Assembly (NCBI GenBank): GCA_028704435.1
Contig: JAQWFL010000014.1
Coordinates: 1 to 64,000, forward strand
Length of the DNA stretch: 64,000 nucleotides
Reading direction: 5' to 3'
Origin: Anaerostipes sp.
GTDB lineage: Bacteria; Bacillota; Clostridia; Lachnospirales; Lachnospiraceae
The notes under the pieces: model-generated
The model's input: only the letters and a program-made list of their open reading frames with translations
The model's database searches: none
Told to the model about the DNA's origin: nothing
Translations under genes and position numbers: made by a program
In this document: piece by piece, positions 1-64,000 of the stretch
Position numbering within the stretch: position 1 is the first letter of the stretch
Layout of the letters: the number at the start of each line of letters is the position of its first letter

Positions 1-310
1 CTGCACTTTTGAAATCGAAGCTGCAAGCTGCATAACCTGCTGAACATTGACAACTGAATAACTGCCAGATATTGAATTTTCAAGGTGCATAGCTAAAATC
101 TATGTGCGAAGTTTGAGTTAATTATTAAATAAAAGAAAAAGTAAGTAAACTTACTTAAAAGAAAAATCATGCAAAACACTCCTTGTTCAATCTCTCCGAG
201 ATGTGAACCTTGTTCGTATTGCTGTCGCAAAAAAAGATTTGAAAAATGTTAGTTTACATTCATGTTTTTTTTTATTATGATTAAAGAAACAAGAAAAGGA
301 GTTGATTAAA
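1..310. other. Element DNA upstream of first complete gene
   Basis: No convincing gene of normal size lies here. A perfect inverted repeat AAGTAAGT-aa-ACTTACTT sits near 140-157 and could be an operator or a small hairpin. A 27-codon cysteine-rich reading frame (169-252, six Cys) has no convincing ribosome binding site. The stretch before 311 is A/T-rich and supplies the AGGAG site of the next gene. Confidence 0.4.
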
Positions 311-478
311 ATGTTGGAGTTAGTTAGATATGCTATTAGTGGATTTGTGATATTAAGCATTACAGTAAGCGTTATTGATTTAGTGAAAAGCTTTATGAGT
401 TATAGAATCATCAAGAGCCATGGAGTTGATTTAGATATTGGAGATGTAGAGGAGAGTGGAGCAGATGGCAGAGAGTAA
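311..478 (+). CDS. Small single-pass membrane protein of the element (55 aa)
   Basis: The 55-residue product is too short for the ORF track. It begins MLELVRYAISGFVILSITVS, so one hydrophobic helix (about residues 4-24) is followed by a charged tail rich in Asp/Glu. The ATG has a good AGGAG site 9 bases upstream. The gene overlaps the next gene by 14 nt in another frame, which suggests translational coupling. The function is unknown; small membrane proteins of this kind are common in phage accessory operons. No holin-like pair of helices is seen. Confidence 0.6.
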   Translation: MLELVRYAISGFVILSITVSVIDLVKSFMSYRIIKSHGVDLDIGDVEESGADGRE

Positions 479-995
479 GCAAAAGCCAAAGAGAAAGAGT
501 AATGGAAAGAACAGCCCAGTGATTGGTAGTAATGGAGTGACTGCGACACAAGAAGAACTAAATGACCTAACGAGAGTCTCAATTGAAATATGGAATATGG
601 AGCCTATTAATATTAGAGAACCAGAGGCGGTCAAGAAACGAATCGAGGAATACCTCAACCATTGTATTGACAAAGGATTTAGACCTGGGAATATGGGAAT
701 GTATACGGCTATTGGAATGAGTAAGCAAGGGATCGACTTATTTATTAAGAGGAATCCGAAGCATCCTAGCGTTCCAATCATACAAAAAGGTAAGCAGTTA
801 ATGAGCATGTACAGAGAGCTTTTGATGGTCAATGGAAAGGTTAATCCTGTCACTGGTATCTTTTGGCAGAAGAACTACGATGGACTAAAGGATGTCCAAG
901 AAATAGGGTTGTCAGCAAAGAACACGCTTGAAGCTGAAAAAACTCCAAGTGAAATCATGCAAGATATTGATATAGATGTGAATGAGTTGGATTGA
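465..995 (+). CDS. Terminase small-subunit-like DNA-packaging protein
   Basis: The 176-residue product has a basic N-terminus (KQKPKRK), then a helical region with YLNHCIDKGF and MYTAIGMSKQGI. It ends with NGKVNPVTGIFWQKNYDGLKD. In phage small terminase (gp3-type packaging) proteins a HTH-like segment followed by an NGKINP-TAIF-KN-GYKD-like stretch is typical. Family membership is inferred from this pattern. I chose ATG 465 over the upstream GTG 456 because the GAGGAGAG site is then about 9 bases away. No large terminase follows, so the gene is either rearranged out of its usual place or part of a satellite-like element. Confidence 0.6.
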   Translation: MAESKQKPKRKSNGKNSPVIGSNGVTATQEELNDLTRVSIEIWNMEPINIREPEAVKKRIEEYLNHCIDKGFRPGNMGMYTAIGMSKQGIDLFIKRNPKHPSVPIIQKGKQLMSMYRELLMVNGKVNPVTGIFWQKNYDGLKDVQEIGLSAKNTLEAEKTPSEIMQDIDIDVNELD

Positions 996-1353
996 TTCAT
1001 CTGTTGCTGATGTCGATACACTATATGTTGTGGTTGGAACTATTCCAACAATGAAGACAAATTGCAAAGCATTAAAGAATGGCTTGTTTATGCGGTTTGT
1101 TTATATTTTTTAGCTTTTTATCTATACCTTAAATATAAATTTAACGAATAGTTTAAAATTCATGTTGGAATGAGTGAATAGATGATAGTGAATGAATGAG
1201 CATGATGATTGATTCGCTTTTATGGTTGCGTTTTGTATCATTTTATTTAAACCCTACCCATGGGGTCTATGTGGAGATAGGGGGCGTGTCTTTACTCGAC
1301 CCCCCAAGCAAATAAAAAATAAAAAAGACCATAACAGAAGGGATGGTGAAATT
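996..1353. other. Intergenic stretch with GC-rich, fold-prone island
   Basis: No gene is seen. Most of it is A/T-rich, but 1250-1308 is a sharp GC-rich island. It contains the palindrome CCCATGGG and runs that can pair in alternative ways (CCCTA with ATAGGG; GGGGGCG with CGACCCCC; GGGGTC with GACCCC). The ORF track reads through it from 1222, but a start at 1354 is more natural, so this is probably untranslated. It may be a structured leader RNA or a DNA site of the element. Confidence 0.45.
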
Positions 1354-2214
1354 ATGTTGTCGATATTAGATATAGTGTCTTTTGTAATGTTGTTCATAAT
1401 GGGATGTTTATTTATGCTAAAAAGCATACGTGAAAAAGATGATGTAAAAAAGCATATGTATTTTCAAAGTGCAATGTTGATAGTTATATATGCTGCAATT
1501 GAATATCCAGAAGTAAGAAAATTTGCAATGGAAACAGAAAATGTAACTGTATTAAAACCTAAGATGAACTTTAAACAAGTCTTGGAGAAGTATGGTTATC
1601 CAGTAGTAAGTAAAGAACAGAGTCAATATATTAGCGAGTACAGAACTACTAATTCAGATAAGTTAAAGGATATTCGTTGGAATGGAAACAAATGGGGTAG
1701 AGGTAAGATTTCTAAGAAATGGAGATATCTTGTTAATGCAGATTTCAAAATTAGCAATAAGTGTTGTGACATTATGAAGAAGAATCCAGTGAAGAAATTT
1801 GAAAAGAAAACAGGAAAGCATCCTATCCTTGGAACAATGTGTGAAGAATCAGCATTAAGGAAAAGTCAATGGATGAAGAGTGGGTGTAATGGTTTCGAAA
1901 GTACAAGACCAATCAGTAAGCCAATGTCGTTTTGGACAAACCAAGATGTGTTGGAATACATACAGACTTATGGTATTGAAATCCCCAGCGTCTATGGAGA
2001 AATTGTAGAGGAAAAGGGTAAACTAAAAACTACAAAATGCGATAGGACAGGTTGTGTGTTTTGTATGTATGGTTTGCAGTCTGATAAAACTCCAAATAGA
2101 TTCCAACGAATGAAAGAAACGCATCCAAGGTTATACGAATATTGTTTAAAGCCTAAAGAGGATGGTGGATTAGGAATCAAAGATGTATTTGATTATATGG
2201 GGACAGATTATTAA
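1354..2214 (+). CDS. PAPS-reductase-family C-terminal part fused to a membrane segment
   Basis: The 286-residue product starts with a hydrophobic helix (about residues 6-22) and a second hydrophobic stretch near 44-54. It then enters PAPS reductase-like sequence: EYPEVRKFAMETENVTVLKP, KYGYPVVSKEQSQYI, and the C-terminal Cys cluster CDRTGCVFCMYG. Intact phage relatives carry an SGGKDS PP-loop in the first 40 residues, just before the EYPE motif; that part is absent. The junction sits at about residue 51 (IYAAIEYPEV), as expected from an in-frame deletion joining a small membrane-protein gene to a PAPS reductase gene. Start 1354 has an AGAAGGGATGG site. Without the PP-loop it should not activate a nucleotide, so it is either a dead remnant or repurposed. 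Confidence 0.7.
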   Translation: MLSILDIVSFVMLFIMGCLFMLKSIREKDDVKKHMYFQSAMLIVIYAAIEYPEVRKFAMETENVTVLKPKMNFKQVLEKYGYPVVSKEQSQYISEYRTTNSDKLKDIRWNGNKWGRGKISKKWRYLVNADFKISNKCCDIMKKNPVKKFEKKTGKHPILGTMCEESALRKSQWMKSGCNGFESTRPISKPMSFWTNQDVLEYIQTYGIEIPSVYGEIVEEKGKLKTTKCDRTGCVFCMYGLQSDKTPNRFQRMKETHPRLYEYCLKPKEDGGLGIKDVFDYMGTDY

Positions 2215-2252
2215 AACGAACAATTACAATTGATTATGAAAGGAATATAAAT

Positions 2253-2600
2253 ATGAGTGAATTTAATTATTTAGCAGAAAAAAGAAGGTATTTAGATAGC
2301 ATTGGAAGGAATGGTGGTAGGTGCATCGGAGCAGATTGTGATAGTTGCATGCTTTATGAGCACAACAACGGACACAAAGGAATGTATTGCGATGATTTTG
2401 AAATTATCCATCAAGAAGAAGCAACAGAAATGATGCGTAAATGGGCAGAGGAACACCCAAGAATAACGAATGAAGAGAAATTCACACAGGTATTTGGAGT
2501 GGCTGCAAAAAAGGCTATTATACCATCTGCCGTAGGATTGCGTAATAAGTGGTGGGATGAAGAATATAAAAAACCCAAAAGGAGTGATGAAAGCAAGTGA
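2253..2600 (+). CDS. Phage-type hypothetical protein, cysteine-containing
   Basis: The 115-residue soluble protein has an N-terminal cysteine set (CIGADCDSC, then C about 15 residues later) that could bind a metal, and an NEEKFTQVFG segment of a type repeated in many phage accessory proteins. An AAAGGAATATAAAT site precedes ATG 2253. Its stop overlaps the GTG of the next gene by 4 nt, so the two are likely co-translated. The function is unknown. Confidence 0.6.
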   Translation: MSEFNYLAEKRRYLDSIGRNGGRCIGADCDSCMLYEHNNGHKGMYCDDFEIIHQEEATEMMRKWAEEHPRITNEEKFTQVFGVAAKKAIIPSAVGLRNKWWDEEYKKPKRSDESK

Positions 2601-2926
2601 GTAATAGATTAAAAAAGTTACAAAGACATCAACGGAAATTTATTAGCAAGCAAAAAGAGAATAACATGGTTACAAGAAAAGCGTTTACATACGAATGTGA
2701 AGACTGTGGTAAGAGATTTCGCATGTGGTTACAAAAAGGACTTGAAGAACCAGGAGAAAACCACAAGCCTGTCCCATTTGTTATTCAATGTAAGTGTGGT
2801 GGTATGGCGACTCACGTTGATTGGAGCAACGATATTGAGTTAAATCATGATCTTCCGATTCTAGATCACATGAATTATTTTGCATTTAAAGTTAATCAGG
2901 ATTGCGGGATGGCGGTATTAAGATGA
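2597..2926 (+). CDS. Zinc-ribbon phage protein
   Basis: The 109-residue product has a very basic N-terminus (RLKKLQRHQRKFISKQK) and a four-cysteine zinc ribbon made of CEDCGKRF and CKCGG. It starts with GTG inside the GTGA overlap with the preceding stop. Such ribbons bind nucleic acid or stabilise small proteins; the role here is unknown. The next small gene begins 2 nt after its stop. Confidence 0.6.
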   Translation: MSNRLKKLQRHQRKFISKQKENNMVTRKAFTYECEDCGKRFRMWLQKGLEEPGENHKPVPFVIQCKCGGMATHVDWSNDIELNHDLPILDHMNYFAFKVNQDCGMAVLR

Positions 2927-2927
2927 G

Positions 2928-3041
2928 GTGGGAAAATGGAAGATAATATATCAATGCAAAAATTGTGATAAACACTATGAACTTGATTATGAGGAATACG
3001 ATCATTGCCCTGAGTGTGGACAAAAATTGAAATGGGATTAG
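2928..3041 (+). CDS. 37-residue zinc-ribbon peptide
   Basis: This is too short for the ORF track. Read from GTG 2928, it encodes a 37-residue peptide with YQCKNCDKHYELDYEEYDHC and PECGQKL, a compact CxxC...CxxC rubredoxin-like knuckle ending KLKWD. It starts 2 nt after the previous stop, so translation is probably coupled. The next gene starts 12 nt downstream with its own GGAGGAAG site. The motif makes it likely real although its Shine-Dalgarno site is weak. Confidence 0.55.
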   Translation: MGKWKIIYQCKNCDKHYELDYEEYDHCPECGQKLKWD

Positions 3042-3053
3042 GAGGAAGCGAGC

Positions 3054-3581
3054 ATGAGTAATGAAATCAAAGTAAATTTTGAAAATTTGACAGAGGATGA
3101 AAGAAAAGAATTAATGAGACTGGTAGAAAAATCAAGCGAGCCAAAAAGTAAGATATGGAAGCCGGGAAAAGATGAAGAGTATTATTTCATAGATAATTTT
3201 GGTACAAATGACAATTCCATTTGGAATGATGACTCGGTTGATTTCAGAAGATATGACATTGGGAATGTTTTTAAAACAAGGAAAGAGGCGGAGCTTGCCG
3301 CTAGAAAGCAAAAAGTAATTGTTGAGTTGGAGCAATATGCAATTGAGCATAATGAGGATGACATTAATTGGAATGGTACTGAATGTAAATATAAATATAG
3401 TATTGCATATAATCACGGAAAGAAAGAATTAATAGTTATTCCTAATAAAGTCCTAGAAGACATGGGACAGATTTATTTCACGTCAATTAAAATTGCAAGC
3501 GACGCAATAAATGCAGTTGGATTAGATTCAATTGAGAAATATATGTTCGGCGTGGAGGTAGAAGAGAGTGAGAAATATTGA
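3054..3581 (+). CDS. Conserved phage hypothetical protein
   Basis: The 175-residue soluble, acidic protein has an N-terminal helical, charged segment, then WKPGKDEEYYFIDNFG, RYDIGNVFKTRKEAELAARK and a C-terminal helical part. The 'W-P-G-E-YY-I ... GN-F-T-EAE' layout is a recurrent type of phage-encoded protein of unknown role. A strong TAGGAGGAAG site lies before ATG 3054. The 3' end overlaps the next gene by 14 nt. Confidence 0.65.
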   Translation: MSNEIKVNFENLTEDERKELMRLVEKSSEPKSKIWKPGKDEEYYFIDNFGTNDNSIWNDDSVDFRRYDIGNVFKTRKEAELAARKQKVIVELEQYAIEHNEDDINWNGTECKYKYSIAYNHGKKELIVIPNKVLEDMGQIYFTSIKIASDAINAVGLDSIEKYMFGVEVEESEKY

Positions 3582-3813
3582 TAGCATAGTTCTAAACTTG
3601 AACTTGCTAAAAGAACAGTATGAAGAACATGGAAATATCTGGTGGGAAGATGAATATGGAAGCAGCCTTGTGTGGCAAATAGCTTGTCATCCAGTGTTTT
3701 CAGATTCTACACCATGCTTGAATAAAGTTAGAGGTGTTGAGTTCCGAGAAGAAGGATGGGATAGCAATTGTGAAGAATGTAAAGCCAGATGGCTGATGGA
3801 AATATACGAGTAA
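3568..3813 (+). CDS. Hypothetical phage protein, 81 aa
   Basis: The small acidic protein starts with GTG inside the end of the preceding gene, with a GGAGG site at about 3555-3559. It contains EHGNIWWEDEYG and four cysteines (CHPVF, TPCLN, CEECK) that could form a metal site. No family is recognised. Confidence 0.5.
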   Translation: MRNIDSIVLNLNLLKEQYEEHGNIWWEDEYGSSLVWQIACHPVFSDSTPCLNKVRGVEFREEGWDSNCEECKARWLMEIYE

Positions 3814-3827
3814 GGAGAATGAAGTAG

Positions 3828-4202
3828 ATGATTGATGAAAAGAAGCTGATTGAATTTCTTATTTGGAATAAGACAGAACAGAAAGCAGAAGCACTTGATA
3901 TTGATGAATTGATTCGATATTTGAACGAAGATTGTGAAAAGGTTGGAGAGTGGACTCCAGTGAGTGAGGGTTTGCCGAAAAAACAAAGTGGGAAAGATGG
4001 CGAATATTATGATTTTGTTCTTGTAACATTAAATGATGGAGATGTAAGCATTGGCGTCTATAGAGATGACGATAAGTGGTGGTGGACACGACATTCACAT
4101 GGAGGGGATGGTTATGTACCTCGTAACAATGTAGTAGCATGGATGCCACGTCCAAAGCCATATAGAAAGGAAGAAGAAAATGAAATTAATCGAAATTCTT
4201 GA
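3828..4202 (+). CDS. DUF551-like phage protein
   Basis: The 124-residue product ends in the layout typical of DUF551: GEWTPVSEGLPKKQ near residues 40-55, VLVTLNDGDV, an Arg/Trp-rich segment, then VAWMPRPKPY. DUF551 proteins are common in phages and their function is not known. An AAGGAG site precedes the ATG. The 3' end overlaps the next gene by 23 nt. Confidence 0.7.
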   Translation: MIDEKKLIEFLIWNKTEQKAEALDIDELIRYLNEDCEKVGEWTPVSEGLPKKQSGKDGEYYDFVLVTLNDGDVSIGVYRDDDKWWWTRHSHGGDGYVPRNNVVAWMPRPKPYRKEEENEINRNS

Positions 4203-4374
4203 AACAAGTGCGAAGGAAACAATAATATGTGAAGGAGTCGATGAGTTACTTATTATTAAAGAAGGTTTGAAATACGAAGAAATACTTAGTTCTAAATTTC
4301 TAGAAACAAATGTAGAATCAATTGATTCTCGAGGATGCAATATTATTGTAAGAATTGAAGAATCAATTGAGTAG
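4180..4374 (+). CDS. Hypothetical phage protein, 64 aa
   Basis: The small acidic protein has a GAAGG site within the end of the DUF551-like gene. It shows alternating beta and alpha segments and no recognised motif. It belongs to the tightly packed accessory operon. Confidence 0.5.
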   Translation: MKLIEILETSAKETIICEGVDELLIIKEGLKYEEILSSKFLETNVESIDSRGCNIIVRIEESIE

Positions 4375-4390
4375 AAAAGGAGAATAAATT

Positions 4391-4663
4391 ATGAAATACA
4401 AAAAGAAACCAGTTGTTATTGAAGCGTTCAAATATGATGGTGATTTAAAGGGAGCTGATGGAAAGTACTATGTTCCTGAATGGGCTGTGACAGCATTTAA
4501 GAATGCTTGTATGCAATATGTTGATGGTGAATTATACATAGCAACACTTGAAGGTGATATGAAAGCATCTGTTGGTGATTATATTATAAAAGGTGTCGAG
4601 GGTGAAATATATCCATGTAAGCCTGATATATTTGAAAAGACGTATGAAAAAGTTAATGAGTAA
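4391..4663 (+). CDS. KPVVIEAF/PGDYG-like phage protein
   Basis: The 90-residue product opens with KYKKKPVVIEAFKYDG and ends with VGDYIIKGVEGEIYPCKPDI and FEKTYEKV. This pair of blocks defines a very common phage protein group resembling PGDYG-type domains; its biochemical role is unknown. An AAAAGGAG site precedes the ATG. It is one of the better conserved markers that this region is phage-derived. Confidence 0.7.
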   Translation: MKYKKKPVVIEAFKYDGDLKGADGKYYVPEWAVTAFKNACMQYVDGELYIATLEGDMKASVGDYIIKGVEGEIYPCKPDIFEKTYEKVNE

Positions 4664-4680
4664 AAGAGGTGTAAGTTTTT

Positions 4681-4941
4681 ATGAAACAAACTAAAACAAT
4701 TGAATCATACCGATGTGATTTTTGTGGTAAAGAATGCGAGCACACAGAATATGTCCTACCGACTATAAGTCAAAATGTTGTAAAAGAGGGGAATATTGCA
4801 ACATTCTACAATGACATAGAACCAGTGCAATGTGATTTATGTGAAGCGTGTCAGAAGAAAGTGCATTTCGGAATCCAATTATCACGCATGGCAATTCTTA
4901 ATGATGATGGAGAATTAGAGTTAAATAAAGATTTGTATTAA
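4681..4941 (+). CDS. Zinc-ribbon phage protein, 86 aa
   Basis: The product has two cysteine pairs, CDFCGKEC near residue 12 and CDLCEAC near residue 57, which form a likely zinc ribbon. Between them lies a beta-rich segment. An AAGAGGTG site precedes ATG 4681. The function is unknown. Confidence 0.6.
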   Translation: MKQTKTIESYRCDFCGKECEHTEYVLPTISQNVVKEGNIATFYNDIEPVQCDLCEACQKKVHFGIQLSRMAILNDDGELELNKDLY

Positions 4942-4961
4942 AAAGATTGGAGAGTAAAAGA

Positions 4962-5228
4962 ATGAATTTACTAATCAAGAGATTAGGTAGAAGTGAAATC
5001 ACAGGTGCTATTTACAAAAGTGAAGCTGCTCAATATCCAATTGTTGTAAGGACTAGAAGATGTGCCAATTCTATAAAAGAACAAGCAGAGAGAATGGGGC
5101 GTTTAATTCCAGAACCTGTTGTTGTTGAAGAATTGAGTGATAGCATTATGATAGTACCTAAACACATATTAATATACGGATACGAAACCGTTATAGAATT
5201 AAGTAAATATCTTGGAACGATGCGGTAG
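4962..5228 (+). CDS. Hypothetical phage protein, 88 aa
   Basis: The ORF track starts at TTG 4947, but ATG 4962 sits at the proper distance from GGAGAG, so I use that start. The product is basic at the N-terminus (NLLIKRLGRSE) with a helical C-terminus and no cysteine motif of note. No family is recognised. Confidence 0.5.
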   Translation: MNLLIKRLGRSEITGAIYKSEAAQYPIVVRTRRCANSIKEQAERMGRLIPEPVVVEELSDSIMIVPKHILIYGYETVIELSKYLGTMR

Positions 5229-5270
5229 GTGTAATTATTAGGACACAGATAGAAGAATAGGAGAGTAAGT

Positions 5271-5468
5271 ATGAGCAAAGAAGAAAAATACAAGTTGGCA
5301 TTATTCACAGTCATTAAAAATTCACAAGTAATGCCAGAAGGAATCAGACAAGGGAAATCCATGAAAGAAATCAACAAGATGTCCAAAGACGTAATGGATT
5401 ACATCATGGAAAGCATTGTTTTTGAATCAGCAAAAGAATCGTTTGATTCGATAGAGAAAGAAAACTGA
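5271..5468 (+). CDS. Hypothetical phage protein, 65 aa
   Basis: The small, highly charged, helical protein (KEEKYKLALFTVIKNS; ESAKESFDSIEKEN) is preceded by a GGAGAG site. No family is recognised; it is supported by good spacing and by its place in the operon. Confidence 0.5.
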   Translation: MSKEEKYKLALFTVIKNSQVMPEGIRQGKSMKEINKMSKDVMDYIMESIVFESAKESFDSIEKEN

Positions 5469-5500
5469 TAATAACTAAAAAGTAGTAGAAAGGAGTAATA

Positions 5501-5578
5501 GTGGTTTTGGTCGACCAACAAAAAATACGTGTTTTACTCTATTTTACAAGATTATGGAAAAGAGAACAAAGAAATTAA
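5501..5578 (+). CDS. Possible 25-residue leader peptide overlapping methyltransferase start
   Basis: A GTG at 5501 has the strong AAGGAG site (about 5490-5495) that the methyltransferase ATG itself lacks. The frame runs 25 codons and stops at 5578, 25 nt inside the methyltransferase gene. This is the layout of a translationally coupled leader. It could also be the remnant of an N-terminus after a frameshift. The peptide has no motif. Confidence 0.3.
   Translation: MVLVDQQKIRVLLYFTRLWKREQRN
5507..5518. promoter_or_regulatory. 12-bp perfect palindrome upstream of methyltransferase
   Basis: TTGGTCGACCAA is a perfect dyad containing GTCGAC, placed between the Shine-Dalgarno site and the methyltransferase ATG. 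It could be an operator, a hairpin that gates translation, or a target of the methyltransferase itself. This is inferred from position only. Confidence 0.35.
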
Positions 5579-6399
5579 AGTGTGAAATCTATAGAGATTC
5601 AATGCAAAATTACAAGAAGTATGCAATACCACCAGCACAACTTATTATTGCTGATGTTCCGTATAATGTAGGAACTAATTTTTATGGTTCAAATCCTATG
5701 TGGTATAAGAACGGAGATAACAAAAACGGAGAAAGCAAATTTGCGAAAAAGTCAGCATTCAATTCAGATTTCAATTTTAATCTATATGAATATTTTCATT
5801 TTTGCTCAAAAATGCTAAAGAAAGATGACAAGGGAAAGCAGGCAAGAGGAAGAAGTAGCAATAGTCCATGTATGATTGTGTTTTGTAGTTTTGAACAATT
5901 ACCAACATTAATTGACGCAGGAAAGAAACATGGATTTGTGCATTACATACCATTAGTATTTGTTAAAAATTACAGTCCACAAGTATTAAAAGCCAATATG
6001 CGTGTAGTTGGTGCTACAGAATACGCATTGCTTCTATATCGTGATAAACTGCCAAAGTTTAGAAATGGATTACAGATTGACGAGAACGGAAAAAATATTC
6101 GTGGAACTGGTCACATGGTTTTTAATTGGTTTGAATGGAAGCGTGATAATGCAAAAGAATATCCTAAGATACATCCAGCTCAAAAACCAGTAGGATTATT
6201 AAAGGAACTAATAAAAACATTTACAGATGAAGGAGATGTCGTTATTGACCCTTGTTGTGGAAGTGGAACGACATTAAGAGCATCACACGAACTTGGAAGG
6301 AGTTCTTTCGGTTTTGAAATTGATAGAAATTTTTACAAAAGAGCGAAAGAAGAAATGATTAATTTGCCAGATGAAATTCAAATGGAATTGAATCTTTAA
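5554..6399 (+). CDS. Orphan DNA adenine/cytosine-N4 methyltransferase
   Basis: The 281-residue product has the N6/N4 methyltransferase motifs in beta-class order: the catalytic motif ADVPYNVG (a D-x-PY variant of DPPY) near residue 34, then the SAM-binding motif DPCCGSGTTL near 230 preceded by HPAQKPVGLL. It methylates DNA bases using S-adenosylmethionine. No restriction endonuclease gene is nearby, so it is an orphan enzyme, as is usual in phages, where it may protect DNA. The ATG lacks a close ribosome site; see the overlapping leader. Family assignment is strong, target sequence unknown. Confidence 0.85.
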   Translation: MEKRTKKLKCEIYRDSMQNYKKYAIPPAQLIIADVPYNVGTNFYGSNPMWYKNGDNKNGESKFAKKSAFNSDFNFNLYEYFHFCSKMLKKDDKGKQARGRSSNSPCMIVFCSFEQLPTLIDAGKKHGFVHYIPLVFVKNYSPQVLKANMRVVGATEYALLLYRDKLPKFRNGLQIDENGKNIRGTGHMVFNWFEWKRDNAKEYPKIHPAQKPVGLLKELIKTFTDEGDVVIDPCCGSGTTLRASHELGRSSFGFEIDRNFYKRAKEEMINLPDEIQMELNL

Positions 6400-6425
6400 T
6401 TATATGAAAAAGAAAGGAATAGTAA

Positions 6426-6851
6426 ATGAAAATTAAAATTAAATACCACAAAGACATAGAAAAAATCAAGCCAATTGCAATTGGGGATTTCATTGATCTA
6501 AGGTCAGCAGAAACAGTAAGTATTAAAAAGGGAGAACTAAAGATTATATCTCTTGGAATATCCATGGAACTACCTAAAGGATATTATGCAGAGCTTGTTC
6601 CAAGAAGTAGCACAGCTAAGAGTTTCGGGGTTATTCTTGCAAATTCAATTGGGATTATTGATGAATCTTATTGTGGAGACAACGACATTTGGACATTCCC
6701 AGCATTAGCAATTCGGGATACTACGATACATAAAAATGATAGAATTTGTCAATTTAGAATCGTAAAGAAGATGCCAGAGATAGAGTTTGAAGAAGTAGAG
6801 CATTTAGGAAACGATAACAGGGGTGGACTTGGTTCTACTGGAATTAATTAA
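6426..6851 (+). CDS. dut: dUTP diphosphatase (dUTPase)
   Basis: The 141-residue trimeric-type dUTPase hydrolyses dUTP to dUMP and pyrophosphate. All five motifs are visible: DLRSAE (1), [11 protein letters not shown] (2), [12 protein letters not shown] (3), [10 protein letters not shown] (4) and the C-terminal arm [11 protein letters not shown] (5). Length is normal for the family. An AAAGGAAT site precedes ATG 6426. Phages often carry this gene to keep uracil out of their DNA; it sits directly after the methyltransferase. Confidence 0.92.
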
Positions 6852-6865
6852 AGGAGTGGTTTTGT

Positions 6866-7009
6866 ATGGAAAAATGTTGTGGAACTTGCAAATATCATTA
6901 TCATGAAAGCATAGATGATGGATGGTTTTGTTTAAATGATGAAAGTGAATATGTGTTAGATTATACGGATTATGAGCATTGCTGCGAAGATTACGAGGAA
7001 AGGGATTGA
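6866..7009 (+). CDS. 47-residue cysteine-rich phage protein
   Basis: This is too short for the ORF track. It starts at ATG 6866 with an AAGGAG site. The product MEKCCGTCKYH...WFCLND...CCEDYEERD has six cysteines and closely resembles a recurrent phage small protein with CGTCKYH at the front and CEDYE at the end. It probably binds zinc. It ends 6 nt before the Xis-like gene. Confidence 0.65.
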   Translation: MEKCCGTCKYHYHESIDDGWFCLNDESEYVLDYTDYEHCCEDYEERD

Positions 7010-7015
7010 TGATGA

Positions 7016-7201
7016 ATGAAAGAGGAATATTTAAAACCTAGTGAAATTTCTAAAATACTAGGTTATGGAATGACCAAAACATATGCCTTAATACATACTA
7101 ATGGATTTCCAAAAATCAAAATCGGCAGAGGATATCTTATTCCTAGAAGTGAGTTTGATAAGTGGATTAAGCTAAATTTAAGAGGGAGTGTTGTTTTATA
7201 A
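7016..7201 (+). CDS. AlpA/Xis-like helix-turn-helix protein
   Basis: The 61-residue winged-HTH protein contains YLKPSEISKILGYGMTKTYA, then GFPKIKIGRGYLIPRSEFDK, the standard layout of excisionase/AlpA-type DNA-binding proteins. It lies tail-to-tail with the integrase gene across a shared terminator. It probably acts as the recombination directionality factor that guides the integrase to excise the element. Confidence 0.75.
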   Translation: MKEEYLKPSEISKILGYGMTKTYALIHTNGFPKIKIGRGYLIPRSEFDKWIKLNLRGSVVL

Positions 7202-7203
7202 TT

Positions 7204-7244
7204 AAAAAATACCTTTGGACTAATTAAATCCAGAGGTATTTTTT
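7204..7244. terminator. Bidirectional terminator between xis-like and integrase genes
   Basis: AAAAAATACCT-TGGA is repeated in inverted form as TCCA-AGGTATTTTTT, giving a long stem flanked by A- and T-runs. It can stop transcription from both sides. Confidence 0.85.
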
Positions 7245-7245
7245 C

Positions 7246-8745
7246 TTACATTGATTGTTCTACAAATTTAGAAAGAATATTTTCTAGCGACATTGGAAAA
7301 GTATTTTCTTTTGGCTGTATGTAGTAATCTGTAATTATCATTGATTCCTTAAACGGCTCGATTTTAGCGTATGCAGTATAATCTTTTCCAAGTAACTTAA
7401 CTTTTTCTTTAATGTCTGCAATCTTATTCTTACTTAACTCTTTAATTTTATCTTTTGATAGGTCACTTTTTTCTAAATAATTTACAGCTTTTCTCATGTT
7501 TTTTTCTGATTTATGAAGATATATATTTGCGGTCGTTTGAATATTTGCATGACCTAACAACCTTGAAATCGTAAGAATATCAACATTTTCTCCGATAGCT
7601 TCAGCATTATCCTTTATAATGCTTCCAAAGGAATGACGCAATGCGTGCATACTACAATCTTGGACGGAACAATTCGCACGTTTTAACATGCTTTTTAATG
7701 TCCTGTTTAAATTACTTCCATTCATAGGGTTTCCATTTTCGTTCAAGAAAATAAGATCATGTTCTTTCTTGTATGGAAATTGCTTAAAAAAGTATTCGAT
7801 TAGCTCAATTGTATAATCTAATAATGGAATTGTGCGATATCCTTTTTCGGATTTTAATCCTTTTTTCTGCAACTCGTACTTTAGGCTTGTGCTTTTGCTT
7901 CTTGATTTTATGCTAACAATTTGATGTTCAACAAAAAGTTCTTTTCTATTATACAAATCTATGCTACATACCTCTGTTCCTGTAAACTCTCCAACTCTCA
8001 TGCCAGTATACATGATAATCAGAATTGCAATTGCATTGTTTCCATAGATTCTTTCTCCGATTTGTCCGCCTTTATATTTTTCTCCGTCATAAGTCGCAAA
8101 TGCAATTTCTTTTAGTTTTTCCCTGTCTTCATATTTGAGGTATTGGATTTTTTTCTTTTTTACTTTTACCTTTTCATCGTTCTCCTTTGGAAGGTACACA
8201 CGCTCTAATGGGTTTATTGGAATATTCCCATCTGCTACACCTTGTGATATTGCCATGTTCATTACAATAAGTAATTTATCTACCGTAGATCTTGCTAGTT
8301 TTTCCAATAATTTATCGACATAATTCTGAAATGTCATATATGTTTCGCTATTAAATGAACCTATTTGTATATTCCCAATATCATTTTTCTTTATGTAAAT
8401 CAATAAATCCATATATCCATCATATGTTTTTTCGCTCACGTTTTCGTCTTTATGTCTAGAATCGTCACGTATTTCTTTATACTCCACCATGTACCAGTCA
8501 ATATACTCAGACAATGTTTGTTTTTGTATTTTTTTATCTGGAATAAACCCATTGGATTTTTCGTATTTTTCTTTTTTTCTAAGAATTTCTTGTCTTGCAG
8601 TTTCCCCATGCTTGTTTTTCCCTCTGAATCTTTTAAGGTTTGGACTTCCATTTTGCTTGTATCCGTACATTTTTTGCAGATAAGTATATTCAGTTCCATT
8701 TATTTTTTCCTTTCCCCATGTTCCATCTCCGTTTCTTCTCGCCAT
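7246..8745 (-). CDS. int: Tyrosine recombinase (phage integrase)
   Basis: The 499-residue site-specific recombinase integrates and excises the element. It has an N-terminal arm-binding region (about 1-65), a core-binding SAM-like domain (about 80-180) and a C-terminal catalytic domain. Catalytic residues are visible: Arg in YTGMRVGEF, HALRHSFGS (H-x-x-R), LLGHANIQTT and the nucleophile Tyr in TANIYLH. The extra C-terminal tail of roughly 85 residues is longer than usual. It reads away from the tRNA-Thr gene, whose 3' end lies 233 bases upstream, so that tRNA is the likely attachment site. A LexA-type box lies in its promoter. Confidence 0.92.
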   Translation of the reverse strand: MARRNGDGTWGKEKINGTEYTYLQKMYGYKQNGSPNLKRFRGKNKHGETARQEILRKKEKYEKSNGFIPDKKIQKQTLSEYIDWYMVEYKEIRDDSRHKDENVSEKTYDGYMDLLIYIKKNDIGNIQIGSFNSETYMTFQNYVDKLLEKLARSTVDKLLIVMNMAISQGVADGNIPINPLERVYLPKENDEKVKVKKKKIQYLKYEDREKLKEIAFATYDGEKYKGGQIGERIYGNNAIAILIIMYTGMRVGEFTGTEVCSIDLYNRKELFVEHQIVSIKSRSKSTSLKYELQKKGLKSEKGYRTIPLLDYTIELIEYFFKQFPYKKEHDLIFLNENGNPMNGSNLNRTLKSMLKRANCSVQDCSMHALRHSFGSIIKDNAEAIGENVDILTISRLLGHANIQTTANIYLHKSEKNMRKAVNYLEKSDLSKDKIKELSKNKIADIKEKVKLLGKDYTAYAKIEPFKESMIITDYYIQPKENTFPMSLENILSKFVEQSM

Positions 8746-8794
8746 AAAATCACTCCTTTTCTTACCTGTGTTTATGAAATAAATACATATACTT

Positions 8795-8823
8795 ATTATA
8801 GAACATGCGTTCTAATAAAACAA
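8795..8823 (-). promoter_or_regulatory. Integrase promoter with embedded LexA-type (SOS) box
   Basis: On the minus strand, TTGTTT (-35, 8818-8823) and TATAAT (-10, 8795-8800) are separated by exactly 17 bp. The spacer contains GAACGCATGTTC (8801-8812), which matches the Firmicutes LexA consensus GAAC-N4-GTTC exactly. LexA bound here would block the promoter, so integrase expression should rise after DNA damage. The match is direct; the regulation is inferred. Confidence 0.75.
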
Positions 8824-8827
8824 CTAA

Positions 8828-8875
8828 TTTTGTAATAATTTTTGTAATAATTTATAAGATAAAACATGATAAAAC
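8828..8875. repeat. Short direct repeats near the attachment site
   Basis: TTTTGTAATAAT occurs twice in tandem (period 12) at 8828-8851, followed by GATAAAAC twice (period 10) at 8858-8875. They lie between the integrase promoter and the tRNA 3' end, where integrase arm-binding and Xis sites normally are. The role is inferred. Confidence 0.5.
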
Positions 8876-8977
8876 GCAACAATAAACACTTGATTTTACA
8901 AAAAATGTAATAGTAGTGCAAAAAATAAAACCCTTACAAACGACCATTTCAAGACATTTATAAAGATTTCTCATAAA

Positions 8978-9050
8978 AGCTAGCGACGGGAGTTGAACCC
9001 GTGACCTCCTCACTACCAATGAGGTGCGCTACCACCTGTGCCACGCCAGC
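8978..9050 (-). tRNA. tRNA-Thr (anticodon GGT); probable attachment site
   Basis: The minus-strand sequence folds as a full cloverleaf. The acceptor is GCTGGCG/CGCTAGC, the anticodon stem is CCTCA-TTGGTAG-TGAGG with anticodon GGT (threonine, ACC codons), and the T arm is ACGGG-TTCAACT-CCCGT. No CCA is encoded. The integrase gene lies on the 3' side, which is the usual arrangement when a phage integrates into the tRNA 3' end and restores it. No second copy of the 3' segment is present in the window, so the other attachment site is outside. Confidence 0.93.
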
Positions 9051-9078
9051 TTATTGCTATAATTCAGCAACAATTGAT

Positions 9079-9107
9079 ATTATACTTTAGGACATTAGTG
9101 ATGTCAA
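9079..9107 (-). promoter_or_regulatory. Consensus promoter of tRNA-Thr
   Basis: On the minus strand, TTGACA (9102-9107) and TATAAT (9079-9084) are both perfect consensus and separated by 17 bp. They lie about 30 bases upstream of the tRNA 5' end, as expected for a strong stable-RNA promoter. Confidence 0.85.
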
Positions 9108-9203
9108 CGATTTTCTCAAAACATATGTGCATTTGTTTTTTTTGCATTTACTTCCAAAATTGAAAAAATATTTTGTGTAAAGAAATTTCCCTGTGTTGTA
9201 TTA

Positions 9204-9232
9204 TGGAATTAATTGTTTAATAGTTGTATAAT
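9204..9232 (+). promoter_or_regulatory. Candidate promoter of the 9270 sensor kinase
   Basis: A perfect -10 TATAAT lies at 9227-9232. The -35 region at 17 bp spacing (TGGAAT) is weak, so the promoter may need an activator. The start codon follows 38 bases later with an AAAGGAG site. Confidence 0.4.
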
Positions 9233-9269
9233 AAAACAAATAGGTAATGCAGCATAAAGGAGATGAATC

Positions 9270-12200
9270 ATGAAAAAATACATGTGGTTACAAAAAGTGC
9301 TAGTTATTCTAACAGTAGTGATTCTGTCTTGCGGTTTTCATTGGACTTGTTTTGCTGCACAAGCAGATGCAGGGAAAAAGAACTCAAGGGTTTTATTTTT
9401 AAGTTCTTACAATTACGATTGGGATAGTATACCCAAGCAGTTGAACGGATTTAAAAGCCAGATTCAGGGTCATGCAAAAGTAGATTATGTTTTTATGGAC
9501 ACAAAGACACATGTCTATAAAGATATTGAAAAGCCTATCTATGAATCTGTTTCTAATAATATCAATAAATTAGGTGGTTATGACGTAGTTGTTTTAGGGG
9601 ATGATGTGGCACTTAATTTCGCATTAAAATATAAAAATGAGTTGTTTTCTGGAGTTCCAATGGTGTTTGAAGGGATTAATTCAGAGAAAAAGGCGAGAAA
9701 TGCAGCAAAGAATCCTTTGATTACTGGAATTGTAGAGAGTTTTCCAATGGAGGAGACAATTCAGCTGGCTAAAAAGTTGTATCCAAAAGCAAAGCAGATT
9801 GTTGCAATTTCTGATGACAGTGAATCTGGACTAGGTTCCAGCAGACAGTATTATGATTCCAAGAAAGATTTTCCAGAAATGAAAATGAAAGAACTTAACT
9901 GTTCTAAGCTGACAAAGGCTCAGATTACAAAAAAGATCTCATCTTACGGGGAGGATACCATATTAATTTTCTTGATGCTAACTCATGATGGAGAGGGACA
10001 TCTATATTCCCAGTATGATGCAACAAAATTAGTAACAGATGCGGCGAAGATACCTGTTTTTAAATCCGATGAATTAGGTATTGGAGAGGGACTTCTTGGT
10101 GGAGTGGTAATTTCCTATGACACAATGGGAAGATTAGCTGGAAAGATGGCAACTAAGATATTAAATGGAACATCCATAGAGACTATTGATGTTGAGACTA
10201 TGCCGTACCATGTTAAATTAGATGAAAAGGTTATGAAAAAGTTTGGACTAAGCACAAAATCATTGCCAGAACATACGGTGTTGGTTCATCATACACCAAC
10301 AATTTGGGAGAAGTATTATAAAGTTTTGATTCCTAGTGGAATTGTGATTGCATTTTTAGCGGTGATTTTAGTGTTAATTATATTAATGAATCGAAGCAGA
10401 AAGAAGTATTATCAGAAGATAAAAGAAAGGGATATATTACTGGACAATCTGGTGAAGAATATTCCTGGAGGAATTGCAGTTTACAAAATGGGACAAGAGG
10501 TTGAAACTTTATACTATAGTGAGGGAATTCCAGCAATGAGTGGAAGAAGTATAGAGGAATATGAAGAATGGATTCAGGGAGACAATCTTGAAGATATTAT
10601 TTACAAGGAAGATATAGAATATGTTCAGCCTATTGTTGAAGCGGCCATAAAGAAAAAAGAAACTTTTAATGTAGCATATCGTATGATGCATAAAGATGGT
10701 TCAAAAGTATGGACACAGCTTTCGGCAATTCCTATTCATAAAGAAAGTGGAATTCCTATTTATTATGCGGTATTTACATGTATGCCTCAGGAAGCTATTT
10801 TATATCGATGCATTGCAACGGAATCTCCAACGGGAGTATATATCTGTGACTCTGAGAATTACAATATGCTTTATGCTAACAATGTAATTACGGATAGCAT
10901 TGGAAATCAAGCGTATGAAGACAAAAAATGTTATGAATATTTGTTGAATCGGGATTGTCCATGTAATAATTGTAAGATGTCGGTGATGAAAAAGGATAAA
11001 TTTTTGAGTCGGGAATATGATATCAATGGGCAGCATTTGATTCTAAAAGGAAAACTATTTGACTGGAATGGAATTACGACACATATTGAATATGTAATTG
11101 ATAATACATATCGATACGAGGAACAAAAGAAAAAAGAAGCAAAGTACGAGACACAAATGAAACTTCTATCTAAGGTAAGTAAGAATTGCATTTGCAGTTT
11201 CAGATTGAATGTAACAAAAAATACAATTGAAAAAGCATATGGACCAAAAATTATTGATATTCTTGGGGGCAACAAGAATATGGATATTGAAAAATGGATA
11301 GAAAAGGCGAAGGAATTTTTTGCACAGGAAGATGAATGGGAGAATTATAGAAATCAGTTTTGTCGAAGTCATTTGCTAGATTGTTTTTCTCATGGGAACA
11401 AGACAATATCAATGGAACAACATATGAAGTTAAGTGAAGATACAACGCATTGGTGTAAGTCTTCTGCCATTATGATGCAGAACCCCACAACGGATGATGT
11501 TGAAGGCTATATTTATATAGAAGACATCAATACTGGAATGTTGAGGAAAGCATTGACAGAGAGAAGTATGAGAACTAATCATGAGATGTTAATATGTATT
11601 GATATTTGTCACAATAATCATATTATTTTTAATCCTTTTAATACCAGTGAACCAATGATCGGTAAAAATTCAGAAGAATTTATCCAATCCTACATTAAGA
11701 AACATTCCAAAGAGGAAGACAAAGATGAAGTTATCAAGAAATTTAGTATAGAAACAGTAACAGAGGAACTTCACCAAGGGGATACATATTTTTTCTTTTT
11801 TTCACTTTATATATGGAAGAAAAAACATTACTATCAGGCTAATTATTCTTATATTGATCAAAAGAATGGGCTTTTGGGACTTGTGATTACGGATATTACA
11901 GATATTTATTATGAACAGATAAAACAGCAGCAAATATTAAAAGAGGCGTTAGCACAAGCAGAGTCAGCAAATGTGGCAAAGAGTGAATTCCTAGCACGTA
12001 TGAGTCATGATATGAGAACCCCAATGAATGGAATTCTTGGGTTAAGTTATATTATGGAAAAAGAAGAGGACTTGAAAGAAATTAAGAAAGACCTAAAACA
12101 GCTACAAGGATCAGGAGAATATTTATTACGATTGATTATGGATGTTTTAGATGTAAATAAAATTGACAGTAAAATGTTTCACCTTTATCCAAAAGTATGC

Positions 12201-13106
12201 GATAAAGAGAAAATTTTTGCTTCTATTATTTCTATTGTAAAACCTCAGATGGACGCAAAAGCTATAGAATTTCATTTTGAAAAGGGTGAAAGTAAGTGGA
12301 AGTATGTGATGATTGACGAGCAGCGTCTGAAACAAATATTTGTTAATCTGCTTTCCAATGCAATTAAATTCACACCAGAGGGAGGACAGATTGACTTTGG
12401 TATGGAATTAATTTCAGAGAAAAATCATATAATTCAACATAAATTTATTATTAAGGATACAGGGATTGGTATATCAGAGGAATTTCTTCCAAAAGTGTAC
12501 ATGTCATTTGAACAAGAGAATAGGATTAGGGAGAATTTAGGTGGAACAGGGCTTGGACTATCAATTGTGAAAAAACTAGTGGAGCTTATGGATGGAAGCA
12601 TTGAGATTGAAAGTAAGATAAATCAGGGTACAAAGGTTACTTTGTATTTAGATTTTCCAGAGGCAGATACACCTGAAAGCCCGGAGATAACAAAGTCAAA
12701 GGATATTAAAATTTTAGAAAATAAAAGGATTTTGCTATGTGAAGATCATCCATTAAATGCTAAAATAACAATAAACTTGTTAGAAAAGCAGGGAGCGGTG
12801 GTTGACTGGATGAAGAATGGAGAACTTGGATTAAAGGCTTTTGAGGATTCACCACTTTATTTTTATGATACAATACTAATGGATATTCGGATGCCAGTTT
12901 TAGGGGGACTTGAGGCGACAAAGGCAATTCGAAGTCTGGATCGAGCGGATGCAGAAAAAGTGCCGATTATTGCAATGACAGCCAATGCATATGAGGAAGA
13001 TGTAGAAAAGGCCATGGATGTTGGGATGAATGTGCATTTAGCAAAACCAGTGAAACCATCCAAGATGTATGAGACCATCGCAAAATGTATCAAAGACAGT
13101 AGATAG
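9270..13106 (+). CDS. Hybrid sensor histidine kinase with ABC-substrate-binding sensor
   Basis: The 1278-residue protein begins with a signal peptide/anchor (1-31) and an extracytoplasmic domain of the ABC_sub_bind type (about 38-330, RVLFLSSYNYDWDS onward). A membrane helix follows near 347-370, then PAS-type domains between about 385 and 890. HisKA has the phospho-acceptor His in ARMSHDMRTPMNG (about 912). The ATPase domain shows NLLSNAIKFTPEGG, DTGIGI and GGTGLGLSI (about 1010-1130). The C-terminal receiver (about 1152-1275) has the acceptor Asp in ILMDIRMP (about 1204). It should sense a ligand outside the cell and pass phosphate internally, then to an unknown partner. A small CAP-protein gene follows 24 nt later. 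A cysteine group (CPCNNC) in the second PAS region may bind metal. Confidence 0.88.
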   Translation: MKKYMWLQKVLVILTVVILSCGFHWTCFAAQADAGKKNSRVLFLSSYNYDWDSIPKQLNGFKSQIQGHAKVDYVFMDTKTHVYKDIEKPIYESVSNNINKLGGYDVVVLGDDVALNFALKYKNELFSGVPMVFEGINSEKKARNAAKNPLITGIVESFPMEETIQLAKKLYPKAKQIVAISDDSESGLGSSRQYYDSKKDFPEMKMKELNCSKLTKAQITKKISSYGEDTILIFLMLTHDGEGHLYSQYDATKLVTDAAKIPVFKSDELGIGEGLLGGVVISYDTMGRLAGKMATKILNGTSIETIDVETMPYHVKLDEKVMKKFGLSTKSLPEHTVLVHHTPTIWEKYYKVLIPSGIVIAFLAVILVLIILMNRSRKKYYQKIKERDILLDNLVKNIPGGIAVYKMGQEVETLYYSEGIPAMSGRSIEEYEEWIQGDNLEDIIYKEDIEYVQPIVEAAIKKKETFNVAYRMMHKDGSKVWTQLSAIPIHKESGIPIYYAVFTCMPQEAILYRCIATESPTGVYICDSENYNMLYANNVITDSIGNQAYEDKKCYEYLLNRDCPCNNCKMSVMKKDKFLSREYDINGQHLILKGKLFDWNGITTHIEYVIDNTYRYEEQKKKEAKYETQMKLLSKVSKNCICSFRLNVTKNTIEKAYGPKIIDILGGNKNMDIEKWIEKAKEFFAQEDEWENYRNQFCRSHLLDCFSHGNKTISMEQHMKLSEDTTHWCKSSAIMMQNPTTDDVEGYIYIEDINTGMLRKALTERSMRTNHEMLICIDICHNNHIIFNPFNTSEPMIGKNSEEFIQSYIKKHSKEEDKDEVIKKFSIETVTEELHQGDTYFFFFSLYIWKKKHYYQANYSYIDQKNGLLGLVITDITDIYYEQIKQQQILKEALAQAESANVAKSEFLARMSHDMRTPMNGILGLSYIMEKEEDLKEIKKDLKQLQGSGEYLLRLIMDVLDVNKIDSKMFHLYPKVCDKEKIFASIISIVKPQMDAKAIEFHFEKGESKWKYVMIDEQRLKQIFVNLLSNAIKFTPEGGQIDFGMELISEKNHIIQHKFIIKDTGIGISEEFLPKVYMSFEQENRIRENLGGTGLGLSIVKKLVELMDGSIEIESKINQGTKVTLYLDFPEADTPESPEITKSKDIKILENKRILLCEDHPLNAKITINLLEKQGAVVDWMKNGELGLKAFEDSPLYFYDTILMDIRMPVLGGLEATKAIRSLDRADAEKVPIIAMTANAYEEDVEKAMDVGMNVHLAKPVKPSKMYETIAKCIKDSR

Positions 13107-13130
13107 ACAGTTTGAAAGGAAATATATATA

Positions 13131-14348
13131 ATGAAAATTTGGAAACAAGGAATGAGTATTCTTTTCCTAGTTATGTTCATTTTACTGGGAGCAAAGCAAG
13201 TGTCTGCCCAGGAATTGACAGCAAAGATTACTACAAGCGGAGAACAAGATTATACAAAGGCAAATTCTCTTTTGAACGAATTAAATCGCTGGAGAGTAAA
13301 TCAGGGAGAACAGAAGTTACAGCTAGACCAGGAATTACAAAAAGCAGCAATGCAAAGAGCAGCAGAACTTAGTTTTGTATATGGGGACTGGAGACCAGAT
13401 GATTCTTTTTGTACATCAATTGGTAAAAAGGTGACAAGAGAATTGTATTTGCAGAGTAATCAACGACCTGGAGCAGTTTTAAACCAATGGCAGGAAACAG
13501 ATATGAATTTAAATGATTCTCAAGAGGAGAATTATATTTCAGTTGGTGTAGGGTGTTACCATGTGGAGAATTCATATTTTTGGGTTGTATGTTTTGGGGA
13601 AGAAGCAGCGACAGGAAACCCCAGAACAACTGGAGGAGTGTTAAAGGTGAAGCCAATCATTAATACCACAGATAGCAACCTTCAAATGTGGGCAGAGGAA
13701 GTAGAAAGCGATACTGACAAAGGAACTGGAAAAATTCGAGCAATTATCTGGCCATATAATTCAATCGATGATAATTATAAGGGAACTCCAATTGAAATAA
13801 GTGATGTTGGATTTTCATCAAATAATACTAGCTTTTTAACGATTAATAGTATAGGACAATATAAAATTAAGTCCGGGAAATCTGGAAAAGCAAAGGTTAA
13901 AGTATATTTAAAGAAATTACCATCTGTTTATAGTATAATGGAAATTGAGGAAGAAATCTTAGACGAAACACCAAAAAAGGGACAGATTTATACGGTGAGT
14001 GGAATCCGTTATAAAGTCATTGATAAAAGAACCAATGGAAAAGGAAAAGTTTCTATTGTAGGAGTATCAAAGAAAAAGAAAAAAGCAAAATCTATCACGA
14101 TTAATAGCAAGGTGCGAATCAAAGGATACCAATACAAAGTTTCAGAGATTGCACCTAAAGTATTTCAGAATTGTAAGAAGCTAAATAAAATCAAAATAAA
14201 GTCAAAATATCTTAATAAGATAGGAAAGAAGGCTTTTTATATGATTAAGACAAAAGCTGTCTTTTATGTTCCTAAGAATAAAAAGACCAAGTATAAAAAA
14301 CTTTTGAAGAAGAGTACTGGATTTAAATCGACGATGAGAATCAGATAG
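13131..14348 (+). CDS. Secreted CAP-domain protein with basic leucine-rich-like tail
   Basis: The 405-residue protein has a signal peptide (about 1-26, ending VSAQE). A CAP/SCP-like domain follows (about 38-165): LLNELNRWRVNQGEQKLQLD, AAMQRAAEL and the late YFWVVCFGE segment. A central beta-rich region comes next. The Lys-rich C-terminal part (about 285-405, VSEIAPKVFQNCKKLNKIKI) resembles BspA-type leucine-rich repeats. Secreted by the Sec route, it could act in the cell wall or host environment. Its activity is unknown, as for most bacterial CAP proteins. It sits 24 nt after the sensor kinase and 27 nt before the DeoR regulator. ATG 13131 has an AAAGGAAAT site. Confidence 0.75.
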   Translation: MKIWKQGMSILFLVMFILLGAKQVSAQELTAKITTSGEQDYTKANSLLNELNRWRVNQGEQKLQLDQELQKAAMQRAAELSFVYGDWRPDDSFCTSIGKKVTRELYLQSNQRPGAVLNQWQETDMNLNDSQEENYISVGVGCYHVENSYFWVVCFGEEAATGNPRTTGGVLKVKPIINTTDSNLQMWAEEVESDTDKGTGKIRAIIWPYNSIDDNYKGTPIEISDVGFSSNNTSFLTINSIGQYKIKSGKSGKAKVKVYLKKLPSVYSIMEIEEEILDETPKKGQIYTVSGIRYKVIDKRTNGKGKVSIVGVSKKKKKAKSITINSKVRIKGYQYKVSEIAPKVFQNCKKLNKIKIKSKYLNKIGKKAFYMIKTKAVFYVPKNKKTKYKKLLKKSTGFKSTMRIR

Positions 14349-14375
14349 CATGTGCGTTTTAGAGAGGGAATTGAA

Positions 14376-15137
14376 ATGACAGATCGACAGACAAAGATAA
14401 TTGAGATTATCAATCAACAAAAAAAGGTGAAGGTGACAGAACTATCAAATATACTTCATGTTTCCCAAGTAACAATTCGTAAGGATTTAGACACCTTGGA
14501 ATCTATGAAAATTGTAAGCAGGGAACATGGGTATGCGGTAATTCAAAACATGTCAGACATTGGAAAACGTATGTCCTTTAACTATGAAGTGAAGCAAAGC
14601 ATTGCAGCACAGGCAGCAGATTTGATTATAGATGGGGAAACTATTATGGTGGAGTCAGGTTCTAGCTGTGCCCTTCTTGTGGAATATTTGACTAACTCTA
14701 AAAAGGAAATCACAGTGATTACCAATTCTTCTTTTATTGCCAGATTTATTAGGCAGGCTGGAGATGGAGTTGGAAAAGTTGTTTTATTAGGAGGTGAATA
14801 TCAGAAGGAATCAGAAGTTATGGTTGGTCCTCTTGTTAAAGTATGTGCAAGTGAATTTTATGTAGATAAGCTGTTTATGGGTACTGATGGTTTTATTCCA
14901 GAGGCTGGATTTACTTGTGGAGATATGATGAGAGCAGAAGCAATGAAAAGTATGATGGCATCTGCGAGAAAGACAATTATTCTGACAGATTCTACTAAGT
15001 TTACGGAACTAGGAGTTGTACTTCAATCTAAATTTAGTGATATAGATATGGTAATTACGGACAATAAGATTCCAAAGGATGCGAAAGCGATTTTAGAAAA
15101 GAATCAGATTAAAGTTGTAGCTGTGGAGCGAGAATAA
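14376..15137 (+). CDS. DeoR-family transcriptional regulator
   Basis: The 253-residue repressor-type protein has an N-terminal DeoR HTH (RQTKIIEIINQQKKVKVTEL, then VSQVTIRKDLDTLE) and a C-terminal DeoRC sugar-phosphate-sensing domain (DGETIMVESGSSCALLVEYL; TNSSFIARF; MGTDGFIPEAGFTC). DeoR proteins usually respond to a phosphorylated sugar. It precedes the nitroreductase by 20 nt and lies near the glycyl radical enzyme pair, which it may control. I prefer ATG 14376 (GAGAGGGAA site) to the GTG at 14352. Confidence 0.88.
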   Translation: MTDRQTKIIEIINQQKKVKVTELSNILHVSQVTIRKDLDTLESMKIVSREHGYAVIQNMSDIGKRMSFNYEVKQSIAAQAADLIIDGETIMVESGSSCALLVEYLTNSKKEITVITNSSFIARFIRQAGDGVGKVVLLGGEYQKESEVMVGPLVKVCASEFYVDKLFMGTDGFIPEAGFTCGDMMRAEAMKSMMASARKTIILTDSTKFTELGVVLQSKFSDIDMVITDNKIPKDAKAILEKNQIKVVAVERE

Positions 15138-15157
15138 AAGATAAGGGGAAAGAGAAT

Positions 15158-15967
15158 ATGAATGAAAAGCCGACAGTGTCTATTGACAAAGAAAAGTGTA
15201 TTGGCTGTGGGATATGTGCAAAGGATTGTGTTGCCAAAGCAATTACAATTATTGCTGGAAAAGCAAATGTAAAAAGTGAATGTTTATATTGTGGACATTG
15301 CCTTGCAGTCTGTCCATGTGGGGCAGTCAGCATTCCAGAATATGATATGGAGGAAGTGGAAACCTATAACAAAGATAGTTTTCATGTGAATCCAGAGCAG
15401 TTGCTGCGAAGTATTAAGTATCGAAGAAGTATTCGAGATTATAAGCCTATGCCAGTGGAAGAGGAAAAGTTAAATCAGATTCTTCAGGCAGGTCGCTATA
15501 CAGCAACGGCAAAGAATAATCAAGACTGTACCTTTGTGTTTGTGCAGAAGGAATTAGACGTACTAAAAGATAAAGTATGGGGTTTTATTGACGATATAGA
15601 GAAACATAAGAAAGAGAAGAAAATTCCACGTGAGGTTTTGCCTTATATTAGTTTTAATCGTCAAAGAAAGAAAAATCCAGAAGATGATTATTTGTTTCGG
15701 AATGCACCAGTGGTTATTTTTGTTGCATCTCAATGGCCATTAGATGCAGGACTTGCGTCTCAGAATATGGAAAATATGGCCAATGCCCAAGGATTAGGAG
15801 TTTTGTTTGATGGGTATCTTGCCAGCATCGCTGATATTAATGAAGAATTGAAAACTTGGCTTGGGATTGAAGGAAAAGAAATACGAAGTTGTATGCTTCT
15901 TGGATATCCAAATGTAAAGTATCAAAGGACAACTCCAAAACGAAAAGCAAAAGTTATATGGAAATAA
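15158..15967 (+). CDS. Ferredoxin-nitroreductase fusion
   Basis: The 269-residue protein has an N-terminal two-cluster ferredoxin domain (CIGCGICAKDCVAKA and CLYCGHCLAVCPCGA, residues about 12-58) fused to an FMN nitroreductase domain (about 80-269; RRSIRDYKPMPVEEEKL; NAPVVIFVAS). It should transfer electrons from ferredoxin through FMN to an unknown organic acceptor. The gene follows the DeoR regulator and ends at a terminator shared with the convergent activase gene. Confidence 0.88.
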   Translation: MNEKPTVSIDKEKCIGCGICAKDCVAKAITIIAGKANVKSECLYCGHCLAVCPCGAVSIPEYDMEEVETYNKDSFHVNPEQLLRSIKYRRSIRDYKPMPVEEEKLNQILQAGRYTATAKNNQDCTFVFVQKELDVLKDKVWGFIDDIEKHKKEKKIPREVLPYISFNRQRKKNPEDDYLFRNAPVVIFVASQWPLDAGLASQNMENMANAQGLGVLFDGYLASIADINEELKTWLGIEGKEIRSCMLLGYPNVKYQRTTPKRKAKVIWK

Positions 15968-15968
15968 G

Positions 15969-16005
15969 AAAAAGCACTTGTCACATGAAGGATAAGTGCT
16001 TTTTT
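15969..16005. terminator. Bidirectional terminator
   Basis: AAAAAGCACTT and AAGTGCTTTTTT form a stem between the convergent nitroreductase and activase genes. Confidence 0.85.
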
Positions 16006-16015
16006 GTGTATAGAT

Positions 16016-16912
16016 TTAAAAGAAACATTGGATTCCGGCATCTAAAAAGATTTGTCGATATTCCTCTAAGTCCTCTGGGTGAAGTGCTATTTGGTTTTTT
16101 AAAGGATATTCACGATTTAATAATTCATATTTTTTTTCACCAAACTGATGGAAGGGAAGAAGTTGGACTTTCGAAGCATTTACTTTGTTTAATAAAGATG
16201 CAATTCCCATGGCATCTTCCAAGGAAGCATTAAATCCAGGTATTACAGGGATACGAGGCAATACAGAAAGTCCAGTCTTGACGGTATAGATGAGATTTTC
16301 TATAATTTGATCATTGTAAACACCTGTTCCAGCAAAGTGTTTTTCTCTATTATAGTGTTTTACATCAAATAACAGTAAATCAAACAATGGTGCAAGTTCT
16401 CTGAATATTTCACTTTGAATGAAGCCAGTTGTTTCAATGGCAGTATGAATCTTATGTTCTTTTAATTTTAAGACCAGTTCTTTTAGAAATTCAGGCTGAC
16501 TCATACCTTCGCCACCGGATATGGTAACACCGCCGCCAGATTCTTCATAAAAATCAATATCCTGAAGACATATATCAACCACTTCATCAACTGTTTTATA
16601 TTCCCCTTCATGAGTTAGAGCATGGTTTTTACAGTTATGGATACATTGAAGACAGGAAACACACTGATTGAAGTTTATATTTACCTGCTGGTTAGAAAAA
16701 GTAATAGCATGCTCAGGGCAGGTATGAACACATGACTGGCATCCTGCACACTTTGTTTTATCATATAGAATTTGAATTTGCTTCAATTGGGACTCAGGGT
16801 TAGAACACCATTGACATTTTAATGGACAGCCTTTGAAGAAGACTGTGGTGCGAATGCCTGGTCCATCATGAATACTAAATTTTTGAATATTAAACACAAT
16901 TCCTTTACTCAT
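16016..16912 (-). CDS. Glycyl radical enzyme-activating enzyme (radical SAM)
   Basis: The 298-residue radical SAM activase generates the glycyl radical on its partner enzyme. It shows the opening FSIHDGPGIRTTVFFKGCPL, the cluster motif C-x3-C-x2-C (FKGCPLKCQWCSNPE), and an insert with two ferredoxin-like clusters (CAGCQSCVHTCPEH and CVSCLQCIHNCKNH). That insert is typical of activases for dehydratase-type enzymes, not for pyruvate formate-lyase itself. The SAM-binding region is GGGVTISGGEGMSQ. Start 16912 has AGGAG upstream; the ORF track start is too long. It is transcribed away from the adjacent glycyl radical enzyme, an unusual divergent layout for this pair. It is the likely equivalent of YbiY. 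Confidence 0.9.
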   Translation of the reverse strand: MSKGIVFNIQKFSIHDGPGIRTTVFFKGCPLKCQWCSNPESQLKQIQILYDKTKCAGCQSCVHTCPEHAITFSNQQVNINFNQCVSCLQCIHNCKNHALTHEGEYKTVDEVVDICLQDIDFYEESGGGVTISGGEGMSQPEFLKELVLKLKEHKIHTAIETTGFIQSEIFRELAPLFDLLLFDVKHYNREKHFAGTGVYNDQIIENLIYTVKTGLSVLPRIPVIPGFNASLEDAMGIASLLNKVNASKVQLLPFHQFGEKKYELLNREYPLKNQIALHPEDLEEYRQIFLDAGIQCFF

Positions 16913-17010
16913 AGTTGTCTCCTTTTTGTACTTATAATACCATGGAAAGTAACAAATGTAAATAAAATAATTACGAATAAAATTTAAAATGTGAATTTTC
17001 AGAAAACATA

Positions 17011-17038
17011 TTGACTTTTTCATAAAAAATGCTATGAT
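17011..17038 (+). promoter_or_regulatory. Promoter of glycyl radical enzyme
   Basis: TTGACT (17011-17016) and TATGAT (17033-17038) are separated by 16 bp in the divergent control region. The enzyme start lies 55 bases downstream. Confidence 0.65.
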
Positions 17039-17092
17039 GAAGCTATAAATGAAACAAATATAACTTTCAAATGAAATTAAAGGAGAATGTGG

Positions 17093-19504
17093 ATGAAGAA
17101 TATAGAGCATTTTGGTGATTTAACCCCAAGAATGAATCAATTTAGAGAGAATGTGTTGGATAAAAAACCATATATTTGTGCCGAGAGAGCCTTACTTGCA
17201 ACAGAAAGTTACAAAGAGAATAAGAATCAGCCAGCAGTGATGAAACGAGCATTGATGCTAAAGAATATACTAGAAAAGATGACAATTTACATTGAAGATG
17301 AAACTTTAATTGTGGGTAATCAGGCAGCATCAAATAAAGATGCACCTATTTTTCCAGAATATACACTAGAGTTTGTGATGAATGAACTGGATTTATTTGA
17401 GAAGCGTGATGGGGATGTGTTCTATATTACGGAAGAGACAAAGGATGCTCTTCGTTCCATTGCACCATTTTGGGAAAACAACAATCTAAGAGCCAAGGGT
17501 GGAGCTTTACTTCCAGAGGAAGTGGATGTTTTTATGGAAACAGGATTCTTTGGAATGGAAGGGAAATTAAACTCAGGAGATGCACATCTTGCAGTAGATT
17601 ATAAGACTATGCTAGATAAAGGACTTGTGGCTTATGAAGAGAGAACACGTAGACTAAAGGAAGAATTAGATTTATGTGTTCCAGAAAATTTAGATAAATA
17701 TTGCTTTTATAATGCAGTGTTAATTGTAATTGAAGCAGTTAAGAATTTTGCACACCGTTACAGTGTATTGGCAAAAGAGAAGGCACAAAAAGTAGAAGGA
17801 AAGAGAAAAAAAGAACTTCTTGAAATTAGCCGAATCTGTGATAAAGTTCCTTATGAACCAGCCACAACTTTTCAGGAAGCTATCCAATCTACCTGGTTTA
17901 TTCAGTTGATTTTGCAAATTGAGTCCAATGGACATTCTTTGTCTTACGGACGATTTGATCAATATATTTATCCATTTTATATGAATGATAAGAAGAATGG
18001 AACATTGACAGAAGATGCAGCCGTTGAACTTTTAACGAACCTTTGGATTAAGACCTTAACGGTAAATAAAGTGCGAAGTCAGGCACATACATTAAGTAGT
18101 GCAGGAAGTCCTCTTTATCAGAATGTAACCATTGGTGGACAAACAAGAGATAAAAAAGATGCAGTAAATGAATTATCATTCTTAGTATTAAAATCAGTAG
18201 CACAGACTAGACTTCCACAACCAAACTTAACAGTTCGGTATCATAAAGGGTTATCAAAAGAATTTATGGATGAGGCTATTGAAGTTATGAAACTTGGAAC
18301 AGGAATGCCGGCATTTAATTCAGATGAAGTTATTATTCCATCGTTTATGGAAAAGGGAGTCTTAGAAGAAGATGCTTATGATTATTCGGCCATTGGATGT
18401 GTAGAAACAGCAGTTCCAGGAAAATGGGGATATCGCTGCACTGGTATGAGTTATGTGAACTTCCCAAGAATTCTCTTAATTGCTATGAACAATGGAATTG
18501 ATCCAACTTCAGGGAAACGATTTGTTAAGGAGTGTGGATATTTTAAGGATATGGAAACATATGAAGACTTAAAGGCAGCCATTGATCAGGTGATGAGAGA
18601 GCTTACAAGAATGAGTGTCATTGTTGAAAATGCAATTGATCTTGCAATTGAAAGAGAATGCCCAGATATCTTGTGTTCTGCTTTAACACAAGATTGTATA
18701 GGACGTGGAAAGACGTTAAAACAAGGGGGAGCAATCTATGACTTTATCTCAGGATTGCAAGTTGGAATTGCCAATATGGCAGACAGTTTGGCAGCAATTA
18801 AAAAGCTTGTCTATGATGAAAAGAAGATTACAAGAAATCAGTTAATTGAAGCATTAGAAGATAACTTTACAAAAAAAGAGAATAAAGAAATTCAAAACAT
18901 GTTAATCAATGATGTACCAAAATACGGAAATGACAATGATTATGTAGACAATCTAGTAGTTGAAGTATATGATACCTATCTTGATGAAATTAAGAAATAT
19001 CCTAATACTCGTTATGGAAGAGGGCCAATTGGAGGAATTCGTTATGGTGGAACCTCATCTATCTCAGCCAATGTGGGGCAGGGGATGGCAACGAAAGCAA
19101 CTCCAGATGGGCGAAAGGCAGGAACTCCACTTGCAGAAGGATGTTCACCAGCTCATGCTATGGATAAGAATGGACCAACTGCAGTATTTAAGTCAGTATC
19201 TAAACTTCCAACTCACGAGATTACAGGCGGAGTTTTATTAAACCAGAAAGTAACACCACAGATGCTTTCTACAGAAGAAAACAAACAAAAATTACAAATG
19301 ATGATTCGTACATTCTTTAACCGCTTAGATGGATATCATGTACAATACAATGTAGTATCAAGAGATACATTGATTGATGCACAAGAACATCCAGAAAAAC
19401 ATAAAGATTTGATTGTTCGTGTGGCAGGATATTCAGCATTCTTTCATGTGTTATCCAAAGCGACACAAGATGATATTATTGAGAGAACAGAACAAACATT
19501 ATAA
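17093..19504 (+). CDS. YbiW/PflF-like glycyl radical enzyme
   Basis: The 803-residue enzyme belongs to the pyruvate formate-lyase superfamily but is not a PFL. The active-site loop AIGCVETAVPGKWGYRCTGM has the single Cys-x-Glu of dehydratases and eliminases, and the C-terminal RVAGYSAFF carries the glycyl radical Gly. Blocks such as LQIESNGHSLSYGRFDQYIY, AGSPLYQNVTIGGQ and SGLQVGIANMADSLAA match my memory of E. coli YbiW (PflF) closely. As far as I recall, YbiW/PflD-type enzymes have been linked to dehydration of 1,5-anhydroglucitol-6-phosphate; treat that substrate as a hypothesis. No FSA-type aldolase is present here. I chose ATG 17093 because AGGAG is then 7 bases upstream; it is only 1 base from ATG 17087. 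Confidence 0.85.
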   Translation: MKNIEHFGDLTPRMNQFRENVLDKKPYICAERALLATESYKENKNQPAVMKRALMLKNILEKMTIYIEDETLIVGNQAASNKDAPIFPEYTLEFVMNELDLFEKRDGDVFYITEETKDALRSIAPFWENNNLRAKGGALLPEEVDVFMETGFFGMEGKLNSGDAHLAVDYKTMLDKGLVAYEERTRRLKEELDLCVPENLDKYCFYNAVLIVIEAVKNFAHRYSVLAKEKAQKVEGKRKKELLEISRICDKVPYEPATTFQEAIQSTWFIQLILQIESNGHSLSYGRFDQYIYPFYMNDKKNGTLTEDAAVELLTNLWIKTLTVNKVRSQAHTLSSAGSPLYQNVTIGGQTRDKKDAVNELSFLVLKSVAQTRLPQPNLTVRYHKGLSKEFMDEAIEVMKLGTGMPAFNSDEVIIPSFMEKGVLEEDAYDYSAIGCVETAVPGKWGYRCTGMSYVNFPRILLIAMNNGIDPTSGKRFVKECGYFKDMETYEDLKAAIDQVMRELTRMSVIVENAIDLAIERECPDILCSALTQDCIGRGKTLKQGGAIYDFISGLQVGIANMADSLAAIKKLVYDEKKITRNQLIEALEDNFTKKENKEIQNMLINDVPKYGNDNDYVDNLVVEVYDTYLDEIKKYPNTRYGRGPIGGIRYGGTSSISANVGQGMATKATPDGRKAGTPLAEGCSPAHAMDKNGPTAVFKSVSKLPTHEITGGVLLNQKVTPQMLSTEENKQKLQMMIRTFFNRLDGYHVQYNVVSRDTLIDAQEHPEKHKDLIVRVAGYSAFFHVLSKATQDDIIERTEQTL

Positions 19505-19527
19505 TTATAGAAGAAGATTTATTAGAG

Positions 19528-19559
19528 GCTGCTGTGCTAGAAATAGTGCAGCAGCTTTT
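19528..19559 (+). terminator. Terminator after glycyl radical enzyme
   Basis: GCTGCTG and CAGCAGC form a stem around a short CTA/TAG inner stem, followed by TTTTCTCT. Confidence 0.75.
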
Positions 19560-19590
19560 CTCTGTAAACATAAATGACTTTACAACTGTC

Positions 19591-19635
19591 TTGTCAGTAA
19601 GGATAATATGTGTTATACTTCAAAACATGTGTTAT
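19591..19635 (+). promoter_or_regulatory. nad operon promoter with repeated ATGTGTTAT (candidate NiaR operator)
   Basis: TTGTCA (19591-19596) and TATACT (19614-19619) are separated by 17 bp. ATGTGTTAT occurs twice (19608-19616 and 19627-19635), overlapping the -10 and the start region. A repressor bound there would block initiation. NiaR, encoded as the third gene, is the obvious candidate, but the operator assignment is inferred. Confidence 0.55.
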
Positions 19636-19669
19636 CAAAATGATGAATCAGATGTACAAGGAGAATACA

Positions 19670-20575
19670 ATGACTACAGTAGAGAAGATTACAAAATTAA
19701 AAGAGAAAAAGAATGCAATTATTTTAGCCCATTATTATGTAGAGGATGAGATACAACAAATTGCTGACTATGTTGGAGATTCTTATTATTTGAGTGAAGT
19801 TGCAACTAAAACAGATGCAGACTGGATTATATTTGCAGGAGTTTCATTTATGGGAGAGAGTGCAAAGATACTAAATCCGGACAAGCGTGTCTTTATGCCA
19901 GATGCAAAAGCAGACTGTGCCATGGCACATATGGTTACTCCGGAAAAAATAGAGGAGATAAGAAGAAAAACAAAAGATTTAGCGGTGGTTTGTTATATAA
20001 ATTCAACGGCTGAGATTAAGACTTATTCCGATGTATGTGTTACTTCTGCCAACGCGGTAAAGATTGTAAAAAGTCTTCCAGAGAAGAATGTTTTCTTTGT
20101 GCCAGATGGAAATCTTGGAAGTTATGTCAAAGAACAGGTTCCAGAAAAGAATATTATTTTAAATGATGGATATTGTCCTGTACATAAAGTAATGACAAAG
20201 GAAATGGTTCTAAAAGCAAAAGAGAAGTATCCAAATGCTAAATTTGCAGTGCATCCAGAATGTATAAAAGAAGTAGTAGAAGAAGCAGACTACGTAGGAA
20301 GTACATCTGGGATTATTGAATATGCAGCCAAAGCAGATGAGAAGGAATTTATCATTGGGACAGAGACAGGTGTTATGTATGAATTAAAGAAGCAAAATCC
20401 AGATAAGAAATTCTATACACTTATGGAGCATCAAGTGTGTGAAGATATGAAACTTGTATCTCTTGATAAGATTTTGGACGTTTTAGAACATGAAGTAAAT
20501 GAAGTTTTTGTCAGTGATGATGTGAGAGAGCGTGCAATGCTTCCTCTAAAGAGAATGATAGAGTTAGCAAAGTAA
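19670..20575 (+). CDS. nadA: Quinolinate synthase
   Basis: The 301-residue iron-sulfur enzyme condenses iminoaspartate with dihydroxyacetone phosphate to quinolinate in NAD synthesis. Diagnostic segments are LAHYYVEDEIQQIADYVGDS, FAGVSFMGESAKILNPDK, the cluster cysteines in ADCAMAHM, YCPVHKVM and EHQVCEDM, and HPECIKEV. The true start is ATG 19670 with AAGGAG upstream; the ORF track begins 60 nt too early. It is the first gene of nadA-nadB-niaR. Confidence 0.93.
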   Translation: MTTVEKITKLKEKKNAIILAHYYVEDEIQQIADYVGDSYYLSEVATKTDADWIIFAGVSFMGESAKILNPDKRVFMPDAKADCAMAHMVTPEKIEEIRRKTKDLAVVCYINSTAEIKTYSDVCVTSANAVKIVKSLPEKNVFFVPDGNLGSYVKEQVPEKNIILNDGYCPVHKVMTKEMVLKAKEKYPNAKFAVHPECIKEVVEEADYVGSTSGIIEYAAKADEKEFIIGTETGVMYELKKQNPDKKFYTLMEHQVCEDMKLVSLDKILDVLEHEVNEVFVSDDVRERAMLPLKRMIELAK

Positions 20576-20585
20576 GGAGGAATAA

Positions 20586-21773
20586 ATGAAAACAGACGTA
20601 TTAGTTATTGGCAGTGGATGTTCAGGTCTTTATTGTGCATTAAAGCTTCCATCAGATGTAAAAATTACCATTATTACTAAATCAGACTTTGCCAGCAGTG
20701 ATTCATTTTTAGCCCAGGGGGGAATGTGTATGCAAAGGGATGAGAATGATTTTGAGTCCTATTTTGAAGATACAATGAAGGCGGGACATTATGAGAATGA
20801 TAAAAAGTCTGTAGAACTTATGATCCGTACTTCCCCTGAAATTGTGAAAGATTTAGTTTCTTTTGGGGTAGAGTTTCAAAGAGATGAACAGGGGAATCTT
20901 GCATTTACAAGAGAAGGAGCTCATTCAAGGAATCGAATTGTATTTCATAAAGACATTACGGGAAAAGAGATTACAAGCCATCTGTTAGAAGAGGCAAAGA
21001 AGAGAGAGAATATTACGCTTCTTGAGTTTACAAAGATGACAGATTTGATAATAAAAGAAGAAATGTGTATTGGAGCAAAGATAGAGTTTCAGGGAAAGAA
21101 GGATTTGATTTTTGCAAAAGAAACAGTGCTTGCAACGGGTGGAATTGGTGGAAACTATGAGCATTCTACTAATTTCTGCCATCTCACTGGGGATGGAATT
21201 ACCATGGCGAAGCGTTATGGGGTAGAACTCAAAGATATGGATTATGTTCAGATTCATCCAACAACTCTTTATACGAAAGAGAAGAAAGAGAGAAGCTTCT
21301 TGATTTCTGAATCTGTTCGTGGAGAGGGGGCAAAACTATACAATAAGAATATGGAACGTTTTGTAGATGAGTTGTTACCAAGAGATGTTGTGACAGCCGC
21401 TATTTTAAAGCAGATGAAAGTGGATGAAAGAGATTATGTGTGGGAAGACTTAAGAGATATTCCAAAAGAAGAATTGGAAACACATTTCCCAAATATTGTA
21501 GAGCACTGTAGAAAAATGGGGTATAATGTATTTAAAGAATGTATTCCTGTGGTTCCAGCCCAGCATTATTTTATGGGTGGAATCAAAGTAAATCACGAGA
21601 GTAAAACTTCCATGGAACATTTGTATGCAGTAGGAGAAACCGCATGTAACGGTGTTCACGGAAAGAATCGATTGGCAAGTAATTCACTTCTTGAAAGTAT
21701 GGTATTTGCAGGAAGAGCTGCAGATGATATTCAAAAAAGATTAAAGGGGAAAGTTTGCAAGGTATCGGCATAG
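20586..21773 (+). CDS. nadB: L-aspartate oxidase, short form
   Basis: The 395-residue flavoprotein oxidises L-aspartate to iminoaspartate for NadA. It has the FAD-binding GSGCSGLYCALKL, the LAQGGMC loop, HSRNRIVFHKDITGKE, IHPTTLYTKE and SESVRGEGAKLYN, and ends shortly after the second FAD segment (NSLLESMVFAGRAA). The C-terminal helical domain of the roughly 540-residue E. coli enzyme is absent, a known variation in clostridia. An AAGGAGG site lies just after nadA. Confidence 0.9.
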   Translation: MKTDVLVIGSGCSGLYCALKLPSDVKITIITKSDFASSDSFLAQGGMCMQRDENDFESYFEDTMKAGHYENDKKSVELMIRTSPEIVKDLVSFGVEFQRDEQGNLAFTREGAHSRNRIVFHKDITGKEITSHLLEEAKKRENITLLEFTKMTDLIIKEEMCIGAKIEFQGKKDLIFAKETVLATGGIGGNYEHSTNFCHLTGDGITMAKRYGVELKDMDYVQIHPTTLYTKEKKERSFLISESVRGEGAKLYNKNMERFVDELLPRDVVTAAILKQMKVDERDYVWEDLRDIPKEELETHFPNIVEHCRKMGYNVFKECIPVVPAQHYFMGGIKVNHESKTSMEHLYAVGETACNGVHGKNRLASNSLLESMVFAGRAADDIQKRLKGKVCKVSA

Positions 21774-21802
21774 ATTTGGCAAGTTTGGAAAGGAAGAACG
21801 AA

Positions 21803-22360
21803 ATGAGCGGAGAAGTTAGAAGAACGAAGATTATACAGATGCTTTCACAGGCGCAAAAACCTATCTCTGGTTTAGCTCTTTCAAAAGAATTACAAGTTAG
21901 CAGGCAGGTAATTGTACAAGATATTGCACTGCTTCGTGCCAATGGAAGTGAGATTATCTCGACCAATCGAGGCTATCTTATGAGTATAAGAGCAATGCAT
22001 GAAAGAGTGTTCAAGGTTCATCATGAAGATGATGAAGTGGGACAAGAATTAAACGCGATTGTTGATATGGGTGGACAGATACAAGATGTTTTGATTTTTC
22101 ATAAAATATATGGAACCATGCGTGCACATTTGAATATTAAGTCCAGAATGGATGTTGAGAAATATTTAAAAGAGATTGACAATGGAAAGTCTAATCTATT
22201 AAAGAATGTAACATCAGGTTATCATTATCATACAGTGACTGCAGAGAATGAAGAACTTTTAGATATGATACAAGAGAAGTTAGAAGAATTAGGATTTCTT
22301 GCAAAGTTACAAGACTATGAACCAGTAGACTTCTGGGAAAATCAAAAAAGTAGTTCTTAA
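21803..22360 (+). CDS. niaR: NiaR-type niacin-responsive repressor
   Basis: The 185-residue protein has an N-terminal HTH (RRTKIIQMLSQAQKPISGLA, then VSRQVIVQDIALLR) and a C-terminal 3H domain with conserved His (KVHHEDD, FHKIYG, YHYHTV). NiaR represses NAD synthesis and niacin uptake genes when nicotinic acid is bound. ATG 21803 with AAGGAAG is preferred to the track start at 21755, which lies inside nadB. It presumably acts on the repeats near the nadA promoter. A nadC gene, usual between nadB and niaR, is absent. Confidence 0.88.
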   Translation: MSGEVRRTKIIQMLSQAQKPISGLALSKELQVSRQVIVQDIALLRANGSEIISTNRGYLMSIRAMHERVFKVHHEDDEVGQELNAIVDMGGQIQDVLIFHKIYGTMRAHLNIKSRMDVEKYLKEIDNGKSNLLKNVTSGYHYHTVTAENEELLDMIQEKLEELGFLAKLQDYEPVDFWENQKSSS

Positions 22361-22368
22361 TTAGGTAT

Positions 22369-22410
22369 AAAGTGGATTGTTTGAAGATATATTTTCGAAC
22401 AGTCCACTTT
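22369..22410 (+). terminator. Terminator after niaR
   Basis: AAAGTGGA-TGTT-GAA pairs with TTC-AACA-TCCACTTT. The poly-U tract is weak (TTTGACATTA), and the stem end overlaps the next promoter. Confidence 0.6.
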
Positions 22411-22437
22411 GACATTATAAGGGACAAAAAGTATAAT
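22409..22437 (+). promoter_or_regulatory. Perfect consensus sigma-A promoter
   Basis: TTGACA (22409-22414) and TATAAT (22432-22437) are separated by 17 bp. It drives the amber-split kinase gene 41 bases downstream. Confidence 0.85.
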
Positions 22438-22477
22438 TAAAATATGATGGATAAAGAGAATTCAGGGGGGATATAAT

Positions 22478-23476
22478 ATGGGGTATAGATATGCCAGGGA
22501 GGCATTAGAAAGCTTGGTTCATTGTTATTACAAGGAAAGGGACATTGGTGGGGTATTAAACTGTGTGACAGATGATATCTTCTGGATTGGAACAGAGTCA
22601 TTTGACTGTGCAAATGGAACGGATGAACTGCGTCAATTATTAGAGAAAGATTTGGAAAAGTTTCCAAATCCTTTTCAAATCAAGGTAGAAGAACCTATTG
22701 TCCAGAAGCTCAATGATGCCACAGCTATGTTTACCGTAAGCGGACATCAAATTGAAATCCCTAATATGACACTTGGACTTAATGTTCGGGCAACCATCTG
22801 CATTAGAAATACAGAAACAGGATGGCTTGTCTGCAATGTGCATGTGTCAGTTCCCAATACAGAATTAGAAAAATATATTTTAGAGAAGAAGTTAGATGAG
22901 ACGAGAAAAAAAGAACAGGTACTAATGGCATCTATTCCAGGTGGTGTTGCTATTTATCGTGCCAAGAAAAATGGCAGATTTGCAACAGATTATATTTCAG
23001 AGGGACTTGCCAGAATGTGCGGATATACGGTGGAAGAGTTCATGGAATATTTAAAAGAGGATGCACTGGTTAATGTGGTATCAGAAGATATTCCTATGGT
23101 GGAAAAATCCGTAAGAAAAGCATTGGAAGAGAATGTTCCAATCAGTATTAGTTATCGAATTTATTCTAAGGATAAGAAAAAAATATTAATTCAGTCAGAT
23201 GCTAATATCATGTTTATGGAACAATTAGGGGAAGATGATGTGGCTATTCTTTATGCGGTGCATACTTTAGTATCCGATGAAAAGAAGAAGACTGCAAAAG
23301 AGCAAAAAAGGTATCGAGATATTTTTAATATGTTAGGAACGGCATGTTGGGAATGGAGCGTAGAGGATGGATATTATAATTCAGATAAGTATAATGACTA
23401 TGCCATTAGTGGGGAAGATCAGAATGCAATATGGGAAGATAGTAAGTATTTGAAATACATACATCCAGAAGATTAG
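22478..23476 (+). CDS. N-terminal part of amber-split hybrid histidine kinase (SnoaL-PAS)
   Basis: The 332-residue reading frame starts at ATG 22478 with GGGGGG upstream. It has a SnoaL/NTF2-like domain (about 1-130: YKERDIGGVLNCVTDDIFWI), a PAS domain (about 140-260: ASIPGGVAIYRAKKNGRFAT) and the first half of a second PAS (from about 285). It stops at a TAG inside the second PAS, in YIHPED-stop-QIMKEF. The same frame continues directly into the kinase at 23483. Together they would form one 791-residue cytoplasmic hybrid kinase. A consensus promoter lies upstream. The stop is either a recent nonsense mutation or a read-through site. Confidence 0.8.
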   Translation: MGYRYAREALESLVHCYYKERDIGGVLNCVTDDIFWIGTESFDCANGTDELRQLLEKDLEKFPNPFQIKVEEPIVQKLNDATAMFTVSGHQIEIPNMTLGLNVRATICIRNTETGWLVCNVHVSVPNTELEKYILEKKLDETRKKEQVLMASIPGGVAIYRAKKNGRFATDYISEGLARMCGYTVEEFMEYLKEDALVNVVSEDIPMVEKSVRKALEENVPISISYRIYSKDKKKILIQSDANIMFMEQLGEDDVAILYAVHTLVSDEKKKTAKEQKRYRDIFNMLGTACWEWSVEDGYYNSDKYNDYAISGEDQNAIWEDSKYLKYIHPED

Positions 23477-23482
23477 CAGATT

Positions 23483-24853
23483 ATGAAAGAATTTATGTCA
23501 AAAGAGAACCATGATAACAGCAAGAAATCTGTTATGATACGTGCAAAGATGAAGGATGGCAGCTTCCGGTGGACAAAGATAATTTATTTTGTGGAGTATG
23601 ATTCCTATGAACACATAGTCCGTATTATTTGTGTGATGAAAGATGTAGATCAAGAATGGATTGAACAAAAGAAAAAGCTTGAGTTTGCATTGAAAACAGC
23701 CAAGGAAGCCAATCAAGCGAAAACAGATTTTCTATCTAGAGTCAGTCATGATATGAGAACGCCATTAAATGGAATTTTAGGATTGACCACACTGCTCGAG
23801 GAAAATGTAGTCAATGAAAAAGCATTACTTGATTTACAACAATTAGAGATGTCTGGAAAGTATCTTCTTAATCTAATCAATGATACTTTAGATGTAAGTA
23901 AGATTGAGAATGGGAAATTAGAACTTCATCCAGTAATTTGTGATGGAAAAGCTGTATTTAACAATGTAATTGCACTGTTAAAACCTAATCTATTAAAAAG
24001 AAGAATACAGCTCAATATGAATGCGGAGAATCTTCCCTTTACCATTTTGTATATTGATGTTGGGCGAGTGGAGCAGATTGTTATGAATATATTAGGAAAT
24101 GCAATCAAATTCACACCAAAGGGTGGAACGATAGATCTTCATATAAGAAATTTATCAGTAAAAGATGGAGTGATTCTAGATGAAATTGTAATTAAGGATA
24201 ATGGAATTGGAATGAGTCAGGAATTTTTACCACATTTATTTGAGCCTTTTTCACAGGAAAATCATAGCCGAACGACTTCCTACCAGGGGACTGGTTTAGG
24301 CATGGCAATTACCAAACAGTTAATTACATTAATGGGTGGAGATGTTAAAGTAGAAAGTACAGAGAATGTAGGTACAATCTTTACCGTTACACTGCCAATG
24401 GCAGTAGCTACCGAAGAACAGGTGAATGAGTGGAAGATGTCAAAACCAGTGAAAGCAAGTGATTATAGGCTGGAGGGAAAGAGGGTACTTCTTTGTGAGG
24501 ACCATCCACTAAATGCTACCATTGCCACCAGATTGTTAAATAAAAAAGGGATGATTGTAGAGCATGCGGAAAATGGAAAAGACGGAGTGGATATGTTCCA
24601 AAAGTCTTCCATGGATTATTATGATTTGATTTTAATGGATATTCGAATGCCAGTGATGGATGGGATGGAAGCAACAAGGGAAATACGAAAGCTTCTAAGA
24701 AAAGATGCAAAAGAAATTCCAATTGTTGCTATGACGGCCAATGCATTTGAAGAAGATATGAAACAGGCAAAAGATGTGGGAATGAATGCATATTTAAGCA
24801 AACCAATTGAGACAAGTCAGTTTTATGTAACATTACAAAATATTTTGCTATAA
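23483..24853 (+). CDS. C-terminal part of amber-split hybrid histidine kinase (PAS-HisKA-ATPase-REC)
   Basis: The 456-residue frame is in phase with 22478-23476. It holds the second half of a PAS domain (MKDGSFRWTKIIYFVEYD), HisKA with His about 88 in RVSHDMRTPLNG, the ATPase domain (NILGNAIKFTPKGG, DNGIGM, GTGLGMAI) and a receiver (VLLCEDHPLNATI, about 333-455, acceptor Asp in ILMDIRMP). ATG 23483 has no recognisable ribosome site, so independent translation is unlikely; it needs read-through or is silent. The kinase and receiver motifs remain intact, which argues that any mutation is recent. Confidence 0.8.
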   Translation: MKEFMSKENHDNSKKSVMIRAKMKDGSFRWTKIIYFVEYDSYEHIVRIICVMKDVDQEWIEQKKKLEFALKTAKEANQAKTDFLSRVSHDMRTPLNGILGLTTLLEENVVNEKALLDLQQLEMSGKYLLNLINDTLDVSKIENGKLELHPVICDGKAVFNNVIALLKPNLLKRRIQLNMNAENLPFTILYIDVGRVEQIVMNILGNAIKFTPKGGTIDLHIRNLSVKDGVILDEIVIKDNGIGMSQEFLPHLFEPFSQENHSRTTSYQGTGLGMAITKQLITLMGGDVKVESTENVGTIFTVTLPMAVATEEQVNEWKMSKPVKASDYRLEGKRVLLCEDHPLNATIATRLLNKKGMIVEHAENGKDGVDMFQKSSMDYYDLILMDIRMPVMDGMEATREIRKLLRKDAKEIPIVAMTANAFEEDMKQAKDVGMNAYLSKPIETSQFYVTLQNILL

Positions 24854-24870
24854 TGCATAGAAAGGAAAGT

Positions 24871-25659
24871 ATGAACTCAATCATAGCGCTGTGTCAGATA
24901 ACAGCATCCACTTATTCGCAAGATAATTTAAAAAAAGCAGAACAATATATGGAGATGGCCAAGAAGCAGGGTGCTCATATGATTGTCTTTCCAGAATATT
25001 TTATGACCTATTATCCATCAAAAGATTATGTGTCAAGTGCTCAGAGTCTTTCTGGGGAGTTTGTAACGGAATTAAGAAAAGATGCAGAAAAGTATGGTCT
25101 TTGGGTAATTGCAGGATGCAATGAGAAATCTCTGGGAAATAAGAAGCAGTGCTACAATACTTCCGTTGTCATATCTGAGACTGGAGAACTTGCAGGGTAT
25201 TATCGAAAACAGCATTTGTTTGATGCATTTTCTTATAAAGAATCAGAACAGACATTGAAGGGAAATGAGAACTTTACACCAATAAAAACACCTATTGGAA
25301 CCGTAGGTCTTGGAATCTGCTATGATTTAAGATTTCCTGAGGTGGCAAGATATGAGGCTCTTCATGGATGTGATGTTATGTTCTATCCTTCTGCTTGGGT
25401 CAAAGGAGAAGGAAAGTATGAACAGTGGAAGGTTTTGCTGCGAGCAAGAGCTATTGAAAACGGAATGTATGTCATTGGCTGCTGCCATTATGATAAAGAG
25501 CATTATATGGGAAAAAGTATTGTGGCAGACCCAATGGGAAATGTGATTGCAGCAGGTGGAGAAAGAGAAGAAATAATTTTTTGTGAAATAAATCAAGAAA
25601 AGTCTATAGATGCGAGAAAGTTGATTCCTAATCTTTGCTTCTATACTAATTTGTGCTAA
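24871..25659 (+). CDS. Carbon-nitrogen hydrolase (nitrilase family, Nit2-like)
   Basis: The 262-residue protein has the nitrilase catalytic triad: Glu in VFPEYFMTYYPS, Lys in YYRKQHLFDAFSYKES and Cys in GLGICYDLRFPEVARYEAL. The family cleaves C-N bonds of amides. The K-x-HLFD spacing and GICYDLRFPE resemble omega-amidases (Nit2), which remove ammonia from alpha-ketoglutaramate-type substrates, but the substrate is not certain. ATG 24871 with AAAGGAAAG is preferred to ATG 24853, which overlaps the kinase stop. It lies 45 nt upstream of trpS. Confidence 0.85.
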   Translation: MNSIIALCQITASTYSQDNLKKAEQYMEMAKKQGAHMIVFPEYFMTYYPSKDYVSSAQSLSGEFVTELRKDAEKYGLWVIAGCNEKSLGNKKQCYNTSVVISETGELAGYYRKQHLFDAFSYKESEQTLKGNENFTPIKTPIGTVGLGICYDLRFPEVARYEALHGCDVMFYPSAWVKGEGKYEQWKVLLRARAIENGMYVIGCCHYDKEHYMGKSIVADPMGNVIAAGGEREEIIFCEINQEKSIDARKLIPNLCFYTNLC

Positions 25660-25704
25660 AATGAAAACCAAACGAAGAACTTGGAAAAAGAAAGAGGAAA
25701 TAGT

Positions 25705-26712
25705 ATGATAGATGGTAAAAAATCATTATTTAGTGGTATGCAGGCCACAGGAACAATTACACTTGGTAACTATTTAGGAGCCCTTAAGAACTGGGTTGAT
25801 ATTGATCAGAATGAGTATAAATGCTTTTACAGTGTGGTGGATATGCATTCAATTACAGTAAGGCAAGACCCTGCAGAACTTAGAAAAAGGGCTAGAAGTT
25901 TATTCGCATTATATATTGCAGCAGGATTAGATCCAGAGGAGAATTGTATTTATTATCAATCTCATGTATCTGCACATGCGGAATTAATGTGGATTTTAAA
26001 TTGTTTTACTTATATGGGTGAGATGAACCGTATGACACAGTTTAAGGACAAGTCAAAGAAGCATCCAGAGAATATTAATACAGGATTATTTACTTATCCA
26101 GTATTAATGGCAGCAGACATTTTATTATATCAATCAGATGTAGTGCCAGTAGGGATTGACCAGATGCAGCATCTTGAAATTACAAGAGATATTGCAGAGA
26201 GATTTAATAATATCTATGGGGATGTATTTACTATCCCAGAAGCTTATCTAGGTAAGACGGGAACAAAGATTATGAGCCTTCAAGAACCAACAAAGAAGAT
26301 GTCTAAATCAGATGAGAATGCCAATGCACATATTTTACTTTTAGATGAGCCAGATGTTATTATGCGCAAATTTAAAAAGGCAGTGACAGATTCAGATGCT
26401 TGCATTGCTTATTCTGAGGATAAGCCGGGAGTTAAGAATTTGATTGATATTTATTGCGCCATTTCTGGAAAGAAGCCTGAAGAAGCAGTGGCTGAATTTG
26501 AAGGAAAAGGATATGGGGATTTAAAGAAGACAGTGGGAGAGACAGTAGTTGAAGAATTGCGGCCAATTCAAGAGCGTTACAATGATTTGATGAAAAATAA
26601 AGATTATTTGAATCAGATGATTAAAAATAATGGAGAAAAGGCAAATTATTATGCAACAAAAACACTGAGAAAAGTGCAGCATAAAGTTGGATTTCCAGAC
26701 AGAATTCGATAA
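25705..26712 (+). CDS. trpS: Tryptophanyl-tRNA synthetase
   Basis: The 335-residue class I synthetase charges tRNA-Trp. The HIGH-equivalent is in GTITLGNYLGALKNW and the KMSKS loop in KKMSKSDENANAHI. DIDQNEYKCFYSVVDMHSIT and DILLYQSDVVPVGIDQMQHL are typical. Length is normal. I use ATG 25705 with AGAGGAAAT; the track start TTG 25681 is less likely. No T-box leader is present upstream. A terminator follows. Confidence 0.95.
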   Translation: MIDGKKSLFSGMQATGTITLGNYLGALKNWVDIDQNEYKCFYSVVDMHSITVRQDPAELRKRARSLFALYIAAGLDPEENCIYYQSHVSAHAELMWILNCFTYMGEMNRMTQFKDKSKKHPENINTGLFTYPVLMAADILLYQSDVVPVGIDQMQHLEITRDIAERFNNIYGDVFTIPEAYLGKTGTKIMSLQEPTKKMSKSDENANAHILLLDEPDVIMRKFKKAVTDSDACIAYSEDKPGVKNLIDIYCAISGKKPEEAVAEFEGKGYGDLKKTVGETVVEELRPIQERYNDLMKNKDYLNQMIKNNGEKANYYATKTLRKVQHKVGFPDRIR

Positions 26713-26718
26713 GTAAAT

Positions 26719-26756
26719 AAAAAAAGCATCAAGGAATTGTTTTCTTGGTGCTTTTT
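26719..26756 (+). terminator. Terminator after trpS
   Basis: AAAAAGCA-CAAG and CTTG-TGCTTTTT form a stem with a T-run. Confidence 0.85.
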
Positions 26757-26835
26757 GTGTAATAAAATACTTTTTTGTAGTATAATGAAGCATATGGGGA
26801 TATGAGTAGATTTGAGAGTTGAAAGGGGGATTTGT

Positions 26836-29376
26836 GTGAATACGTTAAAACGAATTTGCATTCTTATTGTAATGCTGCTGGTGGCTATGACTGGGTCTAT
26901 GCCTATAAGCGAGGCAGTGTGCAGTGCAAAAGAAAGCAGTCAGAAGATCCAATTAACAAAAGAAGAGAAAGAGTACATAAATTCAGCAGGACAGATAACC
27001 GTTGGGCAGATTAGAAATCGTTATCCGATTACCAATGTTGATAAGAAGACGGGAAAACTGTCTGGAATCAATGAAGATATTCTAAAGCTTATTTCTAATA
27101 TATCAGGATTAGACCTCAAGTCTGAGGCCATTATTTTAAATGAAAAACCAATCCATGCATTAAAAAACAAAAAATTTGATCTGGTTATGGGGATACTTCC
27201 CACAGACAATTTTAAAAAAGACAAAAGTATAGTTCTTACAGATAATTTTTTGGAAAGTACTTTAGCTGTGGTTATGAAAAACGGGGATAAATTTAACTCG
27301 CATAAAAAGTATACAATTGCTCTTAAAACATCATTTCAAGCATTGCAGGAATACATTAACAAGATGTATCCAAACTTTGACATCAAGTTTTATTCTACAG
27401 ATGAAGAGAGCTTTCAGGCACTTCAAAGTGGAGATGTAGATTTGATGATGCAGAATGTATATGTGACAAGTTATTTGCTCCAGAAACCACAATACTCTAA
27501 TTTGCAGATACTCCCTACAACTTTTTTAACGGAAAAGAATTGTATAGCGGCTTTATCACAAACAGATTCCAGACTTATTTCAATTATTAATAAATCAATT
27601 AAAGCTATTACAGAGGAACAGCAAAACAAAATAATTCTTGCAAATACAACGGCAAAACCATATCATTTGACGATTTCGGATGTGTTCTTTAAATATAGAT
27701 TTCCAATCATCGGAGGTTTTGTTTTAGCATTTATATGTGTAACCCTTTTAATAATAATTATTTTGATACGACAAAGGAATTTAAGTGTTGTAGAAAAGAA
27801 GAATCAACAGCTTGCAGATGCGGTAAAGCAAGCAGAAGAGGCAAATCATGCAAAGAGTCAGTTCTTGTCTCGGATGAGTCATGAAATTAGAACTCCAATG
27901 AACGCAATTGTTGGAATTACTACAATTGCAAAAGAACAAAAAGATGATACAGACAAGATGCAGGATTATCTAGATAAGATTGCAGTTTCATCCAAAGTCT
28001 TGCTCAATATTATAAATGATGTATTAGATATGTCGGCAATTGAGAGTAATAAACTGAAGATTGCTGAGACAGAATTTGATGTGAAACAGATTCTTACAGG
28101 GATTTCTACTATTTATTATGCACAGTGTAAAAACAAAGGAATCAGTTTTGTTATGGCAACAGATGTGGAGAATGAAATTATCATTGGAGATAGTCTGCGT
28201 GTGAATCAAATTCTACTAAATCTAGTATCCAATGCATATAAGTTCACACCAAAAGGTGGAGAGATTAAAGTTCTTGCACAAGAGAATACAAGAAAAGATG
28301 ACATGATATTTATTCGATTTATAGTGTCAGATACAGGATGTGGAATGACCCAAGAGATGCAAGAGAGATTATTTCGCCCATTTGAACAAGAGAGTGCAGA
28401 TACGGCGAAAAAACATGGTGGAAGCGGACTTGGATTGTCCATTGCAAAGAATTTAGTGGATTTGATGCATGGAGCCATTGGTGTAGAAAGTCAAAAAGGA
28501 AAAGGAAGCACATTTACAGTTGACCTACCATTTAAATTGTCTGGAAGGCAGGGAAGTGTTGATAAAGATAAAATAAAAAGTTTAAAAGCACTTGTTATTG
28601 ATGATGACCATTCTGTTAGAGAGTATACATCAATTGTACTAAATCGCATGGGGCTACATTTTGATGTTGCTGACTCAGGGAAGATGGCGCTTGAGATGAT
28701 AAAGAAGAGTCTAAATGAGAATCAACCCTATGATGTTTGCTTTGTAGATTGGAAGATGCCCCATATGGATGGAATTGAAGTAACCAGAGCGATTAGAGAC
28801 TGTATGGGAAACCAACCATCCATTATTATTGTATCTGCATATGATATCAATGAAATAGAGGATGAAGCAAAAGCGGCAGGTGCAGATATGTTTGTTGCAA
28901 AACCACTGTTTCAATCTACAGTATTTAATGTATTAATGATGTTATCTGGTGGGAAACTTGCCAAAGAAACAGCACGATTAGAAAATTATGATTTTACAGG
29001 ACATAAGGTGCTACTTGCAGAGGACAATGAACTAAACAGAGAGATTGCAGTTGAATTGCTTCATATGGTACATATGAAAGTAGATTGTGCAGTGGATGGA
29101 GTAGAAGCAGTTAGACTTTTCAGGGATTCAAAACCAGGAACATATGATGCAATTTTAATGGATATACAGATGCCAAACATGGATGGCTATGAAGCGACAA
29201 AACAGATTCGTATGCTTGATCATGTACAAGGGAAAGGCATTCCTGTTTATGCAATGACAGCCAATGCGTTTACAGAAGATATTAGTGCATCTCTTGCAGC
29301 TGGAATGAATGGTCATATTGCAAAACCAATTGATACATTAGTATTGTATCAAACACTTCAAAAAGTGATATTGTAA
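26836..29376 (+). CDS. Hybrid sensor kinase: SBP3 sensor, HisKA, ATPase, two receivers
   Basis: The 846-residue protein starts at GTG 26836 (GGGGGA site). A signal anchor (about 5-25) is followed by a periplasmic-binding-protein type 3 sensor (about 40-275: INEDILKLISNISGLDLKSE; FDLVMGILPTDNFK), a membrane helix (about 292-315), and HisKA with His near 349 (RMSHEIRTPMNA). The ATPase shows NLVSNAYKFTPKGG, DTGCGM and GGSGLGLSIAK. Two receivers follow (about 585-705 with FVDWKMP; about 722-845 with ILMDIQMP). Such sensors often detect amino acids or other small solutes. It is the first gene of a three-gene operon with two c-di-GMP proteins that each begin with a receiver, so it probably phosphorylates them. 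Confidence 0.88.
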   Translation: MNTLKRICILIVMLLVAMTGSMPISEAVCSAKESSQKIQLTKEEKEYINSAGQITVGQIRNRYPITNVDKKTGKLSGINEDILKLISNISGLDLKSEAIILNEKPIHALKNKKFDLVMGILPTDNFKKDKSIVLTDNFLESTLAVVMKNGDKFNSHKKYTIALKTSFQALQEYINKMYPNFDIKFYSTDEESFQALQSGDVDLMMQNVYVTSYLLQKPQYSNLQILPTTFLTEKNCIAALSQTDSRLISIINKSIKAITEEQQNKIILANTTAKPYHLTISDVFFKYRFPIIGGFVLAFICVTLLIIIILIRQRNLSVVEKKNQQLADAVKQAEEANHAKSQFLSRMSHEIRTPMNAIVGITTIAKEQKDDTDKMQDYLDKIAVSSKVLLNIINDVLDMSAIESNKLKIAETEFDVKQILTGISTIYYAQCKNKGISFVMATDVENEIIIGDSLRVNQILLNLVSNAYKFTPKGGEIKVLAQENTRKDDMIFIRFIVSDTGCGMTQEMQERLFRPFEQESADTAKKHGGSGLGLSIAKNLVDLMHGAIGVESQKGKGSTFTVDLPFKLSGRQGSVDKDKIKSLKALVIDDDHSVREYTSIVLNRMGLHFDVADSGKMALEMIKKSLNENQPYDVCFVDWKMPHMDGIEVTRAIRDCMGNQPSIIIVSAYDINEIEDEAKAAGADMFVAKPLFQSTVFNVLMMLSGGKLAKETARLENYDFTGHKVLLAEDNELNREIAVELLHMVHMKVDCAVDGVEAVRLFRDSKPGTYDAILMDIQMPNMDGYEATKQIRMLDHVQGKGIPVYAMTANAFTEDISASLAAGMNGHIAKPIDTLVLYQTLQKVIL

Positions 29377-29391
29377 GGGGGTGGAAATCAA

Positions 29392-32300
29392 ATGAAGCAG
29401 AAAATTTTAATTGTGGAAGACAATAGAATTAATCAGGAAATTTTGACGAAAATACTTTGCGATGAATATGATATCATCAAAGCTTATGATGGAGAACAAG
29501 CATATGCATTGATTATAGAAATGTATCAAGAGATTTCTGCGGTTATTTTAGATTTAAGAATGCCTAAGATGGATGGAAAGACACTTCTGTCTCTATTATC
29601 TCAGAATTCAAAGTATGAAAATCTTCCCATTATTATAGCAACTGGAGATAGTAACCAGGAGATGGAAAGAGAGTGCCTGAAACTTGGAGCCTGGGACTTT
29701 GTCACCAAGCCTTATGATGCAGTGACACTAAAGTTGCGTCTTAGAAATACCATTGGACGAAGCCAGGTGCATTTGATACAGGAGATACATAGGCTTGCAG
29801 AGCGGGACGAGTTGACTGGATTATATAATCGTAGATTTTTTATGGAGCAGACAAGTAAGATGCTTCACCAATATAAGGATACGCAGTTTGTATTAATTCG
29901 AATGGATATTCGCAATTTTAGGCTGTACAATTCATCTTTTGGGAGTCAATTAGGGGATCAGTTATTGCAAAAAATTGCAAATGAAATCAGGCGTAGTTGC
30001 AATGTAATCCAAACATATGGACGGATGGAATCAGATGTTTTTTGCGTTTGTATTCCATATGTGAAAGAGACATTTTTAGATACTATTGAAGAGATAGAAG
30101 AAAAGGGGAAATCCCTATGTGAGAATTATGTTCTAAAGTTTTCTTTTGGTATCTATGTGATAGAAGATATTGACTATGATATGGAAAAAATTTGTTCCAA
30201 GGTAACAGAGGCAGCTAGAAAGTGTAAAGAAAACCTTCAGCAGCGTTATGTGTTTTACAGTGAAGATTTGGATTTAGAGGAGGAGCGAATTCAAAAAATT
30301 ACAAATGAGATGGAACAGGCAATAGAGGACAAACAGTTTCAGGTGTATTTACAACCAAAGTATGATATGAATACGGAACAGCCATGTGGTGCAGAAGCGC
30401 TAGTTCGATGGTTTCATCCAAACGAAGGGATGATTTCACCAGGAGAATTTATACCTGTTTATGAAAAAAATGGGCAGATTGTAGAATTAGATCATTATAT
30501 GTGGGAAAGTGTATGCCAACTACTTCGAAAATGGATAGATGAAGGGTTTAATGTATACCCAGTGTCTGTTAATGTCTCGAGAGTTAGCTTGTATCATCCA
30601 GATGTGGTAGAATATATTATAGGTCTGGTAGATAAGTATAAATTACCAAGAGAATTATTAAACCTAGAAATAACAGAAAGTGCATATATGTCAAATCCAG
30701 AGTTAATGCTTCAAACAGTCAGTGATTTGCGTAAACATGGATTTGTTATTATGATGGATGACTTTGGAAGTGGATATTCTTCTTTGAATACGTTAAAGGA
30801 TATGGAAGTAGATATTCTAAAGGTTGACATGAAGTTTCTGCCAGCTGGAACTGACAATGTAAAAAGTGAGAAGATTCTTGCTTCTGTCATTCGTATGGCT
30901 GGATGGCTGGGAATGCCTGTTGTTGTAGAAGGTGTGGAGACAAAGGATCAAAGAGATTTTGTTGACAGCATTGGATGTAATTATGTGCAGGGCTTTTATT
31001 ATGCAAGGCCAATGGCGGTAACCCAGTATGAGCAGTTGATTCAAAATCAGCTTCGATGGGAGGAAAGTTTAACTAGTAATACACAAGAAAAAATTTTTGA
31101 TACTATTTGGTCTTCTGATTCAGAGATGTTTTCTTTCTTTAAAAGTATCTTAGTGCCGTTTGCAATTATAGAATATGATGGAACTAATATTGATATGCTT
31201 CGAGTGAATCAGGCATATATTAATGAGATTGGATCGGACAATGTTTTAAATCATCAATTAAATCATAAAGAATTATTTAAACTTTGTACTACCATAGAGC
31301 AGACCATAGATACAAAAGATGGATCCGAATGTGAATGTTTGTTTGTGTTAGAAGATGGTTCTTGTCAATGGTATTTGATTCGCTTATTTTATCTTGGAGA
31401 GATAAAACAGGCTGGGCTTGTAAGTGCTACATTCTTAAATATAACCAGTGAAAAACTGTTAGAAAAAGAATTAAATATGGTATTTGAATCAATCAAAGAA
31501 GAATCAAAGAAGGAAAGTGTTTTGGTGATTGATGATTCTGAACTGAGCCAGGAACTAATCCAGAATGTTTTCCAAGGAGATTATAATGTGATACTTGCAT
31601 CCACGGGAGAAGAGGGATTAAATGTCTTAAGAGAAAAAGAGAAGGACATTGCATTGGTTCTCCTTGATATGATTATGCCACATATGGGTGGTCAGGAATT
31701 TCTGTCATATAAAAATCAAATAAAAGAAGTTGCTGATATACCAGTCATTGTAATCTCTGCACAGGATAATGAAGATATGCAGATTCATATGCTGGAAAAT
31801 GGAGTGAATGATTATGTCACGAAACCGTTTATTCCTGCAGTATTAAAGCAGCGTGTAAAAAATGTATTAGAATATAATAGTCGTTTCCGAAGCATGCTCT
31901 ATGAATATAGGAGTGTCAATGGGATACAAAAGAAGAACATATATGAAGCGGATAAGCAGGGGTATTCCGTTCAGCAGGTAAGAAGCATGTTTATATTTTT
32001 GTCAGATATTTTTGAAATTGTACGCCTTGTGGATCCAAGAGAAATGCTTGTTGTCCATATAAATGAAGAGGATACAATGGAAAAAAGACCTTATGACTGT
32101 TTTGATATATGGGGTAAAAAGCGTCGATGTGAAAACTGTTCTAGTTTATGTGCATTGAAAGGTGACTGCATGATTTCTAAATATGAGATGTTAGATGATG
32201 ATATTTTCTATGTAGTTTCTAAGCCTATTGTCATGAAGATAGATGAGGAACGTTCACAGGCATTTGTATTAGAGCTTATTAACCGTGTATCAGAAGACAC

Positions 32301-32835
32301 TACATTAGAACTACTAGGGAATGAATCTATTAAAGGAAAGTTAAAAGCTACAAGAGAAATGATTTATATGGATCCATTAACTAATGCATATAATCGAAGA
32401 TTTTTTGATGAGTTATTATTTTTAAAAAATGGAGAAGATAGGATTGCTCAAAAGGTTGGACTAATTATGATAGATATCCATAAGTTTAAACAGATTAATG
32501 ATTTGTTTGGGCATCAGACAGGAGACGGAGTGCTTCGAAGAGTAGTTCGAGTAATGAAAGAACAGTTGAGAGAATATGATTCCATCGTTAGATATGGTGG
32601 GGATGAATTTATTGTGATACTTACAAACTGTGATGAAAGCCAGATGCCAAAAATGATTGCAAGGTTGAGTAAGGCAATACAAACTGTGTATTATGGAACA
32701 AACGATAGAATGTCGGTGTATGCAGATTTTGGATATTCTTATACGGAAAGATTTGAGAAAAAGGAAGGAGTACTTGAAGGATTACTTAGAGAAGCTGACG
32801 AACATATGTATAAAAATAAAAACAGAAAGGGGTAG
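29392..32835 (+). CDS. Composite c-di-GMP protein: REC-GGDEF(degenerate)-EAL-PAS-REC-Cys domain-GGDEF
   Basis: In this 1147-residue protein, receiver 1 (about 1-125) has VILDLRMP. The first GGDEF domain (about 140-290) is degenerate (GRMESDVF). The EAL domain (about 300-550) keeps EALVRW, LEITES, DDFGSGYSS, KVDM, EGVET and QGFYYARP, so it should hydrolyse c-di-GMP. A PAS-like region (575-690) and a second receiver (700-825, LLDMIMP) follow. A cysteine-rich PAS-like segment (CFDIWGKKRRCENCSSLCAL) and an intact GGDEF domain (YGGDEF, with I-site REYD) close the protein. It can therefore both make and break c-di-GMP, controlled by two phosphorylation sites. It lies 15 nt after the sensor kinase and 4 nt before its paralogue. 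Confidence 0.88.
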   Translation: MKQKILIVEDNRINQEILTKILCDEYDIIKAYDGEQAYALIIEMYQEISAVILDLRMPKMDGKTLLSLLSQNSKYENLPIIIATGDSNQEMERECLKLGAWDFVTKPYDAVTLKLRLRNTIGRSQVHLIQEIHRLAERDELTGLYNRRFFMEQTSKMLHQYKDTQFVLIRMDIRNFRLYNSSFGSQLGDQLLQKIANEIRRSCNVIQTYGRMESDVFCVCIPYVKETFLDTIEEIEEKGKSLCENYVLKFSFGIYVIEDIDYDMEKICSKVTEAARKCKENLQQRYVFYSEDLDLEEERIQKITNEMEQAIEDKQFQVYLQPKYDMNTEQPCGAEALVRWFHPNEGMISPGEFIPVYEKNGQIVELDHYMWESVCQLLRKWIDEGFNVYPVSVNVSRVSLYHPDVVEYIIGLVDKYKLPRELLNLEITESAYMSNPELMLQTVSDLRKHGFVIMMDDFGSGYSSLNTLKDMEVDILKVDMKFLPAGTDNVKSEKILASVIRMAGWLGMPVVVEGVETKDQRDFVDSIGCNYVQGFYYARPMAVTQYEQLIQNQLRWEESLTSNTQEKIFDTIWSSDSEMFSFFKSILVPFAIIEYDGTNIDMLRVNQAYINEIGSDNVLNHQLNHKELFKLCTTIEQTIDTKDGSECECLFVLEDGSCQWYLIRLFYLGEIKQAGLVSATFLNITSEKLLEKELNMVFESIKEESKKESVLVIDDSELSQELIQNVFQGDYNVILASTGEEGLNVLREKEKDIALVLLDMIMPHMGGQEFLSYKNQIKEVADIPVIVISAQDNEDMQIHMLENGVNDYVTKPFIPAVLKQRVKNVLEYNSRFRSMLYEYRSVNGIQKKNIYEADKQGYSVQQVRSMFIFLSDIFEIVRLVDPREMLVVHINEEDTMEKRPYDCFDIWGKKRRCENCSSLCALKGDCMISKYEMLDDDIFYVVSKPIVMKIDEERSQAFVLELINRVSEDTTLELLGNESIKGKLKATREMIYMDPLTNAYNRRFFDELLFLKNGEDRIAQKVGLIMIDIHKFKQINDLFGHQTGDGVLRRVVRVMKEQLREYDSIVRYGGDEFIVILTNCDESQMPKMIARLSKAIQTVYYGTNDRMSVYADFGYSYTERFEKKEGVLEGLLREADEHMYKNKNRKG

Positions 32836-32839
32836 AGAC

Positions 32840-35800
32840 ATGAGGAAATCAACGGTACTTGTAGTAGAAGATCAGATGATTAACCGAAAAGTTTTGGGAA
32901 AGATATTATCTGATACATACAATGTACTATATGCATCAGATGGAGAAAAATGCATGGAAGTATTATATGGACATGCCCCAGAGATTTCAGCCATTCTTCT
33001 TGATATTGTCATGCCTAAAATGGATGGTTTTGCGGTACTTAAAAAAGTTCAAAACGATCCTGTTTTATCTAAAATTCCTATTATTGTTTCCTCTGGGATT
33101 GACAAAGAGGAATCAGAGGTTCGTGCATTGAAGTTAGGAGCTCAAGATTTTATTTCAAAACCATATAAAGCAGATATTATAACACATCGATTAAACAATT
33201 TAATTCGTCTTCGTGAGTCTGCGGCATTGATTAATACCATGGAAAAAGATGAGTTGACTGGATTATATAACAAGCAGTTTTTTCTAAAAAGGGTTCGTGC
33301 AGTTTTAGATGAAAATCCAAATGGAGCATATGATATTATTTGTATTGATATTGAACGTTTTAAATTAATTAATGATACCTTTGGAATGGAAGTAGGTGAC
33401 AAATTATTAGTCCACATTGCTAACTTTTTAAGAGGATTAGATGGAGGAAGATATATTTGCAGTCATTTTGGTGCAGATGTATTCTATGTGCTGGTTTCAA
33501 GAAAAATGGCTTATTCTAATGCATTTTTTGAAGAGTGGATTAAAAAGATTAATGAATTTTCAATACAAGTTCAAATCAAATCGAAGTTTGGAATTTACCA
33601 GATTTACCAGACAGACCTTCCGGTAAATGGCATGTGTGATCGTGCATCTCTGGCAATTGACAATGTAAAAAGACAATACAATGAATTGTATTCAATTTAT
33701 GATGATGTAATTCGCCAAAAGATGTTAAATGAAAGAATGATTACAGATAGTATGCAAGAGGCTTTGAATACAGAGCAGTTTCATGTATATTATCAACCAA
33801 AGTATGAACTGGTCAGCGAGACGGTTGCAGGGGCAGAAGCTTTGGTTCGCTGGATTCATCCAAGCTTAGGTTTTATGAATCCAGATCAATTTATACCATT
33901 GTTCGAGAAAAATGGATTTATTACAAAATTAGATCAATATGTATGGGAGAAGACTTGTCAGGATATTCGTGAGAGAATCGATAGCGGTCTAAAACCGGTT
34001 GCTATTTCTGTAAACGTATCAAGGGTAGATATTTTCAGTATGAATATTGTAGATGTACTTACTAGTTTAGTTGAAAAATACAGAATACCCATTCCATATC
34101 TTCACTTGGAAATAACAGAAACAGTGTATACAGATGATCCAGAAAAGATTATTGAAGTGGTGAAAGAGCTTAGAAGTCTTGGATTTATTATTGAAATGGA
34201 CGACTTTGGAAGTGGATATTCTTCTTTGAATATGCTTGCGGAAATTCCCATTGATATTTTGAAACTGGACATGAGGTTTATAAAGAGTGAAAGTGAGAAT
34301 GCTTCAGGAAAAGGAATTTTAAGTTTTATCATTAGTCTTGCAAAATGGCTAGATCTTGCTGTCATTGCTGAAGGAGTTGAGACGAAGGAACAGATTGCAT
34401 CTTTAAAAACCATGGATTGTAATTATGTACAAGGCTATTATTATGCAAAGCCCATGCCAAAAAAAGACTTTATATCTTTGATGGAGAATACACCTTTGAC
34501 AGATATGAAGTCTACAAGTTCAACGAAAAAAAATCTATTAGATCTACAATCACATAGAGAAAGAAAAATTGGACGTGAAATGTTGATTGTGGATGATATT
34601 GACATAAATCGTACAGCACTTGCTGCTATGTTTGAAGATGAATATGATATTGTGGAAAAGGAAAATGGAAAAGAAGCCTTAGACTATTTGGGACGTAATT
34701 TTGAAAAGGTTGATATTGTTATGTTGGATTTATTAATGCCTGTTATGGATGGGTTTCAATGTTTAGAGCAAATCAGATTAAGTGAAATGACAAAGACTCT
34801 GCCTGTAATTATCACATCTCAGGGGGATATAGATGGAGAAACCAGAGCACTTGAAATGGGGGCTGATGATTTTATTTCCAAACCTTATAATGAAGAAATT
34901 ATTATGCATCGTGTTCATAATGTTATGGGAAATTACAAAATGAAGCGGGTTGAACTTGATAAAAAAATTATGAACAAAATAGAATCATTGGGCAGTTTTC
35001 TTCCGCTAAATAGTAAATTATCAAAAAAAGAGGATGTTTACCATGAAATAGAATGGCTTCGTAATTATTTTGATATTGTTCGGCTGGTAAACCCTGAAAA
35101 TGTTCATGTTTGTTTTAATCCAGACGATGATTTGTGTGAGAATAACGGATGTTTTTCTGTGTGGGGGAAACAAGAAAGATGTAGTAACTGTGTTTCTTTA
35201 CGAGCTTTAGAGGATAAAACAAGATACAATAAATTAGAATATTCTAAGGAGGGATTGTTTTTTGTTATTTCCCAGTATAAGCAGGTGGATGGAAAAGATT
35301 ATGTTGTGGAAATGGTAACGAAATTAGAAGATACTTATGTGGACAACATATTTCAAAGAGACTTGCTTTATATGAAATTAGATTCGCTGAATCAACAATT
35401 AGAGACGGATGAGTTGACAGGAGTGTATAATCGAAGACATATTCATCTTCACTTGGACCAATATATTTCTCAGGCAAGAAAAAATAAGATAAACTTAGGG
35501 GTTGCCATGGTAGATATGGATGGGTTAAAGGAAATCAATGATCGGCATGGACATTTGACGGGAGATTTGGTTATTAAGAGAACTGCAAATATATTAAAGA
35601 GTAATTTTGCTTCAAGCAAGGGCGATTTTGTTGCTAGATTTGGAGGAGATGAATTCTTAGTTGTATGTAGAGACATTGAGCAGGAAGTTTTTCAAAAGCG
35701 CATGAAAGAAGTTAGAGACTTAGTTAAGAAAGACCGCATGACATCCCAGGAAACAGGAGAACTAGTTTCCATGGGAATTAGTGCAGGGTGCGTTAGTTTA

Positions 35801-35905
35801 TATGAGTTTCCAAATGCAGATGCAACTGATTTAATCAAAATCGCAGATGAAAGACTGTATCAGGCAAAGCACTTGGGAAGGAATCAGGTTGTATTTAAAA
35901 GTTAA
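32840..35905 (+). CDS. Paralogous composite c-di-GMP protein: REC-GGDEF(degenerate)-EAL-REC-Cys domain-GGDEF
   Basis: This 1021-residue product has the same plan as the preceding gene but lacks the PAS region: receiver (VVEDQMINRK; ILLDIVMP), degenerate GGDEF (HFGADVF), intact EAL (EALVRW, LEITET, DDFGSGYSS, KLDM, AEGVET, QGYYYAKP), second receiver (MLDLLMP), Cys segment (CFSVWGKQERCSNCVSL) and intact GGDEF (RFGGDEF). The I-site Arg is missing (SKGD), so product inhibition may differ from its neighbour. ATG 32840 with AAAGGGG is preferred to the track start at 32693, inside the previous gene. It looks like a tandem duplication. Its 3' end overlaps the convergent flippase gene by 11 nt. Confidence 0.88.
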   Translation: MRKSTVLVVEDQMINRKVLGKILSDTYNVLYASDGEKCMEVLYGHAPEISAILLDIVMPKMDGFAVLKKVQNDPVLSKIPIIVSSGIDKEESEVRALKLGAQDFISKPYKADIITHRLNNLIRLRESAALINTMEKDELTGLYNKQFFLKRVRAVLDENPNGAYDIICIDIERFKLINDTFGMEVGDKLLVHIANFLRGLDGGRYICSHFGADVFYVLVSRKMAYSNAFFEEWIKKINEFSIQVQIKSKFGIYQIYQTDLPVNGMCDRASLAIDNVKRQYNELYSIYDDVIRQKMLNERMITDSMQEALNTEQFHVYYQPKYELVSETVAGAEALVRWIHPSLGFMNPDQFIPLFEKNGFITKLDQYVWEKTCQDIRERIDSGLKPVAISVNVSRVDIFSMNIVDVLTSLVEKYRIPIPYLHLEITETVYTDDPEKIIEVVKELRSLGFIIEMDDFGSGYSSLNMLAEIPIDILKLDMRFIKSESENASGKGILSFIISLAKWLDLAVIAEGVETKEQIASLKTMDCNYVQGYYYAKPMPKKDFISLMENTPLTDMKSTSSTKKNLLDLQSHRERKIGREMLIVDDIDINRTALAAMFEDEYDIVEKENGKEALDYLGRNFEKVDIVMLDLLMPVMDGFQCLEQIRLSEMTKTLPVIITSQGDIDGETRALEMGADDFISKPYNEEIIMHRVHNVMGNYKMKRVELDKKIMNKIESLGSFLPLNSKLSKKEDVYHEIEWLRNYFDIVRLVNPENVHVCFNPDDDLCENNGCFSVWGKQERCSNCVSLRALEDKTRYNKLEYSKEGLFFVISQYKQVDGKDYVVEMVTKLEDTYVDNIFQRDLLYMKLDSLNQQLETDELTGVYNRRHIHLHLDQYISQARKNKINLGVAMVDMDGLKEINDRHGHLTGDLVIKRTANILKSNFASSKGDFVARFGGDEFLVVCRDIEQEVFQKRMKEVRDLVKKDRMTSQETGELVSMGISAGCVSLYEFPNADATDLIKIADERLYQAKHLGRNQVVFKS

Positions 35906-37190
35906 GGATACTTCGATAATTTAAAATGACTTGAAGCATAGAACTTGTTAATAGACCTAGAAAATAACCATTGATTCCCAAAATAGGAACAACCGATATA
36001 ATAAAAACAATTCTTATGGATAAGGAAATCACATTGTGCAGCAATGTGATTTTTGTTTTTCCTAAACCGTTTAAAATACTTGATAATGTTCCTGAAACAT
36101 ACAAAAACGGGCAAAGAAATGACATGGAAACCAAAAATCTACCACAGTTTTGGTTGTGAAAAACCAGATTGCCAAGAGTGTTTCCAAACATGTGAAACAA
36201 TACGAAACTTGTTGTTCCAATGAAGATGGAAACACCAATGGACTTTGCTTCTAACTGGCGAAGCAAGTTCATATTTTGTTTTGCTAAAGTTTCTGACACC
36301 TTGGGAACAAGCATGGTTGAAAGGGCATTTGTAACGGTGGAAGGAAAAAGGATAAAAGGCAATGTCATTCCTGTAATAATACCATAAAGTTCAATAGCAT
36401 AATGTCCATTTTCATAGAACAAGGTAAAAGATAAAGGAATTAATATATTTTCAATGCTGGATAAAACAGTAACACATAAATTGTTACACGTTAAAGGGAT
36501 TCCTAAGTTTAATAAGCGGGAGAAATTATTGCTTTTCTCTTTTTTTTCATAGGAAGGAGTGTGAAAATGGTAAAAAGCTGCAACGGTAAAGATACAAGAA
36601 AGAATTTCTCCAATTACCATTCCTAAAACGGCAATCAAAGCAGGAACTGACAGCATAGAATAAAATGTAAGGGATATCACATAAATGCTTAACACTCTAA
36701 TAACTTGTTCTAAACAAAGTGAGATAGCAGAGATTCCTGGTTTTCCAAGTCCAGTAGAATAACTGTGAAAAGACCCTTTGATTCCAACAAAGGGAAGTGC
36801 AAGGAGTGCAACTCTAAGACAAATGATACAGCTTGTTTCATGTAAAAAAATCACACAGATAGGTTCTGCCAGAAATTCTACAATTACAACAAAGATAAGG
36901 CTTAGAAGGAGAGAAAATTTTAAGGTTTCGTTTAGCAGAAGATAGCTTTCTTTTTTTTTATGTTTTGCAATTAAGGAGGAAACTATTTTTGTAAGAGCAG
37001 TTTCAAATCCTTGAAAGCAAAAGGAAAATCCAACAAGATACACAGGAAAAATCAGTTGGTAAATTCCCATTTGATGTGCACCGATTAAATTTGACAAAAA
37101 AATTCGATTGCAAAATCCAATGCATCGAGAGAATAAACTTGAAATTGTTAGGATAATAGTTCCTTCTACAAATGGTCTGGAATGTTTCAT
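35895..37190 (-). CDS. SpoVB/MATE-like polysaccharide flippase
   Basis: The 431-residue integral membrane protein has about 12-14 hydrophobic segments. It begins with FVEGTIILTISSLFSRCIGF and later has GAHQMGIYQLIFPVYLVGF and GIPLTCNNLC, the layout of the polysaccharide transport/SpoVB branch of the MOP superfamily. These proteins flip lipid-linked sugars across the membrane; SpoVB acts in spore cortex formation. The specific substrate is not readable. The start is taken as ATG 37190 (FKMKHSRPF in the track), because the upstream extension has no ribosome site. It runs convergent to the c-di-GMP operon with overlapping 3' ends. Confidence 0.8.
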   Translation of the reverse strand: MKHSRPFVEGTIILTISSLFSRCIGFCNRIFLSNLIGAHQMGIYQLIFPVYLVGFSFCFQGFETALTKIVSSLIAKHKKKESYLLLNETLKFSLLLSLIFVVIVEFLAEPICVIFLHETSCIICLRVALLALPFVGIKGSFHSYSTGLGKPGISAISLCLEQVIRVLSIYVISLTFYSMLSVPALIAVLGMVIGEILSCIFTVAAFYHFHTPSYEKKEKSNNFSRLLNLGIPLTCNNLCVTVLSSIENILIPLSFTLFYENGHYAIELYGIITGMTLPFILFPSTVTNALSTMLVPKVSETLAKQNMNLLRQLEAKSIGVSIFIGTTSFVLFHMFGNTLGNLVFHNQNCGRFLVSMSFLCPFLYVSGTLSSILNGLGKTKITLLHNVISLSIRIVFIISVVPILGINGYFLGLLTSSMLQVILNYRSILNF

Positions 37191-37246
37191 TTTAAAGGCC
37201 CTTTTATGGTTTTTACATTGTATGAAAAGAAAAACTTTAATATGCA

Positions 37247-37310
37247 TTGACAAGAGAAAAGGCAAATGTTATATTTGAAACACAATACCCGACCAATCAA
37301 GTAAGGATTA
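37247..37310 (+). promoter_or_regulatory. isc operon promoter and candidate IscR operator
   Basis: TTGACA (37247-37252) and TATATT (37270-37275) have a 17-bp spacer. Just downstream lies ATACCCGACCAATCAAGTAA followed by GGAT, an imperfect dyad resembling Rrf2/IscR operators (ATACC-TGACT...AGT-GGTAT type). Binding there would give autorepression. The promoter is clear; the operator is inferred. Confidence 0.6.
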
Positions 37311-37320
37311 AGGTGAGGCA

Positions 37321-37779
37321 ATGAAATTATCAACAAAAGGAAGATACGGATTACGTGCGATTATTGATATTGCAGAGTATGGAGAAGCAGTGCCAGTATC
37401 CATAAGTGCTGTTTCAAAGCGTCAGGGAATTACTGTTCGATATTTAGAGCAATTGCTGCCCAAACTTCGAAAGGCAGGATTTATTCAGAGTATTCGAGGA
37501 GCTCAGGGCGGATATGTAATGGCAAAAGAAACCAATCAGATTTCAGTAGGTGATATTTTAAGAGCATTAGAAGGAGATCTGTTTTTAGTCGACTGTTACG
37601 AAGTGACAGGAGAAGGAGAGCAGTGTCAAGGTGCTAGATTCTGTGTTACAAAGACTGTCTGGAAGAAGATTAATGATAGCATTAAAGATACTGTAGACAA
37701 CATGTACTTATCCGATTTAGTGGAAGAAGCAAAAAGTGTACATCAAAGTGAGAGCAAGGAAAGGAAAGATTATGAGTAA
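37321..37779 (+). CDS. iscR: Rrf2-family Fe-S cluster regulator IscR
   Basis: The 152-residue Rrf2 protein has a winged HTH (KLSTKGRYGLRAIIDIAEYG; VRYLEQLLPKLRKAGFIQSI, then RGAQGGY) and three cysteines in VDCYEVTGEGEQCQGARFC, the spacing used for a [2Fe-2S] cluster in IscR-like regulators. It heads the operon for cysteine desulfurase and IscU, so it should sense Fe-S status and repress the operon. The 3' end overlaps iscS by 8 nt. Confidence 0.88.
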   Translation: MKLSTKGRYGLRAIIDIAEYGEAVPVSISAVSKRQGITVRYLEQLLPKLRKAGFIQSIRGAQGGYVMAKETNQISVGDILRALEGDLFLVDCYEVTGEGEQCQGARFCVTKTVWKKINDSIKDTVDNMYLSDLVEEAKSVHQSESKERKDYE

Positions 37780-38950
37780 GGTTATTTATTTAGATCATGC
37801 AGCAACAACACCAGCAAGAAAAGAAGTTGTAGATGCCATGTTACCATATTTTACAGAAGATTTTTGGAATCCAGGAGGTGTTTATTCTCCAGCATCCAAA
37901 GCAAAAGAGGCAGTGACTCAGAGCAGAGATATCATTGCCAAGTCACTAGGAACAACAAGTGAGAATATTTATTTTACAGCAGGTGGTTCAGAATCAGATA
38001 ACTGGGCATTAAAAGAGACAGCACAGGCATACCAGTCAAAGGGAAAACATATTATCACAAGTAAGATTGAGCATCACGCAGTTTTGCACACCCTTGAATA
38101 TCTTGAAAATCAGGGATTTGATGTGACTTATTTAGACGTAGATGAGAACGGATTTGTGAGACTAGAAGAGCTAGAAGCAGCCATTCGACCAGATACTATT
38201 TTGATTACGATTATGTTTGCAAATAATGAGATTGGAACCATTGAACCAGTGAAAGAAATTGGTGAGATTGCAAAGAAACATGGGGTATTGTTTCATACAG
38301 ATGCTGTTCAGGCATATGGTCAGGTACCAATTGATGTAGATGAATATCATATTGATATGTTAAGTGCCAGTGGACATAAGTTAAATGGACCAAAAGGAAT
38401 TGGATTTTTATATATTCGCAAGGGATTGAAATTACGTTCCTTTGTTCATGGTGGAGCACAAGAAAGAAAAAGAAGAGCTGGAACAGAAAACGTGACAGGA
38501 ATTGTAGGGCTTGGAAAAGCAGTAGAGATTGCTTTTGCCACCATGGAAGAAAGAACCAAAAAAGAGATTGAACTTCGAGACAGCACAATCAAACGACTTC
38601 TTGCAGAGATTCCATACTGCAGATTAAATGGAGATAATGAGAAAAGACTTCCAAACAATATTAATATTAGTTTTCAGTTTATTGAGGGAGAATCATTACT
38701 TATTATGTTAGATATGCAGGGTATATGTGCATCTAGTGGATCTGCATGTACCTCAGGTTCTTTAGATCCATCTCATGTATTACTTGCCATTGGATTACCA
38801 CACGAGATTGCACATGGTTCTTTGCGTATGACTCTTGGAGAAGAGAATACAAAAGAGGATATGGATTTTGTAGTGGATCAATTAAAAGAAATTGTATCAA
38901 AATTAAGAGATATGTCACCGTTATACGAAGATTTTGTAAAGAAAATGTAA
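37772..38950 (+). CDS. iscS: Cysteine desulfurase
   Basis: The 392-residue PLP enzyme moves sulfur from cysteine to a protein persulfide for Fe-S clusters and tRNA thiolation. Visible are YLDHAATTPARKEVVDAM, the PLP lysine in SASGHKLNGPKGIGF and the catalytic cysteine in CASSGSACTSGSLDPSHVL. ATG 37772 with AAGGAAAG overlaps the iscR stop; the track start at 37736 is too early. Its partners IscU and MnmA follow. Confidence 0.95.
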   Translation: MSKVIYLDHAATTPARKEVVDAMLPYFTEDFWNPGGVYSPASKAKEAVTQSRDIIAKSLGTTSENIYFTAGGSESDNWALKETAQAYQSKGKHIITSKIEHHAVLHTLEYLENQGFDVTYLDVDENGFVRLEELEAAIRPDTILITIMFANNEIGTIEPVKEIGEIAKKHGVLFHTDAVQAYGQVPIDVDEYHIDMLSASGHKLNGPKGIGFLYIRKGLKLRSFVHGGAQERKRRAGTENVTGIVGLGKAVEIAFATMEERTKKEIELRDSTIKRLLAEIPYCRLNGDNEKRLPNNINISFQFIEGESLLIMLDMQGICASSGSACTSGSLDPSHVLLAIGLPHEIAHGSLRMTLGEENTKEDMDFVVDQLKEIVSKLRDMSPLYEDFVKKM

Positions 38951-38968
38951 ACATAGGAGGAAATTATT

Positions 38969-39406
38969 ATGTACAGCGATAAAGTCATGGATCATTTTCA
39001 GAATCCAAGAAATGTTGGAGAAATCCAAAATGCAAGTGGAGTGGGAACTGTAGGAAACGCCAAATGTGGTGATATTATGAGAATCTATTTTGATATTGAT
39101 GACAATCAAATTATCAAAGATGTTAAATTTAAAACCTTTGGATGTGGAGCAGCCGTTGCAACAAGTAGTATGGCAACGGAACTTGTGAAAGGAAAGTCGG
39201 TGCAAGAGGCACTGGAAATCACCAATAAAGCAGTTATGGAAGCACTTGACGGATTACCACCAGTCAAGGTACACTGTTCTTTATTAGCAGAAGAAGCAAT
39301 CCATGCAGCACTTTGGGATTATGCCGAGAAAAACGGAATTAAGATTGAAGGTTTAAAGAAACCAAAGTCTGATATTGGAGAAGAAGAAATAGAAGAAGAT
39401 TATTAG
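38969..39406 (+). CDS. iscU: Fe-S scaffold protein IscU/NifU N-terminal type
   Basis: The 145-residue scaffold assembles clusters from IscS sulfur. The three cluster cysteines are in GNAKCGDIM, TFGCGAAVA and VHCSLLAEEA, with the Asp of CGD conserved. A clostridial-type C-terminal extension (KPKSDIGEEEIEEDY) is present. A strong AGGAGG site precedes the ATG. Confidence 0.95.
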   Translation: MYSDKVMDHFQNPRNVGEIQNASGVGTVGNAKCGDIMRIYFDIDDNQIIKDVKFKTFGCGAAVATSSMATELVKGKSVQEALEITNKAVMEALDGLPPVKVHCSLLAEEAIHAALWDYAEKNGIKIEGLKKPKSDIGEEEIEEDY

Positions 39407-39447
39407 ATTGGAGTATTATCTCCTATCTAATATGACAGGAGGCACTG

Positions 39448-40518
39448 GTGAAAGAAAAAGTAGTTGTTGGAATGTCCGGAGGAGTTGACTCATCTGTGGC
39501 AGCCTATTTATTAAAAGAACAAGGATATGACGTAATTGGTGTTACCATGCAGATTTGGCAGGATGAAGAAGAAGCTGTCCTAGAAGAGAATGGAGGATGC
39601 TGTGGACTTTCTGCAGTAGATGATGCAAGAAGAGTCGCAGCATCACTTAATATTCCTTACTATGTTATGAACTTTAAGAAGGAATTTAAAGAGAATGTGA
39701 TTGATTATTTTATCAATGAATATCTAGAGGCGAGAACACCAAATCCATGTATTGCATGTAACCGTTATGTAAAGTGGGAATCTTTATTGAAGCGTTCCCT
39801 TGATATTGGAGCAGATTATATTGCTACAGGGCATTATGCCCGAGTTGTAAAGCTTGACAATGGACGTTATACCTTAAAGCGTTCCGCAACCTTAAAGAAG
39901 GATCAAACCTACGCTCTTTACAATTTGACACAGAATCAGCTGTCTAAAACCTTAATGCCAGTTGGTGAATATACAAAGGATGAGATTCGGGAAATTGCCC
40001 AGAAGATTGATTTGTATGTTGCCAATAAGCCAGATAGTCAGGATATTTGTTTTGTGGAAGATGATTATGGAAAGTTTATTGAAGAGGAAACAGGATACAA
40101 GGTTCCCAAGGGAAACTTTATTGATATGGATGGCAATGTCTTAGGACAGCACAAGGGAATTGTATACTATACTGTTGGACAAAGAAGAGGCCTTGGACTA
40201 TCATTAAAGCAAAGAGGGTTTGTTGTTGAAGTTCGTAAAGATACCAATGAAGTTGTCATTGGAACCAATGATGATTTAATGAAGAGCAGCCTCTACGGAA
40301 AAGATGTAAATCTTATGTCTATTGAAAAGTTGGATCGACCAATGAAAGTTATGGCAAAGGTAAGATACAATCACAGTGGAGACATGGCAACCATTGAGAT
40401 GGCAGGAGAAGACAGAATAAAAGTCACATTTGACCAGCCACAAAGGGCAATTACGCCAGGTCAGGCAGTTGTGTTCTATGACGAAGATTATGTGGTAGGA
40501 GGTGCAACCATTTTATGA
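39448..40518 (+). CDS. mnmA: tRNA 2-thiouridine synthesizing protein MnmA
   Basis: The 356-residue enzyme adds sulfur to U34 of Lys, Glu and Gln tRNAs. It has the PP-loop [20 protein letters not shown], the catalytic CysI in [13 protein letters not shown] and CysII in [13 protein letters not shown], and the C-terminal beta-barrel. It starts with GTG 39448 after a strong AGGAGG site. It receives sulfur from IscS, which explains the operon. Its stop overlaps the ATG of the next gene by 4 nt. Confidence 0.95.
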
Positions 40519-41390
40519 TGCATATATATTATTTATTTGCATATTTCTTCGTGTATGGTTTTTTAGGATGGTGTGTGGAGGTTTCCTATGCAACAACGAA
40601 AGAGAGAGAGTTTGTCAACCGAGGATTTCTAAATGGACCAATCTGTCCTATTTATGGTCTGGGAGTTGCTATTGTAGTGGAACTTCTTATGAAGTATCGC
40701 TCTAATCTACTACTTTTATATGTGGCCTCTGTTATTTTAGTTTCTGCATTAGAATGGGTCACAGGATTTTTGTTGGAGAAGATATTTCATAATAAGTGGT
40801 GGGATTATTCAGCCATGCCACTTAATTTAAATGGATATATCTGTGTTCCCTTCTCTCTTGTCTGGGGAGTTGCCTGTGTGTTGATTGTAGATTTTATTCA
40901 TCCGTTGATACATAAAGTAATTTCGTGGGTTCCGCTGATTCTTGGAGTTGTGATACTAATTGTATTTGTCATTGTGATTTTAACGGATTGTATCGTGACA
41001 GCTGCCGGAATTTTCAAGATGAATCATGCCTTAGAACATATGAGTTATATTACGAATCAGCTTCATGATATTTCAGATCAAATTGGAGAAGAGATATATA
41101 AAAAGACCATAGAGGCTATGGATCATCAGGAAGCAACGAGACAAAAGATGAACCAGGCATCTATAAACATGAAAGAAAAGCAACAGGAATTAAGTGAAGA
41201 TATGAGAAAGCAGATTTCAGAACTTCGCATTCTTCGTGATGATATCGTGTCAAAGATGATGATGGAGAATCATACAAGCCGGCGTTTGATGAAAGCGTTC
41301 CCTAAGATGAAAGTGATCCAAAAACCTAAGTTATTAGGTGAAATGAAAGAGCGATTTGAACAACTAAAAAAATGGAAATCCGAGAAATAA
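40515..41390 (+). CDS. CmpB-type membrane protein (putative ABC transporter permease family)
   Basis: The 291-residue protein has five hydrophobic segments in the first 170 residues ([60 protein letters not shown]) and a long cytoplasmic coiled-coil-like tail rich in Gln, Lys and Met. This is the layout of the ABC_trans_CmpB family, common in Firmicutes and of unproven transport function. It is coupled to mnmA by an ATGA overlap. A terminator follows. Confidence 0.75.
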
Positions 41391-41398
41391 GATATAGA

Positions 41399-41440
41399 AA
41401 AGAAGCGTAATTTTTGTTAAAATTATTGCTTCTTTTTTTG
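41399..41440 (+). terminator. Terminator after the isc-mnmA operon
   Basis: AGAAGC-AATTTT and AAAATT-GCTTCT form a stem followed by TTTTTTT. Confidence 0.85.
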
Positions 41441-41986
41441 TGATTTTCGTATTGTAATCAAGAAATATGCATGTGTAGTATGATTAAAAATCTTAGAATA
41501 GACCCATATGGTTATAGAATAGGACAATCTCAACACAAAAGAAGAAAAACATGCTAGAATATCGTTGAAAAATATTATGGTAAGCTGAATTATGAATGGG
41601 AGAAAGTATGAGAAAAGATTATATTATAAAAACAATGTAAAACATATACAGATTGTACAAAAATAAAAAATGTGACACATGGTGTCATTTATTTAGATAT
41701 ATATAGTGTAAATCGTAATATATGAAAAAAATAAAAATTTCTGCAGTATTTTCTGGAATTTTTGTCAGAAAAGGGGCTTTTAAATGGTATACTTAGTGTA
41801 AGGATAATAGAGGAAAAATATGCTTACAATGATACCCAGCGTTCGAAGGCAGAAGGTATTAAGAAGGAAAAAAGCAAAGAAATTATTCTTCAAAGTGATT
41901 TCGATTTTAATTATGAATTAAAAATAGTATAGAGGTCTTTTTAAATTATAATAAGTGAAATCATAGAATTAAATTAAAAAAATTAT
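41441..41986. other. Gene-poor AT-rich stretch with decayed frames
   Basis: No intact gene is visible. A frame without a start near 41735-41932 (QYFLEFLSEKGLLNGILSVR, then YAYNDTQRSKAEGIKKEK) and several short ATG frames can be read, but none has both a ribosome site and a recognised motif. The location next to Rhs remnants suggests decayed toxin or immunity DNA. Confidence 0.4.
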
Positions 41987-42324
41987 CACAACAAGAGCAA
42001 ACTGTCAGAGACGATACTTATGATAGAGTGGCTAGTTGGCTGCAACTTATACGTATATAGACTTTGGTGAAATCACAACAAGTGGAAACACTATGAAACA
42101 CGGGATGCCCCTGGGTGAAATCCGGTTAATTATATGAATCCGAGTGGGCACATAAGATACAAATTACAAGGATTTCCACCAGCAAATCAAACAAAATATA
42201 AGTTTTGGCCAGGATGTAGTGTTAGTATAAAAAGCATGAGAAAATCTGGAAATAGCTTGTTGGAAAAGTATCTGTGGGAGCTGTGTATATTTTAAATGGA
42301 AGAGCAAATCAACAAAAGATTTAA
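41987..42324 (+). pseudogene. Broken Rhs-type toxin: end of core plus C-terminal toxin fragment
   Basis: Frames must be switched to read it. First comes QQEQTVRDDTYDRVAS, like the DTYRG segment of Rhs cores. Then NLYVY in a second frame. Then TGA followed by NPVNYMNPSGHIRYKLQGFP (42119 onward). The NPVNY-x-x-PSGH block is the classic boundary where the Rhs core ends and a variable toxin begins. The toxin fragment continues to 42295 in this frame (KFWPGCSVSIKSMRKSGNS) and to 42324 in another frame (VGKVSVGAVYILNGRANQQK). At least three lesions are present and no start exists. Parts recur at 43629, 45145 and 46855. Confidence 0.7.
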
Positions 42325-42436
42325 GGTGTTAGGTAAAGAATATGGGATATATAAAATATAAAAAAGGAAAGTATTCAAAAGCAAGTCTAGTGTTTATTAG
42401 ACGGATTTGTCAGATTTTTAAAGTTGAGGTGCCACA

Positions 42437-42595
42437 ATGAGAAAAAAATTTAAAAAAAATATTAATATAATAATCTTTGTAGTAGGAATGGTATTTTTCT
42501 TGTGTAAAATGACAAATATTTGTGAAGAATCTTTTTTTGAAAAAATATTTATGTTTTTAATATGTATATTAGAAATAATAGCATGTTTTCTTTAA
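42437..42595 (+). CDS. 52-residue two-helix membrane protein (candidate immunity protein)
   Basis: This is too short for the ORF track. ATG 42437 has a GAGGTG site 6 bases upstream. The product has a basic N-terminus (MRKKFKKNIN) and two hydrophobic helices (NIIIFVVGMVFFLCKM and FLICILEIIACFL). It lies directly downstream of a broken Rhs toxin end, where an immunity gene is expected. Small membrane proteins are a known immunity type against membrane-active toxins. The function is inferred from place only. Confidence 0.45.
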   Translation: MRKKFKKNINIIIFVVGMVFFLCKMTNICEESFFEKIFMFLICILEIIACFL

Positions 42596-42731
42596 GGATA
42601 ATAATAGCACCAGTCAAAATATCATTGGACTCAAAGGAAATGTGATTGGAACTCAACAATACATAAGTGACAAACACGGCAGTTATAATAGAGATGTCCA
42701 AGGAAGAGAAGAACCATCCATATGCAAATAA
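42582..42731 (+). pseudogene. Startless fragment, possible toxin-module remnant
   Basis: An open frame without a start reads STSQNIIGLKGNVIGTQQYI and then DKHGSYNRDVQGREEPSICK before a stop. Composition is unlike the Lys/Asn-rich neighbours and looks like protein-coding debris. The Gly-rich repeats are reminiscent of Rhs/YD cores, but the match is too short to assign. Confidence 0.3.
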
Positions 42732-42786
42732 ATGTAGGTCAAGTTATTTTATTGCGGCTGTTGTGTCATAAGCGATAGGAGAAAAT

Positions 42787-43635
42787 ATGTTAAATAAGAT
42801 GGCATTAAAGAGTTTAGATAAAAGAAAATTTTTAAAGGCCAAAATTTATTTCTTTTTGAACTATTGTATACATATGGACGATGTTTCCGTAACAAATTTA
42901 ATTGTGTTTCTATATATGGATGGCTTAATAAACGAGGAGAAAATTCTAAAAAAGTATAAGAAGATTGCTAGGAATGAAACCGTGGAAACTGTTTTGGCAG
43001 AATTGTATTTTTCAAAAAAATTGTTTTCAAAATCGTTAGAATGCTACAAAAGAGTGAAAAAATTGAACAATAGAAACAACAATTATAAAGTTGATTTTAA
43101 TATTGCTTTGAATTATTATTGCCTTAAAAAGTATAAAGAGTGTTTTAACATAATTAAAGAAATATTAATAAGTAAAAAAAATCAGGAGATACCTATAGAC
43201 GAGAAAAATGCTATTTTGAAAATATATTTATTGAGTGCAAAGCGATTAAAAAAAATTGTAGATGTAAAGAAGACGTTGAGTGACTTTATTGAATTAAAGG
43301 AAATTGATTCTGATATTATCAAAATATATTATATCTATAAAATGTATAACAGTATAGTTGATTATGCAACTACGGTGGTTGATGATTGGATTTTTTCCAA
43401 GGATATATATCGATTAATATATAGGGCGTGTTATGCCACAAATAGAAATGATGAAGCAAATGAAATTGAGATTCAAAGGAAAGAATTTATGAATCAAAAT
43501 GATTTTTATTCAGAGAAAGAGAAGAAATTATATCAAAATGTATTTTACAGTGAAATCTTTGGCAGTCATTTTGAGGAAAAAATCAGGATAAATATTAATG
43601 TATTAATGAAACATGAAGCAACATATAGATGTTAA
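42787..43635 (+). CDS. TPR-like helical protein, orphan immunity candidate
   Basis: The 282-residue, Lys/Asn/Ile-rich, entirely helical protein has repeated helix pairs (AELYFSKKLFSKSLECYKRV; NIALNYYCLKKYKECFNIIK) typical of TPR-like solenoids. There is no signal peptide. A GGAG site (TAGGAGAAAAT) precedes ATG 42787. The AT content is higher than that of chromosomal neighbours, and it is sandwiched between Rhs remnants. It is probably an immunity protein kept after loss of its toxin; the family is not recognised. Confidence 0.55.
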   Translation: MLNKMALKSLDKRKFLKAKIYFFLNYCIHMDDVSVTNLIVFLYMDGLINEEKILKKYKKIARNETVETVLAELYFSKKLFSKSLECYKRVKKLNNRNNNYKVDFNIALNYYCLKKYKECFNIIKEILISKKNQEIPIDEKNAILKIYLLSAKRLKKIVDVKKTLSDFIELKEIDSDIIKIYYIYKMYNSIVDYATTVVDDWIFSKDIYRLIYRACYATNRNDEANEIEIQRKEFMNQNDFYSEKEKKLYQNVFYSEIFGSHFEEKIRININVLMKHEATYRC

Positions 43636-43817
43636 TTCGGAAGATGAGACTTTGTGCTGGAAATCCAGTGAACTATGTGGATTTATGTAAGTATTTTCTG
43701 GTAAGTACTGCGATACTTGTTGCAAAAGGAAAAAGCAAAAATATAGAAGGAACCTGCGCAGCAAAGAAAGGAGTAGTGAAGATTGCAGATGCATGGGTTA
43801 GAACATTTGGAGTTTGA
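43629..43817 (+). pseudogene. Second Rhs core-end fragment (GNPVNYVD)
   Basis: The 62-codon frame reads MRLCAGNPVNYVDLCKYFLV, then VAKGKSKNIEGTCAAKKGVV. CAGNPVNYVD matches the end of Rhs cores (Y-C-x-NNPVNYVDPSG), but the following PSG has been lost (DLCKYF). It overlaps the 3' end of the previous gene and the 5' end of the next one, so it is best explained as leftover toxin DNA at a recombination junction, not as a gene. Confidence 0.6.
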
Positions 43818-44364
43818 CAATCATATTTTTTTTAAAGAAGGTAAGTGGCTTGAAGAATTTGAAAAGGAATTTGCTGAAAGAGAACTTATAGAGGTTCTCT
43901 TCCAGCAATGGAGAAAAACTAAAGACAAAGATGAGTTTTTAGTCCTTTTTGTGAAAATATGGTTGAAATTGGAAGACATATATATGCATAATATAGAAAA
44001 ATATTATAAAAAGAAATGTTATGAAAAAGAATTGTTTTACAAATTACTTGATTATGGGAAAGAAGAATTTTCAAATGATTATAAATTTATTCTTATGACG
44101 GGATACATATATTGCACAACAGATTATTTGTTCATTCTAGATGAAGTTTGCGAGAATGAAATGGAGAACAAAGGTAAGAAAATGATATGTGAATTGTATA
44201 GTGAAAATAACAAGGATTTTCTCATTTCTTGTTTCTATTATTTAATATTTGATAGAAAAAAGTATAAAAAGGTTAGAAGAGAAAAATCATTTGGAAAAAG
44301 AATTATGCAGTGTTTTCCAAGTGATTGTGAAATTGATAGATACTTCAGGGAGGTACTATCATGA
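43783..44364 (+). CDS. Unknown helical protein, orphan immunity candidate
   Basis: The 193-residue, acidic and aromatic-rich helical protein (FEKEFAERELIEVLFQQWRK; YKFILMTGYIYCTTDYLFIL) has no signal peptide. An AAAGGAG site lies 10 bases before TTG 43783; ATG 43789 is the alternative start. It directly follows the second Rhs core fragment, the normal place of an immunity gene. No family is recognised. Confidence 0.55.
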   Translation: MQMHGLEHLEFDNHIFFKEGKWLEEFEKEFAERELIEVLFQQWRKTKDKDEFLVLFVKIWLKLEDIYMHNIEKYYKKKCYEKELFYKLLDYGKEEFSNDYKFILMTGYIYCTTDYLFILDEVCENEMENKGKKMICELYSENNKDFLISCFYYLIFDRKKYKKVRREKSFGKRIMQCFPSDCEIDRYFREVLS

Positions 44365-44434
44365 GTTATGTAATGGACTTCAATGTTTCTTTATAGGACG
44401 CTTATTTTAGACAAGAAAGATAAAAGGATATATT

Positions 44435-45154
44435 ATGAAAAAATTTAAAATTATATGCGCAGTAATAATACCAGTTATTATTTTAGCAGGATATTATCTT
44501 TACTACAATTTTGAATGGTTGGTACAAACCAGGGAAAGAAATCAAAGTATGGTAACAGAAATTTATTCACCAAAATCACTTCACTATGATATTTTGACAG
44601 GAAACTATGTGAAAGCTAGAATCAAAATCTTGTTTGGTGCCAATGTGAATGAAATTTCAAAAGTGGATGAGAGTACACCATTGGAGGTGGCATGCTCATC
44701 CATGACTTCACATGAAAGATTAATCAAAATGTTGGTAGATAATGGGGCTAAAATTAATTTGAAAAATCATGAAGTGCTGCTGATGTATTTGGAATCATGG
44801 GAAAAGGGAGATTCAATAAAAACTTTGGATTTTTTAATTAAAAAGGGAGCAGATATAAATCATGGAGCCTATGTAATTGCAGTCACAAAAAATGATCCAT
44901 CTTTAGTTCGCTATTTTTTAAATCATCATGTGGATATAAATCAAACAGATGCAGAGGGCAAAACACCACTGATGGCAGCATGGTATTCTGATGATTATGA
45001 GATGGTTGGAGCAATCAAAGACGAAGAACATCATAAAATTATTGATATGTTGTTGAAGGCAGGGGCAAAACAGGATATCAAAGACAAAAAAGGAAGAACA
45101 GTAAAGTATTATCAAAGAAAATATGAAAAGCTTTTCACTAATTCCAAACTGTAG
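44435..45154 (+). CDS. Membrane-anchored ankyrin-repeat protein, immunity-type
   Basis: The 239-residue protein has an N-terminal membrane helix (KIICAVIIPVIILAGYYLYY), then about four ankyrin repeats (ILFGANVNEISKVDESTPLE; MLVDNGAKINLKNHEVLLMY; FLIKKGADINHGAYVIAVTK; DAEGKTPLMAAWYSDDYEMV). Ankyrin proteins are a well-known immunity class in polymorphic toxin loci. The anchor suggests it blocks a toxin at the membrane or outside the cytoplasm. The last codons (NSKL-stop) lie inside the third Rhs-derived repeat, so the C-terminus was set by recombination. Confidence 0.7.
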   Translation: MKKFKIICAVIIPVIILAGYYLYYNFEWLVQTRERNQSMVTEIYSPKSLHYDILTGNYVKARIKILFGANVNEISKVDESTPLEVACSSMTSHERLIKMLVDNGAKINLKNHEVLLMYLESWEKGDSIKTLDFLIKKGADINHGAYVIAVTKNDPSLVRYFLNHHVDINQTDAEGKTPLMAAWYSDDYEMVGAIKDEEHHKIIDMLLKAGAKQDIKDKKGRTVKYYQRKYEKLFTNSKL

Positions 45155-45211
45155 AGTGGCTAGTTGGCTACAACTTATACCGTATACATGCTTTGGTGAA
45201 ATCCGGTTAAT
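45145..45211 (+). repeat. Third copy of Rhs core-end DNA
   Basis: AGAGTGGCTAGTTGGCTACA and CTTTGGTGAAATC repeat the sequence at 42024-42074 almost exactly. The copy then ends with CCGGTTAAT, which in the first copy follows about 50 bases later at a second GGTGAAATC. It reads NLY...NPVN across frame shifts. It looks like the result of recombination between the two GGTGAAATC repeats. Confidence 0.7.
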
Positions 45212-45263
45212 AAAATGTTCTGATCGGCAATTTTAATAGGAAGGAGAGGCGGTGGAGATAAAA

Positions 45264-45839
45264 ATGAGAAAAGTGAAATACTTATTAATAATTGTCATGC
45301 TCTTTTGTTGTGGCTGTGTTAAAAAGGGTACTTCTACCGTAGGAGAGAAGTTGTTTTTTGCAATTGAACAGAACAATTTTGAGGCGGTAAAAGAATGTTT
45401 AAAGGATAGTGAATTGAATCTGGAGGATTTGGGGATTGGGGATACAACTATTTTCTCTAATAAAAAAGATAAGAGAGCGTTAGTACTTGCAATGGACGCA
45501 TTATCAACAAAGGATGGGGAAGATATTCCAATATTATTGATAAATGCTGGTGCAAAGATTGAGAATCATGGAGACAACACATCTTATCTTAAGGAAGCAG
45601 TTGCGAATGGTAATCTTAAATTGACGAAGACATTAATAGAACATGGAGCTGATGTTAATAAATATGTCAAAGATGAAGAAGGATTGGAGATGACTTCATT
45701 TCAAATGTCATATGCAAGATCGAGTAAAAAGATAGTTCTGTATTTGAAAAAACATGGAGGAGATACAACGATAAAAGACTCGGACGGAAGAAGTTGTAAA
45801 AAGATAGCTCAAGATGCAGGAGCAGATTGGAACAGGTAA
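45264..45839 (+). CDS. Ankyrin-repeat lipoprotein, immunity-type
   Basis: The 191-residue lipoprotein has a signal peptide RKVKYLLIIVMLFCCGC with a lipobox cysteine, then ankyrin-like repeats (FFAIEQNNFEAVKECLKDSE; LLINAGAKIENHGDNTSYLK; TKTLIEHGADVNKYVKDEEG; LYLKKHGGDTTIKDSDGRSC). It would sit on the outer face of the membrane. It is paired with the preceding anchored ankyrin protein and probably has a similar immunity role. ATG 45264 with GGAG is chosen over GTG 45252. Confidence 0.7.
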   Translation: MRKVKYLLIIVMLFCCGCVKKGTSTVGEKLFFAIEQNNFEAVKECLKDSELNLEDLGIGDTTIFSNKKDKRALVLAMDALSTKDGEDIPILLINAGAKIENHGDNTSYLKEAVANGNLKLTKTLIEHGADVNKYVKDEEGLEMTSFQMSYARSSKKIVLYLKKHGGDTTIKDSDGRSCKKIAQDAGADWNR

Positions 45840-45902
45840 AGTTAAATTTCAATTATTGGCCAGATGGATTTATGTTTAGATTTAAAAGAAAGGAGAAAAT
45901 CT

Positions 45903-46091
45903 ATGTATATTTATGTACTTAATCATGATCATGCAGGAGATGAGAAAATAATTGGTTATTATACTTCGTGGAAAAAGGCACGTAAAGTAATGAAGGAATA
46001 TAGGTCTTCTGTGGAAGGGTTTAAACATTTTCCCAGTCGGTTTTCAATAAAAAAGATAAGAGTGAATGAGGATAATTACTATTTTTTGTAA
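45903..46091 (+). CDS. 62-residue small protein of YVLNH-type, immunity candidate
   Basis: Starting at ATG 45903 (AAAGGAG site), the product is MYIYVLNHDHAGDEKIIGYY, then SWKKARKVMKEYRSSVEGFK, ending SRFSIKKIRVNEDNYYFL. The layout 'YVL-H... IG-Y-S-KA... GF...P--F-I--' is a recurrent small-protein type in immunity clusters, as I recall. The track start at 45864 has no ribosome site. Confidence 0.5.
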   Translation: MYIYVLNHDHAGDEKIIGYYTSWKKARKVMKEYRSSVEGFKHFPSRFSIKKIRVNEDNYYFL

Positions 46092-46137
46092 AATATAAAG
46101 ATAGTATTCTATAAATTAAAAAGATACAGGAGAAGTT

Positions 46138-46671
46138 ATGAAACAAAAAATAAAAAATGTAGTGTTAGTATTAACTGTTCTAATGGGAATAGCACTTGGT
46201 TACGTAATTTCCATTAGGACGGATGTATCACCTGGGATAGAGGATGTGTTAAGTAGCGGCATATTAATAATAGTTGAATTGAGTTTGATTGCTACATTCA
46301 CAAATGAAAAAAAGGGAAGTGCTTTTTGGTCATTGTTTTTAGGTGGTGCAATTTCATTAGGTTCACAATGGATAAAAATTCAATCGTTTTTTGAGTTTAA
46401 GGATGGTCAATATATTGTTTATGCAGTATGGGATTTATTGATTATGCTATTTGTGTTTTTGATTATAGGATACATATTGGGATTTTGTCATGGAAGAGGA
46501 GCAATGGCATTTGTAACAAAAAGTTTACTGGTGCTATTTTGTATCTATGTTAGCATAAAAACTGGAATGCAAAACAAAAGTGCATTACTAATTACATTAT
46601 CTTGCACCTTAATTACAATAATTCTAATGGGATATGTACATATCTGTGATAAGAGAAAGGAAGCTATATGA
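46138..46671 (+). CDS. Six-helix membrane protein
   Basis: The 177-residue protein has about six membrane helices (for example VVLVLTVLMGIALGYVI, AVWDLLIMLFVFLIIGYILG and LITLSCTLITIILMGYVHI). No transporter motif is seen. An AGGAG site precedes ATG 46138. It overlaps the next small membrane gene by 4 nt (ATGA). It could be membrane immunity or an unrelated cargo gene. Confidence 0.55.
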   Translation: MKQKIKNVVLVLTVLMGIALGYVISIRTDVSPGIEDVLSSGILIIVELSLIATFTNEKKGSAFWSLFLGGAISLGSQWIKIQSFFEFKDGQYIVYAVWDLLIMLFVFLIIGYILGFCHGRGAMAFVTKSLLVLFCIYVSIKTGMQNKSALLITLSCTLITIILMGYVHICDKRKEAI

Positions 46672-46832
46672 AATTGAAAATTTGGTGTTGCTTAATGGTT
46701 ATTAATTTATTGCTAAATATCGTACTAGAAAAAATATTTTTTGAATATAAAGCAATGCTTACAGATGTATTTATGATTATTCAATTAGCTTTATACTTAT
46801 TATTGCTTGTATGGTGGGTAAGAAAAAAATAA
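46668..46832 (+). CDS. 54-residue membrane protein coupled to the previous gene
   Basis: This is too short for the ORF track. It begins inside the ATGA overlap with the preceding stop and encodes MKLKIWCCLMVINLLLNIVL...MIIQLALYLLLLVWWVRKK, two membrane helices with a basic tail. The overlap strongly suggests coupled translation. The function is unknown. Confidence 0.55.
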   Translation: MKLKIWCCLMVINLLLNIVLEKIFFEYKAMLTDVFMIIQLALYLLLLVWWVRKK

Positions 46833-46854
46833 ATATTGTACAAAGAAGCTTTAC

Positions 46855-46900
46855 CACAACAAGAACAAACCGTGAGAAAATGGAGATTTTTAGAAGTAGA
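46855..46900 (+). repeat. Fourth Rhs-derived repeat fragment
   Basis: CACAACAAGAACAAACCGTG plus AGA repeats the first-copy sequence CACAACAAGAGCAAACTGTC plus AGA at 41987. Both read QQEQTVR in the same phase. It lies directly upstream of the gene at 46919, marking another junction where a toxin end was joined to a downstream gene. Confidence 0.65.
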
Positions 46901-46918
46901 AAATCAGGTGGGGGTAAG

Positions 46919-47386
46919 ATGGGTAAAAATTATACGATTCAATCTTCAAAGACAAAAAATGCATGGGAAATGGAATTAAAAAATATTTCTATTGATGCAT
47001 CAGAAGATATGATTCATAAATATGAAACACCATGGGCTAGCGAAGAAGATAAAGGTGAGTATATATTTCTAAATGACAATCAACTTACATTTATTGATAG
47101 TATAAGTAATCAAAATACTACATTTGAGATACGAATGATGATGAATATTAAGGAAATTAAGGATGGATGTATTATAAAATTAGAAATACAAAAAAGAAAA
47201 ATATATTTTTTAAAAGAAGTTTTATTTTTTGCACTAGTTATGCTAGTATTGTTTGCTTTTATTTCGGGCGATTTTGTTATAGCAATTATTTTTTATAGTA
47301 TAATAATCATCATCTTTTTAGGAACAGTATTGTTGATGAAGGGAAAAATTGAAAAAAAGATAATAAGAGTTTTGGAAAAAATCTAG
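46919..47386 (+). CDS. Two-helix membrane protein with soluble N-domain
   Basis: The 155-residue protein starts at ATG 46919 after a GGTGGGGG site. An N-terminal soluble beta-rich domain (SSKTKNAWEMELKNISIDAS) is followed by two adjacent membrane helices (VLFFALVMLVLFAFISG and IIFYSIIIIIFLGTVLLM). The track start at 46811 lies in repeat DNA and is unlikely. It follows a Rhs-derived repeat, so an immunity role is possible. Confidence 0.5.
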   Translation: MGKNYTIQSSKTKNAWEMELKNISIDASEDMIHKYETPWASEEDKGEYIFLNDNQLTFIDSISNQNTTFEIRMMMNIKEIKDGCIIKLEIQKRKIYFLKEVLFFALVMLVLFAFISGDFVIAIIFYSIIIIIFLGTVLLMKGKIEKKIIRVLEKI

Positions 47387-47409
47387 AATTATCATGATAC
47401 GAGGGAAAA

Positions 47410-47763
47410 ATGTACAAATATATATTTGAAATGTTACTTGGGTTTCTAAGCCTATATAAGTTTTTATTGTTAGTAGACATAATTATTTCCGTTCAAGAAA
47501 TGATTCGTATGAAATTAAATAAAAAGGAATCGATAGTTAATTTATTAAGAAGAATACGAAAGGATACGCTATATATTAGTGCTGTATACTTTCCGGCATA
47601 TATTTTTCAAGTCTGGGTAGGATATGTCGTTTTGATTGAAGGTATATTTATATTTTTATATTCTTGGGTCATAAATGGAACTGGTGAGAAAAGAGAGGAA
47701 GGAATTATGTATACCATAATTGGATGTGTCCTTTTTGTACTCGCGGTTTATTTTAGGTTTTAA
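47410..47763 (+). CDS. Small three-helix membrane protein
   Basis: The 117-residue membrane protein (FLSLYKFLLLVDIIISVQEM; SAVYFPAYIFQVWVGYVVLI; IIGCVLFVLAVYF) has a basic cytoplasmic loop (RMKLNKKESIVNLLRRIRK). A GAGGG site precedes the ATG. No family is recognised. It is the last apparent cargo gene of the accessory island. Confidence 0.5.
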   Translation: MYKYIFEMLLGFLSLYKFLLLVDIIISVQEMIRMKLNKKESIVNLLRRIRKDTLYISAVYFPAYIFQVWVGYVVLIEGIFIFLYSWVINGTGEKREEGIMYTIIGCVLFVLAVYFRF

Positions 47764-48082
47764 AAATTGCAAAGAGGACTACAATCGAGTCCATTGTTAA
47801 AAAGACTGTCAAATTATTTTGTTGAGAGCAAATTGTGCAATAAGTTTGGTACGGAAAAAAGGGCTATTTTCATTTCGATAACTGATATCCTTGAGGAAAT
47901 TAAAAAGTGGTAAAGGGTTCAATTTACGATAATTGAACGAATGAATTGGTGCAGTGTATTTACAAAGAATACATTGCATCTTTTTTTGTCATTTTCTCAT
48001 AAAAATGTTACAATCATAAAAAATAGATGGTGAGAATTACACAGATGTCTTTTCATATCTTCAAAAATTAAAAGAGGAAACC
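47764..48082. other. End of accessory island, no gene
   Basis: Nothing with coding character is seen apart from a stem-loop terminator. A short in-frame extension (NYTDVFSYLQKLKEE) runs into the truncated kinase at 48083 but has no start. Confidence 0.5.
47948..47987 (+). terminator. Terminator of accessory island
   Basis: GGTGCAGTGTATT and AATACATTGCATC pair (with G-T pairs) and are followed by TTTTTTT. Confidence 0.8.
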
Positions 48083-48253
48083 ATGAAAAGTAAAATCTAT
48101 GTGACAACAAAGAAGGACAAAGAATATCATGGCATTGGGCTGAAAAGTATTTATAAGATTGTAGAAAAATATGATGGAAATATAGAAGTTATAGCGAAAG
48201 ACGGCTTATTTACTGTGCAGGGAATTATCTTTCTGGATGAATTCACAGTTTGA
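48083..48253 (+). pseudogene. C-terminal remnant of GHKL (AgrC-type) histidine kinase
   Basis: The 56-codon frame (AGAGGAAACC then ATG) encodes KEYHGIGLKSIYKIVEKYDG followed by NIEVIAKDGLFTVQGIIF. This is the last part of a GHKL ATPase domain (the G2 box HGIGLKSI and the terminal strands) of AgrC-like peptide sensors. The sensor, dimerisation and N/G1 box parts are missing, so it cannot be a kinase. It marks a lost quorum-sensing-like gene at the island border. Confidence 0.75.
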
Positions 48254-48279
48254 CCATAAATCTTTGTTAAGATTAGGAT
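48250..48279 (+). promoter_or_regulatory. Promoter of the two-component operon
   Basis: TTGACC (48250-48255) and TAGGAT (48274-48279) are separated by 18 bp. The -35 overlaps the stop codon of the kinase remnant. Confidence 0.45.
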
Positions 48280-48303
48280 AAATGATAACAATGGAGGAGA
48301 ATT

Positions 48304-48981
48304 ATGAATGAATTTAAAGTATTAGTTGTGGATGATGAAAGCAGAATGAGAAAGCTAATTAAAGACTTTTTAAATAAATCAGGATACCAAGTATTAGAAG
48401 CTGCAGATGGAGAAGAGGCAGTGGATACATTTTTTAGTACCAAAGGAATTGATTTATTGGTTTTAGACGTTATGATGCCAAAAATGGATGGCTGGGAGGT
48501 TGTCAAAGAAATACGAAAAGTGTCTGAAGTTCCTATTATTATGTTGACTGCAAAAGATCAGGAACAAGATGAACTTCAAGGATTTGATTTAGGGGTGGAT
48601 GAATATATCTCAAAGCCTTTTAGTCCTAAGATTTTAGTTGCAAGAATCGAGGCAATTTTAAGACGTACCAGTCAGATGGATGGAGAATTAGTAGATAAAG
48701 GCGGAATTCAGTTAGATATTGGAGCCCATCAGGTTACTATTGATGGGGTACCTGTTGATTTAAGTTTTAAAGAGTTTGAATTGTTGCAATATTTTATGAA
48801 CAATGAAGGAAGAGCACTTACAAGAGAGAATATATTAAATCAAGTGTGGAATTATGATTATTTTGGGGACGCAAGAACCATTGATACCCATGTAAAAAAA
48901 CTTAGAAATAAGATGGGGGAAAAGGGAGCCTATATCCGGACAATCTGGGGTATGGGATACAAATTTGAGGTGGAGAATTAG
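48304..48981 (+). CDS. OmpR/PhoB-family response regulator
   Basis: The 225-residue protein has a receiver domain (LVVDDESRMRKLIKDFL; acceptor Asp in LLVLDVMMPKMDG; KPFSPKILV) and a C-terminal winged helix (LSFKEFELLQYFMNNEGRAL; DARTIDTHVKKLRNKMG). It is partnered with the overlapping sensor kinase. A TGGAGGAG site precedes the ATG. Confidence 0.93.
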   Translation: MNEFKVLVVDDESRMRKLIKDFLNKSGYQVLEAADGEEAVDTFFSTKGIDLLVLDVMMPKMDGWEVVKEIRKVSEVPIIMLTAKDQEQDELQGFDLGVDEYISKPFSPKILVARIEAILRRTSQMDGELVDKGGIQLDIGAHQVTIDGVPVDLSFKEFELLQYFMNNEGRALTRENILNQVWNYDYFGDARTIDTHVKKLRNKMGEKGAYIRTIWGMGYKFEVEN

Positions 48982-50471
48982 TGATAATAGGACGAAAGAC
49001 AAGAAAAAAAAGAAAAACAAGAAAGACATCCATACAGACGAAATTGGCAGTGATTACAACCATTATTATGGCTGCTGTTATTGTGGTGTCTGTTTTGGCT
49101 AATTTTTCTATGTTAAAGCCTTTTTATGTTTATCGAGAAAAAAAGAGTATTGTATCAACCTATGAAAAGATTAATAGTCTTTACAAAAAGAAAACTGCCT
49201 CTGATACTGCAATTGATTTGATTACAAGAGTGCATAATTACCGCATGATTATTGCAAATGCCAGTGGGGAACTACAGTATAGTTCCGAAGGAAAACAGGG
49301 AGTGATGTACAATAGTATGATTAATTCTCTGGACAGTATTGGAAAGATAAACAAGCAAATCAAAGAAAATGGATATGCAGTTGTAACGGGAACGGACAAA
49401 TCTCAATCTGGAACAAGCATTAACCTGATTGGGTATCTGGACAATGGATATATGATTGTAATTACAACACCTATGGAGAGTATTCAGACAAGTGCTTTGC
49501 TGTCAGGACAGTTTACTGCAGTTGTTGGTTTTATTTTAGTTATAATGGGTGCCATTGTTATGTTTTTATATTCAAAACGATTTACAAGACCAATTGAAGA
49601 AATGTCCCATGCAGCTAGAAGAATGAGTGAATTAGATTTTGATGTAAAGGTAAAATCTTATGGGGATGATGAGATTGGACGTCTTGGCGAGAGTATCAAT
49701 GATTTATCCACACATCTAGAGGAAACAATTTCTGAATTAAAAACGGCCAATGTGCAGTTACAGAATGATATTGAGAAAAAGGTTCAAATTGATGAGATGA
49801 GAACGGAATTTTTGTCTCACGTATCTCATGAATTAAAGACACCAATTGCGTTGATTCAAGGATATGCAGAAGGACTGAAAGATAATATTTCAGATGATCC
49901 AGAAAGTCAGGAATTTTACTGTGATGTCATTGGGGATGAAGCAAAGAAAATGAACAAGATGGTTCAAAAGCTGTTGACCTTAAATCAAATTGAGTTTGGA
50001 AACAATCAAGTTAATATGGAGCATTTTGATATTCATGAATTAATTGAAAATATGATTTCAGCAAACAAGATATTTTTTGAAAAAACCCATGTTACAGTTG
50101 AGTTTAAGGAAAAACCAACTTACGTGTGGGCAGATGAATTTATGATTGAGGAAGTCTTTGGAAATTATTTTAGCAATGCTAGGAATCATGTAACAGAAGG
50201 CGGCATTATACGGGTTCGCTTTGAGAAACATGATACAGACTTACGAGTTTATGTATTCAACTCTGGACAGCATATTCCAGAGGAAGATATTGATAAATTA
50301 TGGGTGAAGTTTTATAAAGTTGATAAGGCAAGAACAAGAGAATATGGAGGAAGTGGAATTGGACTTTCTATTGTTGCAGCCACTATGAATGCTCATGGGA
50401 AAGAGTATGGGGTAGCCAATGTAGAAGGTGGGGTTGAATTCTATTTTGATCTAGATTGTACGAAGGAGTAG
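48981..50471 (+). CDS. Sensor histidine kinase (HAMP-HisKA-ATPase)
   Basis: The 496-residue kinase begins at GTG 48981, overlapping the regulator stop by 1 nt. It has a very basic N-terminus, helix 1 (LAVITTIIMAAVIVVSVLAN), an extracytoplasmic sensor (about 50-175), helix 2 (about 178-198), HAMP, HisKA with His in SHVSHELKTPIALIQGYAEG, and an ATPase domain with NYFSNARNH and GGSGIGLSIV. The signal is unknown. Layout is similar to kinases for envelope or antibiotic stress in Firmicutes. Confidence 0.92.
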   Translation: MIIGRKTRKKRKTRKTSIQTKLAVITTIIMAAVIVVSVLANFSMLKPFYVYREKKSIVSTYEKINSLYKKKTASDTAIDLITRVHNYRMIIANASGELQYSSEGKQGVMYNSMINSLDSIGKINKQIKENGYAVVTGTDKSQSGTSINLIGYLDNGYMIVITTPMESIQTSALLSGQFTAVVGFILVIMGAIVMFLYSKRFTRPIEEMSHAARRMSELDFDVKVKSYGDDEIGRLGESINDLSTHLEETISELKTANVQLQNDIEKKVQIDEMRTEFLSHVSHELKTPIALIQGYAEGLKDNISDDPESQEFYCDVIGDEAKKMNKMVQKLLTLNQIEFGNNQVNMEHFDIHELIENMISANKIFFEKTHVTVEFKEKPTYVWADEFMIEEVFGNYFSNARNHVTEGGIIRVRFEKHDTDLRVYVFNSGQHIPEEDIDKLWVKFYKVDKARTREYGGSGIGLSIVAATMNAHGKEYGVANVEGGVEFYFDLDCTKE

Positions 50472-50478
50472 GAGAACA

Positions 50479-51246
50479 ATGTTAAAGGATTACAAAGAGC
50501 AGATACAAGATGCAGACTTGGTTTTAGTAGGGATAGGACATGAATTAAGAGCAGAACGTTTCATTGATTTTAAGGAAGCGATTCAGGACAAGGGGTATCA
50601 AAAGCTTATAGACAGGGAAGATGAAGATGCCAAGTGGATGAGAAGTGTATATGAACGTGCTTATTTACTTGAATTAGGACAAGTTTCTTATTTTAAACAG
50701 TTAGAAGAAGTGTTAGATGGAAAGGATTATTTTGTGATTACAAGCAATGATGATGGACTGTTATATCATACATCATTGGATAAGAATAGAGTGGTTGCAC
50801 CATGTGGAACAGGGGATTATTTTCAATGTGAAACACCATGTGATCAACAGCTGTATCCAGCAAAATTAGGCTTAGATGATTTGATTGCTTATTATGAAGA
50901 GACAGGAAAAATTGATCATTTAGAATGCCCGAAATGTGGAAAACCTCTTATTTTTAATGTACGAACCCAGGGAAATGTATCCTCTTATGTGGAGAATGCA
51001 TATATCTCAACTTGGGCTGAATATACAAAATGGTTACAAAACACTTTAAATAAAAAGATTTTTATATTAGAATTAGGAGAAGGATTCTATTTACCAGATT
51101 TATTTCGTTGGCCATTTGAAAAAATCGCTTTTTACAATAAAAAAGCCACAATGGTTCGCGTACATGAAACCATGTATCAATTTGGAGAAGAATTAAAGGA
51201 TAAAGGAATTTCAGAGAAGATAGACAGCAGAGAATTTATCAAATAG
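50479..51246 (+). CDS. Sir2-like protein with zinc site
   Basis: The 255-residue protein shows a degenerate sirtuin layout: LVLVGIGHELRAERF in place of the GAG-S-SGIPDFR loop, YFVITSNDDGLLYHT in place of the T-Q-N-D-LH motif, and two Cys pairs (CETPC; CPKCGKP) as the zinc site. NAD binding is plausible, but the catalytic His and canonical GAGxS are missing, so deacetylase activity is doubtful. It is placed 7 nt after the kinase and 21 nt before hisH. Confidence 0.65.
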   Translation: MLKDYKEQIQDADLVLVGIGHELRAERFIDFKEAIQDKGYQKLIDREDEDAKWMRSVYERAYLLELGQVSYFKQLEEVLDGKDYFVITSNDDGLLYHTSLDKNRVVAPCGTGDYFQCETPCDQQLYPAKLGLDDLIAYYEETGKIDHLECPKCGKPLIFNVRTQGNVSSYVENAYISTWAEYTKWLQNTLNKKIFILELGEGFYLPDLFRWPFEKIAFYNKKATMVRVHETMYQFGEELKDKGISEKIDSREFIK

Positions 51247-51267
51247 AGAAAGAAAAAGAGGAAAGAT

Positions 51268-51873
51268 ATGGTTGCAATTATTGATTATGATGCAGGGAAC
51301 ATTAAAAGTGTAGAAAAAGCACTAGAGTATCTTGGAGAGAAGGCTGTAATTACAAGAGATCACGAGACTATTTTATCATGTGATCATGTGATTTTACCAG
51401 GGGTTGGAGCCTTTGGTGATGCCATGGAAAAGCTGCATCAGTATGATTTGGTGAAGACAATCCAAGAAGTGGTAGAACGAAAGATTCCATTTTTAGGAAT
51501 TTGTCTTGGACTTCAATTAATGTTTGAACGCAGTGACGAGGCTCCAGGAGTGGAAGGTCTTGGTTTATTAGAGGGGGAGATTGTTAAGATTCCAAAGAAA
51601 GATGGATTAAAGATTCCTCATATGGGATGGAATGATTTAAAGGTGAAGGAAGGGGCAAGACTCTTTCAGGGCTTAGAAGAACATCCATACGTTTACTTTG
51701 TACATTCTTATTATTTGAAGGCAAAGGATGAATCGATTGTTGCGGCAACCACAGAATATTCTACAAACATTCATGCATCGGTGGAAAAGAAAAATGTATT
51801 TGCATGTCAGTTTCATCCAGAAAAGAGCAGCAGCGTAGGATTACAGATTTTAAAGAATTTTATTTCTTGTTAG
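51268..51873 (+). CDS. hisH: Imidazole glycerol phosphate synthase, glutaminase subunit
   Basis: The 201-residue class I glutamine amidotransferase supplies ammonia to HisF. The catalytic Cys is in FLGICLGLQLMFE, and the His-Glu pair in CQFHPEKSSSVGLQ. IDYDAGNIKSVEKALEYLG is the typical start. An AGGAAAG site precedes the ATG. It pairs with hisF 9 nt downstream. Confidence 0.94.
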   Translation: MVAIIDYDAGNIKSVEKALEYLGEKAVITRDHETILSCDHVILPGVGAFGDAMEKLHQYDLVKTIQEVVERKIPFLGICLGLQLMFERSDEAPGVEGLGLLEGEIVKIPKKDGLKIPHMGWNDLKVKEGARLFQGLEEHPYVYFVHSYYLKAKDESIVAATTEYSTNIHASVEKKNVFACQFHPEKSSSVGLQILKNFISC

Positions 51874-51882
51874 GGGGAACAT

Positions 51883-52644
51883 ATGCATACAAAAAGAATT
51901 ATTCCATGTTTAGATGTACATAATGGACGAGTAGTAAAAGGTGTTAATTTTGTCAATTTAATTGATGCAGGAGATCCAGTTGCCATTGGAGCAGCTTACG
52001 ATAAAGCAGGGGCAGATGAACTTGTGTTTTTAGATATTACAGCATCTTCAGATGCAAGAAATATTATGATTGATATGGTACGCAAAGTTGCAGAAACAGT
52101 ATTTATTCCCTTTACCGTTGGTGGAGGTATTCGTACTGTTGATGATTTTCGAGCTATTTTAAGAGAAGGTGCAGATAAGATTTCCATTAATTCATCTGCA
52201 ATTAATACACCTAATTTAATTAGCGATGCAGCAGATAAGTTTGGAAGCCAGTGTGTTGTAGTTGCCATTGATGCTAAAAGAAGAGCAGATGGTTCTGGAT
52301 GGAATGTTTACAAGAACGGTGGTCGAATTGATGTTGGATTAGACGCAGTAGAATGGGCGATGAAGGCAAACCAATTAGGTGCAGGAGAGATTCTCCTTAC
52401 AAGCATGGACTGTGATGGTACCAAGGCAGGCTATGACAATGAATTGACAAGAATGATTGCTGAGAATGTAGATATTCCTGTCATTGCATCTGGTGGAGCA
52501 GGAACAAAAGAACATTTTTATGATACCTTGACGCAAGGGAAAGCAGATGCAGCACTTGCCGCATCATTGTTCCACTTTAAAGAATTAGAAATTAACGATT
52601 TAAAAGAGTATTTGGCTGGAAGAGGCATTAGTGTAAGAAAATAA
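51883..52644 (+). CDS. hisF: Imidazole glycerol phosphate synthase, cyclase subunit
   Basis: The 253-residue TIM barrel makes imidazole glycerol phosphate and AICAR. The catalytic Asp residues are visible in [14 protein letters not shown] and [14 protein letters not shown]; phosphate-binding loops [10 protein letters not shown] and [11 protein letters not shown] are intact. No other histidine genes are in the window, so the pathway is split across the chromosome. Confidence 0.95.
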
Positions 52645-52661
52645 ACTCAATAAGGAGAATT

Positions 52662-52931
52662 ATGCTAGAAACCAAGTTTATATATTACTTTATTATTATC
52701 AATATTTTAGCTTTCATCACATTTGGCATGGATAAGCAAAAGGCAATAAAACACCAATATAGAGTGCCAGAGAGAAATTTATTTATTTTGGCAATTATAG
52801 GCGGTGGTGTGGGAGCAATTTTGGGAATGTATTTCTTCCATCATAAAACGAAAAAATGGTATTTTTGTTTTGGAATCCCTGTAATTATCATAATTCAAGT
52901 GGCTGCATTTCTCAGAGTGTTTATTAAGTAA
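52662..52931 (+). CDS. DUF1294 membrane protein
   Basis: The 89-residue protein has three hydrophobic segments and the DUF1294 pattern FGMDKQKAIKHQYRVPERNL with GGGVGAILGMYFFHHKTKKW. The family is widespread and of unknown function. It starts 18 nt after hisF with AAGGAG and ends before a strong terminator. Confidence 0.85.
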   Translation: MLETKFIYYFIIINILAFITFGMDKQKAIKHQYRVPERNLFILAIIGGGVGAILGMYFFHHKTKKWYFCFGIPVIIIIQVAAFLRVFIK

Positions 52932-52957
52932 ATTTATTGAAACAAATTAGATATAGG

Positions 52958-53018
52958 AAGACTATAGAATCAAAGTTAAGTTAGGGCAGCTTTGATTCTA
53001 TAGTCTTTTTGTTTTTTT
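52958..53018 (+). terminator. Strong terminator before cooS
   Basis: AAGACTATAGAATCAAAG and CTTTGATTCTATAGTCTT form an 18-bp perfect stem followed by T-runs. Confidence 0.92.
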
Positions 53019-53084
53019 ATTTGGTTGTAGCCTAAAGCTATAGCCTCTTCTTGTTTTTTTCAATATCAAAGATGAGAATAATTC

Positions 53085-53113
53085 TTGTATTCCTAGTGCG
53101 CTTTCGATATAAT
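53085..53113 (+). promoter_or_regulatory. Promoter of the cooS operon
   Basis: TTGTAT (53085-53090) and TATAAT (53108-53113) are separated by 17 bp. The cooS start is 62 bases downstream, leaving an A/T-rich leader. Confidence 0.6.
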
Positions 53114-53174
53114 AAACAACAATAACATATAAAACATATATAATTAGTATGAAATTAAAAGAGAGGTAAATATT

Positions 53175-55259
53175 ATGTCACATTTAGGAGAAAAACCACA
53201 TCAGCATAGAGCGTTGATTGGATTTGATGAACATGGAGTTCCAACTGTTATTGTTCCGGCAGATAAGGAATCACATACACATACAGATGAAAATGGGAAT
53301 ATTTATGAACATTTTCATGAGGCAGAATTCACAGCGGACTATATGAATGCAGTTTCTCAGTATCGAAAGACATTTCCATCAAAACAAGAAGTGTTAGAAA
53401 AAACACCAGATCCAGCCGTTAGAGAATTGATGTTACATATGGAGCAATTAGGGGTGGATACAGCCTTTGATCGTTTTGATCAGCAACAGCCACAGTGTAG
53501 TTTTGGATTGGGTGGTATCTGTTGTAAAATTTGTAACATGGGTCCTTGTAGAATTACTCCAAAGAGTCCAAGAGGTGTCTGTGGAGCGGATGCGGATTTG
53601 ATTGTTGCAAGGAATCTTCTTCGTTCGGCAGCGGCAGGAGTTGCACAACATGGAATGCATGCAAGGGAAGTGATTCTATCACTTAAGTGGGCGGCACAAG
53701 GGAAATTAGATTTGCCGATTATTGGAGAATATAAGGTAAAAGCTATGGCAGAGGCTTTTGGAATTCCAGTAAAACATCGAACCATTCGGCGAATTACCAT
53801 TGATTTAGCAGATGCATTGCTTGAAGATTTGTCAAGAACTGAGCCAGAACAATACAAAACAATTCAGGCATGTGCAACAAAGGAGAGACAAGAAACCTGG
53901 AAGAAGCTAGATATTCTACCAATCAGTGCGTACCATGAAGTTTTTGAAGCATATCATAAAACAGGATGTGGAACAGATGGAGATTGGAAGAGTATTATGC
54001 AGCAGTTCTTACGATGCGGATTAACATTTACATTTACAGGAGTTGTTGCGGCGAACATTGCAACAGACTGTTTGTTTGGAGTTGGGGATCGTGTCACGTC
54101 TAAGGTTAATGTGGGAGCACTAGAAAAAGGATATGTAAATATTGCTGTTCATGGACATTTACCTACGTTGGTAAGTGAGATTGTAAAGACTGGATTAAGT
54201 AAGAAATATCAAGATTTAGCAAAAGAAAAAGGTGCCAAAGGAATTAAATTTTATGGTATTTGTTGTTCTGGATTATCTGCCATGTATCGATATGCAGGAG
54301 TGATTCCATTATCTAATGCAGTGACAGCAGAACTTGTCATGGGAACAGGAGCACTTGATTTGTGGGTGGCTGATGTACAAGATGTATTTCCATCTATTAT
54401 GAATGTGGCTAATTGTTTTAAGACGGCAGTTGTTACAACGAGTGACTCGGCAAGACTTCCAGGTGCAGAGCATATTGCATATGACCATCATCATAGTAAT
54501 ATTGGAGAAACAAAGCAAATTGCACAGAGAATTGTAGAACGTGCCATTGAAAATCATGAAAAGAGGAAGGGTACGCCTGTTTATATTCCACCATATGAAG
54601 TAGAAGCAGAAGTTGGATTTTCCGTAGAATATGTACATAAGAGGTTTGGAAGTATGAAACCTATGGCAGATGCCTTGAAAAGTGGAAAGATTCTTGGAAT
54701 TGTTAATCTAGTTGGTTGTAACAATCCAAAAGTAGTGTACGAGCGAACCATTGTTGAAGTTGCGGATGTATTACTAAAAAATAATATCTTGATTTTGACC
54801 AATGGATGTGCTGCATTTCCTTTGATGAAACTAGGATATTGTACAGTACAGGCACAGGAAAAAGCAGGAGATGGACTTCGGGAATTTTTAGAATCAGATT
54901 TACCACCTGTATGGCATGTGGGGGAATGTATTGATAATACAAGATCTTCTGGGATTTTTGCAGGAATAGCAGGGGAATTGAATCAAGACTTAAAAGATTT
55001 ACCATATGGATTGTCTTCTCCAGAATGGGGAAATGAAAAGGGAATTGATGCAGCATTGGGATTTAGGCTTCTTGGGATTAATTCATATCACTGTGTAGAA
55101 GCACAGATTCATGGCTCTGCCAATGTAATTCATTTCTTAAAGGAAGGAACAAGAAATGCACTTGGATCAGTGATGCATGTAGATACGAATCCAACGGCAT
55201 TAGGAGAGAAGATTGTAGCAGATTTTAAAGAAAAGAGAAAAGCCTTAGGCTGGGATTAG
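53175..55259 (+). CDS. cooS: Ni-Fe carbon monoxide dehydrogenase catalytic subunit with His-rich N-terminus
   Basis: The 694-residue enzyme interconverts CO and CO2. The D and B cluster cysteines are in QCSFGLGGICCKICNMGPC and GVCG. C-cluster ligands are in AVHGHLPTLVSE (His), YGICCSGLS, NVANCF, LVGCNNPKV, TNGCAAF and GECIDN, and the catalytic Lys is probably in EWGNEKGID. The first 55 or so residues are unusual: HQHRALIGFDEHG, SHTHTDENG and YEHFHEAEF give about nine His, suggesting a built-in nickel-binding tail. The usual T-G-N-E after the CC pair is SGLS. No cooF or cooC is near; an ABC transporter operon follows 14 nt later. An AGAGAGG site precedes the ATG. Confidence 0.9.
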   Translation: MSHLGEKPHQHRALIGFDEHGVPTVIVPADKESHTHTDENGNIYEHFHEAEFTADYMNAVSQYRKTFPSKQEVLEKTPDPAVRELMLHMEQLGVDTAFDRFDQQQPQCSFGLGGICCKICNMGPCRITPKSPRGVCGADADLIVARNLLRSAAAGVAQHGMHAREVILSLKWAAQGKLDLPIIGEYKVKAMAEAFGIPVKHRTIRRITIDLADALLEDLSRTEPEQYKTIQACATKERQETWKKLDILPISAYHEVFEAYHKTGCGTDGDWKSIMQQFLRCGLTFTFTGVVAANIATDCLFGVGDRVTSKVNVGALEKGYVNIAVHGHLPTLVSEIVKTGLSKKYQDLAKEKGAKGIKFYGICCSGLSAMYRYAGVIPLSNAVTAELVMGTGALDLWVADVQDVFPSIMNVANCFKTAVVTTSDSARLPGAEHIAYDHHHSNIGETKQIAQRIVERAIENHEKRKGTPVYIPPYEVEAEVGFSVEYVHKRFGSMKPMADALKSGKILGIVNLVGCNNPKVVYERTIVEVADVLLKNNILILTNGCAAFPLMKLGYCTVQAQEKAGDGLREFLESDLPPVWHVGECIDNTRSSGIFAGIAGELNQDLKDLPYGLSSPEWGNEKGIDAALGFRLLGINSYHCVEAQIHGSANVIHFLKEGTRNALGSVMHVDTNPTALGEKIVADFKEKRKALGWD

Positions 55260-55273
55260 GAAAAGGAGATATT

Positions 55274-56230
55274 ATGAAAAGACAAAGAAAAGTAACATTA
55301 TTGGCAGTATTTCTTATATTAGCATTGGCACTGTCTGCTTGTGGAAAGACGACTGCAAGCCAAAGTAAAACAACAGAAAATAAAACAAATAAACAGGTGG
55401 TTACAATTGGATATTTGCCAATTACTCATGCCTTATCAATATTTGAAGAAAAGAAATTATTAGAAAACGAGAATAGTAACATCACAATAAAACTACAAAA
55501 ATTCAGTTCCTGGTCAGATCTTACCGATGCATTAAACGCAGGAAGAATTGATGGAGCTTCTGTATTAATGGAGCTTGCTATGAGTGCAGTAAGTCAAGGG
55601 GTTGACTTAAAGGCGGTTGCATTAGGTCACAAGGATGGAAATGTTATCATTGCAGGGAAGGATATTCAATCAGTAAAGGATTTGAAAGGAAAGACATTTG
55701 CAATTCCTCATACACAATCATCTCATAATATTTTGTTGAATGATATGTTAGCAAAAGGTGGTCTTACCACAAAAGATGTGAAAGTAGTACAAATGGCACC
55801 GTCAGAAATGCCTTCATCTCTTGCAAACGGTTCCATCGCAGGATATTGCGTAGCAGAACCATTTGGAGCACAAGCGGTAAATCAAAAAATAGGACACGTA
55901 CTATACGATTGTGAAGATTTATGGACCAATTCATTATGTTGTGGGCTTGTATTTACAGGTAAATTTATTAAATCCAACAAAGCTACGGTAAAGACATTGA
56001 CAACCAAATACGAAGAGGCAGGAAAGAAGTTAGATGATAAAGAAGCAACAAGCATTGCAACACAGTATTTGGGACAGTCAGAGAGTGTTTTAAAATTATC
56101 ATTAAAATGGATTAAATTTAATGATTTGAAAATTACAAAAAAGGATTATAATGCTTTAGTTTCCAAATTGAAAAAATATAAAATTAATGAGAATCCACCA
56201 GCTTATGACAAGTTCGTATATCAACCTTAG
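55274..56230 (+). CDS. NitT/TauT-type ABC transporter substrate-binding lipoprotein
   Basis: The 318-residue lipoprotein has signal LAVFLILALALSACGK with a lipobox Cys. The mature domain (VVTIGYLPITHALSIFEEKK; LNAGRIDGASVLMELAMSAV; KTFAIPHTQSSHN; YCVAEPFGAQAVNQ) belongs to the NrtA/SsuA/TauA class. These bind nitrate, bicarbonate, sulfonates or similar small ions and solutes; the ligand here is unknown. It is co-transcribed with cooS and the permease/ATPase genes. Confidence 0.88.
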   Translation: MKRQRKVTLLAVFLILALALSACGKTTASQSKTTENKTNKQVVTIGYLPITHALSIFEEKKLLENENSNITIKLQKFSSWSDLTDALNAGRIDGASVLMELAMSAVSQGVDLKAVALGHKDGNVIIAGKDIQSVKDLKGKTFAIPHTQSSHNILLNDMLAKGGLTTKDVKVVQMAPSEMPSSLANGSIAGYCVAEPFGAQAVNQKIGHVLYDCEDLWTNSLCCGLVFTGKFIKSNKATVKTLTTKYEEAGKKLDDKEATSIATQYLGQSESVLKLSLKWIKFNDLKITKKDYNALVSKLKKYKINENPPAYDKFVYQP

Positions 56231-56245
56231 AAATGGAGAGGCATC

Positions 56246-57031
56246 ATGTTAAAGAAAATAAAATACATCATAGGTTCATTTACAGGATTATTGGTACTCT
56301 GGCAGTCAGCGGTAACATTTGGCTCTTTTAATTCAGCGTTATTTCCAAGTCCATTTATGGTGCTGAATGCTTTTAAGCAGCTTGCGACAACTGGTCTTGC
56401 TGGGAGTTCTTTTGGAACCACACTTTTGACCCATACAACCCATAGTCTTGGAAGATTTTTGACTGGATATTTATTGTCTGTGGTGTTTGGAGTATTCTTT
56501 GGAATGATTCTTGGATGGTTCCCAAAAGTATTTCAATATTTAAATCCAGTTATTCAATTAATTCGTCCCATTGCACCCGTTGCATGGCTTCCATTTATTG
56601 TGCTATGGGTGGGAATTGGAGATGTTCCAGCGATTGCAATTATATTTATAGCAGGATTTTTTCCAATCTTATTATCAACGGTAAAAGCAATTAATACCAT
56701 GAGTCCAGTCTATTTAAAAGTGGCAGGAAACTTTGGATTGAGCCAACTAGAAACTATATATAAAATTGTATTTCCGGCTGTATTTCCTCAAATCGCACAT
56801 AGCCTTCATTTGGCCTTAAGTACATGTTGGATATTTCTTGTTTCAGGAGAGATGGTTGGTTCTCAATCAGGACTTGGATTTCTCATTATGGATGCAAAAA
56901 ACAGTATGCGAGCAGATGCACTTCTTGCAACCATGATTACCATTGGTATTGTGGGTCTTATATTAGACATTTTAATTGGAGTATTAGAACGTGTGGTAGA
57001 AAAAATATGGGGATTTGGAACGGAGGAATAA
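56246..57031 (+). CDS. NitT/TauT-type ABC transporter permease
   Basis: The 261-residue membrane protein has about six helices and the EAA-type cytoplasmic loop (YLKVAGNFGLSQLETIYKIV). It contains RPIAPVAWLPFIVLWVGIGD, characteristic of SsuC/TauC-like permeases. It starts 15 nt after the binding protein with a GGAG site and ends 1 nt before the ATPase start. Confidence 0.9.
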   Translation: MLKKIKYIIGSFTGLLVLWQSAVTFGSFNSALFPSPFMVLNAFKQLATTGLAGSSFGTTLLTHTTHSLGRFLTGYLLSVVFGVFFGMILGWFPKVFQYLNPVIQLIRPIAPVAWLPFIVLWVGIGDVPAIAIIFIAGFFPILLSTVKAINTMSPVYLKVAGNFGLSQLETIYKIVFPAVFPQIAHSLHLALSTCWIFLVSGEMVGSQSGLGFLIMDAKNSMRADALLATMITIGIVGLILDILIGVLERVVEKIWGFGTEE

Positions 57032-57032
57032 A

Positions 57033-57803
57033 ATGTATATTAACGTAGATGATGTATCAATGAAATACGGAAAAAAAGAAACTTCGTTTCTGGCACTTGA
57101 AAATGTATCTTTATCCATCGAAAAAGGGGAGTTTATCTGTCTTCTTGGTCCATCTGGATGTGGAAAGACGACTTTATTAAATGCCATTGCTGGATTTGAA
57201 AAAGTGACAAAAGGTTCCATTCAAATAAACGGAAAAGAAGTGACAAAACCAAATATGAAGTATGTAACTATTTTTCAAAATTACGGACTTTTACCATGGC
57301 GAACCATAGAAAAGAATGTTGAGTTAGGTTTAGAAACATTGAAGCTTTCCAAGGAACAAAAGAAAGAAATAGCGGATCAATATATTGATATGGTTGGTCT
57401 TAGCAAATTTAAAGAAAGCTTTCCACATGAACTTTCAGGAGGTATGAAGCAAAGAGTTGCGATTGCAAGAGCATTAGCGGTGAACCCTGAGGTTATATTT
57501 ATGGATGAGCCTTTTGGAGCATTGGATGCCATCACAAAGATGAGTCTCCAAGATGATGTGAGAAGACTTTCTAGAGACGGAAAGAAAACAGTTATCTTTG
57601 TCACTCATGATATAGAAGAAGCGGTGTATTTAGCAGATCGAATTGTAGTTATGTCGCCAAATCCAGGAACAATAAAAAGTATTGTGAATATCCGAATGGG
57701 ACAACAAAGAGATCGAACAAGTGATGATTTTTTAGTGGCAAGAGATAAGATATTTGAAATTTTTCATATGAAAAGTGAAAAGACCATTGAGTATTACATA
57801 TAA
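57033..57803 (+). CDS. NitT/TauT-type ABC transporter ATPase
   Basis: The 256-residue ATPase has Walker A LGPSGCGKTTLLNAIAGFE, Q-loop TIFQNYGLLPWRTI, signature LSGGMKQRVAIARAL, Walker B VIFMDEPFGALD and switch His in IFVTHDIEEA. ATG 57033 has GGAGG upstream; the track start is slightly too early. It completes the transporter set downstream of cooS. Confidence 0.93.
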   Translation: MYINVDDVSMKYGKKETSFLALENVSLSIEKGEFICLLGPSGCGKTTLLNAIAGFEKVTKGSIQINGKEVTKPNMKYVTIFQNYGLLPWRTIEKNVELGLETLKLSKEQKKEIADQYIDMVGLSKFKESFPHELSGGMKQRVAIARALAVNPEVIFMDEPFGALDAITKMSLQDDVRRLSRDGKKTVIFVTHDIEEAVYLADRIVVMSPNPGTIKSIVNIRMGQQRDRTSDDFLVARDKIFEIFHMKSEKTIEYYI

Positions 57804-57816
57804 GATAATTAAGAAT

Positions 57817-57858
57817 AAAACTCCAGAAAATCTGTGAATGATTTTTCTGGAGTTTTTT
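57817..57858. terminator. Bidirectional terminator
   Basis: AAAACTCCAGAAAA and TTTTCTGGAGTTTT form a stem between the convergent ABC ATPase and activase genes. Confidence 0.9.
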
Positions 57859-57865
57859 ATTTCTC

Positions 57866-60800
57866 TTATTTGTTCATATTTTTTTCTGCTGCTGAGAGCA
57901 TTAATTTAAGTCGATTAATCTGGTTTACTTCACTTGCACCTGGATCATAATCAATGGCTACGATGTTTGAATCAGGAAATGCCTGACGAATTTCTTTGAT
58001 AACACCTTTTCCAACAACATGGTTTGGTAAACAAGCAAATGGCTGTGTACAAACTATATTTGGTGCACCGCTGTGGATTAACTCAATCATTTCACCGGTT
58101 AAGAACCATCCTTCCCCTGTTTGATTTCCAATGGAAACAAAAGGTTTTGCATACTCAGCCAAATCTTTAATGTATGCAGGTGGTTCAAAGCGTGTGCTCT
58201 TAGATAGTTCTTTTCGAAGAGTTTTCCTGTATTGTTCCACAAGCCAAATGGCTGAGTTGGACATAATGGCTGTCTTCTTAGATTTTCCAAGATAGCGGTA
58301 TTTAAAGTTACTGTTGTAGAAACTGTACATGAAGAAATCAAGTAAATCTGGAACAACAGCTTCAGCACCTTCACGTTCTAAGACTTCCACTAAATGGTTA
58401 TTGGCATCTGGAAGGAATTTAACAAGAATTTCTCCAACAATACCAACACGAGGTTTCTTTTCATCTGTAATGGGAATACGATCAAAGTCACGTATAATAT
58501 TTTTGATATTCTTTTGGAAAGTTCTAAAATTTCCTTTTTTAAGATCACGTTTGCATCTGGCCTCCCACTGTTTATGGAGTTTGTTTACAGAACCTTTCTT
58601 TACTTCGTAAGGTCTTGTACGGTAAACGACTCTCATGAAAATATCCCCATAAATAATTGCCTGTACTGCACGATTTAAAAGTGGGAGAGATAGACTAAAT
58701 CCACTGTTACGCTCAATACCCTGAGTACTAATACCGATAACTGGAATATTCTTAAATCCAGCCTTTTCAAGAGCCCGTCGAATAAAGCTGATATAGCTTG
58801 TTGCACGACAACCACCACCAGTCTGGGAAATTGCAAGTGCGATTTTGTTTGTATCATATCGCCCAGATAAAAGTGCATTCATTAATTGTCCAATGACAAT
58901 CAAAGAAGGGTAGCAAGCATCATTGTTTACATATTTTAATCCTGTATTTACATCCTTCATTCCGCCCTGAGGTAAAATCTCAATATTGTATCCTACGGAT
59001 TCTAGAGCTGGTTGTAACAAATTAAAATGAATTGGAGACATTTGAGGAACTAAAATTGTATAGTCCTTTGCCATTTCTTTTGTAAATTCAATTCGTTTCA
59101 TTGCTGCAGATACTGGTTTTGGTTCGATTTTATGTTTTTTACGAACACGAACAGCACTGATAAGGGAACGAATACGGATCCTTGCAGCACCTAAATTGTT
59201 CACTTCATCAATCTTAAGAACTGTATAGATACGTCCAGACTTTGTCAAAATTTCATTGACAGTGTCGGTGGTAACTGCATCTAGTCCACATCCAAATGAA
59301 TTTAATTGGATAACCTCTAACTGTTTATTTGATTTTGCATAGTTTGCAGCGGCATATAGTCTTGAGTGGTACATCCATTGATCAGATACATTTAACGGAC
59401 GGTCAACTTTTGATAAATGAGAAATTGAATCCTCAGTTAATACTGCAATTCCGTAAGATGTAATCAATTCTGGGATTCCATGATTGATTTCTGGATCAAT
59501 ATGATACGGTCTTCCGCAAAGGACAATACCTGTCTTTCCTGTCTCAGCAAGGTATGCTAATACTTCTTCTCCTTTTTGACGAATATCCTTCTTGCTTTGT
59601 TCTGATTCTTCATAAGCAGCACGAACTGCTTTTTTCATTTCAGATAAGGAAATATGGTAACGTTCATCAAATTCTTCTACTAATCTTGGTGATAAAGCAT
59701 CTTCATTATCAAGAGCAAGGAATGGATTCATGAAATGAATAGTATCATCCTTTAATTCTTCCATATTGTTCTTAATGTTTTCTGCATAAGAAGTTACAAT
59801 AGGACAGTTGTAATGATTATTCGCTTCCTGGGTTTCGTTTTGCTCAAATGGAATACAAGGATAGAAAATATCTTTAATGCCTTGTTTTAGCAGCCACATA
59901 ACGTGACCATGAGCTAACTTTGCTGGATAACATTCTGACTCGCTTGGAATTGATTCAATTCCCAATTCGTAAATCTTACGAGAAGAATCAGGAGAAAGTT
60001 CAACCCTGAAGCCAAGCTTCGTAAATAATGTATGCCAGAATGGATAATTTTCATATAAGTTTAATACCCGAGGAATTCCAATGACTCCACGAGGTGCTTC
60101 TTCTTTTGGTAAAGATGGATAATCAAACATACGATGTAATTTATATTCATATAAGTTTGGAACATCTTCGTTCTTTCTTTCGCCGCCAGCACCACGTTCA
60201 CAACGGTTTCCAGTAACAAAACGACGGTTGTTTGAGAACTTATTAATGGTCAATAGACAATGGTTGGTACATCCCTTACAACGAGTCATAGATGAATCTG
60301 TTGTCATAGACAAAATCTCTTCCATAGGAATCATAGTAGATACTTTAGGTTCCATCTCATAACGTTCTCTTGCAATTAAAGCTGCTCCAAAGGCACCCAT
60401 AATACCGGCGATATCTGGACGAATTGCATCACATCCAGAAATTCTTTCAAAACTGCGAAGAACTGCATCGTTGTAGAAAGTTCCACCTTGCACAACAATA
60501 TGTGAACCAAGGTCTTTTGGATCTGTTAATTTAATTACTTTTAGTAAGGCATTTTTAATAACAGAATAAGCAAGTCCTGCAGAGATATCTCCAACACTGG
60601 CACCTTCTTTTTGTGCTTGTTTTACTTTTGAGTTCATAAATACCGTACATCTAGAACCTAAATCAATTGGTGTCTTTGATGTAAGTGCAACTTTTGCGAA
60701 TTCTTGAACTGTATGGTTTAGTGATTTTGCGAATGTTTCAATAAAAGAACCACATCCAGAAGAGCAGGCTTCATTTAACATAACATTATCAACTACACCA

Positions 60801-62086
60801 TTCTTGATTTTGATACACTTCATATCCTGTCCACCAATATCTAAGATACAGTCAACCTTTGGATCAAAGAAAGCAGCAGCATAATAGTGAGCAATGGTTT
60901 CAACTTCACCAAAGTCTAAGTTTAGAGCCGCCTTGATTAAGTGTTCTCCGTATCCAGTAGAACAAGAAGAACGAATGATAGCATCCTTTGGAAGGGTTTC
61001 ATCAATTTCATGTAAGGCAGCAATGGTTGCCTTTAATGGACTTCCGTTGTTATTGTTGTAATAACTATATAATAATTCACCCTTTGTTCCTACTAATGCA
61101 ACTTTTGTTGTAGTAGAACCAGCATCAATTCCAAGGAAACAATCTCCATGATATGTAGAAATATCTCCTCTTGTTACAACGTGGCGGTTATGTGCTTTAA
61201 GGAAACTTTCATATTCTTGTTCGCTTTCAAAAAGTGGTTCTAAGCGGTCAATTTCCTGACTTAATATAATCTTCTCATTAAAATGCTTGAGCAAATCTTC
61301 AAAGTTTGTTGTAACAGAATCTTTTGAGTTTAAAGCAGCTCCAACGGCAGCAAATAAATGAGAATGTGTTGGTGCAATCACTGCTTCGTCTTCTAGTTCA
61401 AGAGTTCGGATAAATGCTTCTTTTAACTCTGAAAGGAAGTGAAGAGGTCCACCTAAAAATGCTACATTTCCACGGATTGGTTTTCCACAGGCCAATCCAC
61501 TAATTGTCTGGTTTACAACAGCCTGGAAAATAGAAGCAGATAAGTTTTCTTTTGTTGCTCCTTCATTAATAAGAGGCTGAATATCAGTCTTTGCAAATAC
61601 TCCGCATCGGGCAGCAATTGGGTAAATAGTATCGTAATTTTTTGCGTATTCATTTAAACCTGAAGCATCAGTTTGTAACAAAGAAGCCATCTGGTCAATG
61701 AAAGAACCAGTACCTCCTGCACAGACACCATTCATTCTCTGGTCGATTCCATTGGTAAAATAAATAATCTTTGCATCTTCTCCACCTAACTCAATAGCTA
61801 CATCGCATTGAGGTGCATAGTCTTGAAGGGCAGTTGATACACACACAACTTCCTGACAGAATGGAATCTCCAAATAAGAGGAAATAGATAATCCTCCAGA
61901 GCCAGTGACTGTGGGTGCAAATGTTGTTTCTCCGATTTGATCTTTTGCTTTTTTTAGTAATGATGCAAGTGTTTCCTGTATATTAGCAAAATGACGTTCA
62001 TAATCGGAAAATAAAATATTATGTTGTTCATCGATAACTGCAACTTTAACAGTTGTAGATCCGATGTCAATTCCTAAACGTTTCAT
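57866..62086 (-). CDS. Giant 2-hydroxyacyl-CoA dehydratase/benzoyl-CoA reductase-type activase
   Basis: The 1406-residue protein has two ASKHA activase domains (about 1-260: [34 protein letters not shown]; about 310-590: [32 protein letters not shown]). A DUF2229-like region (from about 640, [19 protein letters not shown]) and a C-terminal HgdB-like part with many Cys follow. The two Gly-Cys-Gly or Gly-Cys-Ala-type sites are where such proteins bind a bridging [4Fe-4S] cluster. Known relatives use ATP to push low-potential electrons into a dehydratase; stand-alone fused giants like this are widespread in clostridia with unknown partners. It is convergent with the CODH operon. ATG 62086 follows AGGGACC. 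Confidence 0.85.
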
Positions 62087-62243
62087 CTTTGGTCCCTACT
62101 TTCTTAACATATTTCTGAGCATACCTATTATAAGGGAAAGAATTTAAAATGACAAGGTATTAAATTTAGATTATTATATAGAAGAAAAAATCCTGTATCA
62201 AAAGAATACAGAATGCATAGACTAAAGAAAAAGGGAAATCAAA

Positions 62244-62594
62244 ATGAATTCAAACCAAGAAACAAGGTGCAGTGGTGTCATTCATGTCATCAAGGATAAA
62301 GAAACTTTATATCAAATTGCACAAGATTATAATGTGACTGTAAGAGATATTATGAGGCAAAATCCATTTGTAAACATATATAATCTACAGATAGGAGATG
62401 AACTTTGTATTCCAACAGCAAAACCGGTAATTGGTGGTGCTTATGTTCCGTATGTAGTAAAAGAAGGGGACACACTCCAGTCGATTTTAACGAAACAGAA
62501 CCTAACCTATGAAAAACTTGCCAGAGCAAATAAGAAAGTGAGAATGCTTACTCTGCCAGTTGGGACAGTCCTTCTAATTGACAAAGAGAAATGA
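62244..62594 (+). CDS. Protein with two LysM domains
   Basis: The 116-residue protein has no signal peptide and two LysM repeats: VIHVIKDKETLYQIAQDYNV (about 9-55) and YVVKEGDTLQSILTKQNLTY (about 67-112). LysM binds N-acetylglucosamine polymers such as peptidoglycan. Without a Sec signal, it may be retained in the mother cell or spore coat, or be moonlighting. It lies divergent from the activase gene. Confidence 0.8.
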   Translation: MNSNQETRCSGVIHVIKDKETLYQIAQDYNVTVRDIMRQNPFVNIYNLQIGDELCIPTAKPVIGGAYVPYVVKEGDTLQSILTKQNLTYEKLARANKKVRMLTLPVGTVLLIDKEK

Positions 62595-62638
62595 GTTCTT
62601 TATAATGAGGATTGTATTTGGGTTTTAGAATCAAAGAG

Positions 62639-62681
62639 GATATCAGATGTGGGTGAACTCTCATCTGATATTATCTTTTTA
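62639..62681 (+). terminator. Terminator after LysM gene
   Basis: GATATCAGATG and CATCTGATATTATC form a stem followed by TTTTT. Confidence 0.85.
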
Positions 62682-62715
62682 CATTTTATCTAAATAACGG
62701 ATAAAGGAGCGTATC

Positions 62716-63648
62716 ATGTTAAAGATTTTTCGTACCATGGATGATCAAATAAATGAAATAAGTGAAGTTGTGGATGGATGCTGGATTTCTATGGTTGATC
62801 CTACAGCGGCAGAGCTTCTTGATATTTCCAAAGAGTATAAGATTGACCTGGATCACCTAAAGGCACCACTGGATGAGGCGGAACGTTCTCGTATAGAGGT
62901 AGAAGACGATTATATTTTAATTATTGTGGATATTCCAGTGATTTCAAAGCGAAAAGAAAAAGACTTCTTTATGACAGTTCCATGCGGAATTATTTTGCTG
63001 GACAAGTGCATTATTACGGTTTGTCTGGAAGAAACACCGATTTTAGGGCGTTTTCGAGATGGATTGGTTCGTGGATTTTGGACATTTAAGAAAACAAGAT
63101 TTATTTTGCAGATTTTGTATCGTAATGCCTCTTTATACCTTCAGTATCTACGAGTGATTGACAAAAAGAGTGACGAGATTGAAAAGCAGCTTCATATTTC
63201 AACGAAGAACGAGGAACTGATAGATTTGCTTGAATTAGAAAAGAGTCTAGTTTACTTTTCCACATCTCTGCGTGGAAATGAATTAGTTTTGGAACGTTTG
63301 ATAAAGATGGACAAGATTAAACAATATCCAGAAGATGAAGAATTGCTAGATGACGTTATTATAGAGAATAAACAGGCCATTGAGATGTCTGATATTTATA
63401 GTAATATTTTAAGTGGAACTATGGATGCCTATGCATCGGTTATTTCAAATAACTTGAATATAGTCATGAAAGTATTAGCAGTGATTACAATTGTTATGTC
63501 AATCCCGACAATGATTGCCAGCTTTTGGGGGATGAATGTTCCAGTACCATTTGCAAAAAGTCCATATGGGTTTTTTGGACTTGTAGGTGCTTCCATTGTT
63601 TTGACACTTATTGGAGGCTTTATATTAGGAAGAAAACAGACGTTTTAA
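62716..63648 (+). CDS. corA: CorA-family Mg2+/Co2+ channel
   Basis: The 310-residue protein has a long cytoplasmic N-domain and two C-terminal helices. The conserved GMN motif is in SFWGMNVPVPFAKSPYGFFG, just after helix 1 (VMKVLAVITIVMSIPTMIAS). Length and layout fit CorA-like magnesium or divalent channels. An AAAGGAGCG site precedes the ATG. Only 12 nt separate it from the next gene. Confidence 0.9.
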   Translation: MLKIFRTMDDQINEISEVVDGCWISMVDPTAAELLDISKEYKIDLDHLKAPLDEAERSRIEVEDDYILIIVDIPVISKRKEKDFFMTVPCGIILLDKCIITVCLEETPILGRFRDGLVRGFWTFKKTRFILQILYRNASLYLQYLRVIDKKSDEIEKQLHISTKNEELIDLLELEKSLVYFSTSLRGNELVLERLIKMDKIKQYPEDEELLDDVIIENKQAIEMSDIYSNILSGTMDAYASVISNNLNIVMKVLAVITIVMSIPTMIASFWGMNVPVPFAKSPYGFFGLVGASIVLTLIGGFILGRKQTF

Positions 63649-63660
63649 GAAAGGTTATAT

Positions 63661-64000
63661 ATGAATTGGTTAAATAAATTAGAACAAAAGTATGGTAGAT
63701 ATGCAATTTCAGGATTGCCAAAGATTATTATTGTATTATATGCAGCAGGATTTTTGATATCAATTGTTGCACCAAATGCATATGGATATTTCGAGTTGAA
63801 TCCTTATTTGATTTTGCATGGACAAGTTTGGAGATTATTTACGTTTTTGATGATAGCACCGACAACAAATTTCATTTTTGTAGTTTTTGTGTTAATGTTT
63901 TATTATAGTATAGCAACTTCTTTAGAGATGGTATGGGGAAGTTTCCGATTCATGATGTATTATCTGATTGGAGTTGTGGGAACAATTTTTGGAGCTTTCC
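63661..64000 (+). CDS. Rhomboid-like membrane protein, 5' part
   Basis: The gene starts at ATG 63661 (GAAAGG site) and runs off the window. The visible 113 residues show helices (IIIVLYAAGFLISIVAPNAY; FIFVVFVLMFYYSIATSLEM) and HGQVWRLFTFLMIAPTT, which resembles rhomboid-family membrane proteins. The catalytic Ser/His region lies outside, so activity cannot be judged. Confidence 0.65.
   Translation, partial: MNWLNKLEQKYGRYAISGLPKIIIVLYAAGFLISIVAPNAYGYFELNPYLILHGQVWRLFTFLMIAPTTNFIFVVFVLMFYYSIATSLEMVWGSFRFMMYYLIGVVGTIFGAF

Follow-up and report, generated by a model that had tools for sequence, protein, structure and literature searches.

The window analysed here, 64,000 nucleotides of a contig from an Anaerostipes genome, carries a hybrid histidine kinase gene interrupted by one in-frame amber codon, and we consider a recent C-to-T nonsense mutation, turning codon 333 from CAG into TAG, in a kinase gene that is accessory and probably inactive to be the best explanation, with a probability of about 0.78. 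A single substitution in this genome's lineage would have created the stop so recently that the half behind it shows no decay yet, and translation would most likely end inside the second PAS domain, yielding a 332-residue sensor fragment without the kinase, so that kinase function is probably lost. The gene differs at this codon by one base from the orthologue of a sister species and is otherwise intact, and hallmarks of read-through are absent.

An open kinase frame with a single amber codon

The gene and its promoter comprise the following features:

22409..22437, plus strand: sigma-A type promoter, TTGACA-17-TATAAT, with 12/12 consensus positions matched; hexamers and spacing identical in the sister species G006
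22478..23476, plus strand: first half of the gene (ORF of 332 aa), with a SnoaL_3 domain, a first PAS domain and the start of a second, ending in TAG
23474..23476, plus strand: in-frame amber codon 333, where homologues have a sense codon
23477..24853, plus strand: second half in the same frame, with the remainder of the second PAS domain, HisKA, HATPase_c and receiver domains

The sequence-only reading had described two ORFs of one frame, split by a single amber codon within a PAS domain and with motifs intact on either side, and our analysis bears out each of these points. ORF 23483-24853 (456 aa) shares the frame of ORF 22478-23476, the codons CAG ATT being all that separates it from the TAG. 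When the TAG, its single interruption, is read through, the kinase frame 22478-24853 comprises 791 codons and closes with its normal terminator, a TAA at 24851-24853. In this read-through frame, Pfam places SnoaL_3 at residues 16-127, PAS_3 at 172-248, HisKA at 414-479, HATPase_c at 527-642 and Response_reg at 670-782. The second PAS domain spans the stop, where it is matched as PAS_9 (329-390) with a score under the cut-off, and reading through the TAG lifts the PAS_3 score from 38 to 62 bits. Inspection shows the H, N, G1 and G2 boxes, as well as the Asp and Lys of the receiver. With HisKA, HATPase_c and receiver domains and their motifs in one read-through frame, the gene is, by its predicted domain content, a soluble hybrid sensor kinase with the order SnoaL_3-PAS-PAS-HisKA-HATPase-REC. 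All three of these signalling domains lie 3' of the TAG, and the first product alone is devoid of them.

The promoter had been called perfect, and rightly so. Because it is the same in the sister species, it is the ordinary promoter of the full-length kinase gene, and its perfection says nothing about read-through. Between it and the upstream gene lies an A+T-rich inverted repeat (window 22371-22407), largely conserved in G006, which may be the terminator of that upstream gene. The region directly upstream of the kinase (window 19661-22360) encodes nadA, a nadB-like gene and a 3H-domain HTH regulator (NiaR-like), and a glycyl radical enzyme lies 5' of these genes at 17087-19504.

Ribosome sites bear on another account of the locus, in which it would make two proteins, a SnoaL-PAS fragment and a kinase-receiver fragment started separately at ATG 23483 or later. 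Termination beside a start can permit reinitiation. Codon 336 is ATG in the window and ATA in G006, so this genome differs from its sister not only in the stop but also in the start that closely follows it. Against this, the true start at 22478 has a strong Shine-Dalgarno sequence (-10.0 kcal/mol), whereas the energy at ATG 23483 is -1.5 kcal/mol, almost no site at all, as had been remarked from the sequence, and the best value at any downstream start up to codon 405 is -3.0 kcal/mol. Efficient reinitiation is therefore unlikely. The split also falls inside a PAS domain rather than at a domain border, and we regard separate production of two proteins as highly improbable.

Codon 333 in the sister species and in wider relatives

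The orthologue in the sister species G006 (C54:61050-63425) is full length at 791 codons, 94% identical in protein sequence and free of internal stops, and the gene order around it is the same. This closest relative carries the sense codon CAG at position 333. The neighbour of the TAG on the codon 332 side differs as well (GAC in G006, GAT in the window), and the sequence flanking codon 333 differs between the two species at a normal rate. Since the gene has accumulated no second lesion, the age of the putative pseudogene appears low.

The same comparison bears on whether the stop is real. The window's genome (G000) is a draft of 2.88 Mb in 74 contigs (completeness 89%, contamination 4%), possibly a metagenome-type assembly, and an intact gene could be concealed by a wrong base in the consensus or assembly, or by a variant that only a minority of a mixed population carries. 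The otherwise perfect state of the gene and the difference at the neighbouring base (GAC to GAT) would fit such an artefact. We nonetheless consider it unlikely, given that C-to-T substitutions are common real differences, that the flanks diverge from G006 at a normal rate and that both genomes have a low rate of other interruptions.

The genome collections that we compared hold one genome per species, and within the genus a clear orthologue was found in only one of the ten other genomes, that of G006. Querying 397 genomes of the family with the first 410 residues of the kinase retrieved two more full-length relatives, which belong to other genera and have overall identities of 47% and 51%, together with one paralogue within the window's own genome; a scan of wider genome contigs found only distant relatives, several of its best matches being Lachnospiraceae, the family in which the organism would accordingly be placed. 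The sequence-only reading had allowed that relatives might share the stop and show decay downstream of it, but no homologue examined carries a stop at this site. The residue at 333 is Q in G006, V in G070, F in G200 and L in the paralogue, which excludes a conserved programmed stop. The position is therefore variable, with neither a stop nor Gln conserved, and most inserted residues would probably be tolerated there. The one close sister and the distant stop-free homologues together suggest that CAG is probably the ancestral codon. The rarity of the gene (one of ten other genomes of the genus and two others in the family sample) suggests that it is dispensable, and the window's genome has over a dozen further kinase-type matches.

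Divergence from G006 is similar on the two sides of the stop, with dN 0.030 and dS 0.137 on the 5' side (ratio 0.22) and dN 0.027 and dS 0.158 on the 3' side (ratio 0.17). Among the neighbours, dN/dS is 0.03-0.06 for the nadB-like gene, the 3H-domain regulator and the glycyl radical enzyme, and 0.16 for an adjacent CN hydrolase. The kinase thus evolves fairly fast throughout, yet not faster after the stop, and the change is accordingly either recent or tolerated. Even ratios fit a mutation that is young relative to the species split, but the lack of relaxed constraint in the downstream half is also what read-through would predict and counts to that extent against a recent loss. The test has little power, because most of the divergence probably predates the stop and there is one close sister to compare.

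Amber codons in the genome and the case for read-through

We compared about 1.02 Mb of G000 with 0.73 Mb of G006, taken as stretches. TAG terminates 213 of the 757 long ORFs (28%) in the 1.02 Mb of G000, and release factor RF1 is intact (542 bits). A search for amber suppressor tRNA genes, which had been proposed as a check, found no CUA anticodon among the 56 tRNA genes detected in this 89%-complete assembly, and the best matches to the PylS model reach 25-27 bits, where the cut-off is 178. A PylS or CUA tRNA gene could have been missed in an assembly of this completeness; even so, the PylS matches fall far enough under the cut-off for us to set pyrrolysine aside.

Among 263 orthologues shared with G006 (108,302 codons), G000 has two clear mid-gene nonsense codons, the kinase TAG and one TAA, so that with the kinase excluded 1 of 262 other orthologues is affected; three others align only in pieces. 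An ORF of 1090 codons has another TAA at 10% of its length, and all other stops in G000 sit at the margins of genes, where the position of the start is uncertain. Viewed from the side of G006, two genes appear fragmented, among them a hybrid kinase, and four stops fall between 10% and 95% of the gene; the clearest of these is a TAG 94% of the way through a gene of 3128 codons. Interruptions thus occur at an ordinary low background rate, and amber does not stand out within it. We reject reassignment or suppression of amber across the genome, given the share of TAG stops, the presence of RF1, the lack of a CUA anticodon among the 56 tRNAs and mid-gene stops that are one TAG and one TAA.

Several of these interruptions can be described individually. 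In prfB, which encodes RF2 (L166, G000:C31:64218-65249), a CAG of G006 is a TAG near the end of the gene; the product is merely five C-terminal residues shorter, and we discounted this in-frame TAG as support for suppression. A REC-GGDEF-EAL gene (L257, G000:C58:8000-12500, minus strand) has an in-frame TAA in its GGDEF domain, after GRFSGDEF, where G006 has TAT; its frame stays open past the TAA, and its C-terminal part contains the nearest paralogue in G000 of the kinase's PAS region. A hybrid kinase (L186:5615-8425, G000:C7) is intact in G000 and fragmented in the alignment to G006, and kinase interruptions may therefore occur in both species. That another signalling gene is likewise stopped midway fits a turnover of redundant sensors in a genome rich in hybrid kinases.

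Read-through at this one codon is a separate matter. A near-cognate tRNA, tRNA-Gln(CUG) for instance, could read the amber often enough to be useful, giving some full-length kinase, possibly under regulation. The downstream frame is intact and constrained, residue 333 would probably accept most amino acids, and a tRNA-Gln with anticodon CTG is present in G000. In E. coli, premature stops undergo basal read-through in the order TGA > TAG > TAA, at rates that depend strongly on context (PMC11126739), so the kinase may be made at full length in trace amounts. The stop, however, is conserved in no relative, RF1 is intact, and neither a CUA tRNA nor a PylS above the cut-off was found. The CAG behind the stop, which had been put forward as a leaky context, is indeed there, but it is equally present in the stop-free G006 gene and so was not acquired with the stop. 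The leaky motif of the TMV type is CAR-YYA; as the next codon is ATT, the motif is incomplete and CAG-ATT only a partial match. RNA folding behind the stop does not exceed that of shuffled sequences (z = 0.38), and we rejected a read-through stem-loop on this ground. We judge read-through at a useful level to be quite unlikely, and very unlikely the more specific proposal that the kinase is switched by amber read-through via a near-cognate Gln tRNA, at a level tracking termination accuracy or growth state. The sequence-only reading had left the choice between a very recent loss of function and regulated read-through: the former is favoured by the CAG of G006, the otherwise intact gene and the even divergence, while the latter gained no positive support.

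Comparison with known systems

With programmed or recoded UAG systems (pyrrolysine, TMV-type read-through, and amber suppressor or amber-recoding organisms), the kinase gene shares a UAG in an otherwise open frame, followed by CAG. It differs from them in that the stop is unconserved in orthologues, UAG is a regular terminator, the CAR-YYA motif is incomplete, no 3' structure was detected, and no CUA tRNA or PylS over the cut-off was found in the 89%-complete genome. A literature search returned nothing specific to an amber-split kinase. The G006 orthologue matches the window gene in gene order, promoter, length and high protein identity, and differs from it in having CAG for TAG at codon 333 and ATA for ATG at codon 336.

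The case serves mainly as a caution: a gene divided cleanly at one codon, its promoter and motifs undamaged, is the typical picture of a young nonsense mutation, and recoding should not be read into it unless the stop is conserved. With recent bacterial pseudogenes of this kind, nonsense-interrupted genes for two-component sensors, we see no evident difference: the kinase gene shares with them an internal stop from a single substitution, an intact sister orthologue, the status of an accessory signalling gene and the company of other interrupted signalling genes, here in both G000 and G006.
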